Shown: positions 1 through 64,000, numbered from the stretch's first letter. The stretch is DNA of 64,000 nucleotides from a bacterium (GCA_018825665.1 JAHJEG010000044.1:1-64000), one strand, 5' to 3'. The notes: generated from the letters alone by a model not told the origin. Translations and numbers: made by a program.

Positions 1-371
1 CACTTATCGCCGTTCTGAACAGTTGGCTTTATAATCCATTGTTTGCATATATGAATAAGCGCGATGAAGACATCAAAAAAGACTTGCAAAAAGTAGGCTC
101 TAATGACGATGAAATTCAAGAGTTAATTTTAAAAGCAGAATCAATAGTTATGAACGCTAAACTGGAAGCTGCGGCCCTGAGAGAAAAAGTTATTGCGGAT
201 GCTAAAGAATTGGCAGATAGTAAGTTGGAAGCAAAGCGTGCTGAATTAGCTAGTGAATATTTAGAATTTGAGCAATCACTTGCTAAGTCTAAAGAGCAGT
301 TGACTGACGACTTAATGTCTCAAGTTCCATTGTTTAAAGAAGCTGTAAAAGCTAAATTTAGTCAAATATAA
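1..371 (+). CDS. atpF': F-type ATP synthase subunit b' (5'-truncated)
   Basis: Peripheral-stalk subunit of the F1Fo ATP synthase; with subunit b it holds the F1 head against the rotating c ring. The reading frame is open from base 3 to the stop at 369-371. The in-frame residues before the first possible start (TTG at 39) read LIAVLNSWLYNPLF, the usual end of the b/b' membrane helix, so the true start lies upstream of the window. The rest is a long charged Ala/Glu/Lys-rich helix typical of the stalk coiled coil. It is followed after 9 bases by atpF. Paired b and b' subunits are usual in Campylobacterota. Confidence 0.93.
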   Translation, partial: LIAVLNSWLYNPLFAYMNKRDEDIKKDLQKVGSNDDEIQELILKAESIVMNAKLEAAALREKVIADAKELADSKLEAKRAELASEYLEFEQSLAKSKEQLTDDLMSQVPLFKEAVKAKFSQI

Positions 372-380
372 GGATGTAAT

Positions 381-896
381 GTGAGTAGAATTTTAGTATT
401 TATGCTATTGATATCAACTTATGCATTTGCATCTGGTGGTGCAGAAAATGCAGGTACAGATATTGTTCAGAGAACAGTTAACTTTTTAATATTTGCTGGA
501 CTTATCTGGTATCTTATCGCTGAGCCTGTCAAGGGTTATTTTGCTTCAAGAAGTCAAGCAATTGCTGATGAGTTGCAAAAGGTTCAGGATAAGTTAAATG
601 AGTCAATTTCTCTTAAAAAAGAAGCTTTAGTTAAAATTTCTGATGCTGAGAAGTATGCAGAAGACTTAGCTGTAATTTCAAAGAAAGAGAATAAGATTAT
701 CAATGATAATATTATGGCTCAGTGCGAATCTGATTTAGAGACAATGGTTAAGCAAAGTGCTTCATTGACAGCTTTTGAGCAACGTAAAATGGTTCGTAAT
801 GTTGTTGAGAACGTACTTGATGAAGTATTACGTCAAAGCGCTGATAGTTTCGATAAAGAAGCTATGGCAAATGTTATCTTAAAGAAGGTGGCATAA
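381..896 (+). CDS. atpF: F-type ATP synthase subunit b
   Basis: Second peripheral-stalk subunit, 171 aa, with a GTG start preceded by AAGGATG. The N-terminus is a hydrophobic leader ending ASGG, which looks like a signal peptide. A membrane helix follows at about residues 33-50 (VNFLIFAGLIWYLIA), then a long charged helical region that would pair with b'. The extra exported-looking leader is longer than in E. coli b. The gene sits between b' and delta in a tightly packed operon. Confidence 0.93.
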   Translation: MSRILVFMLLISTYAFASGGAENAGTDIVQRTVNFLIFAGLIWYLIAEPVKGYFASRSQAIADELQKVQDKLNESISLKKEALVKISDAEKYAEDLAVISKKENKIINDNIMAQCESDLETMVKQSASLTAFEQRKMVRNVVENVLDEVLRQSADSFDKEAMANVILKKVA

Positions 897-897
897 T

Positions 898-1431
898 ATG
901 GAAGAATTAATTGCAAAAAGATATATCAAAGCTATTAAACATGGTACAGATATTGAGTCAATGAAAAAGATGACTGCTGTTTTTTCTGCTTTGGCTGAGT
1001 CGTTTAAAGATGCAGGTTTTGTTCAGGTAATCGGCAATCCAAGTGTAAGTAAAAGTCAAAAATCAGAAATCTTATTGGAAGCGACGAAAAGCGCCGACTC
1101 CAAAGAGATTGATAACTTGATTAAATTGTTAGTTGAAAATAACCGTATCAATATCATACCTGCAATTGCAGAAAGTATGAGAAAAGATGTGGCAGATACA
1201 ACTAAAACTTATTATGGAATTGTATACAGCGATAGTAATATTGATGTTAATGTATTGCAGGATCTAAGTGCCGGTTTAAGCAAGAAGTTTGATTCAAATA
1301 TATCATTAGAGTTTGTTAAAAATGATTTTGATGGAATTAAAGTTGATGTAGAAGATCTTGGGATAGAAATCAATTTTTCTAAAACAAGAATAAATAGTCA
1401 AATTATAAAACATATAGTAAAAGCAATTTAA
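898..1431 (+). CDS. atpH: F-type ATP synthase subunit delta
   Basis: Delta subunit (OSCP equivalent), 177 aa, connecting the peripheral stalk to the top of the alpha3beta3 head. The N-terminal helical domain begins [13 protein letters not shown], matching the family's conserved A-x-x-Y-A/I-x-A-L start. The C-terminal part contains the typical [13 protein letters not shown] region. It starts one base after the atpF stop, so translation is probably coupled. Confidence 0.94.
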
Positions 1432-1453
1432 CTTCATTGAGAGGAGAACAATA

Positions 1454-2971
1454 GTGGTAGCAAAAATTCAAGCTGATGAAATCAGCTCAATAATTAAAGA
1501 GCGTATCGACAACTTTGAACTAAGTGTTGATATTAACGAAACAGGTAAAATTGTTTCTTACGCAGACGGTGTTGCACAGGTTTACGGACTTAGCAATGTT
1601 ATGGCTGGTGAAATGGTAGAGTTCGAAGATGGAACTAGAGGTTTAGTTATGAACCTTGAAGAAAGCAGCGTAGGTGTTGTTATTCTTGGCGGCGGTAATG
1701 CACTTCGTGAGGGTATGTCAGTTAAACGTTTAGGAAAACTGCTTCGTGTACCGGTTGGTGATGCACTACTGGGTCGTGTTGTAAATGCACTTGGTGAGCC
1801 GATTGACGGTAAAGGTCCTATTGAAACATCAGAAACTCGTTTCGTTGAAGAAAAAGCACCTGGAATTATGAATAGAAAATCTGTTCATGAGCCATTGGCT
1901 ACCGGTATTAAAGCTATTGATGCACTCGTTCCAATCGGACGTGGTCAACGTGAGCTTATTATCGGTGACAGACAAACAGGTAAGACTACTGTTGCACTGG
2001 ATGCAATTATCAATCAGAAAGGTAACGGTGTTGTTTGTGTATATGTTGCTGTTGGTCAAAAAGAGTCAACTGTTGCTCAGATTATTCGTCGTTTGGAAGA
2101 GCATGGCGCATTAGAATATACTATTATTGTTTCTGCTACTGCAGCTGAAGCTGCGGCACTTCAATTCTTGGCTCCATATACTGGTGTTACTATGGGTGAA
2201 TATTTCCGTGATAACGCAAGACATGGACTAATCGTATATGATGATTTATCTAAACATGCAGTAGCATACCGTGAAATGTCACTAATTCTTCGTCGTCCTC
2301 CGGGCCGTGAAGCTTACCCTGGTGATGTTTTTTATATCCACTCTCGTTTACTTGAGAGAGCTGCTAAGATGAGTGATGAAGAGGGTGCAGGTTCACTTAC
2401 TGCTCTTCCAATTATTGAAACTCAAGCAGGTGACGTTGCGGCTTATATCCCAACTAACGTTATTTCAATCACAGATGGTCAAATCTTCCTAGAAACAGAC
2501 CTGTTCAACTCAGGTATTCGTCCGGCAATCAATGTTGGTCTTTCTGTATCTCGTGTTGGTGGTGCTGCTCAGATCAAAGCTACTAAACAAGTTGCAGGTA
2601 CTTTAAGACTTGATCTTGCTCAGTACCGTGAACTTCAGGCATTTGCTCAATTTGCATCTGATTTGGATGAAGTTTCCCGTAACCAGCTTGAGCGTGGACA
2701 GAGAATGGTAGAAGTTCTTAAACAACCACCATTTTCACCTCTTTCGGCTGAGAAGCAAGTTATGATTATTTTTGCCGGTAATGAAGGTTTCTTGGATGAT
2801 ATGAATCCATCAAACGTAGTTCGTTTTGAAGCAGAGTTATATCCATTTGTTGAAGCATCATATCCTCAAATTTTTGAGAATATCAGAAGTACTTCAAAAG
2901 TTGATGATGACACTTTGGTATTAATGAAAAAAGCACTTGAAGAGTTTAAATCTACTTTCATAGCAGCGTAA
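1454..2971 (+). CDS. atpA: F-type ATP synthase subunit alpha
   Basis: Regulatory nucleotide-binding subunit of F1, 505 aa, normal length for the family. The Walker A motif GDRQTGKT lies at residues 171-178, and the [10 protein letters not shown] segment supplies the arginine finger that acts on beta. The start is GTG at 1454, ten bases after a clear GAGGAGAA ribosome site. It follows atpH and precedes atpG in the standard order. Confidence 0.98.
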
Positions 2972-2981
2972 GGAAGACTTT

Positions 2982-5287
<2,306 letters not shown>

Positions 5288-5310
5288 TTCATAAAAACTA
5301 AAGGACTGAA

Positions 5311-5703
5311 ATGGATAAGTTAAAACTTGAAATCCTAACTCCTAACGGCGAGATCTTTAATGGTGACGCTGTTAGTGTAACTCTTCCCGGTGAAGAGGGA
5401 GAGTTCGGTGTATTAGCACATCACGCTTCTTTGTCTACATTACTTGAAGCCGGTGTTATTGACATCGAAAAAGAAGATAAGTCAGTCGAATCAATTCTAA
5501 TTAATTGGGGTGTTGCCCACGTTAATGAAGAAAAAGTTATCGTTTTAGTTGAAGGTGCTGTTGCTATCCGTGGTGATAGTGAAAGTGCCGTAGCAAAAGC
5601 TCTTGAAGATGCTAAGAAACTTATTAATGATATTGCTGACTCAGGTCCGGCAATAGCATCGGTTTCTGCAAGAATTGAATCAGCAGCTAGAAAACTTATA
5701 TAA
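5311..5703 (+). CDS. atpC: F-type ATP synthase subunit epsilon
   Basis: Epsilon subunit, 130 aa, which couples the gamma shaft to the c ring and can inhibit ATP hydrolysis. The N-terminal beta-sandwich (KLEILTPNGEIF, then LPGEEGEFGVLAHHA) is diagnostic. The C-terminal helices are alanine/lysine rich and normal in length. It is the last ATP synthase gene here. The Tol genes begin three bases later, so the two systems may share a transcript. Confidence 0.95.
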   Translation: MDKLKLEILTPNGEIFNGDAVSVTLPGEEGEFGVLAHHASLSTLLEAGVIDIEKEDKSVESILINWGVAHVNEEKVIVLVEGAVAIRGDSESAVAKALEDAKKLINDIADSGPAIASVSARIESAARKLI

Positions 5704-5706
5704 ATA

Positions 5707-6273
5707 ATGACTAACGATTTAATAGATTTTTATTTAAAAAGTCATCCGGTTACTTTAGGTGTATTGGCACTGTTGTCACTATACTTCATAATACTTAACT
5801 GGGTGTTCTTTTACCGCTATTTTTCTCTTAATGGTTGGCTCTCAAAAGAGAGTAGTTCACTAGAAGCATTGCTTTTAGGGGCTTCAACTGTAAGCGAATT
5901 TTCTTTTTTAAACCATTTTCTTAAAACAAGTTCAAAAATAACTAAAGAGATCTTGGATTTAGGCATGCTTGCTGCAACCAAAGAGGCTACAAAAGGCTTG
6001 TCAATACTCTCTATATTTGCTTCTACTACACCTTTTATAGGCTTATTTGGAACAGTTGTTTCCATATTGGACACTTTTACGCATATTGGACAGAGCAGTG
6101 GCAGTATGTCTATAATATCGAGTGGTGTTTCAGATGCACTTGTTGCTACAGCTTCTGGTATATTTGTTGCGATTTTTGCATATACATACCATCAAATACT
6201 TAAGCGAAAATCATTTGAACTTATTGGTTTTATTCAAATGCAAAGTGAAGCAATCTTAGCTCGAAGAGTTTAA
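5707..6273 (+). CDS. tolQ: TolQ/ExbB-family proton channel protein
   Basis: Inner-membrane motor protein of the MotA/TolQ/ExbB family, 188 aa. It shows three membrane segments, about residues 15-35, 98-122 and 138-162. The central pair carries the family signature around TPFIGLFGTVVSIL. Its position ahead of TolR-, TolA-, TolB- and Pal-like genes shows it drives the Tol-Pal envelope system rather than TonB import, though the sequence alone does not separate TolQ from ExbB. It starts three bases after atpC. Confidence 0.85.
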   Translation: MTNDLIDFYLKSHPVTLGVLALLSLYFIILNWVFFYRYFSLNGWLSKESSSLEALLLGASTVSEFSFLNHFLKTSSKITKEILDLGMLAATKEATKGLSILSIFASTTPFIGLFGTVVSILDTFTHIGQSSGSMSIISSGVSDALVATASGIFVAIFAYTYHQILKRKSFELIGFIQMQSEAILARRV

Positions 6274-6275
6274 TT

Positions 6276-6668
6276 TTGATTTACGACTGGGAAGATAAAC
6301 CGGAGTTGAATATTACTCCATTAGTAGACGTTATGTTGGTTCTTTTGGCCATATTGATGGTTATAGCACCAAATATAATATACGAAGAAAAAATTAAACT
6401 CCCCCAAGGCTCTATTAGCCAACAGATATCAAAGATACCACCAGTACACATAACTATTGACAAGGATTTGAAACTCAAGGTGAATAAAGATTATTTTGAC
6501 TTGAACTCTTTTGAAGATAATTTTTATAAATATTCAAGAAAGTTGGATTTAAAAGCTACTGTACTTATCAGTGCAGATAAAAGTTTAGATTACGGAATTG
6601 TAATGTCTATTCTGGCTGCTGTCAAACAATCCGGCTTTTCAGAGGTTTCTCTAGCTACAAATGGTTAA
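6276..6668 (+). CDS. tolR: TolR/ExbD-family protein
   Basis: Small inner-membrane partner of TolQ, 130 aa: a short cytoplasmic N-terminus, one membrane helix, and a periplasmic domain. The helix contains the conserved proton-pathway aspartate (D18, in LNITPLVDVMLVLLAIL). The start is TTG at 6276, two bases after the tolQ stop; no better start precedes the membrane helix. The 3' end overlaps the next gene by 8 bases. Confidence 0.87.
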   Translation: MIYDWEDKPELNITPLVDVMLVLLAILMVIAPNIIYEEKIKLPQGSISQQISKIPPVHITIDKDLKLKVNKDYFDLNSFEDNFYKYSRKLDLKATVLISADKSLDYGIVMSILAAVKQSGFSEVSLATNG

Positions 6669-7383
6669 AAATAATACTCTCTTTTTTATAAGTGGTTTTA
6701 TTTCTATACTGCTTTTTACATTTTTTTTATTTCTTTTTATGTACATGATGTTCTCCTCCAATACGATAGATATGTATGCTTTTAAAAAAGATGAGTATAT
6801 ATCTATCTCTTTGGAAGTACCTGAAATAGTTCAAAAAACGACTAAAAAAAGTGTAGAGGCTCCTTTGACAAAAGAAATATCTGTTTCTGAGACGAAAGAA
6901 GTCGACATTGAAGATTTGTTTAGTGATGTGTGGACCAAAGATATAAAAAAAAGTAAAATAACGAAACCAAAACAAGATAATAAAAGAATACAAGAGATTC
7001 AAAAAAGAATAAAAACAACAAAAAAGAATGAAGTAAATACTCTCTCAGAAAAGATCAATAATCTGGACAGTATAAAGAGTGATGAAGAGAATAAACAGGA
7101 ATCCACATCTAGCGAAGTTAATGAATATTTAGCTAAAATTCATGCTTTAGTATATCAGAACTTCAGTGTGCCCCAGAATTCACAGGGACATACAGTCAAA
7201 GCAGTAATAAAACTGAGCCCGATAGGAAAGGTTATGGATTTTAGAATTCTTAACTATTCTGCAAATGTTGCGCTCAATACGGAAGCTGATAAAATAAAGG
7301 CTAGATTAGCAAGTGTAGTCTTTCCGAGAAATCCACAAAATAAATCTGGTAATTATATAATCCTATTAACATCCAAGGAGTGA
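6661..7383 (+). CDS. tolA: TolA/TonB-like periplasm-spanning protein
   Basis: 240 aa. One N-terminal membrane anchor (about residues 8-30) is followed by a highly charged Lys/Glu linker and a C-terminal TonB/TolA-type domain (about residues 150-240, containing VKAVIKLSPIGKVMDFRIL). This architecture transmits proton-motive energy from TolQR to the outer membrane. TolA function is inferred from the neighbouring tolB and pal. It overlaps tolR by 8 bases. Confidence 0.75.
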   Translation: MVKNNTLFFISGFISILLFTFFLFLFMYMMFSSNTIDMYAFKKDEYISISLEVPEIVQKTTKKSVEAPLTKEISVSETKEVDIEDLFSDVWTKDIKKSKITKPKQDNKRIQEIQKRIKTTKKNEVNTLSEKINNLDSIKSDEENKQESTSSEVNEYLAKIHALVYQNFSVPQNSQGHTVKAVIKLSPIGKVMDFRILNYSANVALNTEADKIKARLASVVFPRNPQNKSGNYIILLTSKE

Positions 7384-7385
7384 TT

Positions 7386-8636
7386 TTGAAAATATTGTTT
7401 GCATTGATGCTGGTTATCTCTATGTCGTTTGCAAGTGATGCAACTATTGAAGTTATAAAAAAAGTTGAGTCCTTGCCCACAATAGCTGTAGAAGATTCAT
7501 CTATCAGTTATGATGACACTTTTAAGATGAAATTTTTTAAATCACTCATTGCTGATTTAAACGTTTTATCCTTGTTTAATGTTGACAGACATTATCTTCA
7601 GACACATTTTAATGATACAGACGTGTTGGTTGAAAACAAAGATATGAATTATGTTTTGAGATATAAGATGTATGAAGATGACAACGGTGCATTGAATGTC
7701 GAATTAAAACTTATCAAAGATAATGCAGATGTTTTGGTCAAAAGCTATAGAATTGCAAAACAAGATGTTTATATGTTTGTTTCTCATGCAATAGCGTATG
7801 ATATTAACGAATTTATGGGTGCTCCTTCAATTGAATGGATAAAGAGAAAAGTGATTTTTTCGAGAATTGTTGAATCTAAAAAGAGTGAACTCATTATTGC
7901 AGACTACACGCTGTCATACCAGCATGTTGCAGTGAGCGGAGGATTTAACGTATTTCCAAAGTGGGCAAACAAACAACAAGACGCATTTTATTATACATCT
8001 CTTGATGATGAAAAGCCGACTTTGAAATATGTTGCATTAAATGAGGGAACGAGCAAGAGCATAATCGCCTCAGACGGTATGATGATCTGCTCCGATGTTA
8101 GTGATGATTCAAAGAGTTTGCTTTTAACAATGTCTCCTAATGGACAGCCGGATATCTATTTATTTGATATAGACAGTAAAAAATACAAAAAAATCACTTC
8201 ATACGGAGGCATTGATGTAAATGCCCAATTTATGAATAAGGATACGATTGTATTTATTTCAGACAGACTAGGCTATCCAAATGTTTTTTCTAAAAAAATA
8301 GGCAGTAGTACGGTAGACCAGATGGTGTATTACGGCCAAAGCAATGCCGCATGCAGCGCACATGGAGAGTATATTGTATATAAGGCCAGAGAAAGCTCAA
8401 ACGCCTTTTCAAATAATACTTTTAACCTGCATCTGATTTCAACCAAAACTGATTTTATCAGAAGACTGACAGCTACTGGAGTAAATGAATTTCCACGATT
8501 TTCAAAAGACGGTGATGCCATACTGTTTATTAAAAATTACAAATCCCAAAGCTCATTGGGGATTATAAGGTTGAACCACAATAAAAATTACCTCTTTCCA
8601 CTTAAACATGGGAAAATTCAGGCACTGGATTGGTAG
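7386..8636 (+). CDS. tolB: Tol-Pal system beta-propeller protein TolB
   Basis: Periplasmic beta-propeller that binds Pal and is controlled by TolA, 416 aa. It has a signal peptide (KILFALMLVISMSFA), an N-terminal alpha/beta domain and C-terminal WD-like repeats such as PDIYLFDIDSKK and PRFSKDGDAILFIKN. A GTG at 7380 would overlap the AAGGAG ribosome site (7375-7380), so TTG at 7386, five bases after it, is the likely start. Both overlap or abut the tolA stop. Confidence 0.9.
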   Translation: MKILFALMLVISMSFASDATIEVIKKVESLPTIAVEDSSISYDDTFKMKFFKSLIADLNVLSLFNVDRHYLQTHFNDTDVLVENKDMNYVLRYKMYEDDNGALNVELKLIKDNADVLVKSYRIAKQDVYMFVSHAIAYDINEFMGAPSIEWIKRKVIFSRIVESKKSELIIADYTLSYQHVAVSGGFNVFPKWANKQQDAFYYTSLDDEKPTLKYVALNEGTSKSIIASDGMMICSDVSDDSKSLLLTMSPNGQPDIYLFDIDSKKYKKITSYGGIDVNAQFMNKDTIVFISDRLGYPNVFSKKIGSSTVDQMVYYGQSNAACSAHGEYIVYKARESSNAFSNNTFNLHLISTKTDFIRRLTATGVNEFPRFSKDGDAILFIKNYKSQSSLGIIRLNHNKNYLFPLKHGKIQALDW

Positions 8637-8637
8637 A

Positions 8638-8665
8638 AAAAACAATTATTTAAATAATTGTTTTT
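8638..8665. terminator. 28-bp perfect AT-rich palindrome between tolB and pal
   Basis: Reads AAAAACAATTATTT followed by its exact reverse complement, with no loop bases. It sits just after the tolB stop and is followed by more T residues. It could be a weak bidirectional terminator or a processing hairpin that sets pal expression apart from tolB. Confidence 0.5.
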
Positions 8666-8692
8666 ATTTGCATGATATTAGTATTTTTTAGA

Positions 8693-8698
8693 TACAAT
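8693..8698 (+). promoter_or_regulatory. Putative sigma-70 -10 element for pal
   Basis: TACAAT in the context TTAGATACAATTCC, 31 bases ahead of the pal ATG. Campylobacterota vegetative promoters rely mainly on a -10 hexamer within AT-rich DNA, and this one fits. It follows the palindrome, so pal and the next gene may have their own transcript. Confidence 0.45.
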
Positions 8699-8729
8699 TC
8701 CATAATTTTAATACTAAAAGGTTGTCGAT

Positions 8730-9293
8730 ATGAATAAAATAGTGATTTCTAGTGTTGTAACAGCACTACTAGTTTTAAGTGGATGTAGTTCTAAGGAGCC
8801 TGTAGTTGATGCACCGGTTGAAGAAGCAGTGAAAGCTCCTGTTCAAGAGGTAGCGGCTGTAAAAACTGAAACAGTGTCTGATGCAAATACGGAAGTTTTA
8901 GGTGAGAACGGCATGATTGATTCTGACAGCAATGAAATGAATATGGCAAACCTTGAAAAAGATATGCAGACTGTATATTTTGACTTTGATAAATTTGACA
9001 TCCGTTCAGACATGCAAGAAAAAGTGTCTAATGATGCCAAGTTGGCAAAAGGTGCTGCGAGTGCTTTTACTATTAAACTTCAAGGTAACTGTGATGAGTG
9101 GGGAAGTGATGAATATAACTTCGCGCTTGGACTAAAAAGAGCTAATGCAGTTAAAAAAGCTTTGGTTGCAGAAGGTGTTGATGCTAGCCGTGTTACAATG
9201 GTAAGTTACGGTGAAAGCAATCCTGTATGTACTGACAAAACAAAAGAATGTTGGTCTCAAAATCGTCGTGTAGACTTCAAACTTCTTCCATAA
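8730..9293 (+). CDS. pal: Peptidoglycan-associated lipoprotein Pal
   Basis: Outer-membrane lipoprotein anchoring the envelope to peptidoglycan, 187 aa. The lipobox LVLSGC puts the lipidated cysteine at residue 19. An Ala/Val/Pro-rich linker follows, then an OmpA-type peptidoglycan-binding domain (YFDFDKFDIR, NFALGLKRANAVKKALV, SYGESNP). It directly follows tolB and precedes cpoB by 3 bases. Confidence 0.95.
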   Translation: MNKIVISSVVTALLVLSGCSSKEPVVDAPVEEAVKAPVQEVAAVKTETVSDANTEVLGENGMIDSDSNEMNMANLEKDMQTVYFDFDKFDIRSDMQEKVSNDAKLAKGAASAFTIKLQGNCDEWGSDEYNFALGLKRANAVKKALVAEGVDASRVTMVSYGESNPVCTDKTKECWSQNRRVDFKLLP

Positions 9294-9296
9294 TCT

Positions 9297-10220
9297 ATGA
9301 ATCGCAGTAAACTAGTTACTCTTTTGGTAGCTCTTCTGCCTTTTAGCCTCATCGGTTCCGAACCTTCTGCGTTTGGAGCCGGCAATTTAAATAATCCCAA
9401 ACCTTACGGCTTGACTTCATCAGAAGAGGTTCTTCTGGAAAACAAAAAAAATCTTCAAAAAGTTGTTGTTAAAAGCAATAATCAGGCAAATGAAGTTGAT
9501 TCTCTCAGAGAAAGGATTGATGGGCTGCAAAGTATCATTGAAGGTTTAAGTAAAAAATCACATGAAAATAGAGTCAACCTTCAAAATCTGGATAATAAAA
9601 ATAAAGAAGAGCTGAAAAGTTCTAATGAGTATGAAAAAAGATTAAGCGAAGTAAGCAGTAATAACTCTCAAAGTATTGAGAAGATTAAAATTGTTATATC
9701 TGAATTGTCATTATTAATCGATACCATAAATGTATCCTATGTCACAAAAGATGAGTTTAACGGGCTGGTAAATGATGTAAACAGTTTTAAAGAATTGGTT
9801 GCCAAGGAACTTAAAAATAGTTCTTCGGCGTCCAATTCATCAAAATTTGATGGTATTTCGAGTGCAGAAATTGCAAAAAAAGCCAAGGCTTTTTATAATA
9901 AAAAATATTACAATGACGCAATAGAGCATTACAGCTATTTGATTGAGAAAAACTATAAGCCTGCACGAGCGCATTATATGATTGGTGAAATGAAATATTA
10001 TCGTAAAAACTATGCTGAGGCTATAGCGTATTTTAAAAAGAGTGCTTCTTTATATTCAAAAGCATCTTATATGCCTACTTTAATGCTTCATACCGCTGTT
10101 TCTATGGAAAAATCAGGGGATAAAAATAATGCTGAAATATTTTACAATGGTCTAATCTCGAAGTATCCCGAGAGTCAGCAGGCAAGTGAAGCAAAGAAAT
10201 ATATAGGCTTAATGAAGTAA
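9297..10220 (+). CDS. cpoB: Tol-Pal accessory protein CpoB/YbgF
   Basis: Periplasmic protein, 307 aa, that in other bacteria links Tol-Pal to peptidoglycan synthesis at division. It has a signal peptide, then a coiled-coil region of about residues 45-160 (longer than in E. coli), and a C-terminal TPR domain of about residues 195-307 (AKAFYNKKYYNDAIEHY and ARAHYMIGEMKYYRKNYAEA). The ATG is 3 bases after the pal stop. Confidence 0.85.
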   Translation: MNRSKLVTLLVALLPFSLIGSEPSAFGAGNLNNPKPYGLTSSEEVLLENKKNLQKVVVKSNNQANEVDSLRERIDGLQSIIEGLSKKSHENRVNLQNLDNKNKEELKSSNEYEKRLSEVSSNNSQSIEKIKIVISELSLLIDTINVSYVTKDEFNGLVNDVNSFKELVAKELKNSSSASNSSKFDGISSAEIAKKAKAFYNKKYYNDAIEHYSYLIEKNYKPARAHYMIGEMKYYRKNYAEAIAYFKKSASLYSKASYMPTLMLHTAVSMEKSGDKNNAEIFYNGLISKYPESQQASEAKKYIGLMK

Positions 10221-10259
10221 TGAGTTGTTTTATTTCAGTAAACATATAGCTTATTATGA

Positions 10260-10265
10260 TAAAAT
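10260..10265 (+). promoter_or_regulatory. Putative -10 element for slyD
   Basis: TAAAAT in TATTATGATAAAATCC, about 58 bases before the slyD start and after the cpoB stop. The surrounding leader is AT-rich with no visible hairpin. Confidence 0.4.
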
Positions 10266-10323
10266 CCAAAGCAAAATTCTAGGAATTAAATTTTTAGAAC
10301 AAAATAAATGAAGGTTGATAAAC

Positions 10324-10845
10324 ATGGCAATAGAAACAAATCAAATTGTATCAATAGAGTATGAAGTACGTGACGGTGACAAAGTTGTAGACAGTAATGT
10401 TGGCGGTGCGCCGTTGGTATTTATGTTTGGTAAAGGTCAGATTATCTCTGGTTTAGAAAATGGTATTGTCAACATGGCAATCGGTGAAAAAGGTGATGTT
10501 CTTGTAAAAGCTGAAGATGCTTATGGAACGTACAATGATGAAGCCAAACAAGAAGTACCAAAAGACCAGTTCGCGGGAATCGATCTAGAAGTAGGGATGA
10601 CTTTGTACGGTCAGGGCGAAGATGGCGGAACTGTTCAGGTTACTGTTAAAGAGATTGGTGAAGAGAATGTATTTATAGATTTCAATCATCCATTGGCAGG
10701 TAAAGATTTAATGTTTACTGTTACAGTTAATAATGTAAGAGACGCATCTGCTGAAGAAGCAATGACTGGAATTCCTGCTGAGAATAAACAAGCAGATGAT
10801 GGATGTTGTGGTACAGGTGGCGGCAGCGGCTGTGGATGTCACTAA
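10324..10845 (+). CDS. slyD: SlyD-type FKBP peptidyl-prolyl isomerase
   Basis: FKBP-family prolyl isomerase and chaperone, 173 aa. The FKBP core (EYEVRDGDKVVDSN, FMFGKGQIISGLENGI) is interrupted by an insert-in-flap domain, as in SlyD. The C-terminus is a short metal-binding tail rich in Cys, Gly and a final His (DDGCCGTGGGSGCGCH), consistent with nickel or zinc handling. A TTG at 10315 is in frame, but ATG 10324 has AAGG at proper spacing and matches the family start. Its end overlaps the next gene. Confidence 0.92.
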   Translation: MAIETNQIVSIEYEVRDGDKVVDSNVGGAPLVFMFGKGQIISGLENGIVNMAIGEKGDVLVKAEDAYGTYNDEAKQEVPKDQFAGIDLEVGMTLYGQGEDGGTVQVTVKEIGEENVFIDFNHPLAGKDLMFTVTVNNVRDASAEEAMTGIPAENKQADDGCCGTGGGSGCGCH

Positions 10846-11584
10846 TTTTATAACTGCTTCATATGCTTCTAAAGAAGCATTTAAAACAGCGACTCTTTTA
10901 AAAACACTGACAGTCAATTCCCTTATTACAGGGGAAGTTGGCGTAGGTAAAAAGAGTTTAGCGCGTTATATACTTCCTGATGCTCCAGTCTTGGATGCAT
11001 CTAAATTTGATGAAATACTAACTACTCTTGATAGTTTCAGAGAAGTGATCATAACAAATCTGCAGGACTCTCCAAATATAAAAAGAGTCATTGATATCCT
11101 AAATGCAAACAATATTCGTATAGTAGCAACTGCAAACAGTTCGTTTACCCATGACAATATTGATGATTTGTTCAGTGTTAAATTCAATATTCCGCCGCTT
11201 TCTCAAAGGCTGGAAGATGTTGAACTGTTAATTAAAAAATTTATTCAAGAAGCCTCCTTGCTCTTTGGTGCTTCAGAAGAATTTCATATCAAAAACTTTA
11301 AACCTGATTTGAGTCACAATTCAAATTCATTAAGACGACAAGTTATGATAAATTTTTTACTTCAAGATATAAAAGATACAGAACTCATGGACATTACGCA
11401 AAACTATCTGCTTAACAGGCTCGGTTCCAACAGTGATTACAGAAATTTTTTATATTTATATGAGGTTCCGCTTATAAGGGCAGGACTTACAAAATTTAAA
11501 TCACAGCTTCAGCTCTCTGACAAATTAGGTTTAAACAGAAATACATTACGAAAAAAAATATCAGATAATAAACAATTTTTATAG
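10832..11584 (+). CDS. Degenerate AAA+/Fis-type regulator
   Basis: About 250 aa from the GTG at 10832, which overlaps the end of slyD by 14 bases; an ATG at 10796 would start inside the metal-tail codons and is less likely. The N-terminal half resembles a sigma-54 activator ATPase with a Walker A-like GEVGVGKKS. The C-terminus (LSDKLGLNRNTLRKKI) is a Fis-type helix-turn-helix. It has no receiver domain and no GAFTGA loop, so it probably does not activate sigma-54 in the usual way. Its target is unknown. Confidence 0.6.
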   Translation: MDVTNFITASYASKEAFKTATLLKTLTVNSLITGEVGVGKKSLARYILPDAPVLDASKFDEILTTLDSFREVIITNLQDSPNIKRVIDILNANNIRIVATANSSFTHDNIDDLFSVKFNIPPLSQRLEDVELLIKKFIQEASLLFGASEEFHIKNFKPDLSHNSNSLRRQVMINFLLQDIKDTELMDITQNYLLNRLGSNSDYRNFLYLYEVPLIRAGLTKFKSQLQLSDKLGLNRNTLRKKISDNKQFL

Positions 11585-11593
11585 GGGAAATTT

Positions 11594-12535
11594 ATGTCAA
11601 AAAAAATAGCGATGATCTTTTCAGGTCAAGGCAGCCAAGCACTTGGAATGGGTAAAGATTTTTATGAAAATTCTGATCTTGCCAAAGAGATGTTTGATAA
11701 AGCAGGAGAGAGAATAGGTGTAGACTTCAAAGAATTGATATTTGAAGAAAATGAAAAACTTGCTCAGACTGCATACACTCAGCCTGCAATTTTGCTAGTT
11801 CAAATGGTGGCTTACCGTCTCTTCAAAGAGGCTAATCCGGATGTAAAAGCTACGTTATTTTTAGGTCACTCTCTTGGTGAGTTTTCTGCCTTATGTGCGA
11901 GCGGTGCTATTGATTATATTGATGCTGTCGAGCTTGTACATAAACGCGGCGCATTTATGCAAGAAGCATGCGACACTATCGAAGCGGGGATGATGGCTAT
12001 AGTGGGACTTGATGATGCAGCGGTCGAAGATGTGTGTGCCAAGGCTCAGGCAGAGGGTAAAAAAGTTTGGCCTGCCAACTATAATCAGGATGGACAATTG
12101 GTTGTAGCGGGTATGAAAGCTGATTTGGTTTCATTGGAGCAAACTTTTAAAGATGCGGGGGCTAAAAGAGCACTGCTTTTAAATATGTCTGTTGCAAGCC
12201 ATTGCGATCTTTTGAGATCTGCACAGGAGCCATTGGCAGAATTGATGTCTACAATGATCCAAGAAGAATTTAGCGCGCCTGTAATCTCAAATGTAACTAC
12301 CAAGCCCTACAGTACAAAAGCTGAGGCAGTATCTTTGCTAAAAGAACAGCTTGTCAAACCTGTAAAATATAAGCAATCTATAGAAGCTATCGCAAATGAC
12401 GTGGATATGGCTATTGAGTTTGGAAATGGCGTGGTTCTCAAAGGGCTTAACCGCAGAATTGCAAAAGATTTAACCACTTTAAATGTTTCAGATATGGATT
12501 CATTGGCAAAAGTCAGCGAGGAAATTTCCAACTAA
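11594..12535 (+). CDS. fabD: Malonyl-CoA:ACP transacylase
   Basis: Transfers malonyl groups from CoA to acyl carrier protein for fatty acid synthesis; 313 aa, full length. It shows the oxyanion-loop GQGSQ (11-15), the nucleophile serine S93 in GHSLGE, and catalytic H203 in VASHCDLL. A GGGGAAAT ribosome site precedes the ATG. Confidence 0.97.
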   Translation: MSKKIAMIFSGQGSQALGMGKDFYENSDLAKEMFDKAGERIGVDFKELIFEENEKLAQTAYTQPAILLVQMVAYRLFKEANPDVKATLFLGHSLGEFSALCASGAIDYIDAVELVHKRGAFMQEACDTIEAGMMAIVGLDDAAVEDVCAKAQAEGKKVWPANYNQDGQLVVAGMKADLVSLEQTFKDAGAKRALLLNMSVASHCDLLRSAQEPLAELMSTMIQEEFSAPVISNVTTKPYSTKAEAVSLLKEQLVKPVKYKQSIEAIANDVDMAIEFGNGVVLKGLNRRIAKDLTTLNVSDMDSLAKVSEEISN

Positions 12536-12536
12536 G

Positions 12537-13289
12537 ATGAGAGTAACCCTAGTTCAGAGTGCACCTAAGCTTAACAGAACAAATCTGTCGGATGTTTGTG
12601 AAACAATCAAAGAACTCACGGATAAAAGTGATTTAATAGTATTTCCTGAACTGGCTCTAAACGGATATCTGCTGCAAGATAAACTTTATGAGGATGCATG
12701 GAATCTGGATGAGCTTGACGAACTTTGTGCGTTGAGTCGGCATGTGGATATTGTGATTGGCGGCGCTATTAAAGATAAAGGCGTATTCCGAAACGCAGCT
12801 TTGTACTTTTCACACGGAAAGCTTTTAAGTCAGCATAATAAAGTGCATCTTCCAAATTACGGGATGTTTGAAGAAGCCAGATATTTTACCAAGGGTGATG
12901 TTTTTGAGAGTTTTTACACTCCATCGCGCAGAAAAATATCAATGCTTGTGTGTGAAGACTTATGGCATAAATCTGTCCACGAGGATTTGGTGAAAGAAAA
13001 TCCTGATTTAATAATAGCTTTGGTCGCTTCGCCGGCGAGAGGTTTTAGTGATGATGGTTTGGAGATAGAAAAACAGTGGTACAGTATCATTAAAACGGTT
13101 GCCCGGGAGTGCAGAGCCAAGTTGATTTTTGTGAATCGTGTAGGTTTTGAAGACGGGCTTGGTTTTTGGGGCGGTAGTTGTATAGTGGATGAGAATGCTC
13201 ATATTTTGCATAAACTGCCTCGTTACGAAACAATGATCAAAACATATGAGATAATGATCAAAACATATGAGATAGAGGAAATAAGATGA
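12537..13289 (+). CDS. Carbon-nitrogen hydrolase (nitrilase superfamily)
   Basis: Amidase of the nitrilase superfamily, 250 aa. The Glu-Lys-Cys triad is visible as E38 (FPELALNGY), K102 (HNKVHLPNYG) and C139 (LVCEDLWH). It resembles the glutaminase half of NAD synthetases, but no synthetase domain follows, and the substrate is not predictable. The ATG at 12537, one base after the fabD stop, is chosen over an in-frame ATG at 12483 inside fabD. The C-terminus contains a duplicated heptapeptide caused by a 21-base tandem repeat. Confidence 0.85.
   Translation: MRVTLVQSAPKLNRTNLSDVCETIKELTDKSDLIVFPELALNGYLLQDKLYEDAWNLDELDELCALSRHVDIVIGGAIKDKGVFRNAALYFSHGKLLSQHNKVHLPNYGMFEEARYFTKGDVFESFYTPSRRKISMLVCEDLWHKSVHEDLVKENPDLIIALVASPARGFSDDGLEIEKQWYSIIKTVARECRAKLIFVNRVGFEDGLGFWGGSCIVDENAHILHKLPRYETMIKTYEIMIKTYEIEEIR
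12739..12747 (+). repeat. Dispersed 9-mer GGCATGTGG (one of 14 exact copies)
   Basis: Member of an over-represented word family. Copies on + : 12739, 16853, 21319, 36834, 37123, 45189, 45999, 53756. Copies on - (as CCACATGCC): 14220, 16369, 29187, 35362, 37065, 43750. Ten copies read GGCATGTGGA on their own strand and most of these continue with a second A. Twelve lie inside genes, in several reading frames (giving HV, PHA, ACG or TC), so protein sequence does not explain them. Confidence 0.85.
13232..13273 (+). repeat. Perfect 21-bp tandem duplication in a coding 3' end
   Basis: Two adjacent identical copies of the 21-mer starting AATGATCAAAACATATG (13232-13252 and 13253-13273). The unit is a multiple of three, so the amidase frame is kept and the heptapeptide MIKTYEI is doubled, 15 bases before the gene's stop codon. 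Confidence 0.95.
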
Positions 13290-13987
13290 AAATAGCGATT
13301 ATGGGAGCAATGCCCGAAGAGATAGCTCCGATTTTAGAAAAACTCGGTTCATATAAAACTACTGAATTTGCGAAAAATAAATATTATGAAGCTTCTTACA
13401 GAGGTATTGAACTGGTTATCGCGTACTCAAAGATCGGAAAAGTTTTTTCGACTCTGACTGCTACGACCATGATAGAACATTTCGGTGCAGAGTTATTATT
13501 GTTCTCCGGTGTTGCAGGTGCGGTGTCTCCTGAGTTAAAAGTAGGTGATTTGGTTGTAGCGTCCAAGCTTTCCCAGCATGACTTGGATATAACCGCTTTT
13601 GGACATCCCTTTGGTTACGTTCCAGAAGGTGCCGTGTATGTTCAAGCAGATATGAAGCTGATAGAATTAAGTAAAGAAGTGGCTCTGGAAATGGATAAAA
13701 ACGTCAAAGAAGGGATTATCGCCACGGGGGATCAGTTTGTGGCCAATGAAGAGCGTAAAAACTGGATAGGAAACACTTTTAATGCTGATGCCTTGGAGAT
13801 GGAAGGTGGAAGTGTCGCTGTTGTCTGCGATGCTTTAAACGTACCGTTTTTTATACTTCGTGCAATAAGTGATGCGGCTGATATGGATGCAAGTTTTTCA
13901 TTTGATGAATTCCTTGAAACAAGTGCTGTAGAAAGTGCAGAATTTGTAATGAAAATGGTGGATAAGATTGTCAATAAAACTATCTAA
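13286..13987 (+). CDS. mtnN: MTA/SAH nucleosidase (aminodeoxyfutalosine nucleosidase type)
   Basis: 233 aa purine nucleosidase that cleaves adenine from 5'-methylthioadenosine and S-adenosylhomocysteine. In Helicobacter and Campylobacter the orthologue also cleaves aminodeoxyfutalosine in menaquinone synthesis (MqnB role), which is likely here. It has E11/E12 near the N-terminus (MGAMPEEI), the LEMEGGSVA ribose-binding segment and the catalytic aspartate region RAISDAAD. The ATG overlaps the amidase stop by 4 bases. Confidence 0.93.
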   Translation: MKIAIMGAMPEEIAPILEKLGSYKTTEFAKNKYYEASYRGIELVIAYSKIGKVFSTLTATTMIEHFGAELLLFSGVAGAVSPELKVGDLVVASKLSQHDLDITAFGHPFGYVPEGAVYVQADMKLIELSKEVALEMDKNVKEGIIATGDQFVANEERKNWIGNTFNADALEMEGGSVAVVCDALNVPFFILRAISDAADMDASFSFDEFLETSAVESAEFVMKMVDKIVNKTI

Positions 13988-14726
13988 AAAGATTATGTCA
14001 AAGCTTGGCAAAACAAATGCGGAGTTCAACCTCATAGAAGAGGGCGATAAAATTTTAGTCGGACTAAGCGGCGGAAAAGATTCTCTCACTATGGTGCACG
14101 CAATGAAAGAACAGCAACGCCGTGCTCCGTTTAAGTTTGAATTTATCGCGGTAACCGTTTCCTACGGAATGGAAGAAAACTTCGATGCTTTGATAGCACA
14201 CTGCAAAGAACATGACATTCCACATGCCATACACGATACGAAGATCTATGATCTGGCAGAGGAGAAAATAAGAAAAAACTCCTCTTTTTGCAGCTTTTTT
14301 TCACGTATGAGAAGGGGTTCACTTTACAGTGCGGCAGAAAAATTCGGCTGTAACAAAGTCGCTCTGGGACATCATATGGACGATGCGGCTGAGAGTTTTT
14401 TTATGAATTTTATCTATAACGGTCAAATGCGTTCTCTTGCACCAAAATATAGAGCGGGTAACGGACTTATCGTAATCCGTCCTCTTATACAGATGAGAGA
14501 AAGACAGCTTCTGGCATGTGCACTTGACAACGAAATGCCTACTATAGGTGATGAGGCCTGCCCCTCAATGAGATTTGATGTAAAAATGCCACATGCAAGA
14601 GCGCATACAAAAGAGATGCTCTCAAAGATGGAAAAAGAGTTTCCCTCCCTGTTTACCTCGCTCAATGCAGCCTTTAAAAATATCTCCCAGGACAGCTTTT
14701 TTGATGCCGAGAAATTTTCTCTCTAA
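13968..14726 (+). CDS. ttcA: TtcA-family tRNA 2-thiocytidine synthetase
   Basis: PP-loop ATPase of the TtcA/TtuA family, 252 aa, which thiolates C32 of tRNA using an iron-sulfur cluster. The PP-loop SGGKDS lies at about residues 34-39. The usual C-x-x-C of the cluster site is here CSFF (NSSFCSFFSRMRRG); a further Cys is present in DEACPSM. The TTG start at 13968 overlaps mtnN by 20 bases. The ATG at 13995 is possible but would cut conserved LSKKI residues. The stop overlaps the convergent neighbour by 4 bases. Confidence 0.85.
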   Translation: MSIKLSKKIMSKLGKTNAEFNLIEEGDKILVGLSGGKDSLTMVHAMKEQQRRAPFKFEFIAVTVSYGMEENFDALIAHCKEHDIPHAIHDTKIYDLAEEKIRKNSSFCSFFSRMRRGSLYSAAEKFGCNKVALGHHMDDAAESFFMNFIYNGQMRSLAPKYRAGNGLIVIRPLIQMRERQLLACALDNEMPTIGDEACPSMRFDVKMPHARAHTKEMLSKMEKEFPSLFTSLNAAFKNISQDSFFDAEKFSL

Positions 14727-15214
14727 GTTTTAAGTTTTAACTGTTCTTCGTCTAAAGCAATTTGAGACTTTCTGTTATGAAGGGTCTCATCCTTTAGTTT
14801 TTGTAAAAACTCCAAAATATTTTCCTGATAAGCGAAGGTGTCTTTGTCATTGGCTAAATCAAGTAGCGGTCGCAATGATTCTACATTTATTTTTTTTGCA
14901 TACCTTGGGACAATCTTTAACTCTTTTTGAATGTGTGAGACCAAGGTGTCAATATTTAAGGCATTGTCTTCCATCACTTTTTTGACGAGTTCTTTTGTCG
15001 TAAGCATCAGCAAGTTCACCCTGTCTTCATCATTGTCATATATCTTTAATCCCATCTCTCTCACAATGATATAGTTTTCAACCTTGACAACCTGGTTTGC
15101 CGCAATGACAAGTGCGAATATCTTGGCACGAAACTCCAACGAACCGTGATGATGAACAAAAAGTTCACGAAAAGCAGTTAAAAAATAATTTTTTAGTATA
15201 AAACTAAGCTTCAT
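14723..15214 (-). CDS. Conserved hypothetical protein
   Basis: 163 aa with no recognised motif. It is predicted mostly alpha-helical and soluble, with no signal peptide or membrane segment. The region around FRAKIFALVIAANQVV loosely recalls TerB-like helical domains, but this is weak. It is convergent with ttcA (tail-to-tail overlap of 4 bases) and divergent from the next gene across only 45 bases, so the two small unknown genes may share a promoter region. Confidence 0.7.
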   Translation of the reverse strand: MKLSFILKNYFLTAFRELFVHHHGSLEFRAKIFALVIAANQVVKVENYIIVREMGLKIYDNDEDRVNLLMLTTKELVKKVMEDNALNIDTLVSHIQKELKIVPRYAKKINVESLRPLLDLANDKDTFAYQENILEFLQKLKDETLHNRKSQIALDEEQLKLKT

Positions 15215-15259
15215 TTACATTCCTTATGTGGTATTATACATCTTTGAATTTTAAACAAA

Positions 15260-15616
15260 GTGAAAATAATGTTAATTGCAGATGATTATGAAATATTGAA
15301 GTCAAGCTTTATCGATTCGCAGAGACTTTTTGATAAATTAAACCGAGTTGCAGATCAGGTGTCAGAGCTGGAATATGATGAAAGCGGCCTGTTTTTGGAC
15401 CAAGAAGAGACATATGAAAGACACTGGCTTAAACTCAGTTCGAAAATAGTAGACGCATTGAGCAGTTCTTTAAAAAACTACAATATAGAGCTCTTAAAAA
15501 ACAAAAGTTTGACTCAAAGAACATTGACATTCAATCTGAGCAAAGATAAGGAACTGAGCAAAATACATGTAGACTACAGTGAAAATGGTTCACTAAGTAT
15601 CTCACAAATGAGTTAA
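15260..15616 (+). CDS. Conserved hypothetical protein
   Basis: 118 aa from GTG 15260 (or 115 aa from ATG 15269). Acidic and predicted helical; no signal peptide, membrane helix or catalytic motif seen. It lies between a divergent unknown gene and yebC, with a promoter for yebC immediately after its stop. Function unknown. Confidence 0.65.
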   Translation: MKIMLIADDYEILKSSFIDSQRLFDKLNRVADQVSELEYDESGLFLDQEETYERHWLKLSSKIVDALSSSLKNYNIELLKNKSLTQRTLTFNLSKDKELSKIHVDYSENGSLSISQMS

Positions 15617-15619
15617 TGA

Positions 15620-15625
15620 TATAAT
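15620..15625 (+). promoter_or_regulatory. Putative -10 element for yebC
   Basis: Perfect TATAAT in AATGATATAATTTC, 30 bases upstream of the yebC ATG. An AAAGGAAC ribosome site follows. Confidence 0.5.
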
Positions 15626-15654
15626 TTCAAGCATTATTTTAAAGGAACAATTAT

Positions 15655-16365
15655 ATGGGTAGAGCGTTTGAATATAGAAAGGCGTCAAAATTAAAAAGAT
15701 GGGGAGCAATGTCAAAACTGTTTCCTAAACTGGGCAAGATTATCACTATGGCTGCAAAAGAGGGGAGTAGTGACCCTGATATGAATTCTAAGCTTAGAAC
15801 AGCTATTATGAATGCTAAAGCTGAGAATATGCCAAAAGACAATATTGAAGCTGCAATTAAAAGAGCAAGCGCCAAAGATACAGCGAGCATGCTTGAAGTC
15901 AATTTTGAGGGTAAAGCTCCACATGGCGTATTGATTTTTATAGAGTGTATGACTGATAACAATACAAGAACCGTGGCAAATGTAAAAAATATACTTACCA
16001 AGCATGGCGGAGAATTGCTTACAAACGGTTCTTTGGAGTTTATGTTTGACAGAAAAGCACTGATAGAGTTTGAACTTAAAGACTCTATGGATCTTGAAGA
16101 ACTGGAACTAGAACTTATTGATGCAGGTCTTGAAGATATCGAAGCTGAAGAGGGTGTTGTCTTGGTAACAGGTGATTATACAAGTTTTGGTACCTTGACA
16201 GCGGCTTTGGAAGACATGGGTATTGAGATTACAAAAGCGAATCTCGAAAGAATGGCGAATAGCCCCATTACAATCACAGAAGCGGACCAGGCAGATATAG
16301 ATAAGATTTTAGAAAGACTTGAAGATGATGAAGATGTTCAAAAAGTTTTCACGAATATAGCTTAA
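15655..16365 (+). CDS. yebC: YebC/TACO1-family regulator
   Basis: 236 aa. The family start ([20 protein letters not shown], then [15 protein letters not shown]) and the internal [15 protein letters not shown] are diagnostic. YebC proteins act as translation factors for difficult peptide stretches or as transcriptional regulators. Full-length. It has its own promoter and is followed by a hairpin. Confidence 0.95.
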
Positions 16366-16391
16366 TTTCCACATGCCAGACATGTGGAAAT
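16365..16391 (+). terminator. Hairpin from an inverted pair of the GGCATGTGG word
   Basis: 11-bp perfect stem, 16365-16375 against 16381-16391, with the 5-base loop CCAGA, right after the yebC stop. The left arm and loop contain the exact 9-mer CCACATGCC (16369-16377). The right arm ends GACATGTGG, one base off the same word. No long T run follows, so as a terminator it is weak. Confidence 0.55.
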
Positions 16392-16403
16392 AGTTTCTAA
16401 GAT

Positions 16404-16979
16404 ATGAAATTTGTAAACGACATATGCACTACCACCCTTGAGGTGAAACAATCCAAGTTTATCTCCTATTTGCTACCTTATTCAAAATTTGATACAACGC
16501 TTGAATCACTGAAAAAAGAAAATCCAAAAGCCAGACATTTTGTTGTCGCATACAGATATCTAAATGAGTTCAACCAGATTGTGGAACACTCAAGCGATGA
16601 CGGAGAACCAAAAGGCACATCGGGAAAGCCTACATTATTTGTGCTCCAAGGTGCAGAGTTGATAAACAGCTGTGTCATTACGGTAAGATATTTCGGCGGT
16701 ACAAAACTTGGTACGGGAGGATTGGTGCGAGCCTATAGCGATGCATGCAACATGGTTCTTGAAGAAGCCAGGCTCATCGAGTATAAAGAGGAGATTGAAA
16801 AAAAAATATCTTTTGAATACTCAAATATAAGAATTGTGGAGTATGAATCTTCGGCATGTGGAATTGAGATCATTGAAAAAATATTTGATATTGCTACAAT
16901 GTATAAAATAAAGGGAAGCGAATCCGATATGAACCGCTTTTTGCAAAAAATGGAGAGATTGGTGCATATGGCAGAGTAG
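16404..16979 (+). CDS. yigZ: YigZ/IMPACT-family protein
   Basis: 191 aa. The N-terminal UPF0029 domain carries the family motifs SSDDGEPKGTSGKP and YFGGTKLGTGGLVRAYSDA; a smaller C-terminal domain follows. The function is poorly defined, with links to translation-stress control in homologues. It is convergent with the pilus gene cluster, 13 bases away. Confidence 0.93.
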   Translation: MKFVNDICTTTLEVKQSKFISYLLPYSKFDTTLESLKKENPKARHFVVAYRYLNEFNQIVEHSSDDGEPKGTSGKPTLFVLQGAELINSCVITVRYFGGTKLGTGGLVRAYSDACNMVLEEARLIEYKEEIEKKISFEYSNIRIVEYESSACGIEIIEKIFDIATMYKIKGSESDMNRFLQKMERLVHMAE

Positions 16980-16992
16980 GGGGAAAGCCCTT

Positions 16993-18237
16993 TTATCTGC
17001 CTTGAACCGCATTCCCCATATCCCACATAGGCAAAAATATACCAAGAGCGAGCAAAATAACCATTGAGGCGATGATAAGAAGCATGATAGGTTCTATAGC
17101 TTCTGATAAGCCGTCTATAATAGCATCAAAGCGCATTTTAAAGTATTCGGCAACTTTTCCAGACATTGTATCGAGCGTACCACTGTCTTCTCCGGCGCGG
17201 ATCATCTGAATAATCATGTTTTCAAAGAGACCTGTTTCCTTGAGCCCTTTGTTGAGCGTTCCCCCCTTTTCAACCGTGACTCTCACAGAGGAAAGCTTAC
17301 TTTTAAGAGGCAGACTGTCAATCATTGAGATTGAAGTGTCCAAAGCTTCGGCAATCGGGATACCGGCTTTTATAAGTTCAGAAAATACAAGGGTAAAACG
17401 GCTGAGTGTGGCAAATTTAATAAGGTTATTTATAAGATATATTTTGAGCAGAGTCTCGTGCCAGCCAAATCTTATATGTCTGTAATGACTTATGAGGTAT
17501 TTAAAGATCATAAATGATATAAAAAGTGCGGCAAGAACATAGGGTCCGTAGTTGTTAAAAAGATTTTCGAGCGTGAGTAATATCTGTGTAGGTAAAGGCA
17601 GTTCTGCATTTAACTCTTCAAAGATGCCTTTGAACTGCGGTACGACATACGATATTAAAACCGTAAAAGCAATAGCCATTGCAATCATTACGTTTCGGGG
17701 ATACGCCATAGCTTTTTTGAATTTAATCACATTGGAGCGAATCTCTTCTAGCATATTCGCAAGAGAATAAAGAGCATCATCCAGGTTACCTGTTTTTTCT
17801 CCAAGCTGAACCATCGCAATAGTAAGATTTCCTAATTCAAAACGAAAATTTTCCATCGAAGCCGACAATGAATGTCCTGAGTTGATATCGTCTGCTAATT
17901 TAGAGAAAACATACTTGAGGCTATGATCTTCTGTAGATTTAGCAATTTCGTTGAGTGAATCATGGATAGAGATACCGGCATTTGTCATGACCGCCAGCTG
18001 TCTGATAGAAGCTATCAGCGCATCCGGTTTTATCTTTCTTTTTTTAATATTCTGTAAAAAATTGCTTTTGAATCTTTTAAGTCGGGCATCCATAGGTTCT
18101 GTAGACTCGACAACTTTGATGATTATCCCGGTATTTTTGAGCTTTGCATAATCATTTGCTTCTTTTCTGTCCTTGGCATAAAGAGGAAATTGCTCTTTTT
18201 TACCTTTTGTGAGTACTGTCGCTACAAAATATTTCAT
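16993..18237 (-). CDS. mshG: MSHA/type II-type inner membrane platform protein
   Basis: GspF/PilC-family platform protein, 414 aa, with two duplicated F domains (IRQLAVMTNAGISIHDSL and FTLVFSELIKAGIPIAEAL) and three membrane segments. It works with the ATPase encoded just upstream to extrude pilin subunits. The start codon overlaps the mshE stop by one base (TAATG). The name is given by position in an mshI-to-mshG gene order. It is the last gene of the run, and no pilin gene follows. Confidence 0.85.
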   Translation of the reverse strand: MKYFVATVLTKGKKEQFPLYAKDRKEANDYAKLKNTGIIIKVVESTEPMDARLKRFKSNFLQNIKKRKIKPDALIASIRQLAVMTNAGISIHDSLNEIAKSTEDHSLKYVFSKLADDINSGHSLSASMENFRFELGNLTIAMVQLGEKTGNLDDALYSLANMLEEIRSNVIKFKKAMAYPRNVMIAMAIAFTVLISYVVPQFKGIFEELNAELPLPTQILLTLENLFNNYGPYVLAALFISFMIFKYLISHYRHIRFGWHETLLKIYLINNLIKFATLSRFTLVFSELIKAGIPIAEALDTSISMIDSLPLKSKLSSVRVTVEKGGTLNKGLKETGLFENMIIQMIRAGEDSGTLDTMSGKVAEYFKMRFDAIIDGLSEAIEPIMLLIIASMVILLALGIFLPMWDMGNAVQGR

Positions 18238-19970
18238 TATTTTGCCACCTTTAAAATCTCTTTAATGCTTGTAACCCCGTCCAAGGCTTTTTGAATTCCA
18301 TTTTCAAAAATTCCGACAAAACCTTCTTTGAGCGCTTGATCGAGCATTATATCTTTAGATGCACCTTTTGCAATAAGTGAAGAGAGTTCTTCGGATATAT
18401 TCAATACTTCACATATCATCTCCCTTCCCATATATCCGGAGTCATTACACTCTTTACATCCTTTGCCTGTATAGAATTTAGCGTTTTGGGGAATATAATC
18501 ACTTATCTCCTCTAAGATTGAAGCTGGAATCGTCTCCTCTACCTTACAATTTGTACAAATTTTTCTTACCAGTCTTTGTGCCTGTATAGCAACTAAGGCT
18601 CCACTGATGAGATAGTGTTGAATCCCCATATCGACCATACGCGGAATAGCACTTATAGAGTCATTCGTATGGAGTGTGGAAATAACCAGGTGACCCGTTA
18701 GAGCTGCTTTAATAGCTATCTCCAAAGTTTCCTGATCGCGTATCTCCCCAATCATGATTTTATCGGGATCCTGTCTTAATATGGAACGCAGCGCGTCTGC
18801 AAAACTTAAACCTACTTTGGGATTGACCTGTACCTGCTGAATAAGGTTCATCCTGTACTCAACAGGATCTTCAACCGTAATAACCTTGTCCTCTACATTT
18901 CGAAGCTCATTTAGTGCACCGTAGAGTGTAGTTGTCTTACCACTCCCTGTAGGTCCTGTTACAAGGATAATGCCATAAGGAGCCTCTAATCCTTTGAGAA
19001 GCTTATTGTAGCTGGCTGTATCCATACCGGCATCTTCAAGTTTAACAAGAGCTTTTTGTTTGTCAAGAACACGCATTACTATGGATTCGCCATAGAGAAT
19101 CGGGAGCGTTGAAATACGAAAATCGTATTCTCTGGTTCCGACGGCTGTGGAAAAACGGCCATCCTGAGGCTTTCTTTTTTCCGCGATATCCAGGTTTGCC
19201 AGAAGCTTGAGTCTTGATGCCAAGGGTGGATAGATATCTTTTTCAAATATAAACATCTCAACCAGTTTTCCATCGACTCTGGCACGTACAACACAGTTCT
19301 TTTCAGTCGGCTCGATATGCACGTCACTTGCCCGGCCATTAATACAGGCTTTGAGTATTACATCGATGAGTAACAGTATTGAAGAGGCTTCTTGTTGGTC
19401 TTCAATATTATTTATAGAGTTGAGTTCGTCTCTGATCTTTGTAACTAAACCTTTTACGCTGTCTTTTAATTCTACTTTAAAGATATAGGCATTAATCTGT
19501 TTTTTTGTTGCTATGGCTACTCTTAGTATCTTTCTTGGAAAGAGTCTTTGTATCGATTCCTGGGCATCAATATCAAGCGGATCATTAAAAGCTATGGTCA
19601 CGCTCATCTCATCTTCGGACACCGGAAGCGCTGTGTGTTTTTTTAGCTGGGCAAGCGGAATTCTTTGCGTCAATTTATAATCCATATCAATGGAATCTAA
19701 ATCAATATAGAGTAAATTCAAATCATCGGCAAGCTTTTCTAAGACAGTTTGTTCTTTGATATAATCATAGTCATCAATAATAGACAGCTCATAGACGCCG
19801 TTTCTTATTCGTTCGACAATATATCTTACAAGTCTGTCCATCGTCATAAAACCGGACAGGGTTATATCTCTGAGTATAAGGTTGGTGTTGATTCCTTTTG
19901 CTAAAAGTCTATCAACCTGACCCTTCATGATATAACCGTCGGAAAGTAAATCTCTTGTTATTCTATCCAT
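18237..19970 (-). CDS. mshE: MSHA/type II-type assembly ATPase
   Basis: GspE/PilB-family hexameric ATPase, 577 aa, powering pilus or pseudopilus assembly. N-terminal N1/N2 domains are followed by the catalytic core with Walker A GPTGSGKT at 339-346, the aspartate box and Walker B region (DPDKIMIGEIRD), and a zinc-binding tetracysteine (CTNCK and CKECN). Full-length. It sits between a small TPR-like gene and mshG. Confidence 0.93.
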   Translation of the reverse strand: MDRITRDLLSDGYIMKGQVDRLLAKGINTNLILRDITLSGFMTMDRLVRYIVERIRNGVYELSIIDDYDYIKEQTVLEKLADDLNLLYIDLDSIDMDYKLTQRIPLAQLKKHTALPVSEDEMSVTIAFNDPLDIDAQESIQRLFPRKILRVAIATKKQINAYIFKVELKDSVKGLVTKIRDELNSINNIEDQQEASSILLLIDVILKACINGRASDVHIEPTEKNCVVRARVDGKLVEMFIFEKDIYPPLASRLKLLANLDIAEKRKPQDGRFSTAVGTREYDFRISTLPILYGESIVMRVLDKQKALVKLEDAGMDTASYNKLLKGLEAPYGIILVTGPTGSGKTTTLYGALNELRNVEDKVITVEDPVEYRMNLIQQVQVNPKVGLSFADALRSILRQDPDKIMIGEIRDQETLEIAIKAALTGHLVISTLHTNDSISAIPRMVDMGIQHYLISGALVAIQAQRLVRKICTNCKVEETIPASILEEISDYIPQNAKFYTGKGCKECNDSGYMGREMICEVLNISEELSSLIAKGASKDIMLDQALKEGFVGIFENGIQKALDGVTSIKEILKVAK

Positions 19971-19978
19971 TACTTTTC

Positions 19979-20521
19979 CTACCAGTATACATGTCGTTTT
20001 ATGGCAATTGTATCATAAAACTCTTCAATAACAATCTTACTTAATTTATCATCAGTTGCCAAATAAAGCTTGTAAGTGAGCTTTTCATCGTTCTCATCAT
20101 CAAACAGATAAAAAGCTCTTTTTTCATGTGCACCGAGTTTTGAGTATAAATCAAATACTTTGGATAATACATAGTCGGTAGTGGGAAGATTGAGCGAAGA
20201 AAGGTCATAATCGTCTATCAAAGCATGGTAAAGCAGTTTCTTTTGCATTAAGATTACAGAAAGATAGGCCGAATTTGCACGGGATTCTTTTGAAAACTTC
20301 AGTATGGCAATCGGTATGGACAATCGGTCTATATAATCAGAGTTTAAACATGCAAAAGCATATAATGAAACATATTCCTCATCTTTTTTAAATCTTTTAA
20401 AATTATCAAAACCTATACTGCACACTTCTTCATATTTTTTATTTTGGTAAAGATTAAACATATCTTGTTTGATCTCCGCATACAAACTTATTGTTAAAAA
20501 TAGGGCAATTATTATTTTCAT
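19979..20521 (-). CDS. Exported TPR-like protein of the MSHA cluster
   Basis: 180 aa with a clear signal peptide (KIIIALFLTISLYAE). The rest is helical and TPR-like (MFNLYQNKKYEEVCSIG); no catalytic motif. It overlaps mshN by 4 bases and lies 8 bases before mshE, a place where the Vibrio msh operon has no gene. It is probably a periplasmic accessory of the machine, but nothing in the sequence fixes its role. Confidence 0.65.
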   Translation of the reverse strand: MKIIIALFLTISLYAEIKQDMFNLYQNKKYEEVCSIGFDNFKRFKKDEEYVSLYAFACLNSDYIDRLSIPIAILKFSKESRANSAYLSVILMQKKLLYHALIDDYDLSSLNLPTTDYVLSKVFDLYSKLGAHEKRAFYLFDDENDEKLTYKLYLATDDKLSKIVIEEFYDTIAIKRHVYW

Positions 20522-21387
20522 TTAAACTTTCCTGATCTGATCTCATCTAAGAGTAATTTGGCTTGGTGTGAGTTTGAATGATCTATATATTGTGTCAAAG
20601 TTTTAATTGCCATCTCTTTTTCATTAAGCTTCACCAGTGATTTTGCAAAAATAATCCAACTCGCCTCTATGTTATTATTAATCTCATTGGTCATTAAGGC
20701 ATAGTTATAGGATTTGTGATAATCTCCAAGTTCATAATATTTTTTTGCCACAAAAAGACTCAGGGCCGGATTATGACTTTTTTTGAATCTTTTAATAACA
20801 TGGCGTATATCTTCTTGCGTATCTTGCCTTTTTATATTTATAGATGTCTTTTTAATTTCAGGAACCTGTCTTTCCTGCTCTGCTTCTGCAACAATTTTTT
20901 TCTCAGGCGTTATTGTTTTTTCATTTGAATTTGATTCAGATTCGCTTAAAGTGTCTTCCTCAGCACTTGGGTCATTTTCATAATAAGGAAATGCCTCGCT
21001 GTTTATATTCTTCATAAAATTAAGCGAGGGTGTAAGATATATTTTTTCTTTGCTTGGAACTTTTACCTGAGCATACACTTTTGCAGGTTCAACCTGCTGG
21101 GTCTCTTTTTTTTCTACTACGCTTTCTTGAGCAACAGCTTCGGTTTTTTCACTCTTTACAGATAGGTTTTCTTCATGACCTGTTTTTGCTAGAGATGTTC
21201 TTTCCTGAACACTCACAAGCTCTTTTTGTATCTCTTGAGGGGGTATGACAATATCTTCTTTGGACGTAAACAAGCTAAAGACAAGCGTAAAAATAACAAG
21301 GATACTGACAACTATCGTGGCATGTGGAATATAAGATTTTATCTTATATCTGTTCCATCTTCTTTCTAGTTCATGTACATTAATCAT
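20518..21387 (-). CDS. mshN: MshN-like membrane-anchored TPR protein
   Basis: 289 aa. A short cytoplasmic start is followed by one membrane helix (ATIVVSILVIFTLVFSLF, about residues 24-41), a long low-complexity Glu/Lys/Ser periplasmic linker, and C-terminal TPR repeats (VAKKYYELGDYHKSYNYAL). Architecture and position between mshM and mshE match MshN. It overlaps mshM by 8 bases and carries one GGCATGTGG copy. Confidence 0.7.
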   Translation of the reverse strand: MINVHELERRWNRYKIKSYIPHATIVVSILVIFTLVFSLFTSKEDIVIPPQEIQKELVSVQERTSLAKTGHEENLSVKSEKTEAVAQESVVEKKETQQVEPAKVYAQVKVPSKEKIYLTPSLNFMKNINSEAFPYYENDPSAEEDTLSESESNSNEKTITPEKKIVAEAEQERQVPEIKKTSINIKRQDTQEDIRHVIKRFKKSHNPALSLFVAKKYYELGDYHKSYNYALMTNEINNNIEASWIIFAKSLVKLNEKEMAIKTLTQYIDHSNSHQAKLLLDEIRSGKFK

Positions 21388-22189
21388 TGATGAGCCCGGT
21401 GTGTATAGCAGACATCTCTATAATTTTATTTGAGATAGTGTTTTTATTGATTTTGGAAGGATTGTTTTCATCATACCATGAATAAATATCAAAAAGTGTA
21501 TACAGAAGCTTATTGGTATCTCTGTAGTTTCCTTTTGTCAGCTTATGGATAAGATTCACCGATTTGTTTTGAAACATATTTGCACTGTCAAAACAGTTCG
21601 CTTTCATGAGTTTTTTTTGTATATAAATCTTAAGCTCGGCACTTGAAGCATTTTCAAGTTCAATACTTTCCCAAATTCTCGTCTGAAAATGCTCTTTCGC
21701 AATCAAGTCTTCTTTTTCTGTTTTATGTAAGGTAATCAAAAATTTCACTTTTCTTGTATCAGACAGCAGTCTGATTTTTTCCATAAGCGGATTGGAATAC
21801 AGCTGTGCTTCATCAAGGAGCACCAGGGGTGTTTCATCAATCAGGTTTTCATCGACGATAAGCATAAACTGAGTGAAATTGAGCTCACCTTTGTACTTTA
21901 CGTTAAATAAATCCTTAGCCAGTGTTTTATAAAACTCACTCTCATCAAGTATGGGTGTCTGATAGATATACACCTTTTGAGAAGCTGACAAGTCATGATA
22001 AAGTTTCATTAAAAACATACTTTTGCCGGTACCGGGCTTTCCATATAAAAGTATCATCTTAAGAGGTTTTTTTACAGAGTCCTTAAGCGCCTGGTAAATA
22101 GTAGAAACCCTGTCCAACTGTACATAGTCCTTTGCATTTACCGTGTCTAAAAATACGTCTTTAGAATTTTGAAATATATTAGATTTCAT
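21380..22189 (-). CDS. mshM: MshM/ExeA-like AAA ATPase
   Basis: 269 aa AAA+ ATPase with Walker A YGKPGTGKS and Walker B TPLVLLDEAQL. In MSHA and type II systems the MshM/ExeA/GspA ATPase helps place the secretin through the peptidoglycan. Unlike ExeA, no membrane or peptidoglycan-binding domain is fused. It overlaps the secretin gene by 11 bases and mshN by 8. Confidence 0.8.
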   Translation of the reverse strand: MKSNIFQNSKDVFLDTVNAKDYVQLDRVSTIYQALKDSVKKPLKMILLYGKPGTGKSMFLMKLYHDLSASQKVYIYQTPILDESEFYKTLAKDLFNVKYKGELNFTQFMLIVDENLIDETPLVLLDEAQLYSNPLMEKIRLLSDTRKVKFLITLHKTEKEDLIAKEHFQTRIWESIELENASSAELKIYIQKKLMKANCFDSANMFQNKSVNLIHKLTKGNYRDTNKLLYTLFDIYSWYDENNPSKINKNTISNKIIEMSAIHTGLIND

Positions 22190-23777
22190 CTTCCTCTTTC
22201 GCCTCAGAAGAGTTTGTGTCAGTCTTATTGATGCGCAAAACGTTGTCCGTCAGACCTTCATAGCCCAGATCAGCCAATGAAAGACTGTTGTTTTCTTTAT
22301 GTATTATATGAGGCTCTATAACTATCACAAGCTCTTGAATCTCTTTTATCTTTTCTTCATATCTGAAAAAGTAGCTAAGCCCCGGAATATCACCTAAAAT
22401 AGGAACCTTGTTTGTTTCTTGCGTGTGTCGTGTATTAATGAGACCGCCTAGAATAATCCTGTTTCCGTCTTTTACCGTAACAACCGATGATAACTGGCGG
22501 CGGTTAAGGTCAGGAGGCATGTCTCTGCCTGTGGATGTTGTCTGTGTCATATCGGAATTTGTCTCAGACAAAGATGGATTTATGATTAAAGTAATGGTTT
22601 TATCATCAGATATTTCCGGTGTAATCGAAAGCAGGACACCGGCAAAAACAGATTTTATTGAATCATTTTGAGTTGTAGATGCTACACCACCGCTTGTTCC
22701 CTGTGCCTGGGTAGATTGTTGAATCTTATAAAAATATTCTGTTCCTGCTGTGATAAGTGCTGGCTGGTTGTTAAGGGTCAGTACTTTTGGATTGGATATA
22801 GAACTCACATCCCCCTGTGTCTGTAAAAATTTCACTACTTCTTTGAGGCTCCCGCCTGCTTTTATGCTGACAAGTTTCGAGACACCCTTTACTCCATCAT
22901 AAGCAGCTGCAGTGATTGAATCACCATCAAAAGAGCTTACATTCTCAGAATCTAAATTATGAACACTCAATTCAACATTTTGAAGTGCGTATAACTGTTT
23001 CCAGTCTATACCTGTGGTTTTGCTGTCAGACATTGTAACCGATAAAAGTTGAACGTCGATTAACACCTGAAGCTGTACTTTCTTTTGAAGCTGTTCTAAA
23101 TAAGACTCAAATCTGTTCATTTGTTTTTGCGTTGCGCTCACTGTGATAAGGCCCGCATTTTTATTTATAATAGGTGCTTCTGCCTTATAACTATCCTGCG
23201 GTCTATTTAAAACTCTTTGGAATTCAAGATCTAAAGCTTCCCAAAATTTCACTTCATCGCTCGTTTCTATCTTTATACCAGACTCTGAATTCGAGGTTCC
23301 GCCTCCTGATTGCGTTGCGTTTGCAGTGTTTGCCGTCGCTGACATACCTGTTGTGCCCATAGTTTTGGCATCAGTGGATGATGTGAGTGTCACATCTGTG
23401 CTTCCGCTGCCTTTTCTCTGAGATAAGATATAGTCTATACTGAATACTTTTGTCGTAAGATATGATATCTTTAATATCTTATTCTCTAAAGTGTAGGACA
23501 GGTTGTTTTCTCCAAGAACAATATTTAAAACTTCATCTATAGTCAGATTGTTAAGATGTGTTTTGTTTAGCTTCGTATCGAGAAATTTTTCTGCGTGAGG
23601 ATCCCCGACAATAATACTAAATTCACATTCATCGCTTAACTGTTCAATAAAGTCGATGATTTTTGTATCTTTTGTAGAGCTGATACTAAAAAGTTCATAA
23701 GAACAGTCAGCAAAACTAGCGCTTGATAAAAGAAGAGTGAAAAATGCCCCATAAATAGATGATTTGATTAGTTTCAT
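22179..23777 (-). CDS. mshL: MshL-type outer membrane secretin
   Basis: 532 aa secretin forming the outer-membrane channel of the machine. It has a signal peptide, then a STN/N-domain region (about 35-105), a Ser/Thr/Gly-rich linker, and a C-terminal secretin domain ending in the family signature VPILGDIPGLSYFF and ELVIVIEPHII. An acidic tail follows. The position between mshK-like and mshM genes supports the MSHA type. Confidence 0.9.
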   Translation of the reverse strand: MKLIKSSIYGAFFTLLLSSASFADCSYELFSISSTKDTKIIDFIEQLSDECEFSIIVGDPHAEKFLDTKLNKTHLNNLTIDEVLNIVLGENNLSYTLENKILKISYLTTKVFSIDYILSQRKGSGSTDVTLTSSTDAKTMGTTGMSATANTANATQSGGGTSNSESGIKIETSDEVKFWEALDLEFQRVLNRPQDSYKAEAPIINKNAGLITVSATQKQMNRFESYLEQLQKKVQLQVLIDVQLLSVTMSDSKTTGIDWKQLYALQNVELSVHNLDSENVSSFDGDSITAAAYDGVKGVSKLVSIKAGGSLKEVVKFLQTQGDVSSISNPKVLTLNNQPALITAGTEYFYKIQQSTQAQGTSGGVASTTQNDSIKSVFAGVLLSITPEISDDKTITLIINPSLSETNSDMTQTTSTGRDMPPDLNRRQLSSVVTVKDGNRIILGGLINTRHTQETNKVPILGDIPGLSYFFRYEEKIKEIQELVIVIEPHIIHKENNSLSLADLGYEGLTDNVLRINKTDTNSSEAKEEDEI

Positions 23778-23786
23778 TGCTTTGTC

Positions 23787-24272
23787 CTATTCGTTTTTAA
23801 ATTTTAGATTTGAGTTTTTTGTATTTGTTGATAACACGATATTTTTATTTCCCCTTGTCAAAACTACGGATTTTCTGCTTATGTTTGTAATTGTATAGCT
23901 TTGCACCTTATCATGCAGTTTATACCATTTGTTATTGATTAAAGCAGAACTGTTTATGATCGCATTGAGGGCAATAGTGCTTTGTGCTTCTTTTTTGAGC
24001 TTTTTAGAGTTTAAAGTATCTGCTGATGCCGTAGAAGAGGATACAGTATTATTGGAAGCTGTTTGAATTGAAGATTTTTTATCCTCAATTTTGACAGATT
24101 TGTTTTTTTCCAAAAAAATAAAAGGATCTTTCAAAACAGTAATATTGGAACTGCCTATGCCGCTCCTTGCAGGTTTTATCGCTTTGACCTGCTCATCAAC
24201 CCAGGAAAGTTCGTTTGCGCCGACACTGGATACTATCAAGAGCAAAAAGCTTGAAAAGAAATATTTTTTCAT
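23787..24272 (-). CDS. mshK: MshK-like periplasmic protein
   Basis: 161 aa from the ATG at 24272, which overlaps the previous stop by one base; an upstream in-frame ATG at 24290 is less likely. It has a signal peptide (KKYFFSSFLLLIVSSVGA), a Ser/Thr-rich middle, and a C-terminal domain (NNKWYKLHDKVQSYTI, then VVLTRGNKNIVLS) of the kind found in MshK, PilP and GspC. The name is an inference from position. Confidence 0.55.
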   Translation of the reverse strand: MKKYFFSSFLLLIVSSVGANELSWVDEQVKAIKPARSGIGSSNITVLKDPFIFLEKNKSVKIEDKKSSIQTASNNTVSSSTASADTLNSKKLKKEAQSTIALNAIINSSALINNKWYKLHDKVQSYTITNISRKSVVLTRGNKNIVLSTNTKNSNLKFKNE

Positions 24273-24904
24273 TAGTAAGTGATCCCCCAAACTGAAATTT
24301 TGAGACTTGTATCCAAATTGTCCTGTGCCTTAATACTTAGATCATGAATATCAACAACAAGGTCGCTTTGTTCTAGAGAGTTTATAAACTTTAAGGTATT
24401 TTTATAGCTTCCGCTGCATTGTATCGATATATCAAGAATATGTCCGAAAGAATTATTGGTTAAAGCGTACTTGTTGCTCAAATTAGTAATTTTAATATTA
24501 TACAGTTGTGCATTTTTTGAGATAGAATGTAAATATTCACCCCAACTTCTTTCATCATATATAAGTGAAGAGATAGTCTCTATCTTGCTTTTTATATATG
24601 CATTGTTGTCCTTTTGCACCAAAAGTTCAGATTCTGCTTTTTTTATTTCATTTATCAGCTTGGCTATTTTAGCTTCGGGATTATATTGCAAGTACATTTT
24701 ATCCGCACTGATTTTGGATTCAAGGGCGCTTATCTGAGCTCTTTTTTGGTTAAAGTCTTCCAGAGAACTTTCCCAAAAAAGCAAATAGGCAAATGCAAAA
24801 ATAAGAGCGAATATCATGATATAAGTCATATAGATATCTTTTTGACTCTTATCCTTAAAAGCGGCATCTATCCTGTGCAAGTAATCTTCAGTATTTATTT
24901 TCAT
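24272..24904 (-). CDS. mshJ: MshJ/PilO-like inner membrane protein
   Basis: 210 aa with one N-terminal membrane helix (about 27-45), a coiled coil (DFNQKRAQISALESKI) and a C-terminal ferredoxin-like periplasmic domain. This is the PilO/GspM architecture of alignment-complex proteins. It overlaps the MshI-like gene by 4 bases. Confidence 0.7.
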   Translation of the reverse strand: MKINTEDYLHRIDAAFKDKSQKDIYMTYIMIFALIFAFAYLLFWESSLEDFNQKRAQISALESKISADKMYLQYNPEAKIAKLINEIKKAESELLVQKDNNAYIKSKIETISSLIYDERSWGEYLHSISKNAQLYNIKITNLSNKYALTNNSFGHILDISIQCSGSYKNTLKFINSLEQSDLVVDIHDLSIKAQDNLDTSLKISVWGITY

Positions 24905-26445
24905 AATATTTGTACCTTTAAATCACCAAAATAAAGTTTTGATTCTTTATCAAAGGATATATCTTCCATTGAAAAGTGAAATGTATCAGGGTGGGTTTTC
25001 GTCAAATGTTCCAAAAGCTGTGTTATTTTTTTGTCTTTGGAAGAAACGACACCTAAGCTGAAGCTTTTATCTTTTGGATTTGTTTCATCTTCTTTGTAAG
25101 ACAAAGATTCAAGTCTAACTCCAAAACTGTTAAGATTATTCGTCAATAAGGCCAATAATTTTGCCTTCATCGGATAGTTTACTTTTACATCGTGTATCTT
25201 TATCAAGGTTCCTTTTTTCTCTGTATATTCTTTTTCTTCCTGCTGCAGAAGGGTTAATATTTTTACTTTATCCGCTTCCCTGTTTTTTATAGTGGCTTCT
25301 CTTGTTGTTTTTATATTGTGTACTTCAGTGTATTCCTGCTGTAAAAGTTCATGCTGCAGAGACTGAGCATAGGTGAGTATCCAGTAGCTCACAGGATAAA
25401 TAAAAGCAACAATCAAAGAAGCTGCTACAAGCATTATTAACTTTCCGCTCTCGCGTTGTGTGAATTTTGGAGGACGGTGATAAGTGGTAAAATTACAATC
25501 GTATTTTTCAGATTCCGGAAGTGTTGTATAGATATGCATCAGAGCATGAAGTTGGTCAATATAGACTCCCTCACTCTCAAATCCATAATCAAATTCAAAA
25601 TTACTGCTCTTTACTTTGAACTCAACTTCTGCCATTTCATCCAGTTTTGTGACAGTAGATATCTGTGAACCGATGTAGATATGTTCTATCTTGTCTAATT
25701 CAAAAGCTCTTTTTACATATGTTAAAATGTCACTGATATTTGCAAAGATCTCTTTATAAAGTTTAATAATGAATTCTTTATAATCGCTGTTGGTCTCCTT
25801 AAGGTTTTGCGAGGATATAAAGCGCATAAAATCTTCAAATTCCACTCTCTCACCATAAAGCTCACAAAATCTTTCATGCATTTGTAAAAAAGAATATTTG
25901 ATAGATTTTGTATAGACAAACTCTTTTTCATTATAGACAGTAATAAATGTTTCATTCTCTTGAAAGTATATAAAACAATGTACCCCGCTTGTCTCGATTA
26001 TCTCTTTTGAATAAAGAGATTTTAGCAATAAAGGAGTCGGTATGATTACATCGATATATTTGATTCTCTCTACAACATTTTTATAGGTTTGCGCAATTGT
26101 TAGCGGGTCGGCTATAAATACATGAAAAGTTCTATTTTCGTTATCCAGATTATTAAATGTTTCTATAAATTGTATTTGATAAGTAACAGCCTGATCAAGA
26201 CCAAGCTCATCATAAACTTTATTGCTTATTGCATCATATAAATCTTCTTCAGGTATATTTTTTGTAATTGAAACCTGACTGTTAATAAATTCATTTGCAT
26301 TGAGGTACGAAATAGCAAACTGATCTTTTACGTATTCAGGAGAACTGTTTTCACTCAGAAAACTAGAAATACCGCTAAGATATATATTTTTGTACGGATT
26401 TACTGAAATTACACTTGAAAAAGAACGTTCTGTTTTTTTACTCAT
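24901..26445 (-). CDS. mshI: MshI-like fused PilM/PilN protein
   Basis: 514 aa. The first ~340 residues resemble the actin-like cytoplasmic PilM/GspL fold. One membrane helix follows (KLIMLVAASLIVAFIYPVSYWI), then a coiled coil and a PilN-like periplasmic domain. It would tie the cytoplasmic ATPase to the envelope-spanning complex. It is the first gene of the msh-type run and lies 11 bases after the peptidoglycan carboxypeptidase gene. Confidence 0.7.
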   Translation of the reverse strand: MSKKTERSFSSVISVNPYKNIYLSGISSFLSENSSPEYVKDQFAISYLNANEFINSQVSITKNIPEEDLYDAISNKVYDELGLDQAVTYQIQFIETFNNLDNENRTFHVFIADPLTIAQTYKNVVERIKYIDVIIPTPLLLKSLYSKEIIETSGVHCFIYFQENETFITVYNEKEFVYTKSIKYSFLQMHERFCELYGERVEFEDFMRFISSQNLKETNSDYKEFIIKLYKEIFANISDILTYVKRAFELDKIEHIYIGSQISTVTKLDEMAEVEFKVKSSNFEFDYGFESEGVYIDQLHALMHIYTTLPESEKYDCNFTTYHRPPKFTQRESGKLIMLVAASLIVAFIYPVSYWILTYAQSLQHELLQQEYTEVHNIKTTREATIKNREADKVKILTLLQQEEKEYTEKKGTLIKIHDVKVNYPMKAKLLALLTNNLNSFGVRLESLSYKEDETNPKDKSFSLGVVSSKDKKITQLLEHLTKTHPDTFHFSMEDISFDKESKLYFGDLKVQIL

Positions 26446-26456
26446 TAGCTATAATC

Positions 26457-27797
26457 CTATTTGAAGTGAACCATTGACATGGAACAAAATTCATCTTTTT
26501 TATAAAACTCCACCCTGTAGACTTTTTGGTTCGTATCGACCGAGAACCTTTTATCCATATCTTTAAGGCTAATGTCAACTCCACTTTCCACGCCGTCTTT
26601 GGATTTGTATCCAATGACATTAACACGAAACTCACCATCGTCAATTACTCTAAAATCGTCATTTACAAAAAAATCTGAAGCAATATCAACAGAAGTTGTT
26701 TTTGCATCAATAAAAATATTTATTTTTTCAGGACAGCCATCAGCCATTTTAAAATATTGAGGTTTTAATGCGGTGATTTTTTCATTGCCTATATAAACGA
26801 AAAAGCGCCCACCTACCTTTTTTACACTTCCCAAGGGGTGAGAAAAATCAAATACATTATCTTCTGATTTTATCGGAATGAAGCTTAAAGATTTTTTGAT
26901 ATCACCCAAATTTAATAAAATATTATTATTTATTGTCAAAGTACCATACTCTTTGATAATTCTGTCAATATCTTTGACATTTAAATCAAAATTTCTTGAA
27001 AATGAGATTTGCATTATATTCATAAATTCTTCGATGGCTAGGAGCTGGTAAAATACTTTTTTGGAGAGGGAAGGCAAGTTTTTGCTGCTTTCAATCGCAA
27101 AAGCGGGTTTGTTATTTGTAACGGCAAAATACGTAAGGGAGAGTTTCATCGCCTCATCATAGAATTTTGTATTTGTGTTTTTAACATCAAAGCTGTGATG
27201 CTCCTGTAAAAGTTTTTTATTTATATTTTCTTTTATCGTTGTCGCAATTGTGTTTAGATTGCCAAAGGGCTGATTTTGGTTTAATTTGCACTGGTCTATT
27301 ACGCATGTTTGTCCCCAGGCCGTCGGATTGAAAATATTACCGTGATTTTTCTTTCTGTAAAAACCGTTGCCATCATGAAGATTGAGAACAAGGGATACTT
27401 TTTTTGAAAGAATTATCTCCTTTACTTCCTTGATTATCTGTGCATCTTTGTCTGAATCTTTCATTGTTGAAAACTTTCGATTCATATCTCCGTGAATACC
27501 TCTGTGGTCGTGTTGAATACTGTCTTTGTTTAGGTTTGGTATAACCCATATGTTCTTGGATTTAATGGTATAGTGTGTTGCTAGAATAGAGGCGGCAAAA
27601 TAACCGCCCGGTTCATCCCCGTGAATTCCTCCAATTACCAAAAGAGTTGTGTTTGAATCATTGTTCTCTTTTTTTATGAGTTGAATATTCGCTTCTAACA
27701 ACAAAGAAGAAAGGATAAATAGTACAAGAAACTTTAGAACTGATAGTTTGATTGAGAGTTGATCATAAGTATTTGTCAATTTTGTGTCACCGTGCAT
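26457..27797 (-). CDS. csd4: Csd4/Pgp1-like peptidoglycan carboxypeptidase (M14)
   Basis: 446 aa zinc carboxypeptidase. A membrane or signal segment occupies about residues 20-36. Zinc ligands are visible as H59 and E62 (GGIHGDEPGG) and H141 (LNLHDGNGF). In Helicobacter (Csd4) and Campylobacter (Pgp1) this family trims tripeptides in peptidoglycan to give helical cells. Helicobacter Csd4 is reported to use Gln where this protein has the canonical His. The ATG directly follows the csd6-like stop. Confidence 0.82.
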   Translation of the reverse strand: MHGDTKLTNTYDQLSIKLSVLKFLVLFILSSLLLEANIQLIKKENNDSNTTLLVIGGIHGDEPGGYFAASILATHYTIKSKNIWVIPNLNKDSIQHDHRGIHGDMNRKFSTMKDSDKDAQIIKEVKEIILSKKVSLVLNLHDGNGFYRKKNHGNIFNPTAWGQTCVIDQCKLNQNQPFGNLNTIATTIKENINKKLLQEHHSFDVKNTNTKFYDEAMKLSLTYFAVTNNKPAFAIESSKNLPSLSKKVFYQLLAIEEFMNIMQISFSRNFDLNVKDIDRIIKEYGTLTINNNILLNLGDIKKSLSFIPIKSEDNVFDFSHPLGSVKKVGGRFFVYIGNEKITALKPQYFKMADGCPEKINIFIDAKTTSVDIASDFFVNDDFRVIDDGEFRVNVIGYKSKDGVESGVDISLKDMDKRFSVDTNQKVYRVEFYKKDEFCSMSMVHFK

Positions 27798-28784
27798 TTA
27801 TTTTTCTGTAAATATATTCATAGCACTAGTATCATCTAGTCTGACCATCAGCGTTTTATCACCCACAAATGTAAAACTTTCAGAGGAATATTGCTCTTTA
27901 AATGTTATTTGATAGACATCATTGATTCCCGGATAAGGAATAATGGCAATATTCGTGAAGATAATACTTTTTTCTTCATTTTTGTTAAATACTCTTGTTT
28001 TGTATTTTTTAAATTGTTCAAAATCCATTTTATCGCTTCTGATAAAATCAGAGGAGTAAAAATTCAAATAACCGCTTATATCATTATAAAGCCAACTGTA
28101 TCTCCATGAAAAAAGCTGGGACAGTATGGAAGCGAATATCTCTTTGGATATCTCTTTGGTGTTTGCTTTTTCATGGATGATCAATAAAGTATTGTCAATG
28201 TCTATCCTTCTGTCCAAACACTCTATTTGTGCATTGTTTATTGCAATACAACCTTTGGTAAACTCATCTCTTTCCTGTTCGGTTGGAAGACCGTGTATCC
28301 AGATGCCAGAGCCGTTTTTGCCTCTGTAGTCATCGTATGTATTCGGATAGGACGTAACAAACGCCAATGGTCCGTAAAATGAGTCAACATCATACATTTT
28401 TTTGGTAATATGGTAGACTCCTACAGGTGTTCTTAAATCGCCTTCTTTGGATTTGTCCCCTTTTATTTTTCCTGTAAAAGCACTATAGTCTTTTTTAAAT
28501 CCAAATGTTTTGTTGTCATCTAATTTGTAGAGACTGAGTACGGATTTGTCTTTATTGCATGTAAGGATAGATGAATACGATTCAATATAACCGAACTTCG
28601 TATCTTTGTCTTTTAGATAATGCAGCCAATATTCTTTTTTTGTAAGCTCTATATCCATCTGTTTTTCTACATGTTTAATCCCGTACAGTCTGTAATCATT
28701 AAAAATATCGCCGGCGTGCAAAGAGAGCCCCATCAGTAACATAAAAGTTGCTTTAAGTATAAAAGCAGTCGTTTTTTTATCCAT
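27798..28784 (-). CDS. csd6: Csd6/Pgp2-like L,D-carboxypeptidase (YkuD fold)
   Basis: 328 aa with a signal peptide. The L,D-transpeptidase-type YkuD domain has catalytic H164 (IWIHGLPT) and C179 (FTKGCIAI). A C-terminal NTF2-like region follows, as in Csd6/Pgp2, which trim tetrapeptides to tripeptides for Csd4/Pgp1. It overlaps era by 8 bases and abuts csd4, so the two enzymes of one pathway are probably co-translated. The rplI-hslV-hslU-era-csd6 order matches what I recall of Helicobacter pylori. Confidence 0.88.
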   Translation of the reverse strand: MDKKTTAFILKATFMLLMGLSLHAGDIFNDYRLYGIKHVEKQMDIELTKKEYWLHYLKDKDTKFGYIESYSSILTCNKDKSVLSLYKLDDNKTFGFKKDYSAFTGKIKGDKSKEGDLRTPVGVYHITKKMYDVDSFYGPLAFVTSYPNTYDDYRGKNGSGIWIHGLPTEQERDEFTKGCIAINNAQIECLDRRIDIDNTLLIIHEKANTKEISKEIFASILSQLFSWRYSWLYNDISGYLNFYSSDFIRSDKMDFEQFKKYKTRVFNKNEEKSIIFTNIAIIPYPGINDVYQITFKEQYSSESFTFVGDKTLMVRLDDTSAMNIFTEK

Positions 28785-29658
28785 TTTTATATCCTATCTC
28801 TTCTAAGAAAGCCTTATCTTTGCTCCAACCTTTTTTAACGCTGACCTGCAACTCCAGGTAGGCTTTTTTTCCGCTAAGTGTTTCTATTTTTTGTCTGGCA
28901 TACTTTCCGATACGTTTTATAGATTCTCCGCCTTTTCCTATGATAATCCCTTTTTGGGAATCTTTTTCGATGATGATTGTTGCATGGATTTTATCTATAG
29001 TATCCTCCTCTACAATCTTATCGATAAGCACATCTGATTCATAAGGTATCTCATCGCTGATATTTTCAAAAATACCTTCTCTGATAAATCCGGCATAGAT
29101 ATCTCTTACAAGCTCGCTGGTCAAATCTTCCGGATCAAACAAGAAAGGTGAATCGGGAAGGTTTTTTGAAATAGTACTAAGTAAATCCACATGCCCGACT
29201 TTTTTTGGGATTGCTACGGGAATCAGAGCTTCAAAATCATCTGAAAATTTGTTATATTCATGTATTTTTTTGAAAAGTTTTTCTTGTGAGACCTGATCTA
29301 TCTTGCTAAGAACAATAATATGTTTAACCTTGGCACCGTTTAGCTTTAAAAATTTTTCATAATGTTCTAAACTGTCTGTCACGGGAGCCAAGTATACGAT
29401 TAGATCACAATCTCCCATGGCTTTAAGAGCTTCATCGAGCATAAACTGATTTAGTACCTTTTCTTTTTCATGCAGTCCCGGAGTGTCTACAAATATAATT
29501 TGGGTATCTTCATGCATAACTATCGCATTGGAACGCTTTCTTGTAGCATTTGCTTTTTGGGAAACCATAGCTATTTTTTCACCTAAAAGTGAATTCATCA
29601 GTGTACTTTTTCCTGCATTTGGACGACCAATTAGAGATACGAAACCAGCTTTACTCAT
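28777..29658 (-). CDS. era: GTPase Era
   Basis: 293 aa ribosome-assembly GTPase binding the 3' end of 16S rRNA. It has the G1 motif GRPNAGKS (11-18), G3 DTPG, G4 LSKID, and a C-terminal KH domain (IIIGKGGESIKRIGKYAR). Full-length. One GGCATGTGG copy lies within it. Confidence 0.97.
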   Translation of the reverse strand: MSKAGFVSLIGRPNAGKSTLMNSLLGEKIAMVSQKANATRKRSNAIVMHEDTQIIFVDTPGLHEKEKVLNQFMLDEALKAMGDCDLIVYLAPVTDSLEHYEKFLKLNGAKVKHIIVLSKIDQVSQEKLFKKIHEYNKFSDDFEALIPVAIPKKVGHVDLLSTISKNLPDSPFLFDPEDLTSELVRDIYAGFIREGIFENISDEIPYESDVLIDKIVEEDTIDKIHATIIIEKDSQKGIIIGKGGESIKRIGKYARQKIETLSGKKAYLELQVSVKKGWSKDKAFLEEIGYKNG

Positions 29659-29674
29659 ATGTTTTCCTTGTTAT

Positions 29675-31003
29675 TTATAAGATATATCTAGATAAGTCAT
29701 CATTCGCAACAACTAAATCAAGCTTATCATGTACAAGTTTGTCTGTTACAACAAACTCTTTATCTTTATACTCATCAGCATCAAAGCTTATATCTTCCAG
29801 TACTTTTTCAATAACCGTATGAAGTCTTCTGGCTCCAATATCTTCGGTTATCTCGTTTGCACGGTGGGAAAGTTTGGCAATAGCTCTGATAGCAGAATCC
29901 TCAAAAATCAGCTTTACACCTTCAACACTCAGTAGTGCTTCATATTGTTTGAGCAAAGAGTTTTTCGTTTGGGTAAGAATCATATAGAGTGTTTCCTCTG
30001 TTAATGATTCAAGTTCGACTCTCAACGGAAATCGGCCTTGGAGCTCCGGAATCAAATCGCTTGGTTTGGTAAGATGAAATGCACCGGCTGCTATAAATAA
30101 AATATGGTCGGTGTTGATGACTCCATATTTGGTTGTAACACTGCTGCCCTCAACTATAGGAAGTAAATCTCTCTGGACTCCCTCTTTGCTGGGATCATTT
30201 CTTCCTTGACTCTTTGAGCTTATAGCAATTTTGTCAATCTCATCCAAAAAGATTATTCCGCCATCTTCAGCCCTCTTGAGAGCTTCCGTATTAATATTTG
30301 TCATATCAAGAAGTTTTAAAGTTGCTTCTTGGCGAAGCAATATTTTTGCATCCTTGACAGTCACATCTTTTTTATTGTCTTCTTTATTCATAGTAGAAAA
30401 TATTTTGGAAAAAGATTCTTGGACCTTTGCCATCTCCGGAGGAAGGTTTGTGTCATTGAACTCTATATGTATTTTGTCAAATTCGATTTTAACAATCTTG
30501 TCATCCATAGAACCGTTTAAGACTTTTTCTTCCATAGATTTTAAAAGTTTCTGATAGTCTTCTTTTTTTTCCTGGGTCGCTTGGGCAGGAAGAGGGGGGA
30601 GAAGTTTTTCTACTATTCTATTTATAATATAGTTTTCAATCTTTTCTTTATTCTCTTCCTCTTTTTCAGCTTTTACGATGCTTATGGAATTGACAACCAA
30701 GTCCCGAATCATAGATTCAACATCACGCCCCACAAAGCCTACTTCCGTATATTTACTTGCTTCGACCTTGATAAAAGGCACTTTCATCATTTTTGCAAGT
30801 CTTCGTGATATTTCAGTCTTGCCGACACCGGTTGAGCCAATCATCAATATGTTTTTAGGCATGATTTCATCTTGAAGCTCATCGGATAACTGCATTCTTC
30901 TGTATCGGGTTCTAAGAGCCAAGGCAATGGTTCTTTTCGCATTTTTTTGTGAGATTACATATTTGTCTAAATACTCAACTATCTCTTTTGGAGTCAAGTT
31001 CAT
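29675..31003 (-). CDS. hslU: HslUV protease ATPase subunit
   Basis: AAA+ unfoldase of the HslUV protease, 442 aa, with Walker A GSTGVGKT (56-63) and Walker B IIFLDEIDKIA, plus the family's I-domain. An in-frame upstream ATG at 31057 lies inside hslV; the start at 31003 overlaps the hslV stop by one base (TAATG) and matches the family N-terminus MNLTPKEIV. Confidence 0.96.
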   Translation of the reverse strand: MNLTPKEIVEYLDKYVISQKNAKRTIALALRTRYRRMQLSDELQDEIMPKNILMIGSTGVGKTEISRRLAKMMKVPFIKVEASKYTEVGFVGRDVESMIRDLVVNSISIVKAEKEEENKEKIENYIINRIVEKLLPPLPAQATQEKKEDYQKLLKSMEEKVLNGSMDDKIVKIEFDKIHIEFNDTNLPPEMAKVQESFSKIFSTMNKEDNKKDVTVKDAKILLRQEATLKLLDMTNINTEALKRAEDGGIIFLDEIDKIAISSKSQGRNDPSKEGVQRDLLPIVEGSSVTTKYGVINTDHILFIAAGAFHLTKPSDLIPELQGRFPLRVELESLTEETLYMILTQTKNSLLKQYEALLSVEGVKLIFEDSAIRAIAKLSHRANEITEDIGARRLHTVIEKVLEDISFDADEYKDKEFVVTDKLVHDKLDLVVANDDLSRYIL

Positions 31004-31545
31004 TATTGATTTTCCTCTAATGTAAGAGTTTTGATAGTGTGGTTTGTATATATACACAGATCTGCTGCAATGCTTAAACTCTCTTTGACAAGAGTCTCTT
31101 CGTCTAAAGAGGAGTGTTTCTTTAAAGCACGTGCGGCAGATATGGCATAGTTTCCGCCACTCCCAATCGAGGCGATTTGACCGTCTTCAGGTTCAACTAC
31201 GTCACCGTTTCCTGTAAGGATGAAAATATGTTCATTGTTTAAAACGATCATCATGGCTTCTAGGCGACGGAGCACCTTGTCTTTTCTCCATGCTTTTGAG
31301 AACTCTACAACAGATTTTAGCAGATCACCTTTTTTGTCTTCCAAAAATTCTTCAAACATATCAAAAAGATTAAAAGCATCTGCAGTACTTCCGGCAAAAC
31401 CAGCAAGAACCTTTCCGTTATAAAGTGTACGAATCTTAGTCGCATTGCCTTTAAGAACAGAATCTCCGAAAGTAACCTGACCATCACCGCCGATAACAGC
31501 TTTATTTATGCCCTTATAAGCAAGTATAGTTGTCGCATCAAACAT
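31003..31545 (-). CDS. hslV: HslUV protease peptidase subunit
   Basis: Threonine protease of the proteasome beta type, 180 aa. The mature N-terminal Thr follows a four-residue propeptide (MFDA before TTILAYKG). [14 protein letters not shown] is typical of the family. The start overlaps the rplI stop by one base. Confidence 0.96.
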
Positions 31546-31991
31546 TATTCGCCTTGAACATCCACATGAATAGTCGCATGCAAGCCGTGACCGAGTTTAA
31601 AGTCTAAATCGTGCTCACCGACAGTTTTAATAGAGAGTTTCTCGTTAATATGTTTTTTATCTATCTCAATCGAATGTTGCTCAAAAAGTGCATGTGCTAT
31701 CTCATCCTTTGTTATAGATCCAAAAAGATGACCGTTGTCACCTAGTTTTTTTGTTATTATTATCTCTGCTTTGTCCAGCTTGAGGGCCATCGCTTTTAGT
31801 ACTGAAATTTCATCAGCCAAAGCTTTTGCTTTTTCTTGTTCTTCTTCTTTGTGTTGTGCTAAAACTTCGGCAGTGGCAGATTTTGCAAAACCCTTGCCGA
31901 TTAGGAAATTTTTGCCGTACCCGTCTTTTACTTCTTTTATCTCACCGGCTTTTCCCAGGCTTTTTACATCTTTTATTAGTAATACTTTCAT
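31545..31991 (-). CDS. rplI: Ribosomal protein bL9
   Basis: Large-subunit protein, 148 aa. N-terminal rRNA-binding domain ([20 protein letters not shown]), a long connecting helix, then the C-terminal domain. Two ATGs are adjacent; 31991 is preferred because GGGG at 31998-32001 is too close to the ATG at 31994. Confidence 0.96.
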
Positions 31992-32044
31992 CATTATCCC
32001 CTGATTTTTTTTATAAAATAACTGCTACTGTCTCATATATGAAA

Positions 32045-32782
32045 TTATCTTTCTTTTTCTCCGCCGTATGAAACGATACCGTGTGTTAAGTTTCCTATTT
32101 TAGTGTAGCCCATATCGCCCAAGATTCTTGCACAATGTGCACTTCTGCTTCCTACATGACAGTAAAGGATTATGTTTTCATTCTTATCAAGTTTGGCTTC
32201 ATCGAGAGTTTGGAAGAAACTGCTAGTCGGAACAAGTGCATCAGCGCCTTTGATATGCCCCATCTGCCATTCCATGTGTTCACGAACGTCTACAAGTTTA
32301 AAGTCTACCATTCCGAGCGCTCTGGCTTCGATTAATGCCATCATCTCATCTCCGTCAAGTTCGCGTTGACTTACCAAAGAAGCACATTCCTCTTTTGTGA
32401 GTCCGCGAGAATGCGTATGCACCGCTTCTTCCATACCGAGTTCTACACGTTTTGCAGCAGCAAACTCAGGTGTACAGAAAATCTGGCAGTGACATACACC
32501 TTCTTCTGGTATCTCTTTTTCAATGGCAGGTTTACAAGGACATATTCTGTCTTCAACACTTTGCGGCTTTCCATTCACTTCTTCAACCATAAAACAAGGA
32601 CAAAATCTTTTGTTGTACATAATTTTGTTACGAGCAAGACCTAATTGAACACCTTCATTTATCTCTTCTTGAGGGTTATATTCCCAGTTGAACTGTTTTA
32701 CAACTTTATCTGTAAACTTAACTGTTTTAGCAAGCTCTGCTTGAAACTCATCTGAATTCATGTCAATTCTAACTATACTCAT
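32045..32782 (-). CDS. Ferredoxin-thioredoxin reductase catalytic domain fused to rhodanese
   Basis: 245 aa two-domain protein. Residues 1-115 carry the FTR-beta cluster and disulfide signature: CPC at 61-63, CPC at 81-83 and CHC at 97-99. These hold a 4Fe-4S cluster next to a redox disulfide. Residues ~150-243 form a rhodanese with active-site C208 in the loop CHVGSRS. The protein could couple thioredoxin-type disulfide reduction to sulfane-sulfur transfer. No FTR alpha subunit is nearby. The gene lies between argG and rplI. Confidence 0.88.
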   Translation of the reverse strand: MSIVRIDMNSDEFQAELAKTVKFTDKVVKQFNWEYNPQEEINEGVQLGLARNKIMYNKRFCPCFMVEEVNGKPQSVEDRICPCKPAIEKEIPEEGVCHCQIFCTPEFAAAKRVELGMEEAVHTHSRGLTKEECASLVSQRELDGDEMMALIEARALGMVDFKLVDVREHMEWQMGHIKGADALVPTSSFFQTLDEAKLDKNENIILYCHVGSRSAHCARILGDMGYTKIGNLTHGIVSYGGEKER

Positions 32783-32805
32783 ATTAAATCCTTTGTTTTA
32801 TTGTG

Positions 32806-34023
32806 TTATTTATTTTTTCTAGCTTTGCCTTCAATGATAAATCGCAAGGCATTGAGTTTGATAAATCCTGCCGCATCTTTTTGATCATATACGGCATCCT
32901 CTTCAAATGTACAGTACTCAGCATTAAAGAGAGACACGTCAGACGTACGGCCGACAACCATTAGATTGCCTTTATAGAGCTTAAGACGAACCGTGCCGTT
33001 TACAAACTCCTGAGTTTTATCGATTGCTGCTTGTAGCATTTCACGCTCCGGGGCAAACCAAAAACCGTTATAGATAAGTTTTGCATATTTGGGCATCATC
33101 TCATCTTTAAGATGTGCTGCTTCGCGGTCAAGCGTTATAGATTCTATAGCACGGTGTGCTTTGAGCATGATAGTTCCGCCCGGAGTTTCATAACATCCGC
33201 GCGCTTTCATCCCTACAAAACGGTTCTCAACAATATCCACACGCCCTATAGCGTGTTTAGAGCCTATCTCATTCAGCGTTTTAAGCATTGTAGCGGGACT
33301 CAATTCTTCACCGTTAAGAGCGACAGGGTCCCCGTTTTTATAGGTGATTTCAATATACTCGGCAGTATCGGGAGCATTTTGCGGTGAGTTTGTCCATAGC
33401 CACATATCTTCTTCAGGTTCAGCATTCGGATCTTCTAGTATTCCGCCCTCGTAAGAGATGTGAAGCAGGTTGGCATCCATAGAATAAGGTGATTTTTTAC
33501 CTTTTTTCTCAATTGAGATACCATGTTCCGCTGCATAAGCCAAAAGTTTTTCTCTTGAGTTTAGATCCCATTCTCTCCATGGAGCGATGATAGTCAAAGT
33601 TGAATCCTTGCCCAAATAACCCATCTCAAATCTAACCTGGTCGTTCCCTTTTCCGGTTGCACCGTGACTCACACCGTCAGCACCGGTTATATTTGCGATT
33701 TCAACCTGTCTTTTAGCGATAAGAGGTCTTGCGATTGAAGTTCCAAGGAGATATTCTCCCTCGTAGATGGCATTTGCTCTAAACATAGGGAACACGAAAT
33801 CTTTTACAAACTCTTCTCTTAGATCGTCAATAAAAATATTTTCAGGTTTAATACCAAATTCAAGTGCTTTTTTGCGAGCAGGTTCAAGTTCTTCCCCTTG
33901 ACCGAGATCTGCTGTAAAAGTTACAACCTCACATTTATATTCATCTTGTAACCATTTTAAGATAACGCTTGTGTCCAATCCGCCAGAATAAGCTAAAACT
34001 ACTTTTTTAACATTTTTTTTCAT
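32806..34023 (-). CDS. argG: Argininosuccinate synthase
   Basis: Makes argininosuccinate from citrulline and aspartate using ATP; 405 aa. The ATP-binding P-loop motif AYSGGLDTS is near the N-terminus, and [13 protein letters not shown] is conserved. An in-frame ATG at 34044 is rejected in favour of 34023, which has AAAGG upstream and the usual [15 protein letters not shown] start. Confidence 0.97.
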
Positions 34024-34057
34024 GTAAAAAACCTTTGTATGCAAAATAATTAGCGCG

Positions 34058-34063
34058 ATTTTA
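34058..34063 (-). promoter_or_regulatory. Putative -10 element for argG
   Basis: On the minus strand TAAAAT in TATAGTAAAATCGC, 34 bases upstream of the argG start. It is the only good -10-like hexamer in the gap between flaG and argG. Confidence 0.4.
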
Positions 34064-34166
34064 CTATAAAAGAGATTAAAAAGGGGTTAGTATATTTTGA
34101 GGATTTGAAAAAAATTACAGAACACTCAAGAAGAAAGAGTTTGTCGATATGAAGCGGATTTATAGG

Positions 34167-34193
34167 TCAAAAGGGCTGCTATCACCCTTTTGA
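34167..34193 (-). terminator. Hairpin overlapping the flaG stop
   Basis: 9-bp stem TCAAAAGGG (34167-34175) against CCCTTTTGA (34185-34193) with a 9-base loop; the flaG stop codon lies in the loop edge. No long T run follows on the minus strand, so termination may be partial. Confidence 0.5.
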
Positions 34194-34574
34194 GTCAAAC
34201 AACATTCCTGTTACTTCCTGCATTTTTGGAAGAAAATCAGCCGCTTGTTCCGCCGGAAATCTTCGAATCATCTTGCTTGTTTCCGATTCGATAACAGATA
34301 CATAAAATATATCCTGAGAATCCACTCCAAACTTTATATTCGTATTCATAGGAGCCATCGCTTTATTTAGTTGATCTACCAAATCTTGCACTTGCTCTTT
34401 TGAGTTTATTTTTTGGCTGCTCTGAGTTACTTCGTTTTGCATCTCTTTGACAACATCAACCTTCGGAGGCTGAGTGTTTTGCGCTGTCTGAGCCTCTTGA
34501 GACACTCTTCCCTGAGCTTCTGCAGAACCTAATTGAGATTGTTGCTGTCTTGCAACGTTTGCTATGCCATCCAT
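34182..34574 (-). CDS. flaG: FlaG-family flagellar protein
   Basis: 130 aa. A Gln/Ala-rich N-terminus is followed by the FlaG domain (LNKAMAPMNTNIKFGVD, VSVIESETSKMIRRFP). FlaG limits flagellar filament length in Campylobacter. GGAGTAGGTC precedes the ATG, and a sigma-28 promoter lies upstream, so it is a late flagellar gene. It stands alone, away from other flagellar genes. Confidence 0.9.
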   Translation of the reverse strand: MDGIANVARQQQSQLGSAEAQGRVSQEAQTAQNTQPPKVDVVKEMQNEVTQSSQKINSKEQVQDLVDQLNKAMAPMNTNIKFGVDSQDIFYVSVIESETSKMIRRFPAEQAADFLPKMQEVTGMLFDSKG

Positions 34575-34611
34575 GACCTACTCCTTTAAAAGAATATATT
34601 TATTAGCTAAG

Positions 34612-34638
34612 ATATCGTCAAAAAAAAATATAACTTTA
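34612..34638 (-). promoter_or_regulatory. Sigma-28 (FliA) promoter for flaG
   Basis: On the minus strand TAAAGTT (34632-34638), 14 bases, then CGATAT (34612-34617). This matches TAAAGTTT-N11-GCCGATAA spacing and the Campylobacter -10 form CGATWT. The spacer contains a run of nine T. Confidence 0.75.
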
Positions 34639-34713
34639 ATAGAAAAAAAGAAAAATTTTTATTTTTTATTTTTTTTACTGTTTATAGCTCTATTTTATGA
34701 TAATCTTGCATTT

Positions 34714-35919
34714 ATGAATGAATATATAAGGTTATTAAAATCACATGTCATCTTAAGGCGATTATCCGCCATACAGCTTGTGGCATATTTTGGTGCATGG
34801 TTTAGCAATGTTGCTATCTATACTCTTTTACTTGAAATGGATGTTTCAGCCCACGTTATCGCCTTCACGGCTGCTCTTCATTTTATAGCAGGGATTATTC
34901 AAGCACCTTTTTCCGGCTCCATCATAGACAGTGTCAGACCCAAAAAACTTATGCTTATTCTTATAACAGTTGAAATATTTTCAACACTGTTTTTACTTTT
35001 TATCAATGACATTTCCCAATTATGGCTGCTTTTTAGTCTCATTTTTATCCGTATGGCCGCCGCGAGTTTTTATTTTACAACCGAGATGTCACTTTTGCCG
35101 AAGATTCTTGAAGGGGATAAGTTACAAAAAGCAAATGAGATCCATTCAATAATCTGGTCCTTTTCCTATACCTTGGGGATGGCCATAAGTGGATTTGTCG
35201 TGTATCTCCTGGGTGTAAAAATCGCATTTTTACTGGATGCTTTGATGTTTATATTTTGTTTTTATTTGCTGTACCAATTAAAACTTGAAACCACATTTGC
35301 TAAAAGTCAGGAAAATCTGTTTGAGATGATGCGGGATACATTTAGATATTTGAAAAGATTTCCACATGCCGTGCATCTGATGCTGATTCACGCTTTTGTG
35401 GGCTTGACAGCCTTTGATGCCCTTGTGGCTCTGATGGTAGACAAATACTATGCATCTATTATCGCGACATCCTTGGCGCTGGGACTTATGCATGCTTCAC
35501 GTGCGGTTGGTCTGGTTATCGGTCCCATAGTGCTTGGAAACTGGATAAATAATAAACGTATGGTATATTTACTTCTGTTTCAGGCATTTGCAATCTGGAT
35601 ATGGGCATATGTGATGCACAACTTTTATCTTTCCATTCTGGCAAGTATTTTAGTCGGTTTTTTCACTACGACCCTTTGGTCTTACACCTATACCCTCCTT
35701 CAGAAAAATATAGATGAAAAATATTATGGCAGGGTAGTCGCATATAATGACATGCTCTTTTTGACATCGGCAACATTGACATCCCTTTTGATCGGTGCAA
35801 TGGCTACCAAGAATTATTCTTTGGAATTCATAACGGTGGTGATAGGGTCCGGATTTATAGTTGCGGCTGTTTATTTTTCATGGATTCTAAAGACGCAGAA
35901 AATAAAAGAGGACGTATGA
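34714..35919 (+). CDS. MFS transporter
   Basis: Major facilitator superfamily permease, 401 aa, about 12 membrane segments, similar to the EntS/DHA3-type efflux branch (start LRRLSAIQLVAYFGAWFSNVAIYTLLL). Substrate unknown. The frame is open back to an ATG at 34564, but that extension is an A/T-tract translation over the flaG promoter. 34714 gives the normal N-terminus. The stop overlaps the next gene (ATGA). Confidence 0.85.
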   Translation: MNEYIRLLKSHVILRRLSAIQLVAYFGAWFSNVAIYTLLLEMDVSAHVIAFTAALHFIAGIIQAPFSGSIIDSVRPKKLMLILITVEIFSTLFLLFINDISQLWLLFSLIFIRMAAASFYFTTEMSLLPKILEGDKLQKANEIHSIIWSFSYTLGMAISGFVVYLLGVKIAFLLDALMFIFCFYLLYQLKLETTFAKSQENLFEMMRDTFRYLKRFPHAVHLMLIHAFVGLTAFDALVALMVDKYYASIIATSLALGLMHASRAVGLVIGPIVLGNWINNKRMVYLLLFQAFAIWIWAYVMHNFYLSILASILVGFFTTTLWSYTYTLLQKNIDEKYYGRVVAYNDMLFLTSATLTSLLIGAMATKNYSLEFITVVIGSGFIVAAVYFSWILKTQKIKEDV

Positions 35920-36170
35920 TGTCGTATGCATTGATTGGCGGGATACTGTTAAATATTGGAGCCTATCTTACTTTTAGAGGTAAAATCTATCAGGCTGTCA
36001 TAGTGTATCTGTTTGCAGATATCTGCTGGATAATAATGGCCTATCAAAAAAATGATTATATGGGCGCTTTTTTTATTATTACAGGAACATTATTCGGCTT
36101 TTTGGCATTTATGAAGATGAAAAACGGAGAGATGAACAAGACACTTAATAAGGAAGAAAATGATTTATAG
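35916..36170 (+). CDS. Small membrane protein
   Basis: 84 aa with three hydrophobic segments (ALIGGILLNIGAYLTF, AVIVYLFADICWIIM, AFFIITGTLFGFLAFM). The start overlaps the MFS stop (ATGA). Function unknown; co-transcription with the transporter is likely. Confidence 0.65.
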   Translation: MMSYALIGGILLNIGAYLTFRGKIYQAVIVYLFADICWIIMAYQKNDYMGAFFIITGTLFGFLAFMKMKNGEMNKTLNKEENDL

Positions 36171-36432
36171 ATCCAGTGCCGGTGATTTGGACCTTGGCAA
36201 GGTGACACGATTGTACCCGGCGGTAATAGTGGATATGCACGGTGAAGTCGCCGAGATGAGTTTGGAATGGGTTGAGCTTTACGGTGATAAAGTCAAACTT
36301 GTTTCTTATGTCTTGGTTTTTGATTTTACACCGCTGAATGAAGATGTAAAAGATAGAGTCAGCCTCAATTTTGAGACCAAGGAAGAGCTTATCCAAACTA
36401 TGCAAGAGGTAGCACAATTCTTTCAAAACTAA
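36160..36432 (+). CDS. Conserved hypothetical protein
   Basis: 90 aa, soluble, acidic; starts inside the previous gene (11-base overlap) and its 3' end overlaps the probable start of the MATE gene. No recognised motif, and no signal peptide. Confidence 0.6.
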   Translation: MIYRSSAGDLDLGKVTRLYPAVIVDMHGEVAEMSLEWVELYGDKVKLVSYVLVFDFTPLNEDVKDRVSLNFETKEELIQTMQEVAQFFQN

Positions 36433-37745
36433 TCTCTGCGGATACGAAAAAAGTATTTTCTCTCGCCATTCCCGCTGCGCTGAAACACCTGGTTGACATA
36501 CTTCAAATACTTATAGATATGATTATGGTCGGAATGGTGAGTGTGCAAGCCCTTGCTGCGGTTGGTATGAGTATGCAGTTTATGATGGTTATCAATGTAT
36601 TTATGACTCTTTACGTGGTTGGAGGGAATGCCCTGATATCGCGTTTTACAGGGCAAAGACGCAAACGAAGGGCCTCATCTCTTTTATTCTCGCTTGGAAT
36701 CTTTGCTCTTTTTCTTTCCGTCTTTATAAGTTTCGGCGGCTATTACGGAAGTGAATTCATCTATGAAATCATGGGAGCAGAAGATGAGGTGGTACATCAG
36801 GGTTCTTTGTATTTTGGAATCCTGGCATGTGGAATCAGTGTTATTTTTATAGATACGCTTTTATATAATGCGCTCTCAGCGGCGGGGGATACAAAAAGTT
36901 CTTTATATATAAAGCTTTTTTCTGCGGCACTGAACGCTTTTTTAAACTATGTACTTATCTTCGGACATTACGGATTTGAAGCTATGGGCATAGAGGGAGC
37001 CGCGTATGCGACTATTATCGCTTATACCTTTAATATATTGGCGTACTCCCTGCTGATAAAAAACCCACATGCCAAACTCAATTTTCTCCCGATTATCCGT
37101 ATAAAAGATTTGGTGCGGGTCTGGCATGTGGGATGGAGTGCGGCCTTGGAGAGGGGCATCTCAAGTCTTTCTTTTTTAGTTTTTGTAGCGATTATCGCAT
37201 ATTACGGCACAGCGGAACTTGCAGGGTATCAGGTGGGGCTTCGCATAGAGGGGATTGCTTTTATGCCGGGTTTTGGTTTTGCTATCGCCGCTATGGCTTT
37301 GGTCGGACAGAATCTCGGGGCAAAAGATAAGAAAAAAGCTTATGCTATGGGCGTGATAAGCGGTCGAATCGCTTATATCTTTATGGGTGGCGTAGGTGTA
37401 TTGCTTATCATGTTTCCCGAATTTTTAGTGAGTTTTTTTACAAAGGATGCAGAGACTATCAAGGTAGCGTCCTATTATCTTATCCTGGTTGGATTGGCAC
37501 AAATACCTCTTGCCGTCAACTTTGTATATTCGGCGGCGCTCAGAGGAGCGGGGGCTACAAAAACCACGCTCTATATCAACGTGGCATCCCTTTGGTTCTT
37601 TAGAGTCATACCCTCATATTTTGCTTATAAATGGGGTTTTGGAATTATCGCTATTTTTATAATCATGAATATTGAAACGCTGATAAAAGGAGTGCTGTAT
37701 TGGTATATTTACAGTAAAAAAGATTGGCTTGATACAAAAGTTTAA
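36417..37745 (+). CDS. MATE-family efflux transporter with a non-canonical start
   Basis: Multidrug/Na+ antiporter of the MATE family, 442 aa if started at 36417, the usual length. About 12 membrane helices in two repeats (KKVFSLAIPAALKHLVDILQ first). The in-frame region between the stop at 36372 and ATG 36519 has no ATG, GTG or TTG. Starting at 36519 would delete most of helix 1. AAGAGGT (36404-36410) sits 6 bases before ATT at 36417, so ATT initiation is inferred. Two GGCATGTGG copies lie within it and one more (37065) beside them on the other strand. Confidence 0.8.
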   Translation: MLSKLISADTKKVFSLAIPAALKHLVDILQILIDMIMVGMVSVQALAAVGMSMQFMMVINVFMTLYVVGGNALISRFTGQRRKRRASSLLFSLGIFALFLSVFISFGGYYGSEFIYEIMGAEDEVVHQGSLYFGILACGISVIFIDTLLYNALSAAGDTKSSLYIKLFSAALNAFLNYVLIFGHYGFEAMGIEGAAYATIIAYTFNILAYSLLIKNPHAKLNFLPIIRIKDLVRVWHVGWSAALERGISSLSFLVFVAIIAYYGTAELAGYQVGLRIEGIAFMPGFGFAIAAMALVGQNLGAKDKKKAYAMGVISGRIAYIFMGGVGVLLIMFPEFLVSFFTKDAETIKVASYYLILVGLAQIPLAVNFVYSAALRGAGATKTTLYINVASLWFFRVIPSYFAYKWGFGIIAIFIIMNIETLIKGVLYWYIYSKKDWLDTKV

Positions 37746-37804
37746 TTTATTTTACGATAATATCACGACTTATTGCATCATCTTATAAATGGAGGAGTGG
37801 ATTT

Positions 37805-38467
37805 GTGAATATTTTGATAGTTGAAGATGACAAAAACAGTGCCGATATTTTGCAGAAGGTTTTAAAAGCGCACAAATACAGTGTAAAGAGCGCAAACAGC
37901 TATAAAGAAGCAAAAGAGAGTCTTCTTGAAAATATGTACGCACTGGTATTATTAGACTGGAATCTTGGCGACGGAGACGGTTTTGAGCTTTTGCAAGAGA
38001 TACGGGCCTGGGATATAAACACTCCCGTTTTAATGCTTACCGGCGAAGATGATATAAACGATAAAGTAAAAGTCCTTGATGCGGGAGCTGATGATTACCT
38101 TTGCAAACCTTACTCCAGTGTAGAGCTTTTGGCAAGGATTAGAGCGTTGCTGAGAAGGGAAACAAATACCAGGGTATCGCTCATAGTCTTTGAGAGATTA
38201 TCTTTGGATTCAACATCGAGAGAGGTGAAACTCGATGATACGGTGATTAGCCTTACCAGCTCTGAATATGATTTGTTGGAACAGTTTATGCAAAATCAAA
38301 ATATCGTACTCACAAGATACCAGTTAAACGAACTTATAACAAAAGACTATGCCTCCATCAGAGACAGCAACATCGTGGATGTTCACATAAAAAATCTTCG
38401 TAAAAAACTCAAGGGCTATGACATCATAAAGACGGTTCGCGGCGTAGGATATACTCTCAAAAAATAA
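37805..38467 (+). CDS. OmpR-family response regulator
   Basis: 220 aa. Receiver domain with phospho-acceptor D51 (LVLLDWNLGDG), conserved T (MLTGEDD) and K (CKPYS), followed by an OmpR-type winged-helix DNA-binding domain (IVDVHIKNLRKKLKG). GTG start after GGAGGAGTGG. No kinase gene is adjacent; the next kinase is 2 kb downstream beyond a barrel and a periplasmic protein. Confidence 0.93.
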   Translation: MNILIVEDDKNSADILQKVLKAHKYSVKSANSYKEAKESLLENMYALVLLDWNLGDGDGFELLQEIRAWDINTPVLMLTGEDDINDKVKVLDAGADDYLCKPYSSVELLARIRALLRRETNTRVSLIVFERLSLDSTSREVKLDDTVISLTSSEYDLLEQFMQNQNIVLTRYQLNELITKDYASIRDSNIVDVHIKNLRKKLKGYDIIKTVRGVGYTLKK

Positions 38468-38486
38468 ATCTTCATCAAATCTTCAT
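38466..38486 (+). promoter_or_regulatory. Direct repeat, possible response-regulator operator
   Basis: AAATCTTCAT occurs at 38466-38475 and again at 38477-38486, exactly 11 bases apart. This is the spacing of OmpR/PhoB-family half-sites. It overlaps the stop codon of the OmpR-type regulator and precedes the beta-barrel gene. Confidence 0.45.
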
Positions 38487-38533
38487 AAATGTATCCTAAT
38501 CTTACCGGGTTGATTATGATTGAGGAGTAGGGC

Positions 38534-38614
38534 ATGAAAATTTTTCTTCTTGCCGATATTCGTAAAAAGATCTAACTTCAGATGAGCAAAAAGTTGATTC
38601 TTGGATATACTTAG
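38534..38614 (+). pseudogene. Short interrupted frame, possible sensor-kinase remnant
   Basis: After a strong GAGGAGTAGG site an ATG at 38534 opens 13 codons (MKIFLLADIRKKI) to a TAA. The same frame continues LQMSKKLILGYT to a TAG at 38612. Read through, it resembles the first residues of a membrane kinase, and it lies where the partner kinase of the regulator would be expected. It may equally be a leader peptide. Confidence 0.25.
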
Positions 38615-38644
38615 GGTAAAAATGTCATTCCATGAGGGGAGTTT

Positions 38645-39667
38645 TTGTATAGATTTATATATATACTTTTAATACTGGCCATAATAGTGCAGGCTGATGA
38701 AAATGATGATAAATATGTACTGGGAGAGGGGTATAAGCTTGGCTCTTTGCCTATGTACATAGGGGGATATTTGTCTACAGACTACCAACATAATACGGAC
38801 ACAAAAGAGGATGTATTCAGGGTAAACGATATAGCTTTTTTGAGTTATGGTTCCCACTCCAACTTCTCTTATATGGCAGAGATAGAGTTTAAAGAACTTT
38901 ATGTAAAGGCTTGGGGAGACCACTCCAAAGAGGAGTTAAACTCCCGATTGTATATAGAAAGATTCTATGTAGATTACACTCTTGATGAGGAGTATATTTT
39001 TAGACTGGGTAAATATAACTCGCCTGTAGGATACTGGAATTTGACACCGATTAATGTTTTAAGGGAAACCACTTCAAGCCCTTCGACAAACTATATCATC
39101 TACCCAAAATATACAAGCGGATTGGACCTTATGTACTCTTATTATAATGGCTATGAACTCAATGTAGACCTTTTGCTACAAAACAATGAGGACCTGGATG
39201 CTGCTTATAATAATTTTATAACCGACAAGCATTTTGGATTTGGCATAGAGTTTACGGACAATGATTTCAGCCTGAAACTAAACGGCGGGGATTTTCATCT
39301 CAAAGAGAAGATACTAGAGTACGAAGATGTCTATTATGCACTGCTTTCTTTTAAATATGATACGGAGAGATTCAAGATTATGGGGGAGCTTGGAACGCAG
39401 TTTTGTGAGACAAAGAGCACTGTTCCCTATTCCGGCTATTTACAGGGAGTTTATAGGATAACAGAAAAGCATTTACCCGTGATTAGATTTGAGAGCCATA
39501 ATTCCGATATAACAAACAAGCTTAGTCCAAATATAGAAAAAGATGATGTCTTGATAATGGGATACACGTACAGACCGATGTATCCTGTAGCTTTAAAAGC
39601 TGAATATCAGGTGCATTCAGTACGTCGTGAAAATAAAGCAGTTTTTTCATTTTCGGTATTGTTTTGA
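38645..39667 (+). CDS. Outer membrane beta-barrel, porin-like
   Basis: 340 aa with a signal peptide (IYILLILAIIVQA), alternating aromatic/charged strands throughout and a C-terminal Phe (FSFSVLF), the mark of outer-membrane barrels. GKYNSPVGYWN resembles phosphate-selective and short-chain porin families. TTG start at 38645 after GAGGGGAG. Its stop overlaps the next start. Its substrate is unknown. Confidence 0.75.
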   Translation: MYRFIYILLILAIIVQADENDDKYVLGEGYKLGSLPMYIGGYLSTDYQHNTDTKEDVFRVNDIAFLSYGSHSNFSYMAEIEFKELYVKAWGDHSKEELNSRLYIERFYVDYTLDEEYIFRLGKYNSPVGYWNLTPINVLRETTSSPSTNYIIYPKYTSGLDLMYSYYNGYELNVDLLLQNNEDLDAAYNNFITDKHFGFGIEFTDNDFSLKLNGGDFHLKEKILEYEDVYYALLSFKYDTERFKIMGELGTQFCETKSTVPYSGYLQGVYRITEKHLPVIRFESHNSDITNKLSPNIEKDDVLIMGYTYRPMYPVALKAEYQVHSVRRENKAVFSFSVLF

Positions 39668-40074
39668 TGATGAAAATATTTTTGTTCTTTATCTTGGCAG
39701 TTGCTTTAAATGCAGTGGAATATGCCGTTATTGCAAATAAAAAACTAGATAACTATTCTTTTTCAAAAGCAAAGATAAAGATGATATTTTTAAAGAAGCA
39801 TAAGATTTTAAACGGCACGGAATTGGTTCCTATTAATTTGGAATCTGCAAACAGCATTCGAAATTCTTTTGAAAGCAATGTTTTAAACATGTCTAAGAAT
39901 CGTATAAAATCTTTTTGGACAAAAGAGCATTATCTCGGGCACAGACCTCCCCTGAGTGTTAAATCTTCAAAAAGTGTTCTCTCTTTTGTTCGAAAAATAG
40001 ATGGTGCAATCGGATATGTTTTACTAAGTGACGCAGATGAGAGTGTCAATGTGATATACAAATGGAGCGAATAG
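39667..40074 (+). CDS. Small PstS-like periplasmic protein
   Basis: About 135 aa with a signal peptide. The body matches the short phosphate-binding-protein-like domain (PINLESANSIRNSF, SFWTKEHYLGHRPP, GAIGYVLL). It is much shorter than true PstS, so it is more likely a sensory ligand-binding protein for the nearby kinase than a transporter component. ATG at 39667 (or 39670) overlaps the barrel stop. Confidence 0.7.
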   Translation: MMKIFLFFILAVALNAVEYAVIANKKLDNYSFSKAKIKMIFLKKHKILNGTELVPINLESANSIRNSFESNVLNMSKNRIKSFWTKEHYLGHRPPLSVKSSKSVLSFVRKIDGAIGYVLLSDADESVNVIYKWSE

Positions 40075-40449
40075 ATGCAACGTGTTTTGATTGTCGATGA
40101 TGAATTTTTAAACAGAAGGCTTTTATCTAAGATTCTTCTAAAAGAGGGATATGAAGTTTTGGAAGCAAATGATGGTATGGATGCAATTGAAATCTTAAAA
40201 ATACATAATATTGATCTAATACTTATGGATTTGATGATGCCAAAAATGGATGGATTTGAAGCAACAAAACTTATAAAATCCGAAAAGAAACTCTCTGCAA
40301 TCCCACTGATAATTATGTCTGCAATAGCAGACAAAAGTCATATACAAAGAGGTTTGGAACTTGGAGCGGATGAATATCTGACAAAGCCCTTTGATTTGGG
40401 TAAATTCGTAGATACGATTAAAAAGTACAACGATGTTAAGTCTCTATAA
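40075..40449 (+). CDS. CheY-like response regulator
   Basis: 124 aa single receiver domain with D52 (LILMDLMMPKMDG) and K (YLTKPF). No output domain. It starts immediately after the PstS-like gene and overlaps the kinase gene by 17 bases, so it is probably the phosphate acceptor of that kinase. Confidence 0.9.
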   Translation: MQRVLIVDDEFLNRRLLSKILLKEGYEVLEANDGMDAIEILKIHNIDLILMDLMMPKMDGFEATKLIKSEKKLSAIPLIIMSAIADKSHIQRGLELGADEYLTKPFDLGKFVDTIKKYNDVKSL

Positions 40450-42493
40450 AAAATCTCTTTACCGCAAACTTTTGTTTGCTTTTATCCTTGTAGGCTTTTT
40501 CCCTTTTGTTATTTTATATATCTATACGATGTACTGGGGTGAAGAAAAAATCGTAAACAAAATCATAAACGATCAATATATTCAGGCTCAAAAAATAATC
40601 GATGTGATAGAAAATCACATAACTTCATTGGATAAGGAGATAAAATTTATTTCTAAGCTTGATTTGATGGATGACATCATCGCAGAAGATGTAGATAAGA
40701 GAATAGCAAGACTTTTAATACAAAAAAAAGCGGACATAGGCTTGGAAACGGAGTTATCCGTAGTTGACTTAAACTCTAAAGTTGTCTCTTCGTCAGAAAA
40801 TGAGAGTGCTTCAAAAGAGTTCAAATATCTACAAGAATTAAAAACTTCATTTGCAAATAACAAAAATCATCTGTTTATAGAGAATAAACTCTATCTGTGT
40901 TCGAAAATATACGCCAGCTTTGATAAGAATAAAGAACTCGGATATTTGATCTTGGGTTATGATTTGAAGAATCTCAATACATTCCTGACAAAACAGGAGG
41001 GGATTCACAACAGCATTTATAATTACAAAACGCAAGTCTCCATAGGTGAAAAAAACTATTTGAACATAGATATACTGAAGGAAAAAGGTGATTATATCTT
41101 GGAAGAGCACCTTGTCATATATAAGAAAATGCCGAGTATCATGCGCGAGTGGTATTTGGTTTATTCTGTAGACAAAAAGTTGGCATTAAACTTTTTATAT
41201 GATTTTTCATATTTTATGATTGTGATGATTCCAATAGCTTTTATCCTTATCCTGATAACAGGTGTTTTAAGTGCAAAGAACATCATTAAACCGATTGAGA
41301 ATTTAACCAAAACTGCTGAGCGTATTACGGATACAAAAGACTATTCGGCTGAGGTCGTCATACGTTCTGATGATGAGATAGGGCGGCTTTCATACGCTTT
41401 TAACAAACTTTTACAAACAACGAACAATGCCTTGGAGACACTTGAAGAGGAAAACGAGCTTAGATTAAAAAGATTCATAAAACTAATAGAGATTTTTAAC
41501 ACGATCATTCAGACAAAAAATGAGAATGAGTGTATAAAAGTATCCATTAAGGAGATGCAAAAATTAACTCAAAACGATAAATTGCACTTTATAGACGATG
41601 CGCATAAAATCAGCAGTTCGATTCCCATATTTGTGAGTGATTTCGATAAAGATGAAAAAATTTACTATGGTGCCATAGCCCTTGATATAAGTGAGCTGAG
41701 TGATAAAAACGAGGATAGATTTTACCACTCTATTGCCACGATGATCTCTTTGCAGCTTGACCGAATACGGCTGGTTGACAGGACTATGATGGCATCCCGC
41801 GCCAAATCTGCTTTTATATCCAATATGTCGCATGAGCTTAGAAGTCCTCTGAATGCGATTATAGGCTTTACCCAGTATATGATAGCCTATGAGGATTTGA
41901 GTGATGAGCAGCAGGATATCACCTCCAATATTGAAAAATCAGCTCAATATCTTCTGGAGATGATAAACGAAATACTTGATATTGCAAAAATAGAAGCCGG
42001 AAAAATGGAAGCATATTTTGAGAATGTAAATATACAATCCATACTCGATGACATTGTAATAATGCTTATCCCTCTGGCAGAGCAAAAAGGGATACGATTA
42101 ACATTGAATATGGATAAAATGGATGATGCATTCTTTTGTACCGATCCCAAACTTTTTAAACAGATTGTCATAAATCTGCTCTCAAACGCTATAAAATTTA
42201 CAAAAACCGGTGCGATAGACATAGAGGCATCAAAGTTTAATGATATTGTCACTGTCAGAATCAAAGATACCGGCATAGGAATTTCAAAAGAGGATATACC
42301 CAAACTGTTCAATGATTTCACACAACTCGAAAATGTTATGCAGAAAAAACATAAAGGGAGCGGACTGGGTCTTTCTATAAGTAAAAAACTATCAAAACTT
42401 CTCGGAGGAGACATAGCCCTAAGCAGTGAAGGATTGGGGATGGGAACAGAGGTGCGTTTCAGCATTTCCCAAAACAGGGTTCAAAAAACATGA
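40433..42493 (+). CDS. Membrane sensor histidine kinase
   Basis: 686 aa. Membrane helices at 13-33 and 257-280 flank a periplasmic sensor domain of ~220 aa. HAMP (280-332), a coiled coil and a GAF-like region (340-445) follow. HisKA has phospho-acceptor H467 (SHELRSPLNAI), and the ATPase domain has N and G boxes (LLSNAIKFT, DTGIGIS, GSGLGLSIS). The receiver is supplied by the overlapping CheY-like gene. Confidence 0.92.
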   Translation: MLSLYKKSLYRKLLFAFILVGFFPFVILYIYTMYWGEEKIVNKIINDQYIQAQKIIDVIENHITSLDKEIKFISKLDLMDDIIAEDVDKRIARLLIQKKADIGLETELSVVDLNSKVVSSSENESASKEFKYLQELKTSFANNKNHLFIENKLYLCSKIYASFDKNKELGYLILGYDLKNLNTFLTKQEGIHNSIYNYKTQVSIGEKNYLNIDILKEKGDYILEEHLVIYKKMPSIMREWYLVYSVDKKLALNFLYDFSYFMIVMIPIAFILILITGVLSAKNIIKPIENLTKTAERITDTKDYSAEVVIRSDDEIGRLSYAFNKLLQTTNNALETLEEENELRLKRFIKLIEIFNTIIQTKNENECIKVSIKEMQKLTQNDKLHFIDDAHKISSSIPIFVSDFDKDEKIYYGAIALDISELSDKNEDRFYHSIATMISLQLDRIRLVDRTMMASRAKSAFISNMSHELRSPLNAIIGFTQYMIAYEDLSDEQQDITSNIEKSAQYLLEMINEILDIAKIEAGKMEAYFENVNIQSILDDIVIMLIPLAEQKGIRLTLNMDKMDDAFFCTDPKLFKQIVINLLSNAIKFTKTGAIDIEASKFNDIVTVRIKDTGIGISKEDIPKLFNDFTQLENVMQKKHKGSGLGLSISKKLSKLLGGDIALSSEGLGMGTEVRFSISQNRVQKT

Positions 42494-42544
42494 TGCCAAG
42501 CAGATTCTCTGCAAATCCGCCTAGATAGAATCGGTCGATTGAAT

Positions 42545-42567
42545 AAAAAAGCAGAACTAGTTTCTGC
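42545..42567 (-). terminator. Rho-independent terminator of the DUF1104 gene
   Basis: On the minus strand GCAGAA, loop ACTAG, TTCTGC, then six T. The stop codon of the gene lies in the loop. Confidence 0.8.
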
Positions 42568-42853
42568 CGCCGCCCATTCCCGGACCTTGTCCCTGGTTCA
42601 TATTGCGAATCCCTTTATCCGCTTGATTGACACGTTTTTCTTCTCTGATTCTATTTCTTTCTTTGAAATAGGCATCTTGTTCCTCTTTTGTCATATTCTG
42701 CACACGTTTTTGCATCTCTAATCGAAATGTCTCACGCTCTTGAGGCGGAACATTGCCCTGCATTTTCATCATATCCTGAGTACTCATTTTTGAGTAGTCA
42801 CCACCAAAACATAAACCCACTGCCAACACTGAGAGTAATAAAACTTTTGTCAT
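42557..42853 (-). CDS. Exported DUF1104-type small protein
   Basis: 98 aa with a signal peptide (TKVLLLSVLAVGLCFG). The mature part (DYSKMSTQDMMKMQGNVPP, RLEMQKRVQNMTKEE) matches the DUF1104 family known mainly in Campylobacterota, and it ends in a Gly/Asn/Met-rich tail. It is periplasmic, helical and of unknown function, with a Spy/CpxP-like look. It has its own terminator and probable promoter. Confidence 0.75.
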   Translation of the reverse strand: MTKVLLLSVLAVGLCFGGDYSKMSTQDMMKMQGNVPPQERETFRLEMQKRVQNMTKEEQDAYFKERNRIREEKRVNQADKGIRNMNQGQGPGMGGGRN

Positions 42854-42877
42854 AATAACAACCTTATCTTTGGTTTG

Positions 42878-42883
42878 ATTATA
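42878..42883 (-). promoter_or_regulatory. Putative -10 element for the DUF1104 gene
   Basis: TATAAT on the minus strand inside the palindrome GATTATAATC, 25 bases before the ATG at 42853. Confidence 0.4.
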
Positions 42884-42969
42884 ATCTATACATTAGGCTA
42901 TAACCTTAGCTAATATTGTAAATCAAATATCCTTAAACAAATGTGAGGTGAACTTAATCAAGTTTAAGA

Positions 42970-42975
42970 TAAAAT
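42970..42975 (+). promoter_or_regulatory. Putative -10 element for ligA
   Basis: TAAAAT in AAGATAAAATCGC, 33 bases ahead of the ligA ATG, in an AT-rich intergenic segment. Confidence 0.4.
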
Positions 42976-42986
42976 CGCATTCTTAA

Positions 42987-45510
<2,524 letters not shown>

Positions 45511-45514
<4 letters not shown>

Positions 45515-46260
45515 TTAGAATAGATAATTATTTAGTAGATAACAATTTGGCAGGAAGCCGAAATAAGGCACAATCTTTGATAAAAGAGGGTCTTGTAAGT
45601 GTAAACGGTGAAGTGATATTAAAAAGTTCCTACAAGCTCAATGAGGCTAAAGACAAGGTTACTGTAAAAGAGCACAACAGTTATGTCTCACGCGCCGCTT
45701 ACAAGCTTAGCGGGTTTTTAGACGAACTGAACCTGGATGTTCAAGGTAAAACCGCTTTGGATATCGGTTCATCAACAGGTGGCTTTACCCAGGTTCTTTT
45801 GGAATACGGTGCTTTGGAAGTGGATGCCGTTGATGTGGGCAAAGAGCAGCTGCATGAGAGTCTCAAAGACGACAGCCGTGTTCACTCGTTTGAGAGCTGT
45901 GATATCAGGGAGTTCCAAAGTAAAAAAGCGTATGACATTATTGTCAGCGATGTTGCTTTTATCTCTCTTTTGAATATTTTAGATGATGTTGAGAGGTTGG
46001 CATGTGGTGTAAAGGAGAGCGAGAGAGCACTCTTGGGAAGCGTCACGATAATACTTCTCTTTAAGCCGCAGTTTGAAGTGGGGCGTGAAGCAAAACGTGA
46101 TAAAAACGGCGTAGTCACGGATGAAAAAGCTATACTAAAAGCTATGATAACATTTGAAGACGCCTGTAAACTAAAGGGGTGGAAATTAATTTTAAAATCG
46201 CCTTCAAAACTTACCGGCAAGGAGGGTAATCTTGAATACTGCTACTGTTATAAAAAATAG
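45511..46260 (+). CDS. tlyA: TlyA-family rRNA 2'-O-methyltransferase
   Basis: 249 aa. N-terminal S4 RNA-binding domain (MIRIDNYLVDNNLAGSRNKA) and an FtsJ-like SAM domain (LDIGSSTGGFTQVLLEYGA). It methylates 16S/23S rRNA riboses in homologues. TTG start overlaps the barrel stop (TTGA). The 3' end overlaps ribF by 29 bases. Confidence 0.93.
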
Positions 46261-47071
46261 TACAGCAATCGCAATAGGCGGTTTCGACGGGATGCATATA
46301 GGGCATCAGCATCTTTTTGCTGAACTTGGAGACAATGGCTGCATAGTCGTAATTGAAACAGGATATGCGAATCTGACTCCAAAAAGAGATAGAGAGAAAT
46401 TTTCACATTATCCGATAATGTACTTTGAACTTGATGAGATTCGGCACCTGAGCGGGGAGGAGTTTATCTCGTTCTTAAAAGAAAAATTTCCAAAACTTCA
46501 AAAAATAGTGGTTGGATATGATTTTCATTTTGGAAAAAATAGAAAATACTCTTTTAATGATCTAAAAACTCTTTTTGACGGTGAGGTTTTGGTCATAGAA
46601 GAGGTGACACATCATGGCGATTCTGTACATTCCCATAAAATCAGGGCAAAGTTACAAATAGGCGATATTAAAGGTGCAAATGCATTTTTAGGACATAACT
46701 ATACTATTAACGGCAAGCATGTAAGCGGTCAGGGTATAGGCAAAAAAGAGCTTGTGGCTACTATAAATATAGAAGCCAAGGAATATCTGACACCCAAAGA
46801 GGGCGTATATGTGACCTTGACCAGAATTGACGATGAAGAACATTACCATCCTTCCGTCTCTTTTGTAGGACACAGGGTAAGTACCGATGGAACCTTTGCC
46901 GTGGAAACACATATTCTCGATGGTGAAGTTTTTTGTGATAAAAAAGCCAGTATCAGTTTTGTAGATTTTATCAGAAGTAACGAAAAATTCGATACACTTG
47001 AAGCATTAAAAAAGGCGATAAAAAAAGATATTGCTATAGCCAACAAAGAGTTACAACTCTTACAACTTTAA
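46232..47071 (+). CDS. ribF: Riboflavin kinase / FAD synthetase
   Basis: 279 aa. N-terminal adenylyltransferase domain (GGFDGMHIGHQHLF) and C-terminal kinase domain (GQGIGKKELVATIN); converts riboflavin to FMN and FAD. TTG start at 46232 lies within tlyA and is the only start giving the full N-terminus. Confidence 0.93.
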   Translation: MNTATVIKNSTAIAIGGFDGMHIGHQHLFAELGDNGCIVVIETGYANLTPKRDREKFSHYPIMYFELDEIRHLSGEEFISFLKEKFPKLQKIVVGYDFHFGKNRKYSFNDLKTLFDGEVLVIEEVTHHGDSVHSHKIRAKLQIGDIKGANAFLGHNYTINGKHVSGQGIGKKELVATINIEAKEYLTPKEGVYVTLTRIDDEEHYHPSVSFVGHRVSTDGTFAVETHILDGEVFCDKKASISFVDFIRSNEKFDTLEALKKAIKKDIAIANKELQLLQL

Positions 47072-47081
47072 AAAGAGAATT

Positions 47082-48098
47082 ATGGACAGAATATATTTAG
47101 AAAACAGTGAAAAGATTAAATTTGATTTTTATCAAAATGAGAAGGATTTCATTGTTGATGAGATCCCTTTGGCAGAGTTTAAGGGAAACGGAAATTTTTT
47201 GATTTTGCATGTGAAAAAAGTTGAACTGACAACATGGGATATGATAGCCGCTTTTGCAGCACATTTGAATATACCTGCAGAAAAGATCGGATATGCAGGC
47301 TTAAAGGATAAACATGCGACGACTACGCAGTACATATCCGTAGAAGCAAAGTTTGAAAAAAGTTTATGGAAGTTTAAACATCCCCAAATAAAAATACTCA
47401 AATCCGTGAGACACACACATTCTATAAGAATGGGCGATTTAAGTGCAAACAGATTTAGTATTAATCTGTATGATATTGATGATATGAAAGCCGGACGTAT
47501 TGAGAAGCTTGCAAGAAAGAGTGAAAAAAACGGATTACCGAATTATTTCGGATACCAGAGATTCGGCCGTGACGGAGATTCTATCAATCAGGCAAATGAG
47601 ATGATAAAGGGAGATCTGTATATCAATGATTCAAAAGTTAAAAAGTTTTTAATCTCTATCTATCAAAGTGTCTTTTTTAACAATTGGCTCAAGGAAAGAG
47701 TACAGCTGAGTCAGGAAAACAATGAAGGTAAATTTTTGCTTTTGAGTGGAGATATCTATCTGACCTCTGAAAATAAGCTTATTACTCCAAAGAATACACC
47801 TGTTCAGGATTTTACAGAGAAGAAACTGGCTCCGACTGGATTATTATGCGGACGGGGAGTCTTTCGCGCGCGAGACGAAGCCAGAGAGATCGAAAAAAAA
47901 TATGATGATGAGTTTCTCGTCGAGAAAGGCCTGCGAAGAGAGGCGATAGTGTATCCCAAAGATATTATCTGTAAATATAATAAGAACTTCGGTTTATTGA
48001 ATATTTCGTTTACATTGCCAAAAGGTTCTTATGCCACAGTATTTCTAGAAAATATCGCAAATAAAAACTACACGGCAAAAGATGTGAAAAAAGATTAA
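47082..48098 (+). CDS. truD: tRNA pseudouridine(13) synthase
   Basis: 338 aa TruD family, modifying U13 in tRNA. Motif GYAGLKDKHATTTQYIS contains the catalytic aspartate; NRFSINLYDI and YFGYQRFGRDG are conserved. Full-length, 10 bases after ribF. Confidence 0.95.
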   Translation: MDRIYLENSEKIKFDFYQNEKDFIVDEIPLAEFKGNGNFLILHVKKVELTTWDMIAAFAAHLNIPAEKIGYAGLKDKHATTTQYISVEAKFEKSLWKFKHPQIKILKSVRHTHSIRMGDLSANRFSINLYDIDDMKAGRIEKLARKSEKNGLPNYFGYQRFGRDGDSINQANEMIKGDLYINDSKVKKFLISIYQSVFFNNWLKERVQLSQENNEGKFLLLSGDIYLTSENKLITPKNTPVQDFTEKKLAPTGLLCGRGVFRARDEAREIEKKYDDEFLVEKGLRREAIVYPKDIICKYNKNFGLLNISFTLPKGSYATVFLENIANKNYTAKDVKKD

Positions 48099-48202
48099 AA
48101 TACTGCAGGAAAAGGTCTTTGATTCCTTTGCGTATGGTGACAAAATTAGAAAAAAATATCACAAATATATCTGATATTATAATAATTTAATGCAAGTTAG
48201 AT

Positions 48203-48208
48203 TATAAT
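48203..48208 (+). promoter_or_regulatory. Promoter -10 element for atpB
   Basis: Perfect TATAAT in TTAGATTATAATCACG, 32 bases before the atpB ATG, followed by a strong GAGAGGGAG ribosome site. It gives atpB its own transcript, separate from the main ATP synthase operon. Confidence 0.6.
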
Positions 48209-48240
48209 CACGTAATTTATTTTAGAGAGGGAGTGCTTTT

Positions 48241-48942
48241 ATGCATGAGTTATTTACTTTTATTAGTACAATTTTTGGACTATCTCACCACGGAGACCCA
48301 GAAACATATAAGATGGTTATATACATGGCGCACATGTTATTGTCTGCTGGTATTGCTATAGTTATAGTTAAGATTGCAATGTCAAATTTACAACTTGTTC
48401 CAAAAGGAACTCAAAATGTAGTTGAAGCATACATTTCCGGTGTTTTAAAAATGGGTACTGATGTTATGGGTAAAGAAAACGCACGTCGTTATCTCCCACT
48501 TGTAGCAACCATAGGTCTTTTTGTTGGTATAGCCAACCTAATCGGAGTTGTTCCAGGTTTTGAAGCTCCTACTGCATTTTTAGAGATGCCTCTTACGCTT
48601 GCTTTAGTCGTATTTGTTTATTATAACTATGAGGGTATCCGTCGTCAGGGTGTCGTTAAATACTTCAAACATTTCCTAGGTCCTGTTTGGTGGTTATATT
48701 GGTTAATGTTCCCGATTGAAATAGTTTCTCACTTTTCACGTCTTGTATCACTCAGCTTCCGTCTTTTCGGTAATGTTAAAGGTGATGATATGTTCTTGAT
48801 GGTAATCTTGATGCTGGCTCCTTGGCTGCTTCCTATGATCCCATTTGCACTTCTTACTTTCATGGCATTCTTACAGGCATTTATCTTTATGATGCTTACT
48901 TATGTTTACCTTGGTGGTGCAATCGCTGTTGACGATCACTAG
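48241..48942 (+). CDS. atpB: F-type ATP synthase subunit a
   Basis: Proton-channel subunit of Fo, 233 aa, with five to six membrane helices. The essential channel arginine is in LSLSFRLFGN. It is separated from the rest of the operon by 43 kb in this window, which is normal in Campylobacterota. Confidence 0.97.
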   Translation: MHELFTFISTIFGLSHHGDPETYKMVIYMAHMLLSAGIAIVIVKIAMSNLQLVPKGTQNVVEAYISGVLKMGTDVMGKENARRYLPLVATIGLFVGIANLIGVVPGFEAPTAFLEMPLTLALVVFVYYNYEGIRRQGVVKYFKHFLGPVWWLYWLMFPIEIVSHFSRLVSLSFRLFGNVKGDDMFLMVILMLAPWLLPMIPFALLTFMAFLQAFIFMMLTYVYLGGAIAVDDH

Positions 48943-48952
48943 GTCTTTGACA

Positions 48953-49216
48953 GTGCAAAAAGATATATTCGACAGAATACTAAGCTTTTTGCTAGGAGCA
49001 TCATGGGCTTTTGTCCTGTTTGGTGCTCTTATAACTTTTAAAACCTTTATGGTTTTGGGTTTTATTCTATCTTTCTTCATTACAATGGCTTTCGTCATTG
49101 TCTCACTATTTATGATTTTAGCTCTTGATGCCTTTTCTATAAACAGACAAAGACTTGTCGAAGCAAAAAAACAGACAAAACTTTTAGAAAAAATATACTC
49201 CAAACATACTAAATAA
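48953..49216 (+). CDS. Small two-helix membrane protein
   Basis: 87 aa from GTG 48953 (AGG at 48941-48943 ahead of it). Two hydrophobic segments (LLGASWAFVLFGALITF and VLGFILSFFITMAFVIVSLFMI), then a basic helical tail. It lies 10 bases after atpB; a role with the ATP synthase is possible but unsupported. Confidence 0.6.
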   Translation: MQKDIFDRILSFLLGASWAFVLFGALITFKTFMVLGFILSFFITMAFVIVSLFMILALDAFSINRQRLVEAKKQTKLLEKIYSKHTK

Positions 49217-49244
49217 ACAATAGAAACAGTTGCGTCAAAGTGAT

Positions 49245-49418
49245 TTATTTACTTGAGAGGTATTTGATGATATCGTTCATCTCTTCTATGGTTAAATCCA
49301 TAAGAAACTCCTTCGCTTTTTTATTTATATATCTTAAACTGATTGTCGCAGACTGATTCTCACAACGAATGCACTCTGAGATATATGTACAAAATTGTAA
49401 AATAATTTGATTACAGTA
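49245..49418 (-). pseudogene. Open segment without a start, possible gene fragment
   Basis: 57 codons between stops, ending ISLRYINKKAKEFLMDL then EEMNDIIKYLSSK. The last ~18 residues recall the C-terminal helix of small c-type cytochromes, and an ATG with GAAGGAG upstream would give only 18 aa. There is no C-x-x-C-H. The identity is uncertain. It directly follows the TrkA-N fragment. Confidence 0.3.
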
Positions 49419-49423
49419 TTATT

Positions 49424-49693
49424 TCAGTTGTAACAAACTTCCATCACTGTGCCAGATTTATTTTTCAATACATGATTTACAAGCAGATTTGATATTTCAA
49501 AACTTGCAGCTACAAATTCCAGCACAGGCGATTTATTTAAGTGACCGAAGTATGCCATATGACCTATTTTTCTTGCGAGCTGAACATGTCTTAGGTTGTC
49601 AGAGATAATGACAAAGTCGGCTCCTCTTGTCTTTAACTCCGCTGCAACTCTTATTCCTAGTGTGGAGTATCCTGCAATTATATATATGGTTTT
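49424..49693 (-). pseudogene. TrkA-N/RCK domain fragment
   Basis: 89 codons without a suitable start. The product reads TIYIIAGYSTLGIRVAAELK, then a segment with FVIISDNLRHVQLARKIGH and YFGHLNKSPVLEF. This is the Rossmann NAD-binding core of KefB/KefC-type antiporters or potassium channels; the glycine-rich loop G-Y-G-x-x-G has become G-Y-S-x-x-G. The membrane part is missing and stops bound both ends, so it is a decayed remnant. It lies in the 750-base gap between the small membrane gene and the sulfide dehydrogenase. Confidence 0.6.
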
Positions 49694-49927
49694 TTAATTC
49701 GATAGGTGTAATAACTGAAAATTTCACAAACATTCTTCCACCCATTACACTTTTAGCCTTACACTTTTTGAGTGCTTAGTGAAAAGATTTTGGAATTTGA
49801 GGTGGCGAAATATTTTACTTTTAAAGCAATATGAAGATATTGTCTCACTTGGAAATAAGGAGGTTCTTGCACTATTTAAAGCTACTCGTAGAGATTTTAA
49901 TTAGTTTTGGGTAAAAAAGTTATGATA
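49694..49927. other. Remainder of the 750-base gap
   Basis: Contains a near-direct repeat (TTACACTTTTAGCC and TTACACTTTTTGAG around 49745-49770) and a + strand frame of 41 codons from GTG 49779 to the stop at 49902, reading KRFWNLRWRNILLLKQYED and onward. It has no recognisable homology and may be another gene remnant. Confidence 0.3.
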
Positions 49928-49952
49928 AAAGCCCCTAAATAAAGGGGGCTTT
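49928..49952 (-). terminator. Terminator of the flavocytochrome operon
   Basis: Stem AAAGCCCC (49928-49935) against GGGGCTTT (49945-49952) with a 9-base loop, just after the fccB stop on the minus strand and followed by T-rich sequence. Confidence 0.8.
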
Positions 49953-49963
49953 AGTAATAGATG

Positions 49964-51217
49964 TTAGGAAAAGGTATCAGAGAAAAGGTTCTCTGACCAT
50001 AAAAACATCTTAGTATAGTTGCTAGTATCTGATGGACCTGCTGCTAAATTGGCAATAACCATGCTCTGAGTACTAGAATCATATTTAAAGACCGCTGATA
50101 GCCACGAAGCTTCTGTGGCCGATGTCGGGCTGTAGCAAGCCGAGTTAGTCTTAGGTGAAGCATATAAGGCAACTCCGTTTAAAGTTCTTAAGATTGCATC
50201 AGCACACACTTTGGCTTCAGAGTTTCCAATGTGTCCGGCTTTAGGCTGTCCTGTACCTTGCGAATCACCGATGATATAAATACCGCTTGCAACTAATGAC
50301 TCATAGCTCAAAGGATTGATGGGTGCCCAATTTCCAGAGTTTACTTCTGCGGTAAAGATAATAGGAGCTGCTTTTTGGTTTGGTATGACATTCAAAACCG
50401 TTGATGTTATAGTTTTTGTTTCACCACCTTCGGTATAGGTTAAAGTTTTAGTTGTGTCATCAACTGCGGTGATCGTTGTGCTTGGTTTGTACTCTACACC
50501 ATATTCTGCAAATTTTGCACCAAAAGTATCTGCTTCGACCGTAATATTTGCATTGGCATCGAGTACAATTACTTTGCAGTCGTCAAAACCTTTGGTGTTT
50601 TTGAGATAATCAGCCACCACACAAGCTCTCTCATAAGGACCAGGAGGACAACGGTAAGGTGCAGCTGGAATGGTCATAGTAAAGGTATCGCCATTTTTCA
50701 TGGCATCAATCTGTGCTTTTAGCAAATTGGTCTGCTCTCCTGCTTTCCAAGCGTGAGGTACTTCGGTTATATCATAGTCATTCACTTTTATAAAGTCAAT
50801 ACCTGCTGCCAAGACCAATTTGTCATACTTTACACTGTTTCCATTTGCCAAAGCAAGGGTTTGATTGGTTTTATCAACGCTATCTACCGTACTATGAATT
50901 ATGCTGATGCCATACTTACTATTCAGGTCTGTATAGGTAAAGGATAAATCCGAAGTTGTTTTCTGAGAGTTAAGAACCAGATTGCTAAGTATTGGCGATA
51001 CATAGGTCGGATTTGTCTCTATGATGGTGACATTCACACTGCCTCCACCCCACATCTTTAGATACTTTGCACAGGTCGCCCCTGAAAATCCACCGCCAAT
51101 TACCACAACATGCGGAGTGACGGCATCAGCCGCCATACTTGGACTAATAGCAAAGAGTGAGCTTACGCCTACAAACTTCATGAAGTTTCGTCTTGAATTT
51201 GAATGGGTTGTTTTCAT
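49964..51217 (-). CDS. fccB: Flavocytochrome c sulfide dehydrogenase, flavoprotein subunit
   Basis: 417 aa FAD protein that oxidises sulfide in the periplasm. A twin-arginine signal (SRRNFMKFVG, R9-R10) shows export of the folded protein. The FAD-binding VVVIGGGFSGATCAKYL, the redox segment CPPGPYERAC, GIYIIGDSQG, and the C-terminal FCSD flavin-binding region are all present. The usual partner is a small c-type cytochrome, and the gene 12 bases upstream encodes one. It is flanked downstream by a terminator and gene remnants. Confidence 0.9.
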   Translation of the reverse strand: MKTTHSNSRRNFMKFVGVSSLFAISPSMAADAVTPHVVVIGGGFSGATCAKYLKMWGGGSVNVTIIETNPTYVSPILSNLVLNSQKTTSDLSFTYTDLNSKYGISIIHSTVDSVDKTNQTLALANGNSVKYDKLVLAAGIDFIKVNDYDITEVPHAWKAGEQTNLLKAQIDAMKNGDTFTMTIPAAPYRCPPGPYERACVVADYLKNTKGFDDCKVIVLDANANITVEADTFGAKFAEYGVEYKPSTTITAVDDTTKTLTYTEGGETKTITSTVLNVIPNQKAAPIIFTAEVNSGNWAPINPLSYESLVASGIYIIGDSQGTGQPKAGHIGNSEAKVCADAILRTLNGVALYASPKTNSACYSPTSATEASWLSAVFKYDSSTQSMVIANLAAGPSDTSNYTKMFLWSENLFSDTFS

Positions 51218-51229
51218 TTACTATCCTTT

Positions 51230-52183
51230 TTAATCGTTTGTTTTAAGTGTTTTGAGCCAGTTACCGATAAGTATAATCTCATCACTGGTATATCCGAGAG
51301 CCTGAGCATGCATAATCGGTTCATCATCTTGGATTTCATTAAGAAGGTCATCTTCACCTGCAATGGAGTCCCACTCATTTACAGAGACACCATTTGTTCC
51401 GTGACACTGGGCACATTGTGAACCTAATAGTCTTCCTGCGTCAGCTGTGTATAGAGTAGGTAAAACTATATTTGCAGTGGTATTATCATTATCGTCATCA
51501 TCTTCTTCATCATGAGTACCGTCATTGTCATCATCTACATCACTATCATCGTCGATACCATCACCATCGGAATCATTATCGTCATGATCATAAATATCAT
51601 AAATGCCATCATTGTCATCATCATCATCATAATAATTGCTGATGCCATCGCCATCATCATCCTCATAGACATCTACTAATCCATCATCATCATTATCCAG
51701 AGGATTTTCAAGTTCAATGACAATGGATGTACCATTAATGTCAATGCTTAGTACATTATCTGACACATGGTCTCCATTGACATCGATGACCTGAGTATAA
51801 TCCATTTCAAGAGGGATGTAACCAAGATCTATATCTTTTGCTGCTTTAAAGAGGGTACTGCTTGTATCGGGTGTGAACATACCGATTTGGGTAACCACTC
51901 TGCTCACATTGTTATCTTCATTTGTCGTCATGACCAAAGAGCAGCTAAGTGTATTGGGAATTTCTAGTTCAAACGGGTGTTCAGCGGTACCGTTGTCGGT
52001 GGACTTTACAAAGTAGTAACTTCCATCCGTACAGAATGCTTCGATAAGTGTTCCTGGAACCGTACCACTGATTGTTGAAGTGAGGGGGGTGCTAGAGGTG
52101 CTAGTGGTAGATGATCCGCCTCCACATCCCGCCAAAATAAGTGCAGATGCCACAGCCGAGAGTTTCCATAGAATTGTTTTCAT
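51230..52183 (-). CDS. Cytochrome c lipoprotein with Asp-rich calcium repeats
   Basis: 317 aa. Lipobox LAGC (C20), a domain of unknown type (~35-160), an extremely acidic stretch of about residues 163-233 with D-x-D-x-D-G units like thrombospondin type-3 calcium repeats, then a C-terminal monoheme cytochrome (CAQCH at 257-261; likely axial M291 in MHAQALGYTSDEI). The heme domain looks like the FccA type. It is probably the electron acceptor of FccB, held to the membrane by lipid and a calcium-stiffened stalk. Confidence 0.8.
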   Translation of the reverse strand: MKTILWKLSAVASALILAGCGGGSSTTSTSSTPLTSTISGTVPGTLIEAFCTDGSYYFVKSTDNGTAEHPFELEIPNTLSCSLVMTTNEDNNVSRVVTQIGMFTPDTSSTLFKAAKDIDLGYIPLEMDYTQVIDVNGDHVSDNVLSIDINGTSIVIELENPLDNDDDGLVDVYEDDDGDGISNYYDDDDDNDGIYDIYDHDDNDSDGDGIDDDSDVDDDNDGTHDEEDDDDNDNTTANIVLPTLYTADAGRLLGSQCAQCHGTNGVSVNEWDSIAGEDDLLNEIQDDEPIMHAQALGYTSDEIILIGNWLKTLKTND

Positions 52184-52255
52184 GCTTATCCTTTACTATT
52201 GAAGTTATCATCAACATTCTAAGCAGTAATTATGAAGAAACTATGAAGATATATA

Positions 52256-52467
52256 GGGCACCTCTAAAAACCCACTAAAATTTGTTATAAATGCCCATTC
52301 GATAAAATAAATATACAAATGTAACATGATGGAGAAGTCAGATGAGTAAGAAGAATAGAGGATTGTTTGACTATGAAAACCAGTTGGAGCTAATAAACAA
52401 GCACCAGCCCTCTTGCTAAACTGAGCCTCTAATTCTTGCATTTATTTTACTGTTTTTAGAATAATAA
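52256..52467 (+). mobile_element. Remnant of an IS5-like insertion sequence
   Basis: A left end reading GGGCACCTCTAAAAACC (from 52256) is followed by the start of a transposase (ATG 52342, MSKKNRGLFDYENQLELIN). It becomes KHQP-LAKL only if one extra C is removed; as it stands the frame stops at 52417. Almost all of the transposase is missing. GTTTTTAGA at 52452-52460 matches the inside of the complementary end. An internal deletion plus a frameshift has killed it. Confidence 0.6.
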
Positions 52468-52640
52468 ATTTGAATTAGTTGTCTTGTTTTCTTTGGGTAT
52501 TATAAATTACAGAAGTTGAAAAGTGCGTAAGGTCGGTTATTAGATTAAAATTTCCTTATTTTGGTATCAGCATAGGCAATAATAATTGTCTTTTTAAAAT
52601 AAATTGATACAATTAGCAACTTTAAGTGGAAGGTGCTGTT
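52468..52640. other. Intergenic leader of the ankyrin gene
   Basis: AT-rich, no gene or convincing hairpin. GATACAATTAGC about 30 bases before the start could serve as a -10 region. Confidence 0.3.
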
Positions 52641-53183
52641 GTGATTAAAATATTACTTTTAGGGCTCATTTTTGCTTTTGTCCTTGCTGATTCAGTTGAT
52701 GGCAGAAGCGATCTTCACAATTTTGTGTATTATGAAAAATATAGTGATGTATCAAAGATGCTCGATTCTGGTGCAGATACTGAAGTGGTTAATGCGGCTG
52801 GATTAACACCTTTACATATAGCCATTAAAAAGAAAGATTTAAAGATGGCCGGTATGCTTCTTGAAAATGGAGCAGATATTAACGCACAGGACAATAGGGG
52901 TAATACACCATTAATTGTAGCTGTTAAAAAGAAGAGTAAAGAGCTGGTGAGATTTTTGATACTCAGAGGAGCTGATGTGAACCTGGAGAATGACGAAGGG
53001 ATTACCCCTTTGCATCAGGCATCATACAGTGGAAATCCTGCAATTGTAGAATATTTACTCGATACGGGAGCGGATTACAGGGCAAAATCCAAATCTGGAT
53101 ACAGTGCCTATGATTTTGCCGTAGTTAAAAATAACTTATCCGTTATAGATGTACTCAAATCATATGAGAAAGAGAGAAAATGA
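52641..53183 (+). CDS. Exported ankyrin-repeat protein
   Basis: 180 aa from GTG 52641, which has GGAAGG at 52628-52633; GTG 52626 would overlap that site. Signal peptide (IKILLLGLIFAFVLA), then four to five ankyrin repeats (AGLTPLHIAIKKKDLKMAGM, NRGNTPLIVAVKKKSKELVR, EGITPLHQASYSGNPAIVEY). A periplasmic protein-binding module; partner unknown. The stop overlaps thiS by 4 bases. Confidence 0.8.
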   Translation: MIKILLLGLIFAFVLADSVDGRSDLHNFVYYEKYSDVSKMLDSGADTEVVNAAGLTPLHIAIKKKDLKMAGMLLENGADINAQDNRGNTPLIVAVKKKSKELVRFLILRGADVNLENDEGITPLHQASYSGNPAIVEYLLDTGADYRAKSKSGYSAYDFAVVKNNLSVIDVLKSYEKERK

Positions 53184-53380
53184 ATATAATAATAAATGGT
53201 CAAACAAAAGAGTTTCCTATAGAGATAACTTTGGAAAATGTTTTAAAAGAATTGTCTTTAGAGGGCAAGGTGATGGCTGCCGCTGTAAATATGCAGATAG
53301 TAAAACAGGCAAACTGGAGTTCATATATATTAAATGATGGGGATAAACTGGAGTTATTAGATTTTGTCGGGGGAGGTTGA
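53180..53380 (+). CDS. thiS: Thiamine biosynthesis sulfur carrier ThiS
   Basis: 66 aa ubiquitin-like sulfur carrier. Starts MNIIINGQTKEFP and ends in GGG, so the C-terminal glycine can be thiocarboxylated for thiazole synthesis. No TPP riboswitch precedes it; translation seems coupled to the ankyrin gene. Its last 24 bases overlap the convergent acpS. Confidence 0.9.
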   Translation: MNIIINGQTKEFPIEITLENVLKELSLEGKVMAAAVNMQIVKQANWSSYILNDGDKLELLDFVGGG

Positions 53381-53725
53381 TCTTTCAATCGCGACAACAG
53401 CGATGGCATATTCGCCATCATGAGTGATGGAAACACTTATATCTGATATTTGAAACATATCAGTGATTTTTTGCGAGAGTTTTATGTGTGGAGCACCTTT
53501 TTGTGTTTTATAGATTGTTATATCATGAAAACCGCATTCACTTCCTATACCAACACCAAGAGCCTTTGAACAGGCTTCTTTTGCGGCCCAAAATCCTGAT
53601 GCAGTTTTGTTGTTTTTAACAAGTAGAATTTCCTCTTTGCAAAGAAATTTTTGAAGCGCCTTTTCACCAAAGCGTTCGACAAAACGATGCATGCGAGGTA
53701 TCTTGATTATATCTATACCTATCAT
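53357..53725 (-). CDS. acpS: Holo-ACP synthase
   Basis: 122 aa phosphopantetheinyl transferase activating acyl carrier protein. Motifs GIDIIKIPR and FWAAKEACSKALG carry the Mg-binding Asp and Glu. The 3' end overlaps thiS tail-to-tail. Confidence 0.94.
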   Translation of the reverse strand: MIGIDIIKIPRMHRFVERFGEKALQKFLCKEEILLVKNNKTASGFWAAKEACSKALGVGIGSECGFHDITIYKTQKGAPHIKLSQKITDMFQISDISVSITHDGEYAIAVVAIERSTSPDKI

Positions 53726-53755
53726 TTATTTTTATCCGATTTTGGTAAGAGTAGT

Positions 53756-53764
53756 GGCATGTGG
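53756..53764 (+). repeat. Intergenic GGCATGTGG copy
   Basis: Followed by AA, as in the consensus. It lies in the 55-base gap between acpS and the exopolysaccharide operon end, with no partner in inverted orientation nearby. Confidence 0.8.
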
Positions 53765-53780
53765 AACCTTTTCATTGAGA

Positions 53781-55061
53781 CTAATTATATGTTCCCGATC
53801 GTACACATCGAACCTTATAGTATGGTTCTGTTGTATCTTTGTCGTAGGGATTGATATCTACCTCTATGTTCTGAGTGATTTTTTCATCAAGAAATCCACA
53901 TGCATTGAGCTGTAGATTTTTTTGGTAGCAGTTCTCGCCATAGCATAGATTGGATGATGAGTGAAATTTATTTGCACTTTTATAGATAAATTCATCATTG
54001 ACGGCATAGGTACTGTTTTTGGAAAAATCAACAATTGTGGTAAGTTCACTTATTGTAGGTACTCTCCAGTCTTTATAGCTTGCTAAACTTAAGTCACTGC
54101 AATACTTTACAGCCTCGCCCCATTGGTATTTTTTTTCTATGACATCTTGATTGTCTTGCCACATTAAATTTGTAGCCTTATCGACTACAACGCCTCTGTT
54201 ATGATCTCTTTCAAAGGTAAAGCCCTTTATCTCTTCCCCTCTTACACATTTAATATATGAATCTTCTATCTCATCTATGATAGGCGGGTGCAGAGGTATC
54301 TCCTGATCTATAAAGGGTCCGTCCACCGATGTAATGGCTCCGGTATCGTCAAAGAGAGTATACGTAGTGATGGTGGTAAGTATATTGTGTATTTGGTCAT
54401 AATATATTTTTGAATCAGAAATATAAAGTAAAACACCTTTTGAGTCGTATTTTGGGACTTGGCTGATTCCGACCAGGGTTCCGTAGTCGGAGTTGCTTGC
54501 ATTGACATCATAGACTTTGTCTATTTTGGAAATATTGAAATCTTTTTCTCCAAATCCCATAACATATGTCTTGAATGTATCTGAGACTTCGTTATTTGTA
54601 AAGTAAAATCCATTGGGCATATTCGAGAATTCGCTTTCTCTTAAATCTGTTCCGGAATTCAGGTTTAACAAGGTCATTGTTTCATGAAGATTCGGAAGTC
54701 TCCAGTCAGTATATCCGGCTAATGTTAAAGCGTCACAATACTCTTTGGCGGCGCTCATGTTATGCTCAAGAACAACTTCATCATCTTGCCAGTATAAGTC
54801 ATAGTTTGCATTATAAACTGTTCCGTCAGGGTTTTTTTTGAAATCCCGGATATAACCATTTTTGTAAAATCCGTCATCATAATAAAAAGTAGAGGGATTA
54901 GTAGCAATATCTTCAAAAACAAATACATCTTTTTGACCTGTTTTTAACGGATATTTTAAAGAAGTAGAGGCAGCATTATCAGAGAGATCTTTATTTGAAG
55001 ATGCAGATTCTTGACAAGCACTCAAAAAAATAATGGCAAATATCAGTAAAACAGTTTTCAT
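53781..55061 (-). CDS. DUF1566 (Lcl C-terminal domain) lipoprotein
   Basis: 426 aa. Lipobox LSAC (C16). Two copies of the DUF1566/Lcl_C domain, marked by LYWQDDEVVLEHNMSAAKEY with YTDWRLPNLHE and by LMWQDNQDVIEKKYQWGEAV with YKDWRVPTISE. This C-type-lectin-like fold is common in surface proteins and may bind ligands. Last gene of the cellulose-type operon, 2 bases after the SH3-like gene. Confidence 0.8.
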   Translation of the reverse strand: MKTVLLIFAIIFLSACQESASSNKDLSDNAASTSLKYPLKTGQKDVFVFEDIATNPSTFYYDDGFYKNGYIRDFKKNPDGTVYNANYDLYWQDDEVVLEHNMSAAKEYCDALTLAGYTDWRLPNLHETMTLLNLNSGTDLRESEFSNMPNGFYFTNNEVSDTFKTYVMGFGEKDFNISKIDKVYDVNASNSDYGTLVGISQVPKYDSKGVLLYISDSKIYYDQIHNILTTITTYTLFDDTGAITSVDGPFIDQEIPLHPPIIDEIEDSYIKCVRGEEIKGFTFERDHNRGVVVDKATNLMWQDNQDVIEKKYQWGEAVKYCSDLSLASYKDWRVPTISELTTIVDFSKNSTYAVNDEFIYKSANKFHSSSNLCYGENCYQKNLQLNACGFLDEKITQNIEVDINPYDKDTTEPYYKVRCVRSGTYN

Positions 55062-55063
55062 GA

Positions 55064-55549
55064 CTATTGGGGATCTTTAAAAACTATTTTAGCGCTTTCT
55101 GGTGAAAAGTACTCATCATATACAGAAGCATTGATGGTATGTACAGAATGAACCGTATCTGTCTGATTTGTAACTTCGATGATAGTAATGTCTTCATGGA
55201 AAGAAGTATTATTCTCTTTTTCAACCGATGTATTTTGAACAAAAGTTGTATTATTGTCTTTGAGGGTAAGATCTTCTTTTACCATCGGAGTTTCAAACTT
55301 TGGAACATTCAGTCTCAGTAGATCTTTTTTAACATAGCCATTCTTTGTCTTACACCATTTATACTGATTGCAGTAATCAATCTGTATAACGTCGCCTTTG
55401 TTAAAATATCTCAGTCTTTTTTCAGAACACTCATAAGGTTTTTTATATAAGTCTGCATTGTCTGATACAACATGTCCGAATATCCGTTGCTTATCCGTTT
55501 GGGCACTTAAAGAAAGCGCAATCAAACTAATTAAAATTACAAATTTCAT
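55064..55549 (-). CDS. Exported SH3-like protein
   Basis: 161 aa. Signal peptide, then a bacterial SH3-like domain (IFGHVVSDNADLYKKP, YKWCKTKNGYVKKDLL) and a Thr/Asn-rich tail. Such domains often bind cell-wall or glycan. Ten bases from the previous gene, 2 from the next: part of the operon. Confidence 0.65.
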   Translation of the reverse strand: MKFVILISLIALSLSAQTDKQRIFGHVVSDNADLYKKPYECSEKRLRYFNKGDVIQIDYCNQYKWCKTKNGYVKKDLLRLNVPKFETPMVKEDLTLKDNNTTFVQNTSVEKENNTSFHEDITIIEVTNQTDTVHSVHTINASVYDEYFSPESAKIVFKDPQ

Positions 55550-55559
55550 AATCTTTCTC

Positions 55560-56132
55560 CTACTGCTGTGTTAATAAATACATCATTTCACAAGTCATTG
55601 GAAGCTTTTTAGCATAAGAACCTTCTATGATGCCTGTTTTTAAGTCAATAAGTTTGACAAAGACTATTATCTCTTCATCCGTATATGTATATGTGCCGAC
55701 GACTGCTCTGTTTAATTCGAAACTATCAGTTCTGAGCAATTTTATATTTCTTGATAATACTCTGAGCCCATTTCCTGAGATTTCAAAATATTTTGAAATC
55801 TCAGCTTCAACTACTTTGGCGCTGTGCTTTTGTATTAGAGCATTTTTGATACTGTTGGACAAAATATATCCAAGCTTTGAATAGTTTTGAAGTGATGTCA
55901 AATCGACAAAGTCCGTAACAATAAAGTTCTTTGGATCAATATCGGCTGTTTTAAACAGCGCATCAACCGCATTGTCGGCTAGTGCGATATAGTTAACATT
56001 ATAATCATAATATTCTTTAATGCCACGATTGACCTCGCACTCTTTTTTAGCATAATCCCTTTGGTTGACTATTGTACCGCTACACCCACTTAAAATTAAG
56101 GCTATAAGTATTATAAAGCTTGTATTTCTCAA
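55560..56132 (-). CDS. FlgO-like lipoprotein (second copy)
   Basis: 190 aa. Lipobox LSGC (C17). The body (FIVTDFVDLTSLQNYSKLGY, then ELNRAVVGTYTYTDEEIIVF) matches FlgO-family outer-membrane proteins related to the CsgG/TolB N-domain fold. It overlaps the upstream paralogue by 4 bases. In an operon for polysaccharide export it is more likely an outer-membrane accessory than a flagellar part. Confidence 0.7.
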   Translation of the reverse strand: MRNTSFIILIALILSGCSGTIVNQRDYAKKECEVNRGIKEYYDYNVNYIALADNAVDALFKTADIDPKNFIVTDFVDLTSLQNYSKLGYILSNSIKNALIQKHSAKVVEAEISKYFEISGNGLRVLSRNIKLLRTDSFELNRAVVGTYTYTDEEIIVFVKLIDLKTGIIEGSYAKKLPMTCEMMYLLTQQ

Positions 56133-56710
56133 TTTAAATCCTTCCAGCAGTATTCACTTTTAGAACAATTAGACGGGATTAACTGCACTCTGAACTTCTC
56201 TTTATCTTTTATAATTTTCGGCTTTGAAGAACTTTTCAAGGGGATATATGCACTTGCAGCAGAAACCAACTGATTATTGTCATTTTCTACTATTCTTACA
56301 TTGACGATAATGCTGTCATCCATTCTTGAATATGTGCCGACCAAGACCAAAACATTTGTATTTTCTATCGACTGAAGTCTGGCTCTGTTTAATTTAAACT
56401 CGCCTTTTTGTGTTTTAGTTACTACTTCATCACCTCTGTATTCTATAACATTATAACCTTTTTGCTTCATCTGTGTCATTAATGATTCAGAAAAAAGTCT
56501 GCCAAAGTTTGAACTCTCTTTGAAGTTATTCAAATCAACCAAAGATGTCAAGATAAGTTTGTGGCTGCCATAGCCGATTATATTGGCAGAAAGCTCGTCT
56601 GCAACAATACTGACGGCACTTGGCAAGGTTGGTGCGTAATGTAACGATTTTTTTTGACAGCCTGTAAGCGAAAGTAGCACAAACAGTAAGAGTAATATTT
56701 TTTTCATCAT
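56129..56710 (-). CDS. FlgO-like lipoprotein (first copy)
   Basis: 193 aa. Lipobox LTGC (C18). Body (KLILTSLVDLNNFKESSNFG, then NVLVLVGTYSRMDDSIIVNV) is a paralogue of the next gene with the same fold and order of motifs. It starts 10 bases after the bcsC-like stop. Confidence 0.7.
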   Translation of the reverse strand: MMKKILLLLFVLLSLTGCQKKSLHYAPTLPSAVSIVADELSANIIGYGSHKLILTSLVDLNNFKESSNFGRLFSESLMTQMKQKGYNVIEYRGDEVVTKTQKGEFKLNRARLQSIENTNVLVLVGTYSRMDDSIIVNVRIVENDNNQLVSAASAYIPLKSSSKPKIIKDKEKFRVQLIPSNCSKSEYCWKDLN

Positions 56711-56720
56711 TTAATTCCTT

Positions 56721-59700
56721 TTATTTTATAATCTGGTCGACTCTGTGATTTAACCTGAAACTATTAAAAGTTTTATAAGTTTTTGGCTCAAATCTATATA
56801 CTAGGGCGAAAGAAGCCTGTTGTACTTCATAGCCGTTCATTTTTTCCATGGAAAATCCTGATATAAGGTCTAAATTTTGATTTAGATTATATCCTAACTG
56901 TATCGCTGCCTTATAGGTAATACCGCCGTCACTGTAACCATTTTGTGTACCAATCAAAGTGATGTCATTTGCAGACAAAGGAAACTTATCTGCATCTTCG
57001 ACAATAAAACCTTCAAAGCCCAATGATAATTTTGCCTGATAGTAAAAGTCATTGTTGACAATATCACCAAATTGGGTAAACACTGAACCCAGCCAAAAAT
57101 CCTGCGGACTAAAGTATCCTCCATGTCCGTAGGTAAAGAGGTTGGTGTTTTTTTCATAGCTGTCGTAAGCAATCAATGCTCCGATATCTACATAAGAGAT
57201 TGACTCCACTTTTGGATGGTATATGGCAGTAACTGTTGATTTGAACTCACTGTTGTCTATCGTGTTTAAACCGAAGATTTGCGGATAGTAGCCGATATTC
57301 AATGATAAGATTACATTTTCATCATAACTTACACCAGCTTCAAATCCTCTCTTTACAACTCTTCCCCAATTCACTTCCAATGAATCTTTGACAGCTTTTT
57401 CACCAACGAATGACAACATAGTCTCATCAATTTCTTTTTGCTCAAACTTAAGATTGAATGTCAACTTGTCATATGAAACAAATCCTGCAAGAAGCCAGGT
57501 AAATTCAGGTGTTATTTTGGCACCAACCGGAGTAAGACCAATTTGTGCTTTAATATTTTTATAGTCTATTCCAAGTTTGGGCATAAAGCCTATATCACTG
57601 GTCAAGTCATCATCCTGCGTTGTTGAATTGAGTCCAAAGTCTAAGTAGGAGCCGCCATTATCACTTAAATAACCGTTATAAAGATATAACAAATCTCCAT
57701 CGAAATATATATGATAATCTTTTTTCATATTATAATAGTCATAATCTACAGGAACGAAATATTTGTCAAAACGATTTTTTCCATTTACACCACTTTGTGA
57801 TTGAAAAAACATCCCCACAGAAGCAGAGTTCTCATATGCTTCTTTTGTAAAGCTTTTATTGATAGAAACAAGCATTGAATCTCTTTTTTTAGATTCAGGC
57901 AGTTTTAATAGTATTTTTTTCGCATCATCTTGTTTATGTAAATCGATATACAAAGATGAGATTAAAAAAGCATCTTTTTCATTGTCTATGACTCTGATTC
58001 TGTTTAAAGCTTCAATCGCTCTGTCATGTTCATTATTTTGATAACAGCTAAGAGCGTATCCATAGATATCCTCTGTATTTTCACCAAAAATTAGATTGAT
58101 TTTTGCAAATTTTTCTTTTGCAGCATCATATTTTTGAAGTGAATATGCGCACCATCCGCCCATACGATATACATCTATATCATGTAGTTCATTCTCAATT
58201 AAATTGGAATATTTATAACATCTGGAATAAATGTTGTTTTTATAGTAACTGTGTAATCTGTCTTTTTGATAATCTGCTTTAAATGCATCCAGCTCTTTTG
58301 TTTTGAGCGGATATGTTGTATAGGCATACTCCAGTTCAGAATCCACTTCATCGTCTTTCATAAAATCTTTGAGGGTATAAAGAAGAATAAGCTCCAGGTT
58401 GAAATCATTACTCTTATATTTTTTTGCTTCCTTGTATGCTCTAATAGCTTCAGCATTGCCTTTATTTTTGTAAATATTTCCAATATCCAGATAAAATGAT
58501 GATTTTATTTCATTGTTTTGTACTTTTTCTATGTAGGAAACAGCACCGTTTATATTATTCTCTTGGGCGTATACATAAGCACTACATCTATAATAAAGTT
58601 CTTTTTGATACTCTTTGGTCATATTGGAATCATTGAGCCTTTGGGCACAACTCTTATAGTCTTTATGCTGGAATTCATACAACGACAGGGTATATTTTGC
58701 CTCTGTTGATTCTTTATCAAGCAATAATATTTCTGATGCCACATTATGTGCATCATCATACTGCTTTAAGAATATGAATATCTGCATTTGTCTTTTTAAT
58801 ACATCAACATTTTGAGGATATAAACTTATAAGATAATTTACTATATTCGCAGCCTCTTTATAGTCTTTGGCTTTTATGTAGTCATCTATTGTTAAAAAAG
58901 TTTCTAAAAGATATGGATTTGTTAAACCTTTTTTATTTTTGGTTGTATCAAACCAGTATTTGGCAGTATTCAACTGTTGCATCTTTATAGCGCTTCGCAT
59001 AGCATGTACAGACAATTCATCCGTTTTTTCGACTTCATACAGTTTCTCAGCAAGATAAAGTGACTGTTCGTACATTTTAAGATTGAAATAACTATACATC
59101 ATTCCGCTATAGCAGCTATAGTCATTTTTTATGTTACACGATTCTTTAAAAAACTTCAAAGCATCTTTTGGACTTTCTTCTACGAGTTTCCAGCCATTTT
59201 CCAATGCCCGATTGTACAAAATATCATTATACAATTCTCTTACTTTTGTAGAATACTTTAAATACCCATATAACTTATCCAGTGCTTCTTGGTATTTTTT
59301 TTCTTCATAATATTGTGAAGATATTGACAATATATTTGATATCAGTAGTTCCATTGCCTTTTTTTCTTTGTAAAAATAAGGGGATAATATGACATTCGCC
59401 TCCTGATATTTTTTGACTTGAACCAAGTCAAGAGCTTTTAAATAGTCAATATCAAATATTTTATTAGTCAATTTATAATTATTAGCCAGGGCAATTGCTT
59501 CTTCATACTTTTTTATTTCTATTAAATCAGATATCTCTTTTTCATTGATAATAGTGTGAAGTTTATGCTTTTTTAACAAATAGTTGTCTACGATTTCATG
59601 TGCTTTTGTATAGTTTTTTTTGTTTAATTGTTTATACATAAACGTAGTAGCTATATCTTTGTACAGTTTATTCGCTTTTTTGTTTTTTCTGTAAATATTT

Positions 59701-60194
59701 AAAACTTTCAAGGCTTTTTCATAATGCCTGTTCTTCATCAAAGCAAGGGCATAGGCATAAGCATGCTCATAGTTGTTTTCTATATTGTAGTTATATTCAA
59801 ATATTTCTAAGGCTTTTTTATATTCTTCTCTGTCAAATGCAGCATATCCAAGATAAAACTCATTTAAACTTTTGTATTTTCTCTCTTCTTGAGCCTCTTT
59901 ATAGTCCTTATTGATAATGACATAGGAAATATTTTTACTCTTAAATTTTGCAATATTATCTTGCATCTCTTCTGTGGTGTTTGAATCATTACATCTGAGT
60001 GATAACATATCATTTTTTTTGAGTATATAACAATTAAATCCATTGATCTTCAGTCTCAGTGCTTTTTGCTGAACAATATCCATATAGTTGCTTTTAGCGT
60101 TAAATACCTCAAATGTAACATCTACCTCTTTGGAAAGGGAAAGAGTATTAATTAAAAGTAGTAAAAAGATAAATCGAATATGAGTAGTAATCAT
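56721..60194 (-). CDS. bcsC: BcsC-like TPR and beta-barrel exporter
   Basis: 1157 aa, the size of BcsC. Signal peptide, then more than 15 TPR-like repeats across residues ~100-800, then a C-terminal outer-membrane barrel (from about residue 830, with DYHIYFDGDLLYLYNG and YLDFGLNS) like BcsC and PgaA. It would carry the glucan across periplasm and outer membrane. The start overlaps bcsZ by 47 bases. Close homologues of the TPR part are not recognisable by eye. Confidence 0.82.
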   Translation of the reverse strand: MITTHIRFIFLLLLINTLSLSKEVDVTFEVFNAKSNYMDIVQQKALRLKINGFNCYILKKNDMLSLRCNDSNTTEEMQDNIAKFKSKNISYVIINKDYKEAQEERKYKSLNEFYLGYAAFDREEYKKALEIFEYNYNIENNYEHAYAYALALMKNRHYEKALKVLNIYRKNKKANKLYKDIATTFMYKQLNKKNYTKAHEIVDNYLLKKHKLHTIINEKEISDLIEIKKYEEAIALANNYKLTNKIFDIDYLKALDLVQVKKYQEANVILSPYFYKEKKAMELLISNILSISSQYYEEKKYQEALDKLYGYLKYSTKVRELYNDILYNRALENGWKLVEESPKDALKFFKESCNIKNDYSCYSGMMYSYFNLKMYEQSLYLAEKLYEVEKTDELSVHAMRSAIKMQQLNTAKYWFDTTKNKKGLTNPYLLETFLTIDDYIKAKDYKEAANIVNYLISLYPQNVDVLKRQMQIFIFLKQYDDAHNVASEILLLDKESTEAKYTLSLYEFQHKDYKSCAQRLNDSNMTKEYQKELYYRCSAYVYAQENNINGAVSYIEKVQNNEIKSSFYLDIGNIYKNKGNAEAIRAYKEAKKYKSNDFNLELILLYTLKDFMKDDEVDSELEYAYTTYPLKTKELDAFKADYQKDRLHSYYKNNIYSRCYKYSNLIENELHDIDVYRMGGWCAYSLQKYDAAKEKFAKINLIFGENTEDIYGYALSCYQNNEHDRAIEALNRIRVIDNEKDAFLISSLYIDLHKQDDAKKILLKLPESKKRDSMLVSINKSFTKEAYENSASVGMFFQSQSGVNGKNRFDKYFVPVDYDYYNMKKDYHIYFDGDLLYLYNGYLSDNGGSYLDFGLNSTTQDDDLTSDIGFMPKLGIDYKNIKAQIGLTPVGAKITPEFTWLLAGFVSYDKLTFNLKFEQKEIDETMLSFVGEKAVKDSLEVNWGRVVKRGFEAGVSYDENVILSLNIGYYPQIFGLNTIDNSEFKSTVTAIYHPKVESISYVDIGALIAYDSYEKNTNLFTYGHGGYFSPQDFWLGSVFTQFGDIVNNDFYYQAKLSLGFEGFIVEDADKFPLSANDITLIGTQNGYSDGGITYKAAIQLGYNLNQNLDLISGFSMEKMNGYEVQQASFALVYRFEPKTYKTFNSFRLNHRVDQIIK

Positions 60195-61152
60195 TTTTAT
60201 TTTTCCCTTTTAAACTTTTAATTTCATTTGTAAATGAAGACATATTATTGAAATGTTTATCCAGCATATTATAGATACTTAAATGGGCAAAAGAATAGTT
60301 AAAAAGGCTGATTGTTCCATTTTTTAAGTCACTTGTACCAAATACTGAATCAACACTTTTCATCGAGTTTACATATTGGATATACGGCTCCAACAACTTA
60401 TCTTTATCCTTAATGTCGCTTTTTAAAATATTAAATGGGATTCTTAAAGCATCATACCCAAATGAATTATTTCTTGTCAGTTCTATTTTGAGTGTTCTTT
60501 TGTCTATTCTTATCCAGTCAGAATGTAATTTTAATGGAGAAAATTTTGCCTCGTTCAAAAGATTTATGCCGTCATTTTTTAATCTCTTCCAAGTGGTATC
60601 ATTGTCATATTGGACAAATTTGTCAAATATAAAAAAAAGGTAATAAGATAAATTTATTTCAAAATAACTTTCCGTATTGAAGCCTGTTTTGGCCGGCAGT
60701 AAGTAAAGCCTGCCTTTGTGGTTCATAATCAGATGTTGTTTAATGTTTTTGATTAAACTCAAAGCTTCTTGCTTATAATGGATTTGATTGGTTTTTTCAT
60801 ACATCAGCAGATTATCATAGGCTATCCATAAATCTCCGTCACTGGCATTATTTTTATCTAAAATATGCCAACTTTCATTTTTATCCTTACCCCATTTCCA
60901 GCTAATCAGTCCAAAATCATTGGTTGTCAGGTTGTCTTTATACCATTTGTAAATTTTGTCAAATGTTTTAATATCATCGTTTTTTAATGATAAATATAGG
61001 GCATATCCTATCGATTCACTGTGTGTAATATCACTATTTACCCTATCTATTACTCTACCATCATGAGCAACAAAAAGTGATTTGTACTCACCCCAGTTTG
61101 CTTGCACAACAGTATTCATAATAAAAAGAATAAAAAGCAGTTTACTCAGCAT
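60148..61152 (-). CDS. bcsZ: Glycoside hydrolase family 8 (BcsZ-like endoglucanase)
   Basis: 334 aa periplasmic endo-beta-1,4-glucanase. Signal peptide, catalytic acid E46 (HSESIGYAL) and the D-x-D segment D105/D107 (ASDGDLWIAY), both as in BcsZ. It trims or edits the nascent chain. Overlaps bcsB by 11 bases and bcsC by 47. Confidence 0.88.
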   Translation of the reverse strand: MLSKLLFILFIMNTVVQANWGEYKSLFVAHDGRVIDRVNSDITHSESIGYALYLSLKNDDIKTFDKIYKWYKDNLTTNDFGLISWKWGKDKNESWHILDKNNASDGDLWIAYDNLLMYEKTNQIHYKQEALSLIKNIKQHLIMNHKGRLYLLPAKTGFNTESYFEINLSYYLFFIFDKFVQYDNDTTWKRLKNDGINLLNEAKFSPLKLHSDWIRIDKRTLKIELTRNNSFGYDALRIPFNILKSDIKDKDKLLEPYIQYVNSMKSVDSVFGTSDLKNGTISLFNYSFAHLSIYNMLDKHFNNMSSFTNEIKSLKGKNKNDYYSYSIYLFTTFN

Positions 61153-64000
61153 CTTTATGATGTTCCTCTTTGAATTTATTTAAAAATGTTCTGACAATCC
61201 AAACAAATAGGATTAGTAAAATAAAGAAAACAATCATATATCTTACAGGATGCGCACCGATAGTCAGAGACATAGTCTCTAGCCAGCTAAGATGTGACAA
61301 TATATATTTGTCTTTAATATTATATGCGACTCCCTCTTCATCAATGTAATCATAAATAACGGTGTCTCCGAGGATGTTGTTTCTATTTTTGTATTTAAAG
61401 ATAGAAACAACCCCTTTATCCAAGCAAGAGGGATTGTTCGCACCAAATAACAATATTGTTTTGTCTTTATCATAAGGGGATCTTGCCATTTGCATAATAA
61501 TTGAAGTATCAGCCAAATTTGTTTCTTGCATGGAACTGATAAATCTATACTTTTTAAGTCTATCTTCATTTAAGATATCTTTGTGCTCTATAAATCTGTT
61601 TATATATGGATAATCTTTCTTCATAATCTCTTTGTCAAAAACGACTGGAGCATCCTTGCTTAATTCTTGAAGTTTATCATCATATATAGTTCCAAATACG
61701 ATTATATTTTTACCTTTATCTTCTTCACTTAGTTTAGTTGTAATATTCAAATAATTAGGATAAGAATCTAGTTCCTGAGTTAAGAAAAAGATGAAGTTCA
61801 TAGCACTGGAAATAGTTTCATCATCATTATTTGTAAGATATATTACGGTATCTTGTAGATCCGGAAATACAGAATATGGGTATTGCGCACTAGTAATAAA
61901 CTGCATATAAGGCAATTCAACCCACTGTTTAGCTTTTGGCAATATAAAATAAGAATCATCCATAACAGACGCAACAAGATTTTCTGTATTATATACTTCA
62001 CAGGCTCCTTTTTTTAACGGAACAAGTGAAAAATCCAATCTTAATTCATTGTGTCCTTTACCGATTAAATACGCTGGCATTTCAGAGATACTGTCAAAAT
62101 TAAAGAGTTTATTTGCTGCAATGTCAATATTTGAAATATGAGCACTTTTTGAAATATCAATTTGTTTGGCAAATATTTCATTCATGAATATATTAACAAC
62201 TGAATCTTCATGTATAACAGTAGGAAATACATAGTGCAGGTGCGCATCGATTCTGTCTTTCGTATCAAAATAGTTATCAGGATATACCTTAAATTTAAGA
62301 TTTATCTTGGGTGGATACCATCCTTTTAAAAATGTAGTTTCATATCCAAGTTCTTTAAAGTAAATCTTTTTATCTATTGGCACAAATCCTTTTGCGCTGT
62401 ATGCTTCTGCAGGTTCAGGAATCGTTACACTTTTGATATCAAGACCTTGTCTTTTATATTTGTCAAGATCATCTTTGTAAAGGGCATAAATACACTCTTT
62501 TTGTTTTTTTGCATCTTCTGGAGCAATAATGATTATAGCTTTGTCAACACTATTGGGATTTTGAATTACATTTATATCATGAGCTAGTTTATCTTCAATA
62601 TAGAGACTCTCAGTAGCTCTGTCCTTTTTATGCTGTAAACTGAATTTATATAGTTTATTGGCACTTATAGAAGTAAGAGAATGATCAAACATATAAAACT
62701 GATCAATGTATCCACTGAAGTTTAACTGCTCACCTGAGCCAAAACTTCCTATATAAGCGTCTTTTGAAAGTTTTGCATTATCAGAAATAAAATGACTGTA
62801 AACCTGCTTCAGGTTTAGAGATTGTCCATTTATTGTAATGGAGTTTCTCTCAACAACACCGTCATGAAACGTAGCAACCACATGATACCATTCGTTTTTG
62901 TCAAATTTGTATTTCGCTCCGTATAAATCTTTATTGGCTGTATTGAATCCAATATATCCGTTATACATCATCAATGCGTAGGTGTCAAATCCAAACAGTA
63001 TTGATCTTTTTACTTCTTTTGGATTGAACCAAAATGCAACGGTGGCCGCATCGGAATCTTTTATTTTTAAATCCCTTAAAGCAACTTTGGACTTGTTGAG
63101 ATAAAGACTTTTATCAAAAAAAGCACCTTTTTCAACTATCTCAACATCACTGTCTGGTTCAATTTTGGCAAATTCGGATTTATTTAACCAAGCGTTACAT
63201 GTATTTGAATTAAAAAACATGGAAAGAGAAGGTTTTTCATCGCTTATATAGCTGTCACTAAGACCGGTTAGTATCTCTTTTGCTTTTTCTTTGCTTGAAA
63301 TTATTACATTATGATTTGACATATCCAGAGCGTTGGATACCTTTATTTCTTCCAGTCTATATTTTAAATGGGTTGAGGCGACAGAGCTGAATAAAGAAAA
63401 ATTCTTTAAACTTTCTTCATCTTTTTTGTCCATTACATAGTTGAGCGGGGTAACAGAGTATTGTTTATCGTCAAATACATTAGACTGAATGGAACTTATT
63501 TGCTCTTTTATAGGTTTTGGACGAACCAATAGTTCTAAATAGCTATGAGCCAAGTCGATATCGCTCCATAATGACGTATGTGCACCATCCTCGCAATCGT
63601 AAGTGTAATGCTGTATGGCTTCAAATGTCAACACATTGTTTTCATAGAATAACGCTTGGTCAATATCAAATTTAATTCCACTGTTTTGATTGTCAAATAT
63701 TTTAAATTGAGTGACTACAACATCATTAAAAGAAACAACGGCTGAAGAAAGATCTTTTAATAGTAATATGGACGGAGTATATTTTATATACCCTTTGGCA
63801 TTTAAAATTTCCCACTTATTAGGCAGTGGAAAAGCTAAATTGAAATATCCGTCTATACCTCTTACTCTTTCAATATTTTCGTAAGAATTAAGATAATTAA
63901 AATGAATCCTTAGTATGGTATTGCCATTTTCTAAATCAATCCTTTGAATTGGATCCTGTTTGACATTTTTTCCGTAAAGACTTAAAAAAGCCATGAGTAG
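61142..64000 (-). CDS. bcsB: BcsB-like cellulose synthase subunit with LamG-like insert (partial)
   Basis: At least 952 codons; the frame is open to the window edge, and the first ATG seen (63994) lies inside a hydrophobic signal sequence. BcsB features: HYTYDCEDGAHTSLWSDIDL, repeated carbohydrate-binding/flavodoxin-like domains, and a C-terminal membrane helix (MIVFFILLILFVWIVRTFL). Residues ~285-450 form a LamG/concanavalin-like insert (VAFWFNPKEVKR, NEWYHVVATFHDG, YIGSFGSGEQLNFSGYIDQF). This accounts for a length ~200 aa over E. coli BcsB. Confidence 0.85.
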   Translation of the reverse strand, partial: LLMAFLSLYGKNVKQDPIQRIDLENGNTILRIHFNYLNSYENIERVRGIDGYFNLAFPLPNKWEILNAKGYIKYTPSILLLKDLSSAVVSFNDVVVTQFKIFDNQNSGIKFDIDQALFYENNVLTFEAIQHYTYDCEDGAHTSLWSDIDLAHSYLELLVRPKPIKEQISSIQSNVFDDKQYSVTPLNYVMDKKDEESLKNFSLFSSVASTHLKYRLEEIKVSNALDMSNHNVIISSKEKAKEILTGLSDSYISDEKPSLSMFFNSNTCNAWLNKSEFAKIEPDSDVEIVEKGAFFDKSLYLNKSKVALRDLKIKDSDAATVAFWFNPKEVKRSILFGFDTYALMMYNGYIGFNTANKDLYGAKYKFDKNEWYHVVATFHDGVVERNSITINGQSLNLKQVYSHFISDNAKLSKDAYIGSFGSGEQLNFSGYIDQFYMFDHSLTSISANKLYKFSLQHKKDRATESLYIEDKLAHDINVIQNPNSVDKAIIIIAPEDAKKQKECIYALYKDDLDKYKRQGLDIKSVTIPEPAEAYSAKGFVPIDKKIYFKELGYETTFLKGWYPPKINLKFKVYPDNYFDTKDRIDAHLHYVFPTVIHEDSVVNIFMNEIFAKQIDISKSAHISNIDIAANKLFNFDSISEMPAYLIGKGHNELRLDFSLVPLKKGACEVYNTENLVASVMDDSYFILPKAKQWVELPYMQFITSAQYPYSVFPDLQDTVIYLTNNDDETISSAMNFIFFLTQELDSYPNYLNITTKLSEEDKGKNIIVFGTIYDDKLQELSKDAPVVFDKEIMKKDYPYINRFIEHKDILNEDRLKKYRFISSMQETNLADTSIIMQMARSPYDKDKTILLFGANNPSCLDKGVVSIFKYKNRNNILGDTVIYDYIDEEGVAYNIKDKYILSHLSWLETMSLTIGAHPVRYMIVFFILLILFVWIVRTFLNKFKEEHHKDAE

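Follow-up and report, generated by a model that had tools for sequence, protein, structure and literature searches.

Passage of cellulose across the outer membrane is known mainly from the Escherichia coli exporter BcsC. In the Pel system, twelve PelC lipoproteins form a ring mounted on the periplasmic rim of PelB, an exporter similar to BcsC in its barrel and TPRs (PMC12141448), and the same study describes this ring as unique to Pel, with BcsC and PgaA managing without added lipoproteins (PMC12141448). Type III Bcs systems are defined by having no BcsD, BcsE or BcsG (PMC11470070). Cellulose operons have been surveyed systematically by means of four core genes, in a study whose main text mentions neither FlgO nor lipoproteins (PMC7112194). 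Here we describe a predicted cellulose synthase operon in which bcsC is followed directly by a conserved tail of four genes for exported proteins, beginning with a pair of FlgO-domain lipoproteins; this tail may represent an unrecognised kind of cellulose export gate.

The window analysed comprises the first 64,000 bases of a 68,195-base contig of genome G000, and the operon genes lie on its minus strand. Read 5' to 3', the operon consists of a SPOR-like gene, bcsA, bcsB, bcsZ, bcsC, flgO1, flgO2, sh3 and lcl. Beyond the window edge are the 5' end of bcsB and the genes for BcsA (738 aa) and the SPOR-like secreted protein (265 aa), and a divergent gene for a secreted protein lies beyond the operon head; a preliminary description of the window lacked bcsA and the SPOR-like gene because both are upstream of that edge. 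BcsA retains intact catalytic motifs (DDG, DxD as DTDH, TED and QxxRW as QRVRW) and the PilZ motifs RxxxR (RRSIR) and DxSxxG (DISEGG), and PilZ is also recognised by Pfam (1.6e-7). Since all of these motifs are kept, beta-glucan synthesis under c-di-GMP control is expected, a step from motif to activity that is established for BcsA. With a GT2 BcsA carrying QxxRW and PilZ, together with BcsB, the operon is predicted from sequence to be a c-di-GMP-type cellulose synthase operon. BcsB crosses the window edge (61142..64000 in the window, complete at 61142-64018, 18 bases past the edge; 958 aa; Pfam BcsB, 2.7e-85) and aligns to E. coli BcsB structures, with a laminin-G or ConA-like domain between its N- and C-terminal halves (62672..63091, residues 304-443 of the window translation; Laminin_G_3, 2.8e-12). 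This insert, absent from the preliminary description, also occurs in BcsB of the related genomes G483, G492, G495 and G532 and is missing from that of G370 and G538 and, judging by BcsB length, of G537. It was rejected as a part of the tail system, as G538 has the tail without the insert and G495 the insert without the tail.

The preliminary description reported that bcsB, bcsZ and bcsC are followed on the same strand by four exported genes with junctions of -4 to +10 bases, three of them encoding lipoboxes, and each of these features was recovered. bcsZ encodes a GH8 endoglucanase (60148..61152; Glyco_hydro_8, 1.4e-47) and overlaps bcsC by 47 bases (60148..60194), an overlap of the same length in four species. 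BcsC (56721..60194; 1157 aa) combines a TPR scaffold with an outer-membrane barrel (TPR families; BCSC_C, 7.3e-39). A SPOR domain at its N-terminus, suspected by eye, was set aside after a profile comparison with the SPOR-like protein of the operon gave only E 0.47. The tail then consists of flgO1 (56129..56710; PF17680, 1.3e-29), flgO2 (55560..56132; PF17680, 2.3e-19), the gene for an SH3-like secreted protein (55064..55549) and that for a lipoprotein with two Lcl_C (DUF1566) domains (53781..55061; PF07603, 6.5e-32 in two stretches), with successive junctions from bcsC onward of +10, -4, +10 and +2 bases. Lipoboxes are present in three tail proteins (LTGC in FlgO1, LSGC and LSAC in the other two lipoproteins); the signal peptide of the SH3-like protein is of the ordinary kind. 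On the minus strand from bcsC to the end of the tail, the only terminator-like site is one inside lcl, and promoter-like sites detected by a promoter scan are no more frequent than in shuffled sequences.

BcsB is encoded in 6 of 135 genomes of the genus and 12 of 228 genomes of the family, and the neighbourhood was inspected in all 12. The tail directly follows bcsC in seven of them, representing three genera and at least seven species: G000, G056, G044 and G483 from one genus, and G532, G537 and G538 from two others. The possibility that the tail is limited to one genus was dropped once the family-wide search had recovered the latter three. Gene order and tight junctions of G000 recur in the six other genomes; lcl of G483 is split, with the contig ending inside the gene and the remainder on another contig. 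Four bcs-bearing genomes have no tail (G495 and G492 from the genus of G000, and G370 and G566 from a further genus), and the twelfth, G533, is cut by a contig end. The proposal that a cellulose-type operon is extended by four exported proteins, which the preliminary description made dependent on a conserved neighbourhood in relatives, is borne out by the six relatives in which the tail adjoins bcsC. Genes downstream of the tail differ (acpS in G000, oxidoreductase and ABC genes in G056, a recB-like gene in G044), so the tail has been kept while its surroundings have not. Within the genus, full-length Lcl_C proteins of the operon type are confined to 4 of 135 genomes, all of them tail-bearing with bcs, and of 397 genomes sampled from the phylum, just G000 and G056, both with the operon, have a full-length SH3-like protein; other matches to either protein are weak and mostly partial. 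Estimates of dN/dS are low where synonymous change is not saturated, and are indicative only, given the saturation of synonymous sites in many comparisons. This operon type does not depend on the tail, which is absent from two genomes of the genus and two of another genus, and BcsC can therefore work without it. A defence origin found no PADLOC matches, and PHROG matches, sought for a phage origin, were restricted to the Lcl_C protein. Horizontal spread on plasmids was likewise rejected, as FlgO2 retrieved only two distant Aeromonas records (24-27% identity). Taken as a unit, the tail is very probably a functional part of the bcs operon.

Both FlgO proteins exceed the PF17680 family cut-off (103 and 70 bits against 22.6), and FlgO1 matches the solved FlgO structures 9yfg/9yds (E 3e-11). 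Of 298 genomes sampled across the phylum, 25 encode FlgO-domain proteins, as do 27 of the 135 from the genus. In one large family of the same order, the pair lies near recJ and pyrG without cellulose genes, and G461, from the genus of G000, has a stand-alone pair whose FlgO2 is 51% identical. A contig search with FlgO1 retrieved one relative, a MAG from a marine rock biofilm that is apparently G056. In a tree of 34 FlgO proteins, the first genes of pairs and four unassigned solo proteins are separated from the second genes (branch support 100/98), so the operon appears to have taken in an old two-gene module with its order and identity kept. On this phylogeny, FlgO1 and FlgO2 are ancient paralogues that elsewhere in the order occur as a pair on their own and that the bcs operon has captured. 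FlgO2 is the best-kept protein of the tail, with 78-86% identity within the genus and 63-64% across genera, compared with 35-39% for BcsC and 66-70% for BcsA across genera. Because FlgO occurs alone in many relatives without any exporter, a ring on BcsC would not be its general job.

An AlphaFold2 model of FlgO2 (pLDDT 80) was compared with solved structures, including by Foldseek. The best match is LpoB (Z 10.6), followed by PelC (Z 7.6, rmsd 3.9 over 107 residues, ~15% identity), TolB (7.2), CsgG (6.7), PelC of the solved PelBC complex 9h80 (6.5), FlgT (6.2) and the flagellar LPHT ring (6.0), although Z scores near 7 can reflect a shared common fold only. The model thus assigns FlgO2 to the LpoB/TolB-N/CsgG fold class, several outer-membrane members of which form rings, and FlgO relatives adopt large homo-oligomers in solved structures, with 58 identical chains in 9yds. 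Gly122 and Arg128, the only two invariant residues, fall in the least confident stretch of the monomer model (residues 114-134), and low confidence there would fit an oligomer contact that becomes ordered only in the assembly. The predicted fold points more to a location of the two FlgO proteins at the periplasmic side of the outer membrane, and the surface extension around the BcsC channel envisaged in the preliminary description is only one of several readings.

The reading that we favour, as somewhat short of an even chance, is that a PelC-like ring of FlgO lipoproteins sits at the BcsC gate and is tied to peptidoglycan and to the surface. It is preferred because a pair of the PelC fold class lies directly after bcsC, because FlgO2 is the best-conserved tail protein and because the tail appears linked to the matching half of BcsC, as described below. 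The outer-membrane end of the cellulose operon would have gained an inherited set of partners, in which FlgO1 and FlgO2 would assemble, probably together, into a ring at the periplasmic side of the outer membrane, surrounding the rim of the BcsC barrel and the last TPR repeats. Its role at BcsC would parallel that of PelC at PelB, namely to seat and stabilise both the exporter and the glucan as it emerges. The SH3b-like protein and the SPOR-like protein from the operon head would tie the assembly to peptidoglycan, and the Lcl_C lipoprotein, joined in two other genera by an Ig-repeat lipoprotein, would retain the polymer at the surface or present it there. Among the parts of this reading, formation of a ring at BcsC by FlgO1 and FlgO2 is to be taken as tentative, and a mixed ring of PelC type as somewhat doubtful. 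Set against a PelC-like ring are the better structural match to LpoB than to PelC, the identity to PelC of about 15%, the solitary FlgO proteins in many relatives without any exporter and the existence of tail-less bcs operons.

Contact between tail proteins and BcsC would be expected to constrain the outer-membrane half of BcsC, so that this half changes more freely once the tail is gone. This premise was addressed by comparing the tail-less G495 with the tail-bearing G044 over BcsC residues 1-550 and 551-1157, the latter covering the last TPRs and the barrel. G044 and G495 lie at similar distances from G000 for BcsZ (61 and 62%, respectively) and for BcsC residues 1-550, and in residues 551-1157 G495 is much farther from G000 than G044 is. 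At conserved sites, defined as identical in the six tail-bearers G000, G056, G483, G532, G537 and G538, residues 551-1157 show 34 changes in G495 only against 8 in G044 only, about four times as many (p 7e-5), compared with 6:8 in residues 1-550, 6:3 in BcsZ and 17:12 in BcsB, for which the conserved set is slightly smaller. The contrast between the two halves of BcsC (Fisher p 0.014) is suggestive, not firm, because with G532 left out it becomes 39:14 against 12:10 (p 0.17), and these p values are somewhat flattering because residue 550 was picked as the boundary with the regional identities already known. The signal comes from a single tail-less lineage and could also have arisen by recombination that replaced the 3' end of bcsC together with tail loss. 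The BcsA tree unites G495 with G000 and G056 (98/99) and separates it from the other tail-bearing genera, which makes tail loss in G495 the simpler account.

A rather unlikely alternative is that the lipoproteins sit off the exporter as a surface-anchoring or adhesion set, in which Lcl_C and Ig-like domains attach either the cellulose to the cell or the cell itself to surfaces, with the operon merely ensuring joint expression under c-di-GMP. The Lcl_C protein exceeds its family cut-off (110.7 bits against 34.9 for PF07603) and has weak NCBIfam matches to Lsa25 and the FimD tip adhesin, so that its relatives include adhesins, and a fifth gene ends the tail in two other genera, encoding a lipoprotein of 813-828 aa built from Big_2 Ig-like repeats. 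An adhesion set would leave unexplained, however, why FlgO2 is the best-kept tail protein, at about the level of BcsA across genera, and why the outer-membrane half of BcsC has changed where the tail was lost.

The remaining tail protein bears on a further reading, in which the FlgO lipoproteins would extend, as LpoB does, from the outer membrane into the wall. Together with the SH3b and SPOR-like proteins, they would open up or strengthen peptidoglycan and so let the TPR scaffold of BcsC pass through. The SH3-like label given in the preliminary description holds at the level of predicted fold: residues 22-82 (pLDDT about 90, the only confident part of the model) match the bacterial SH3-like structure 9ovi (Z 9.7, rmsd 2.0 over 63 residues), the C-terminal half being predicted as disordered. 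By sequence, the window protein has no significant SH3 match, and one orthologue weakly matches SH3_4 (E 0.036). Many bacterial SH3 domains bind cell walls, and the modelled fold would be consistent with peptidoglycan binding by this protein. In favour of a peptidoglycan module, LpoB, the top structural match of FlgO2, is an activator of peptidoglycan synthesis, and SH3b-like and SPOR-like proteins are encoded in the same operon. However, the SPOR-like gene is not tail-specific, because the tail-less G492 and G495 carry it, and the operon has no peptidoglycan synthase or hydrolase; this reading is unlikely. That the FlgO pair and its neighbours are general envelope proteins co-transcribed by chance with bcs in a few related species is quite improbable. 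The stand-alone pairs beside recJ and pyrG and in G461 would allow it, but the gene order is strict, junctions overlap and the genes are inherited together across three genera; the unlike flanks in the three species compared and low dN/dS at unsaturated synonymous change also speak against it.

With the ring at the BcsC gate retained as the preferred reading, the locus can be set beside described systems. No open-access paper was found with both 'FlgO' and 'cellulose synthase', or with both 'BcsB' and 'laminin G'. The gene combination, which the preliminary description did not recognise from described operon types, likewise yielded no description in this literature; it is likely rather than proven to be new, because the search covered open-access sources and the main 2015 operon-type survey (Roemling and Galperin) lies outside that scope. 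BcsG (PF11658) was not found in the genome, with a positive E. coli control, and neither BcsD nor BcsE is among the operon genes; as far as tested, the operon appears type III-like and has the bcsA, bcsB and bcsZ of that type. In contrast to type III Bcs, it has BcsC rather than BcsK, a SPOR-like gene at its head, a laminin-G insert in BcsB and a lipoprotein tail of four to five genes. The FlgO proteins share with flagellar FlgO (PF17680; 9yfg, 9yds) their sequence family, their lipoprotein nature and relatives that form large homo-oligomers, but the pair adjoins bcs genes and not flagellar ones, with flagellins on other contigs. Stand-alone FlgO1-FlgO2 pairs in other families of the order fall in the same two clades and keep the same order, but have no adjacent cellulose genes. 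If the ring reading is true, the flagellar FlgO ring family would be linked to polysaccharide export, and a group of biofilm formers would have its own cellulose machinery to study. The closest parallel is PelB-PelC, where the gene for an exporter of TPRs and barrel likewise adjoins that of an outer-membrane lipoprotein of the PelC/LpoB/CsgG fold class. Unlike that system, the operon genes here are bcs rather than pel and the synthase is of cellulose type, with two lipoproteins instead of one, from the FlgO rather than the PelC sequence family, and a ring that we infer. A PelC-fold-class lipoprotein pair directly after bcsC makes the claim that PelC is unique to Pel a testable one, and a mixed ring on BcsC, if true, would overturn the lipoprotein ring as a unique feature of Pel and define a further Bcs subtype.

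Between its two halves, the BcsB encoded in the minus-strand cellulose operon of the window carries a laminin-G domain (62672-63091). The same insert is present in BcsB of the tail-bearing congener G483, the tail-less congeners G492 and G495, and G532, a tail-bearing genome from another genus, and, judged by length, in the tail-bearing congener G056. It is absent from BcsB of G370 (tail-less, a further genus) and G538 (tail-bearing, another genus), and no connection between BcsB and laminin G was found in the open-access literature searched. Downstream, bcsZ and bcsC overlap (60148-60194), and the overlap measures exactly 47 bases in each of four congeneric species, which perhaps reflects translational coupling. 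In G044, a tail-bearing congener, stop codons break the bcsB frame ahead of residue 292, close to where the contig ends (L016:1-193); this interruption may be an assembly error or a real break. The broken-up bcsB, bcsZ and bcsC of G096, from another family of the order (L017:6765-13294), are a decaying cellulose operon.

Upstream of the operon lies a divergent gene for a secreted protein (L003:14134-15195, window genome), kept in G056, G495, G532, G537 and G533, a genome whose bcs locus is cut by a contig end. The protein, ~640 aa at full length, had no match in a Pfam search, and two SPOR-like stretches were recognized by eye. Also by eye only, a lipoprotein elsewhere in the window (51230-52183) combines a cytochrome c-like CxxCH motif with a very acidic, Asp-rich stretch and adjoins a flavocytochrome-like oxidoreductase (49964-51217).

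In other genera, the operon tail includes a fifth gene encoding a lipoprotein of Big_2 Ig-like repeats (813-828 aa; for example, L127:11523-13964), which is absent beside the operon in the window's genome. FlgO genes, encoding PF17680-domain proteins, are multiplied in some genomes: three lie in a row in G209 (L056:8843-10766), four are consecutive in G330 (L057) and G063 has five copies.
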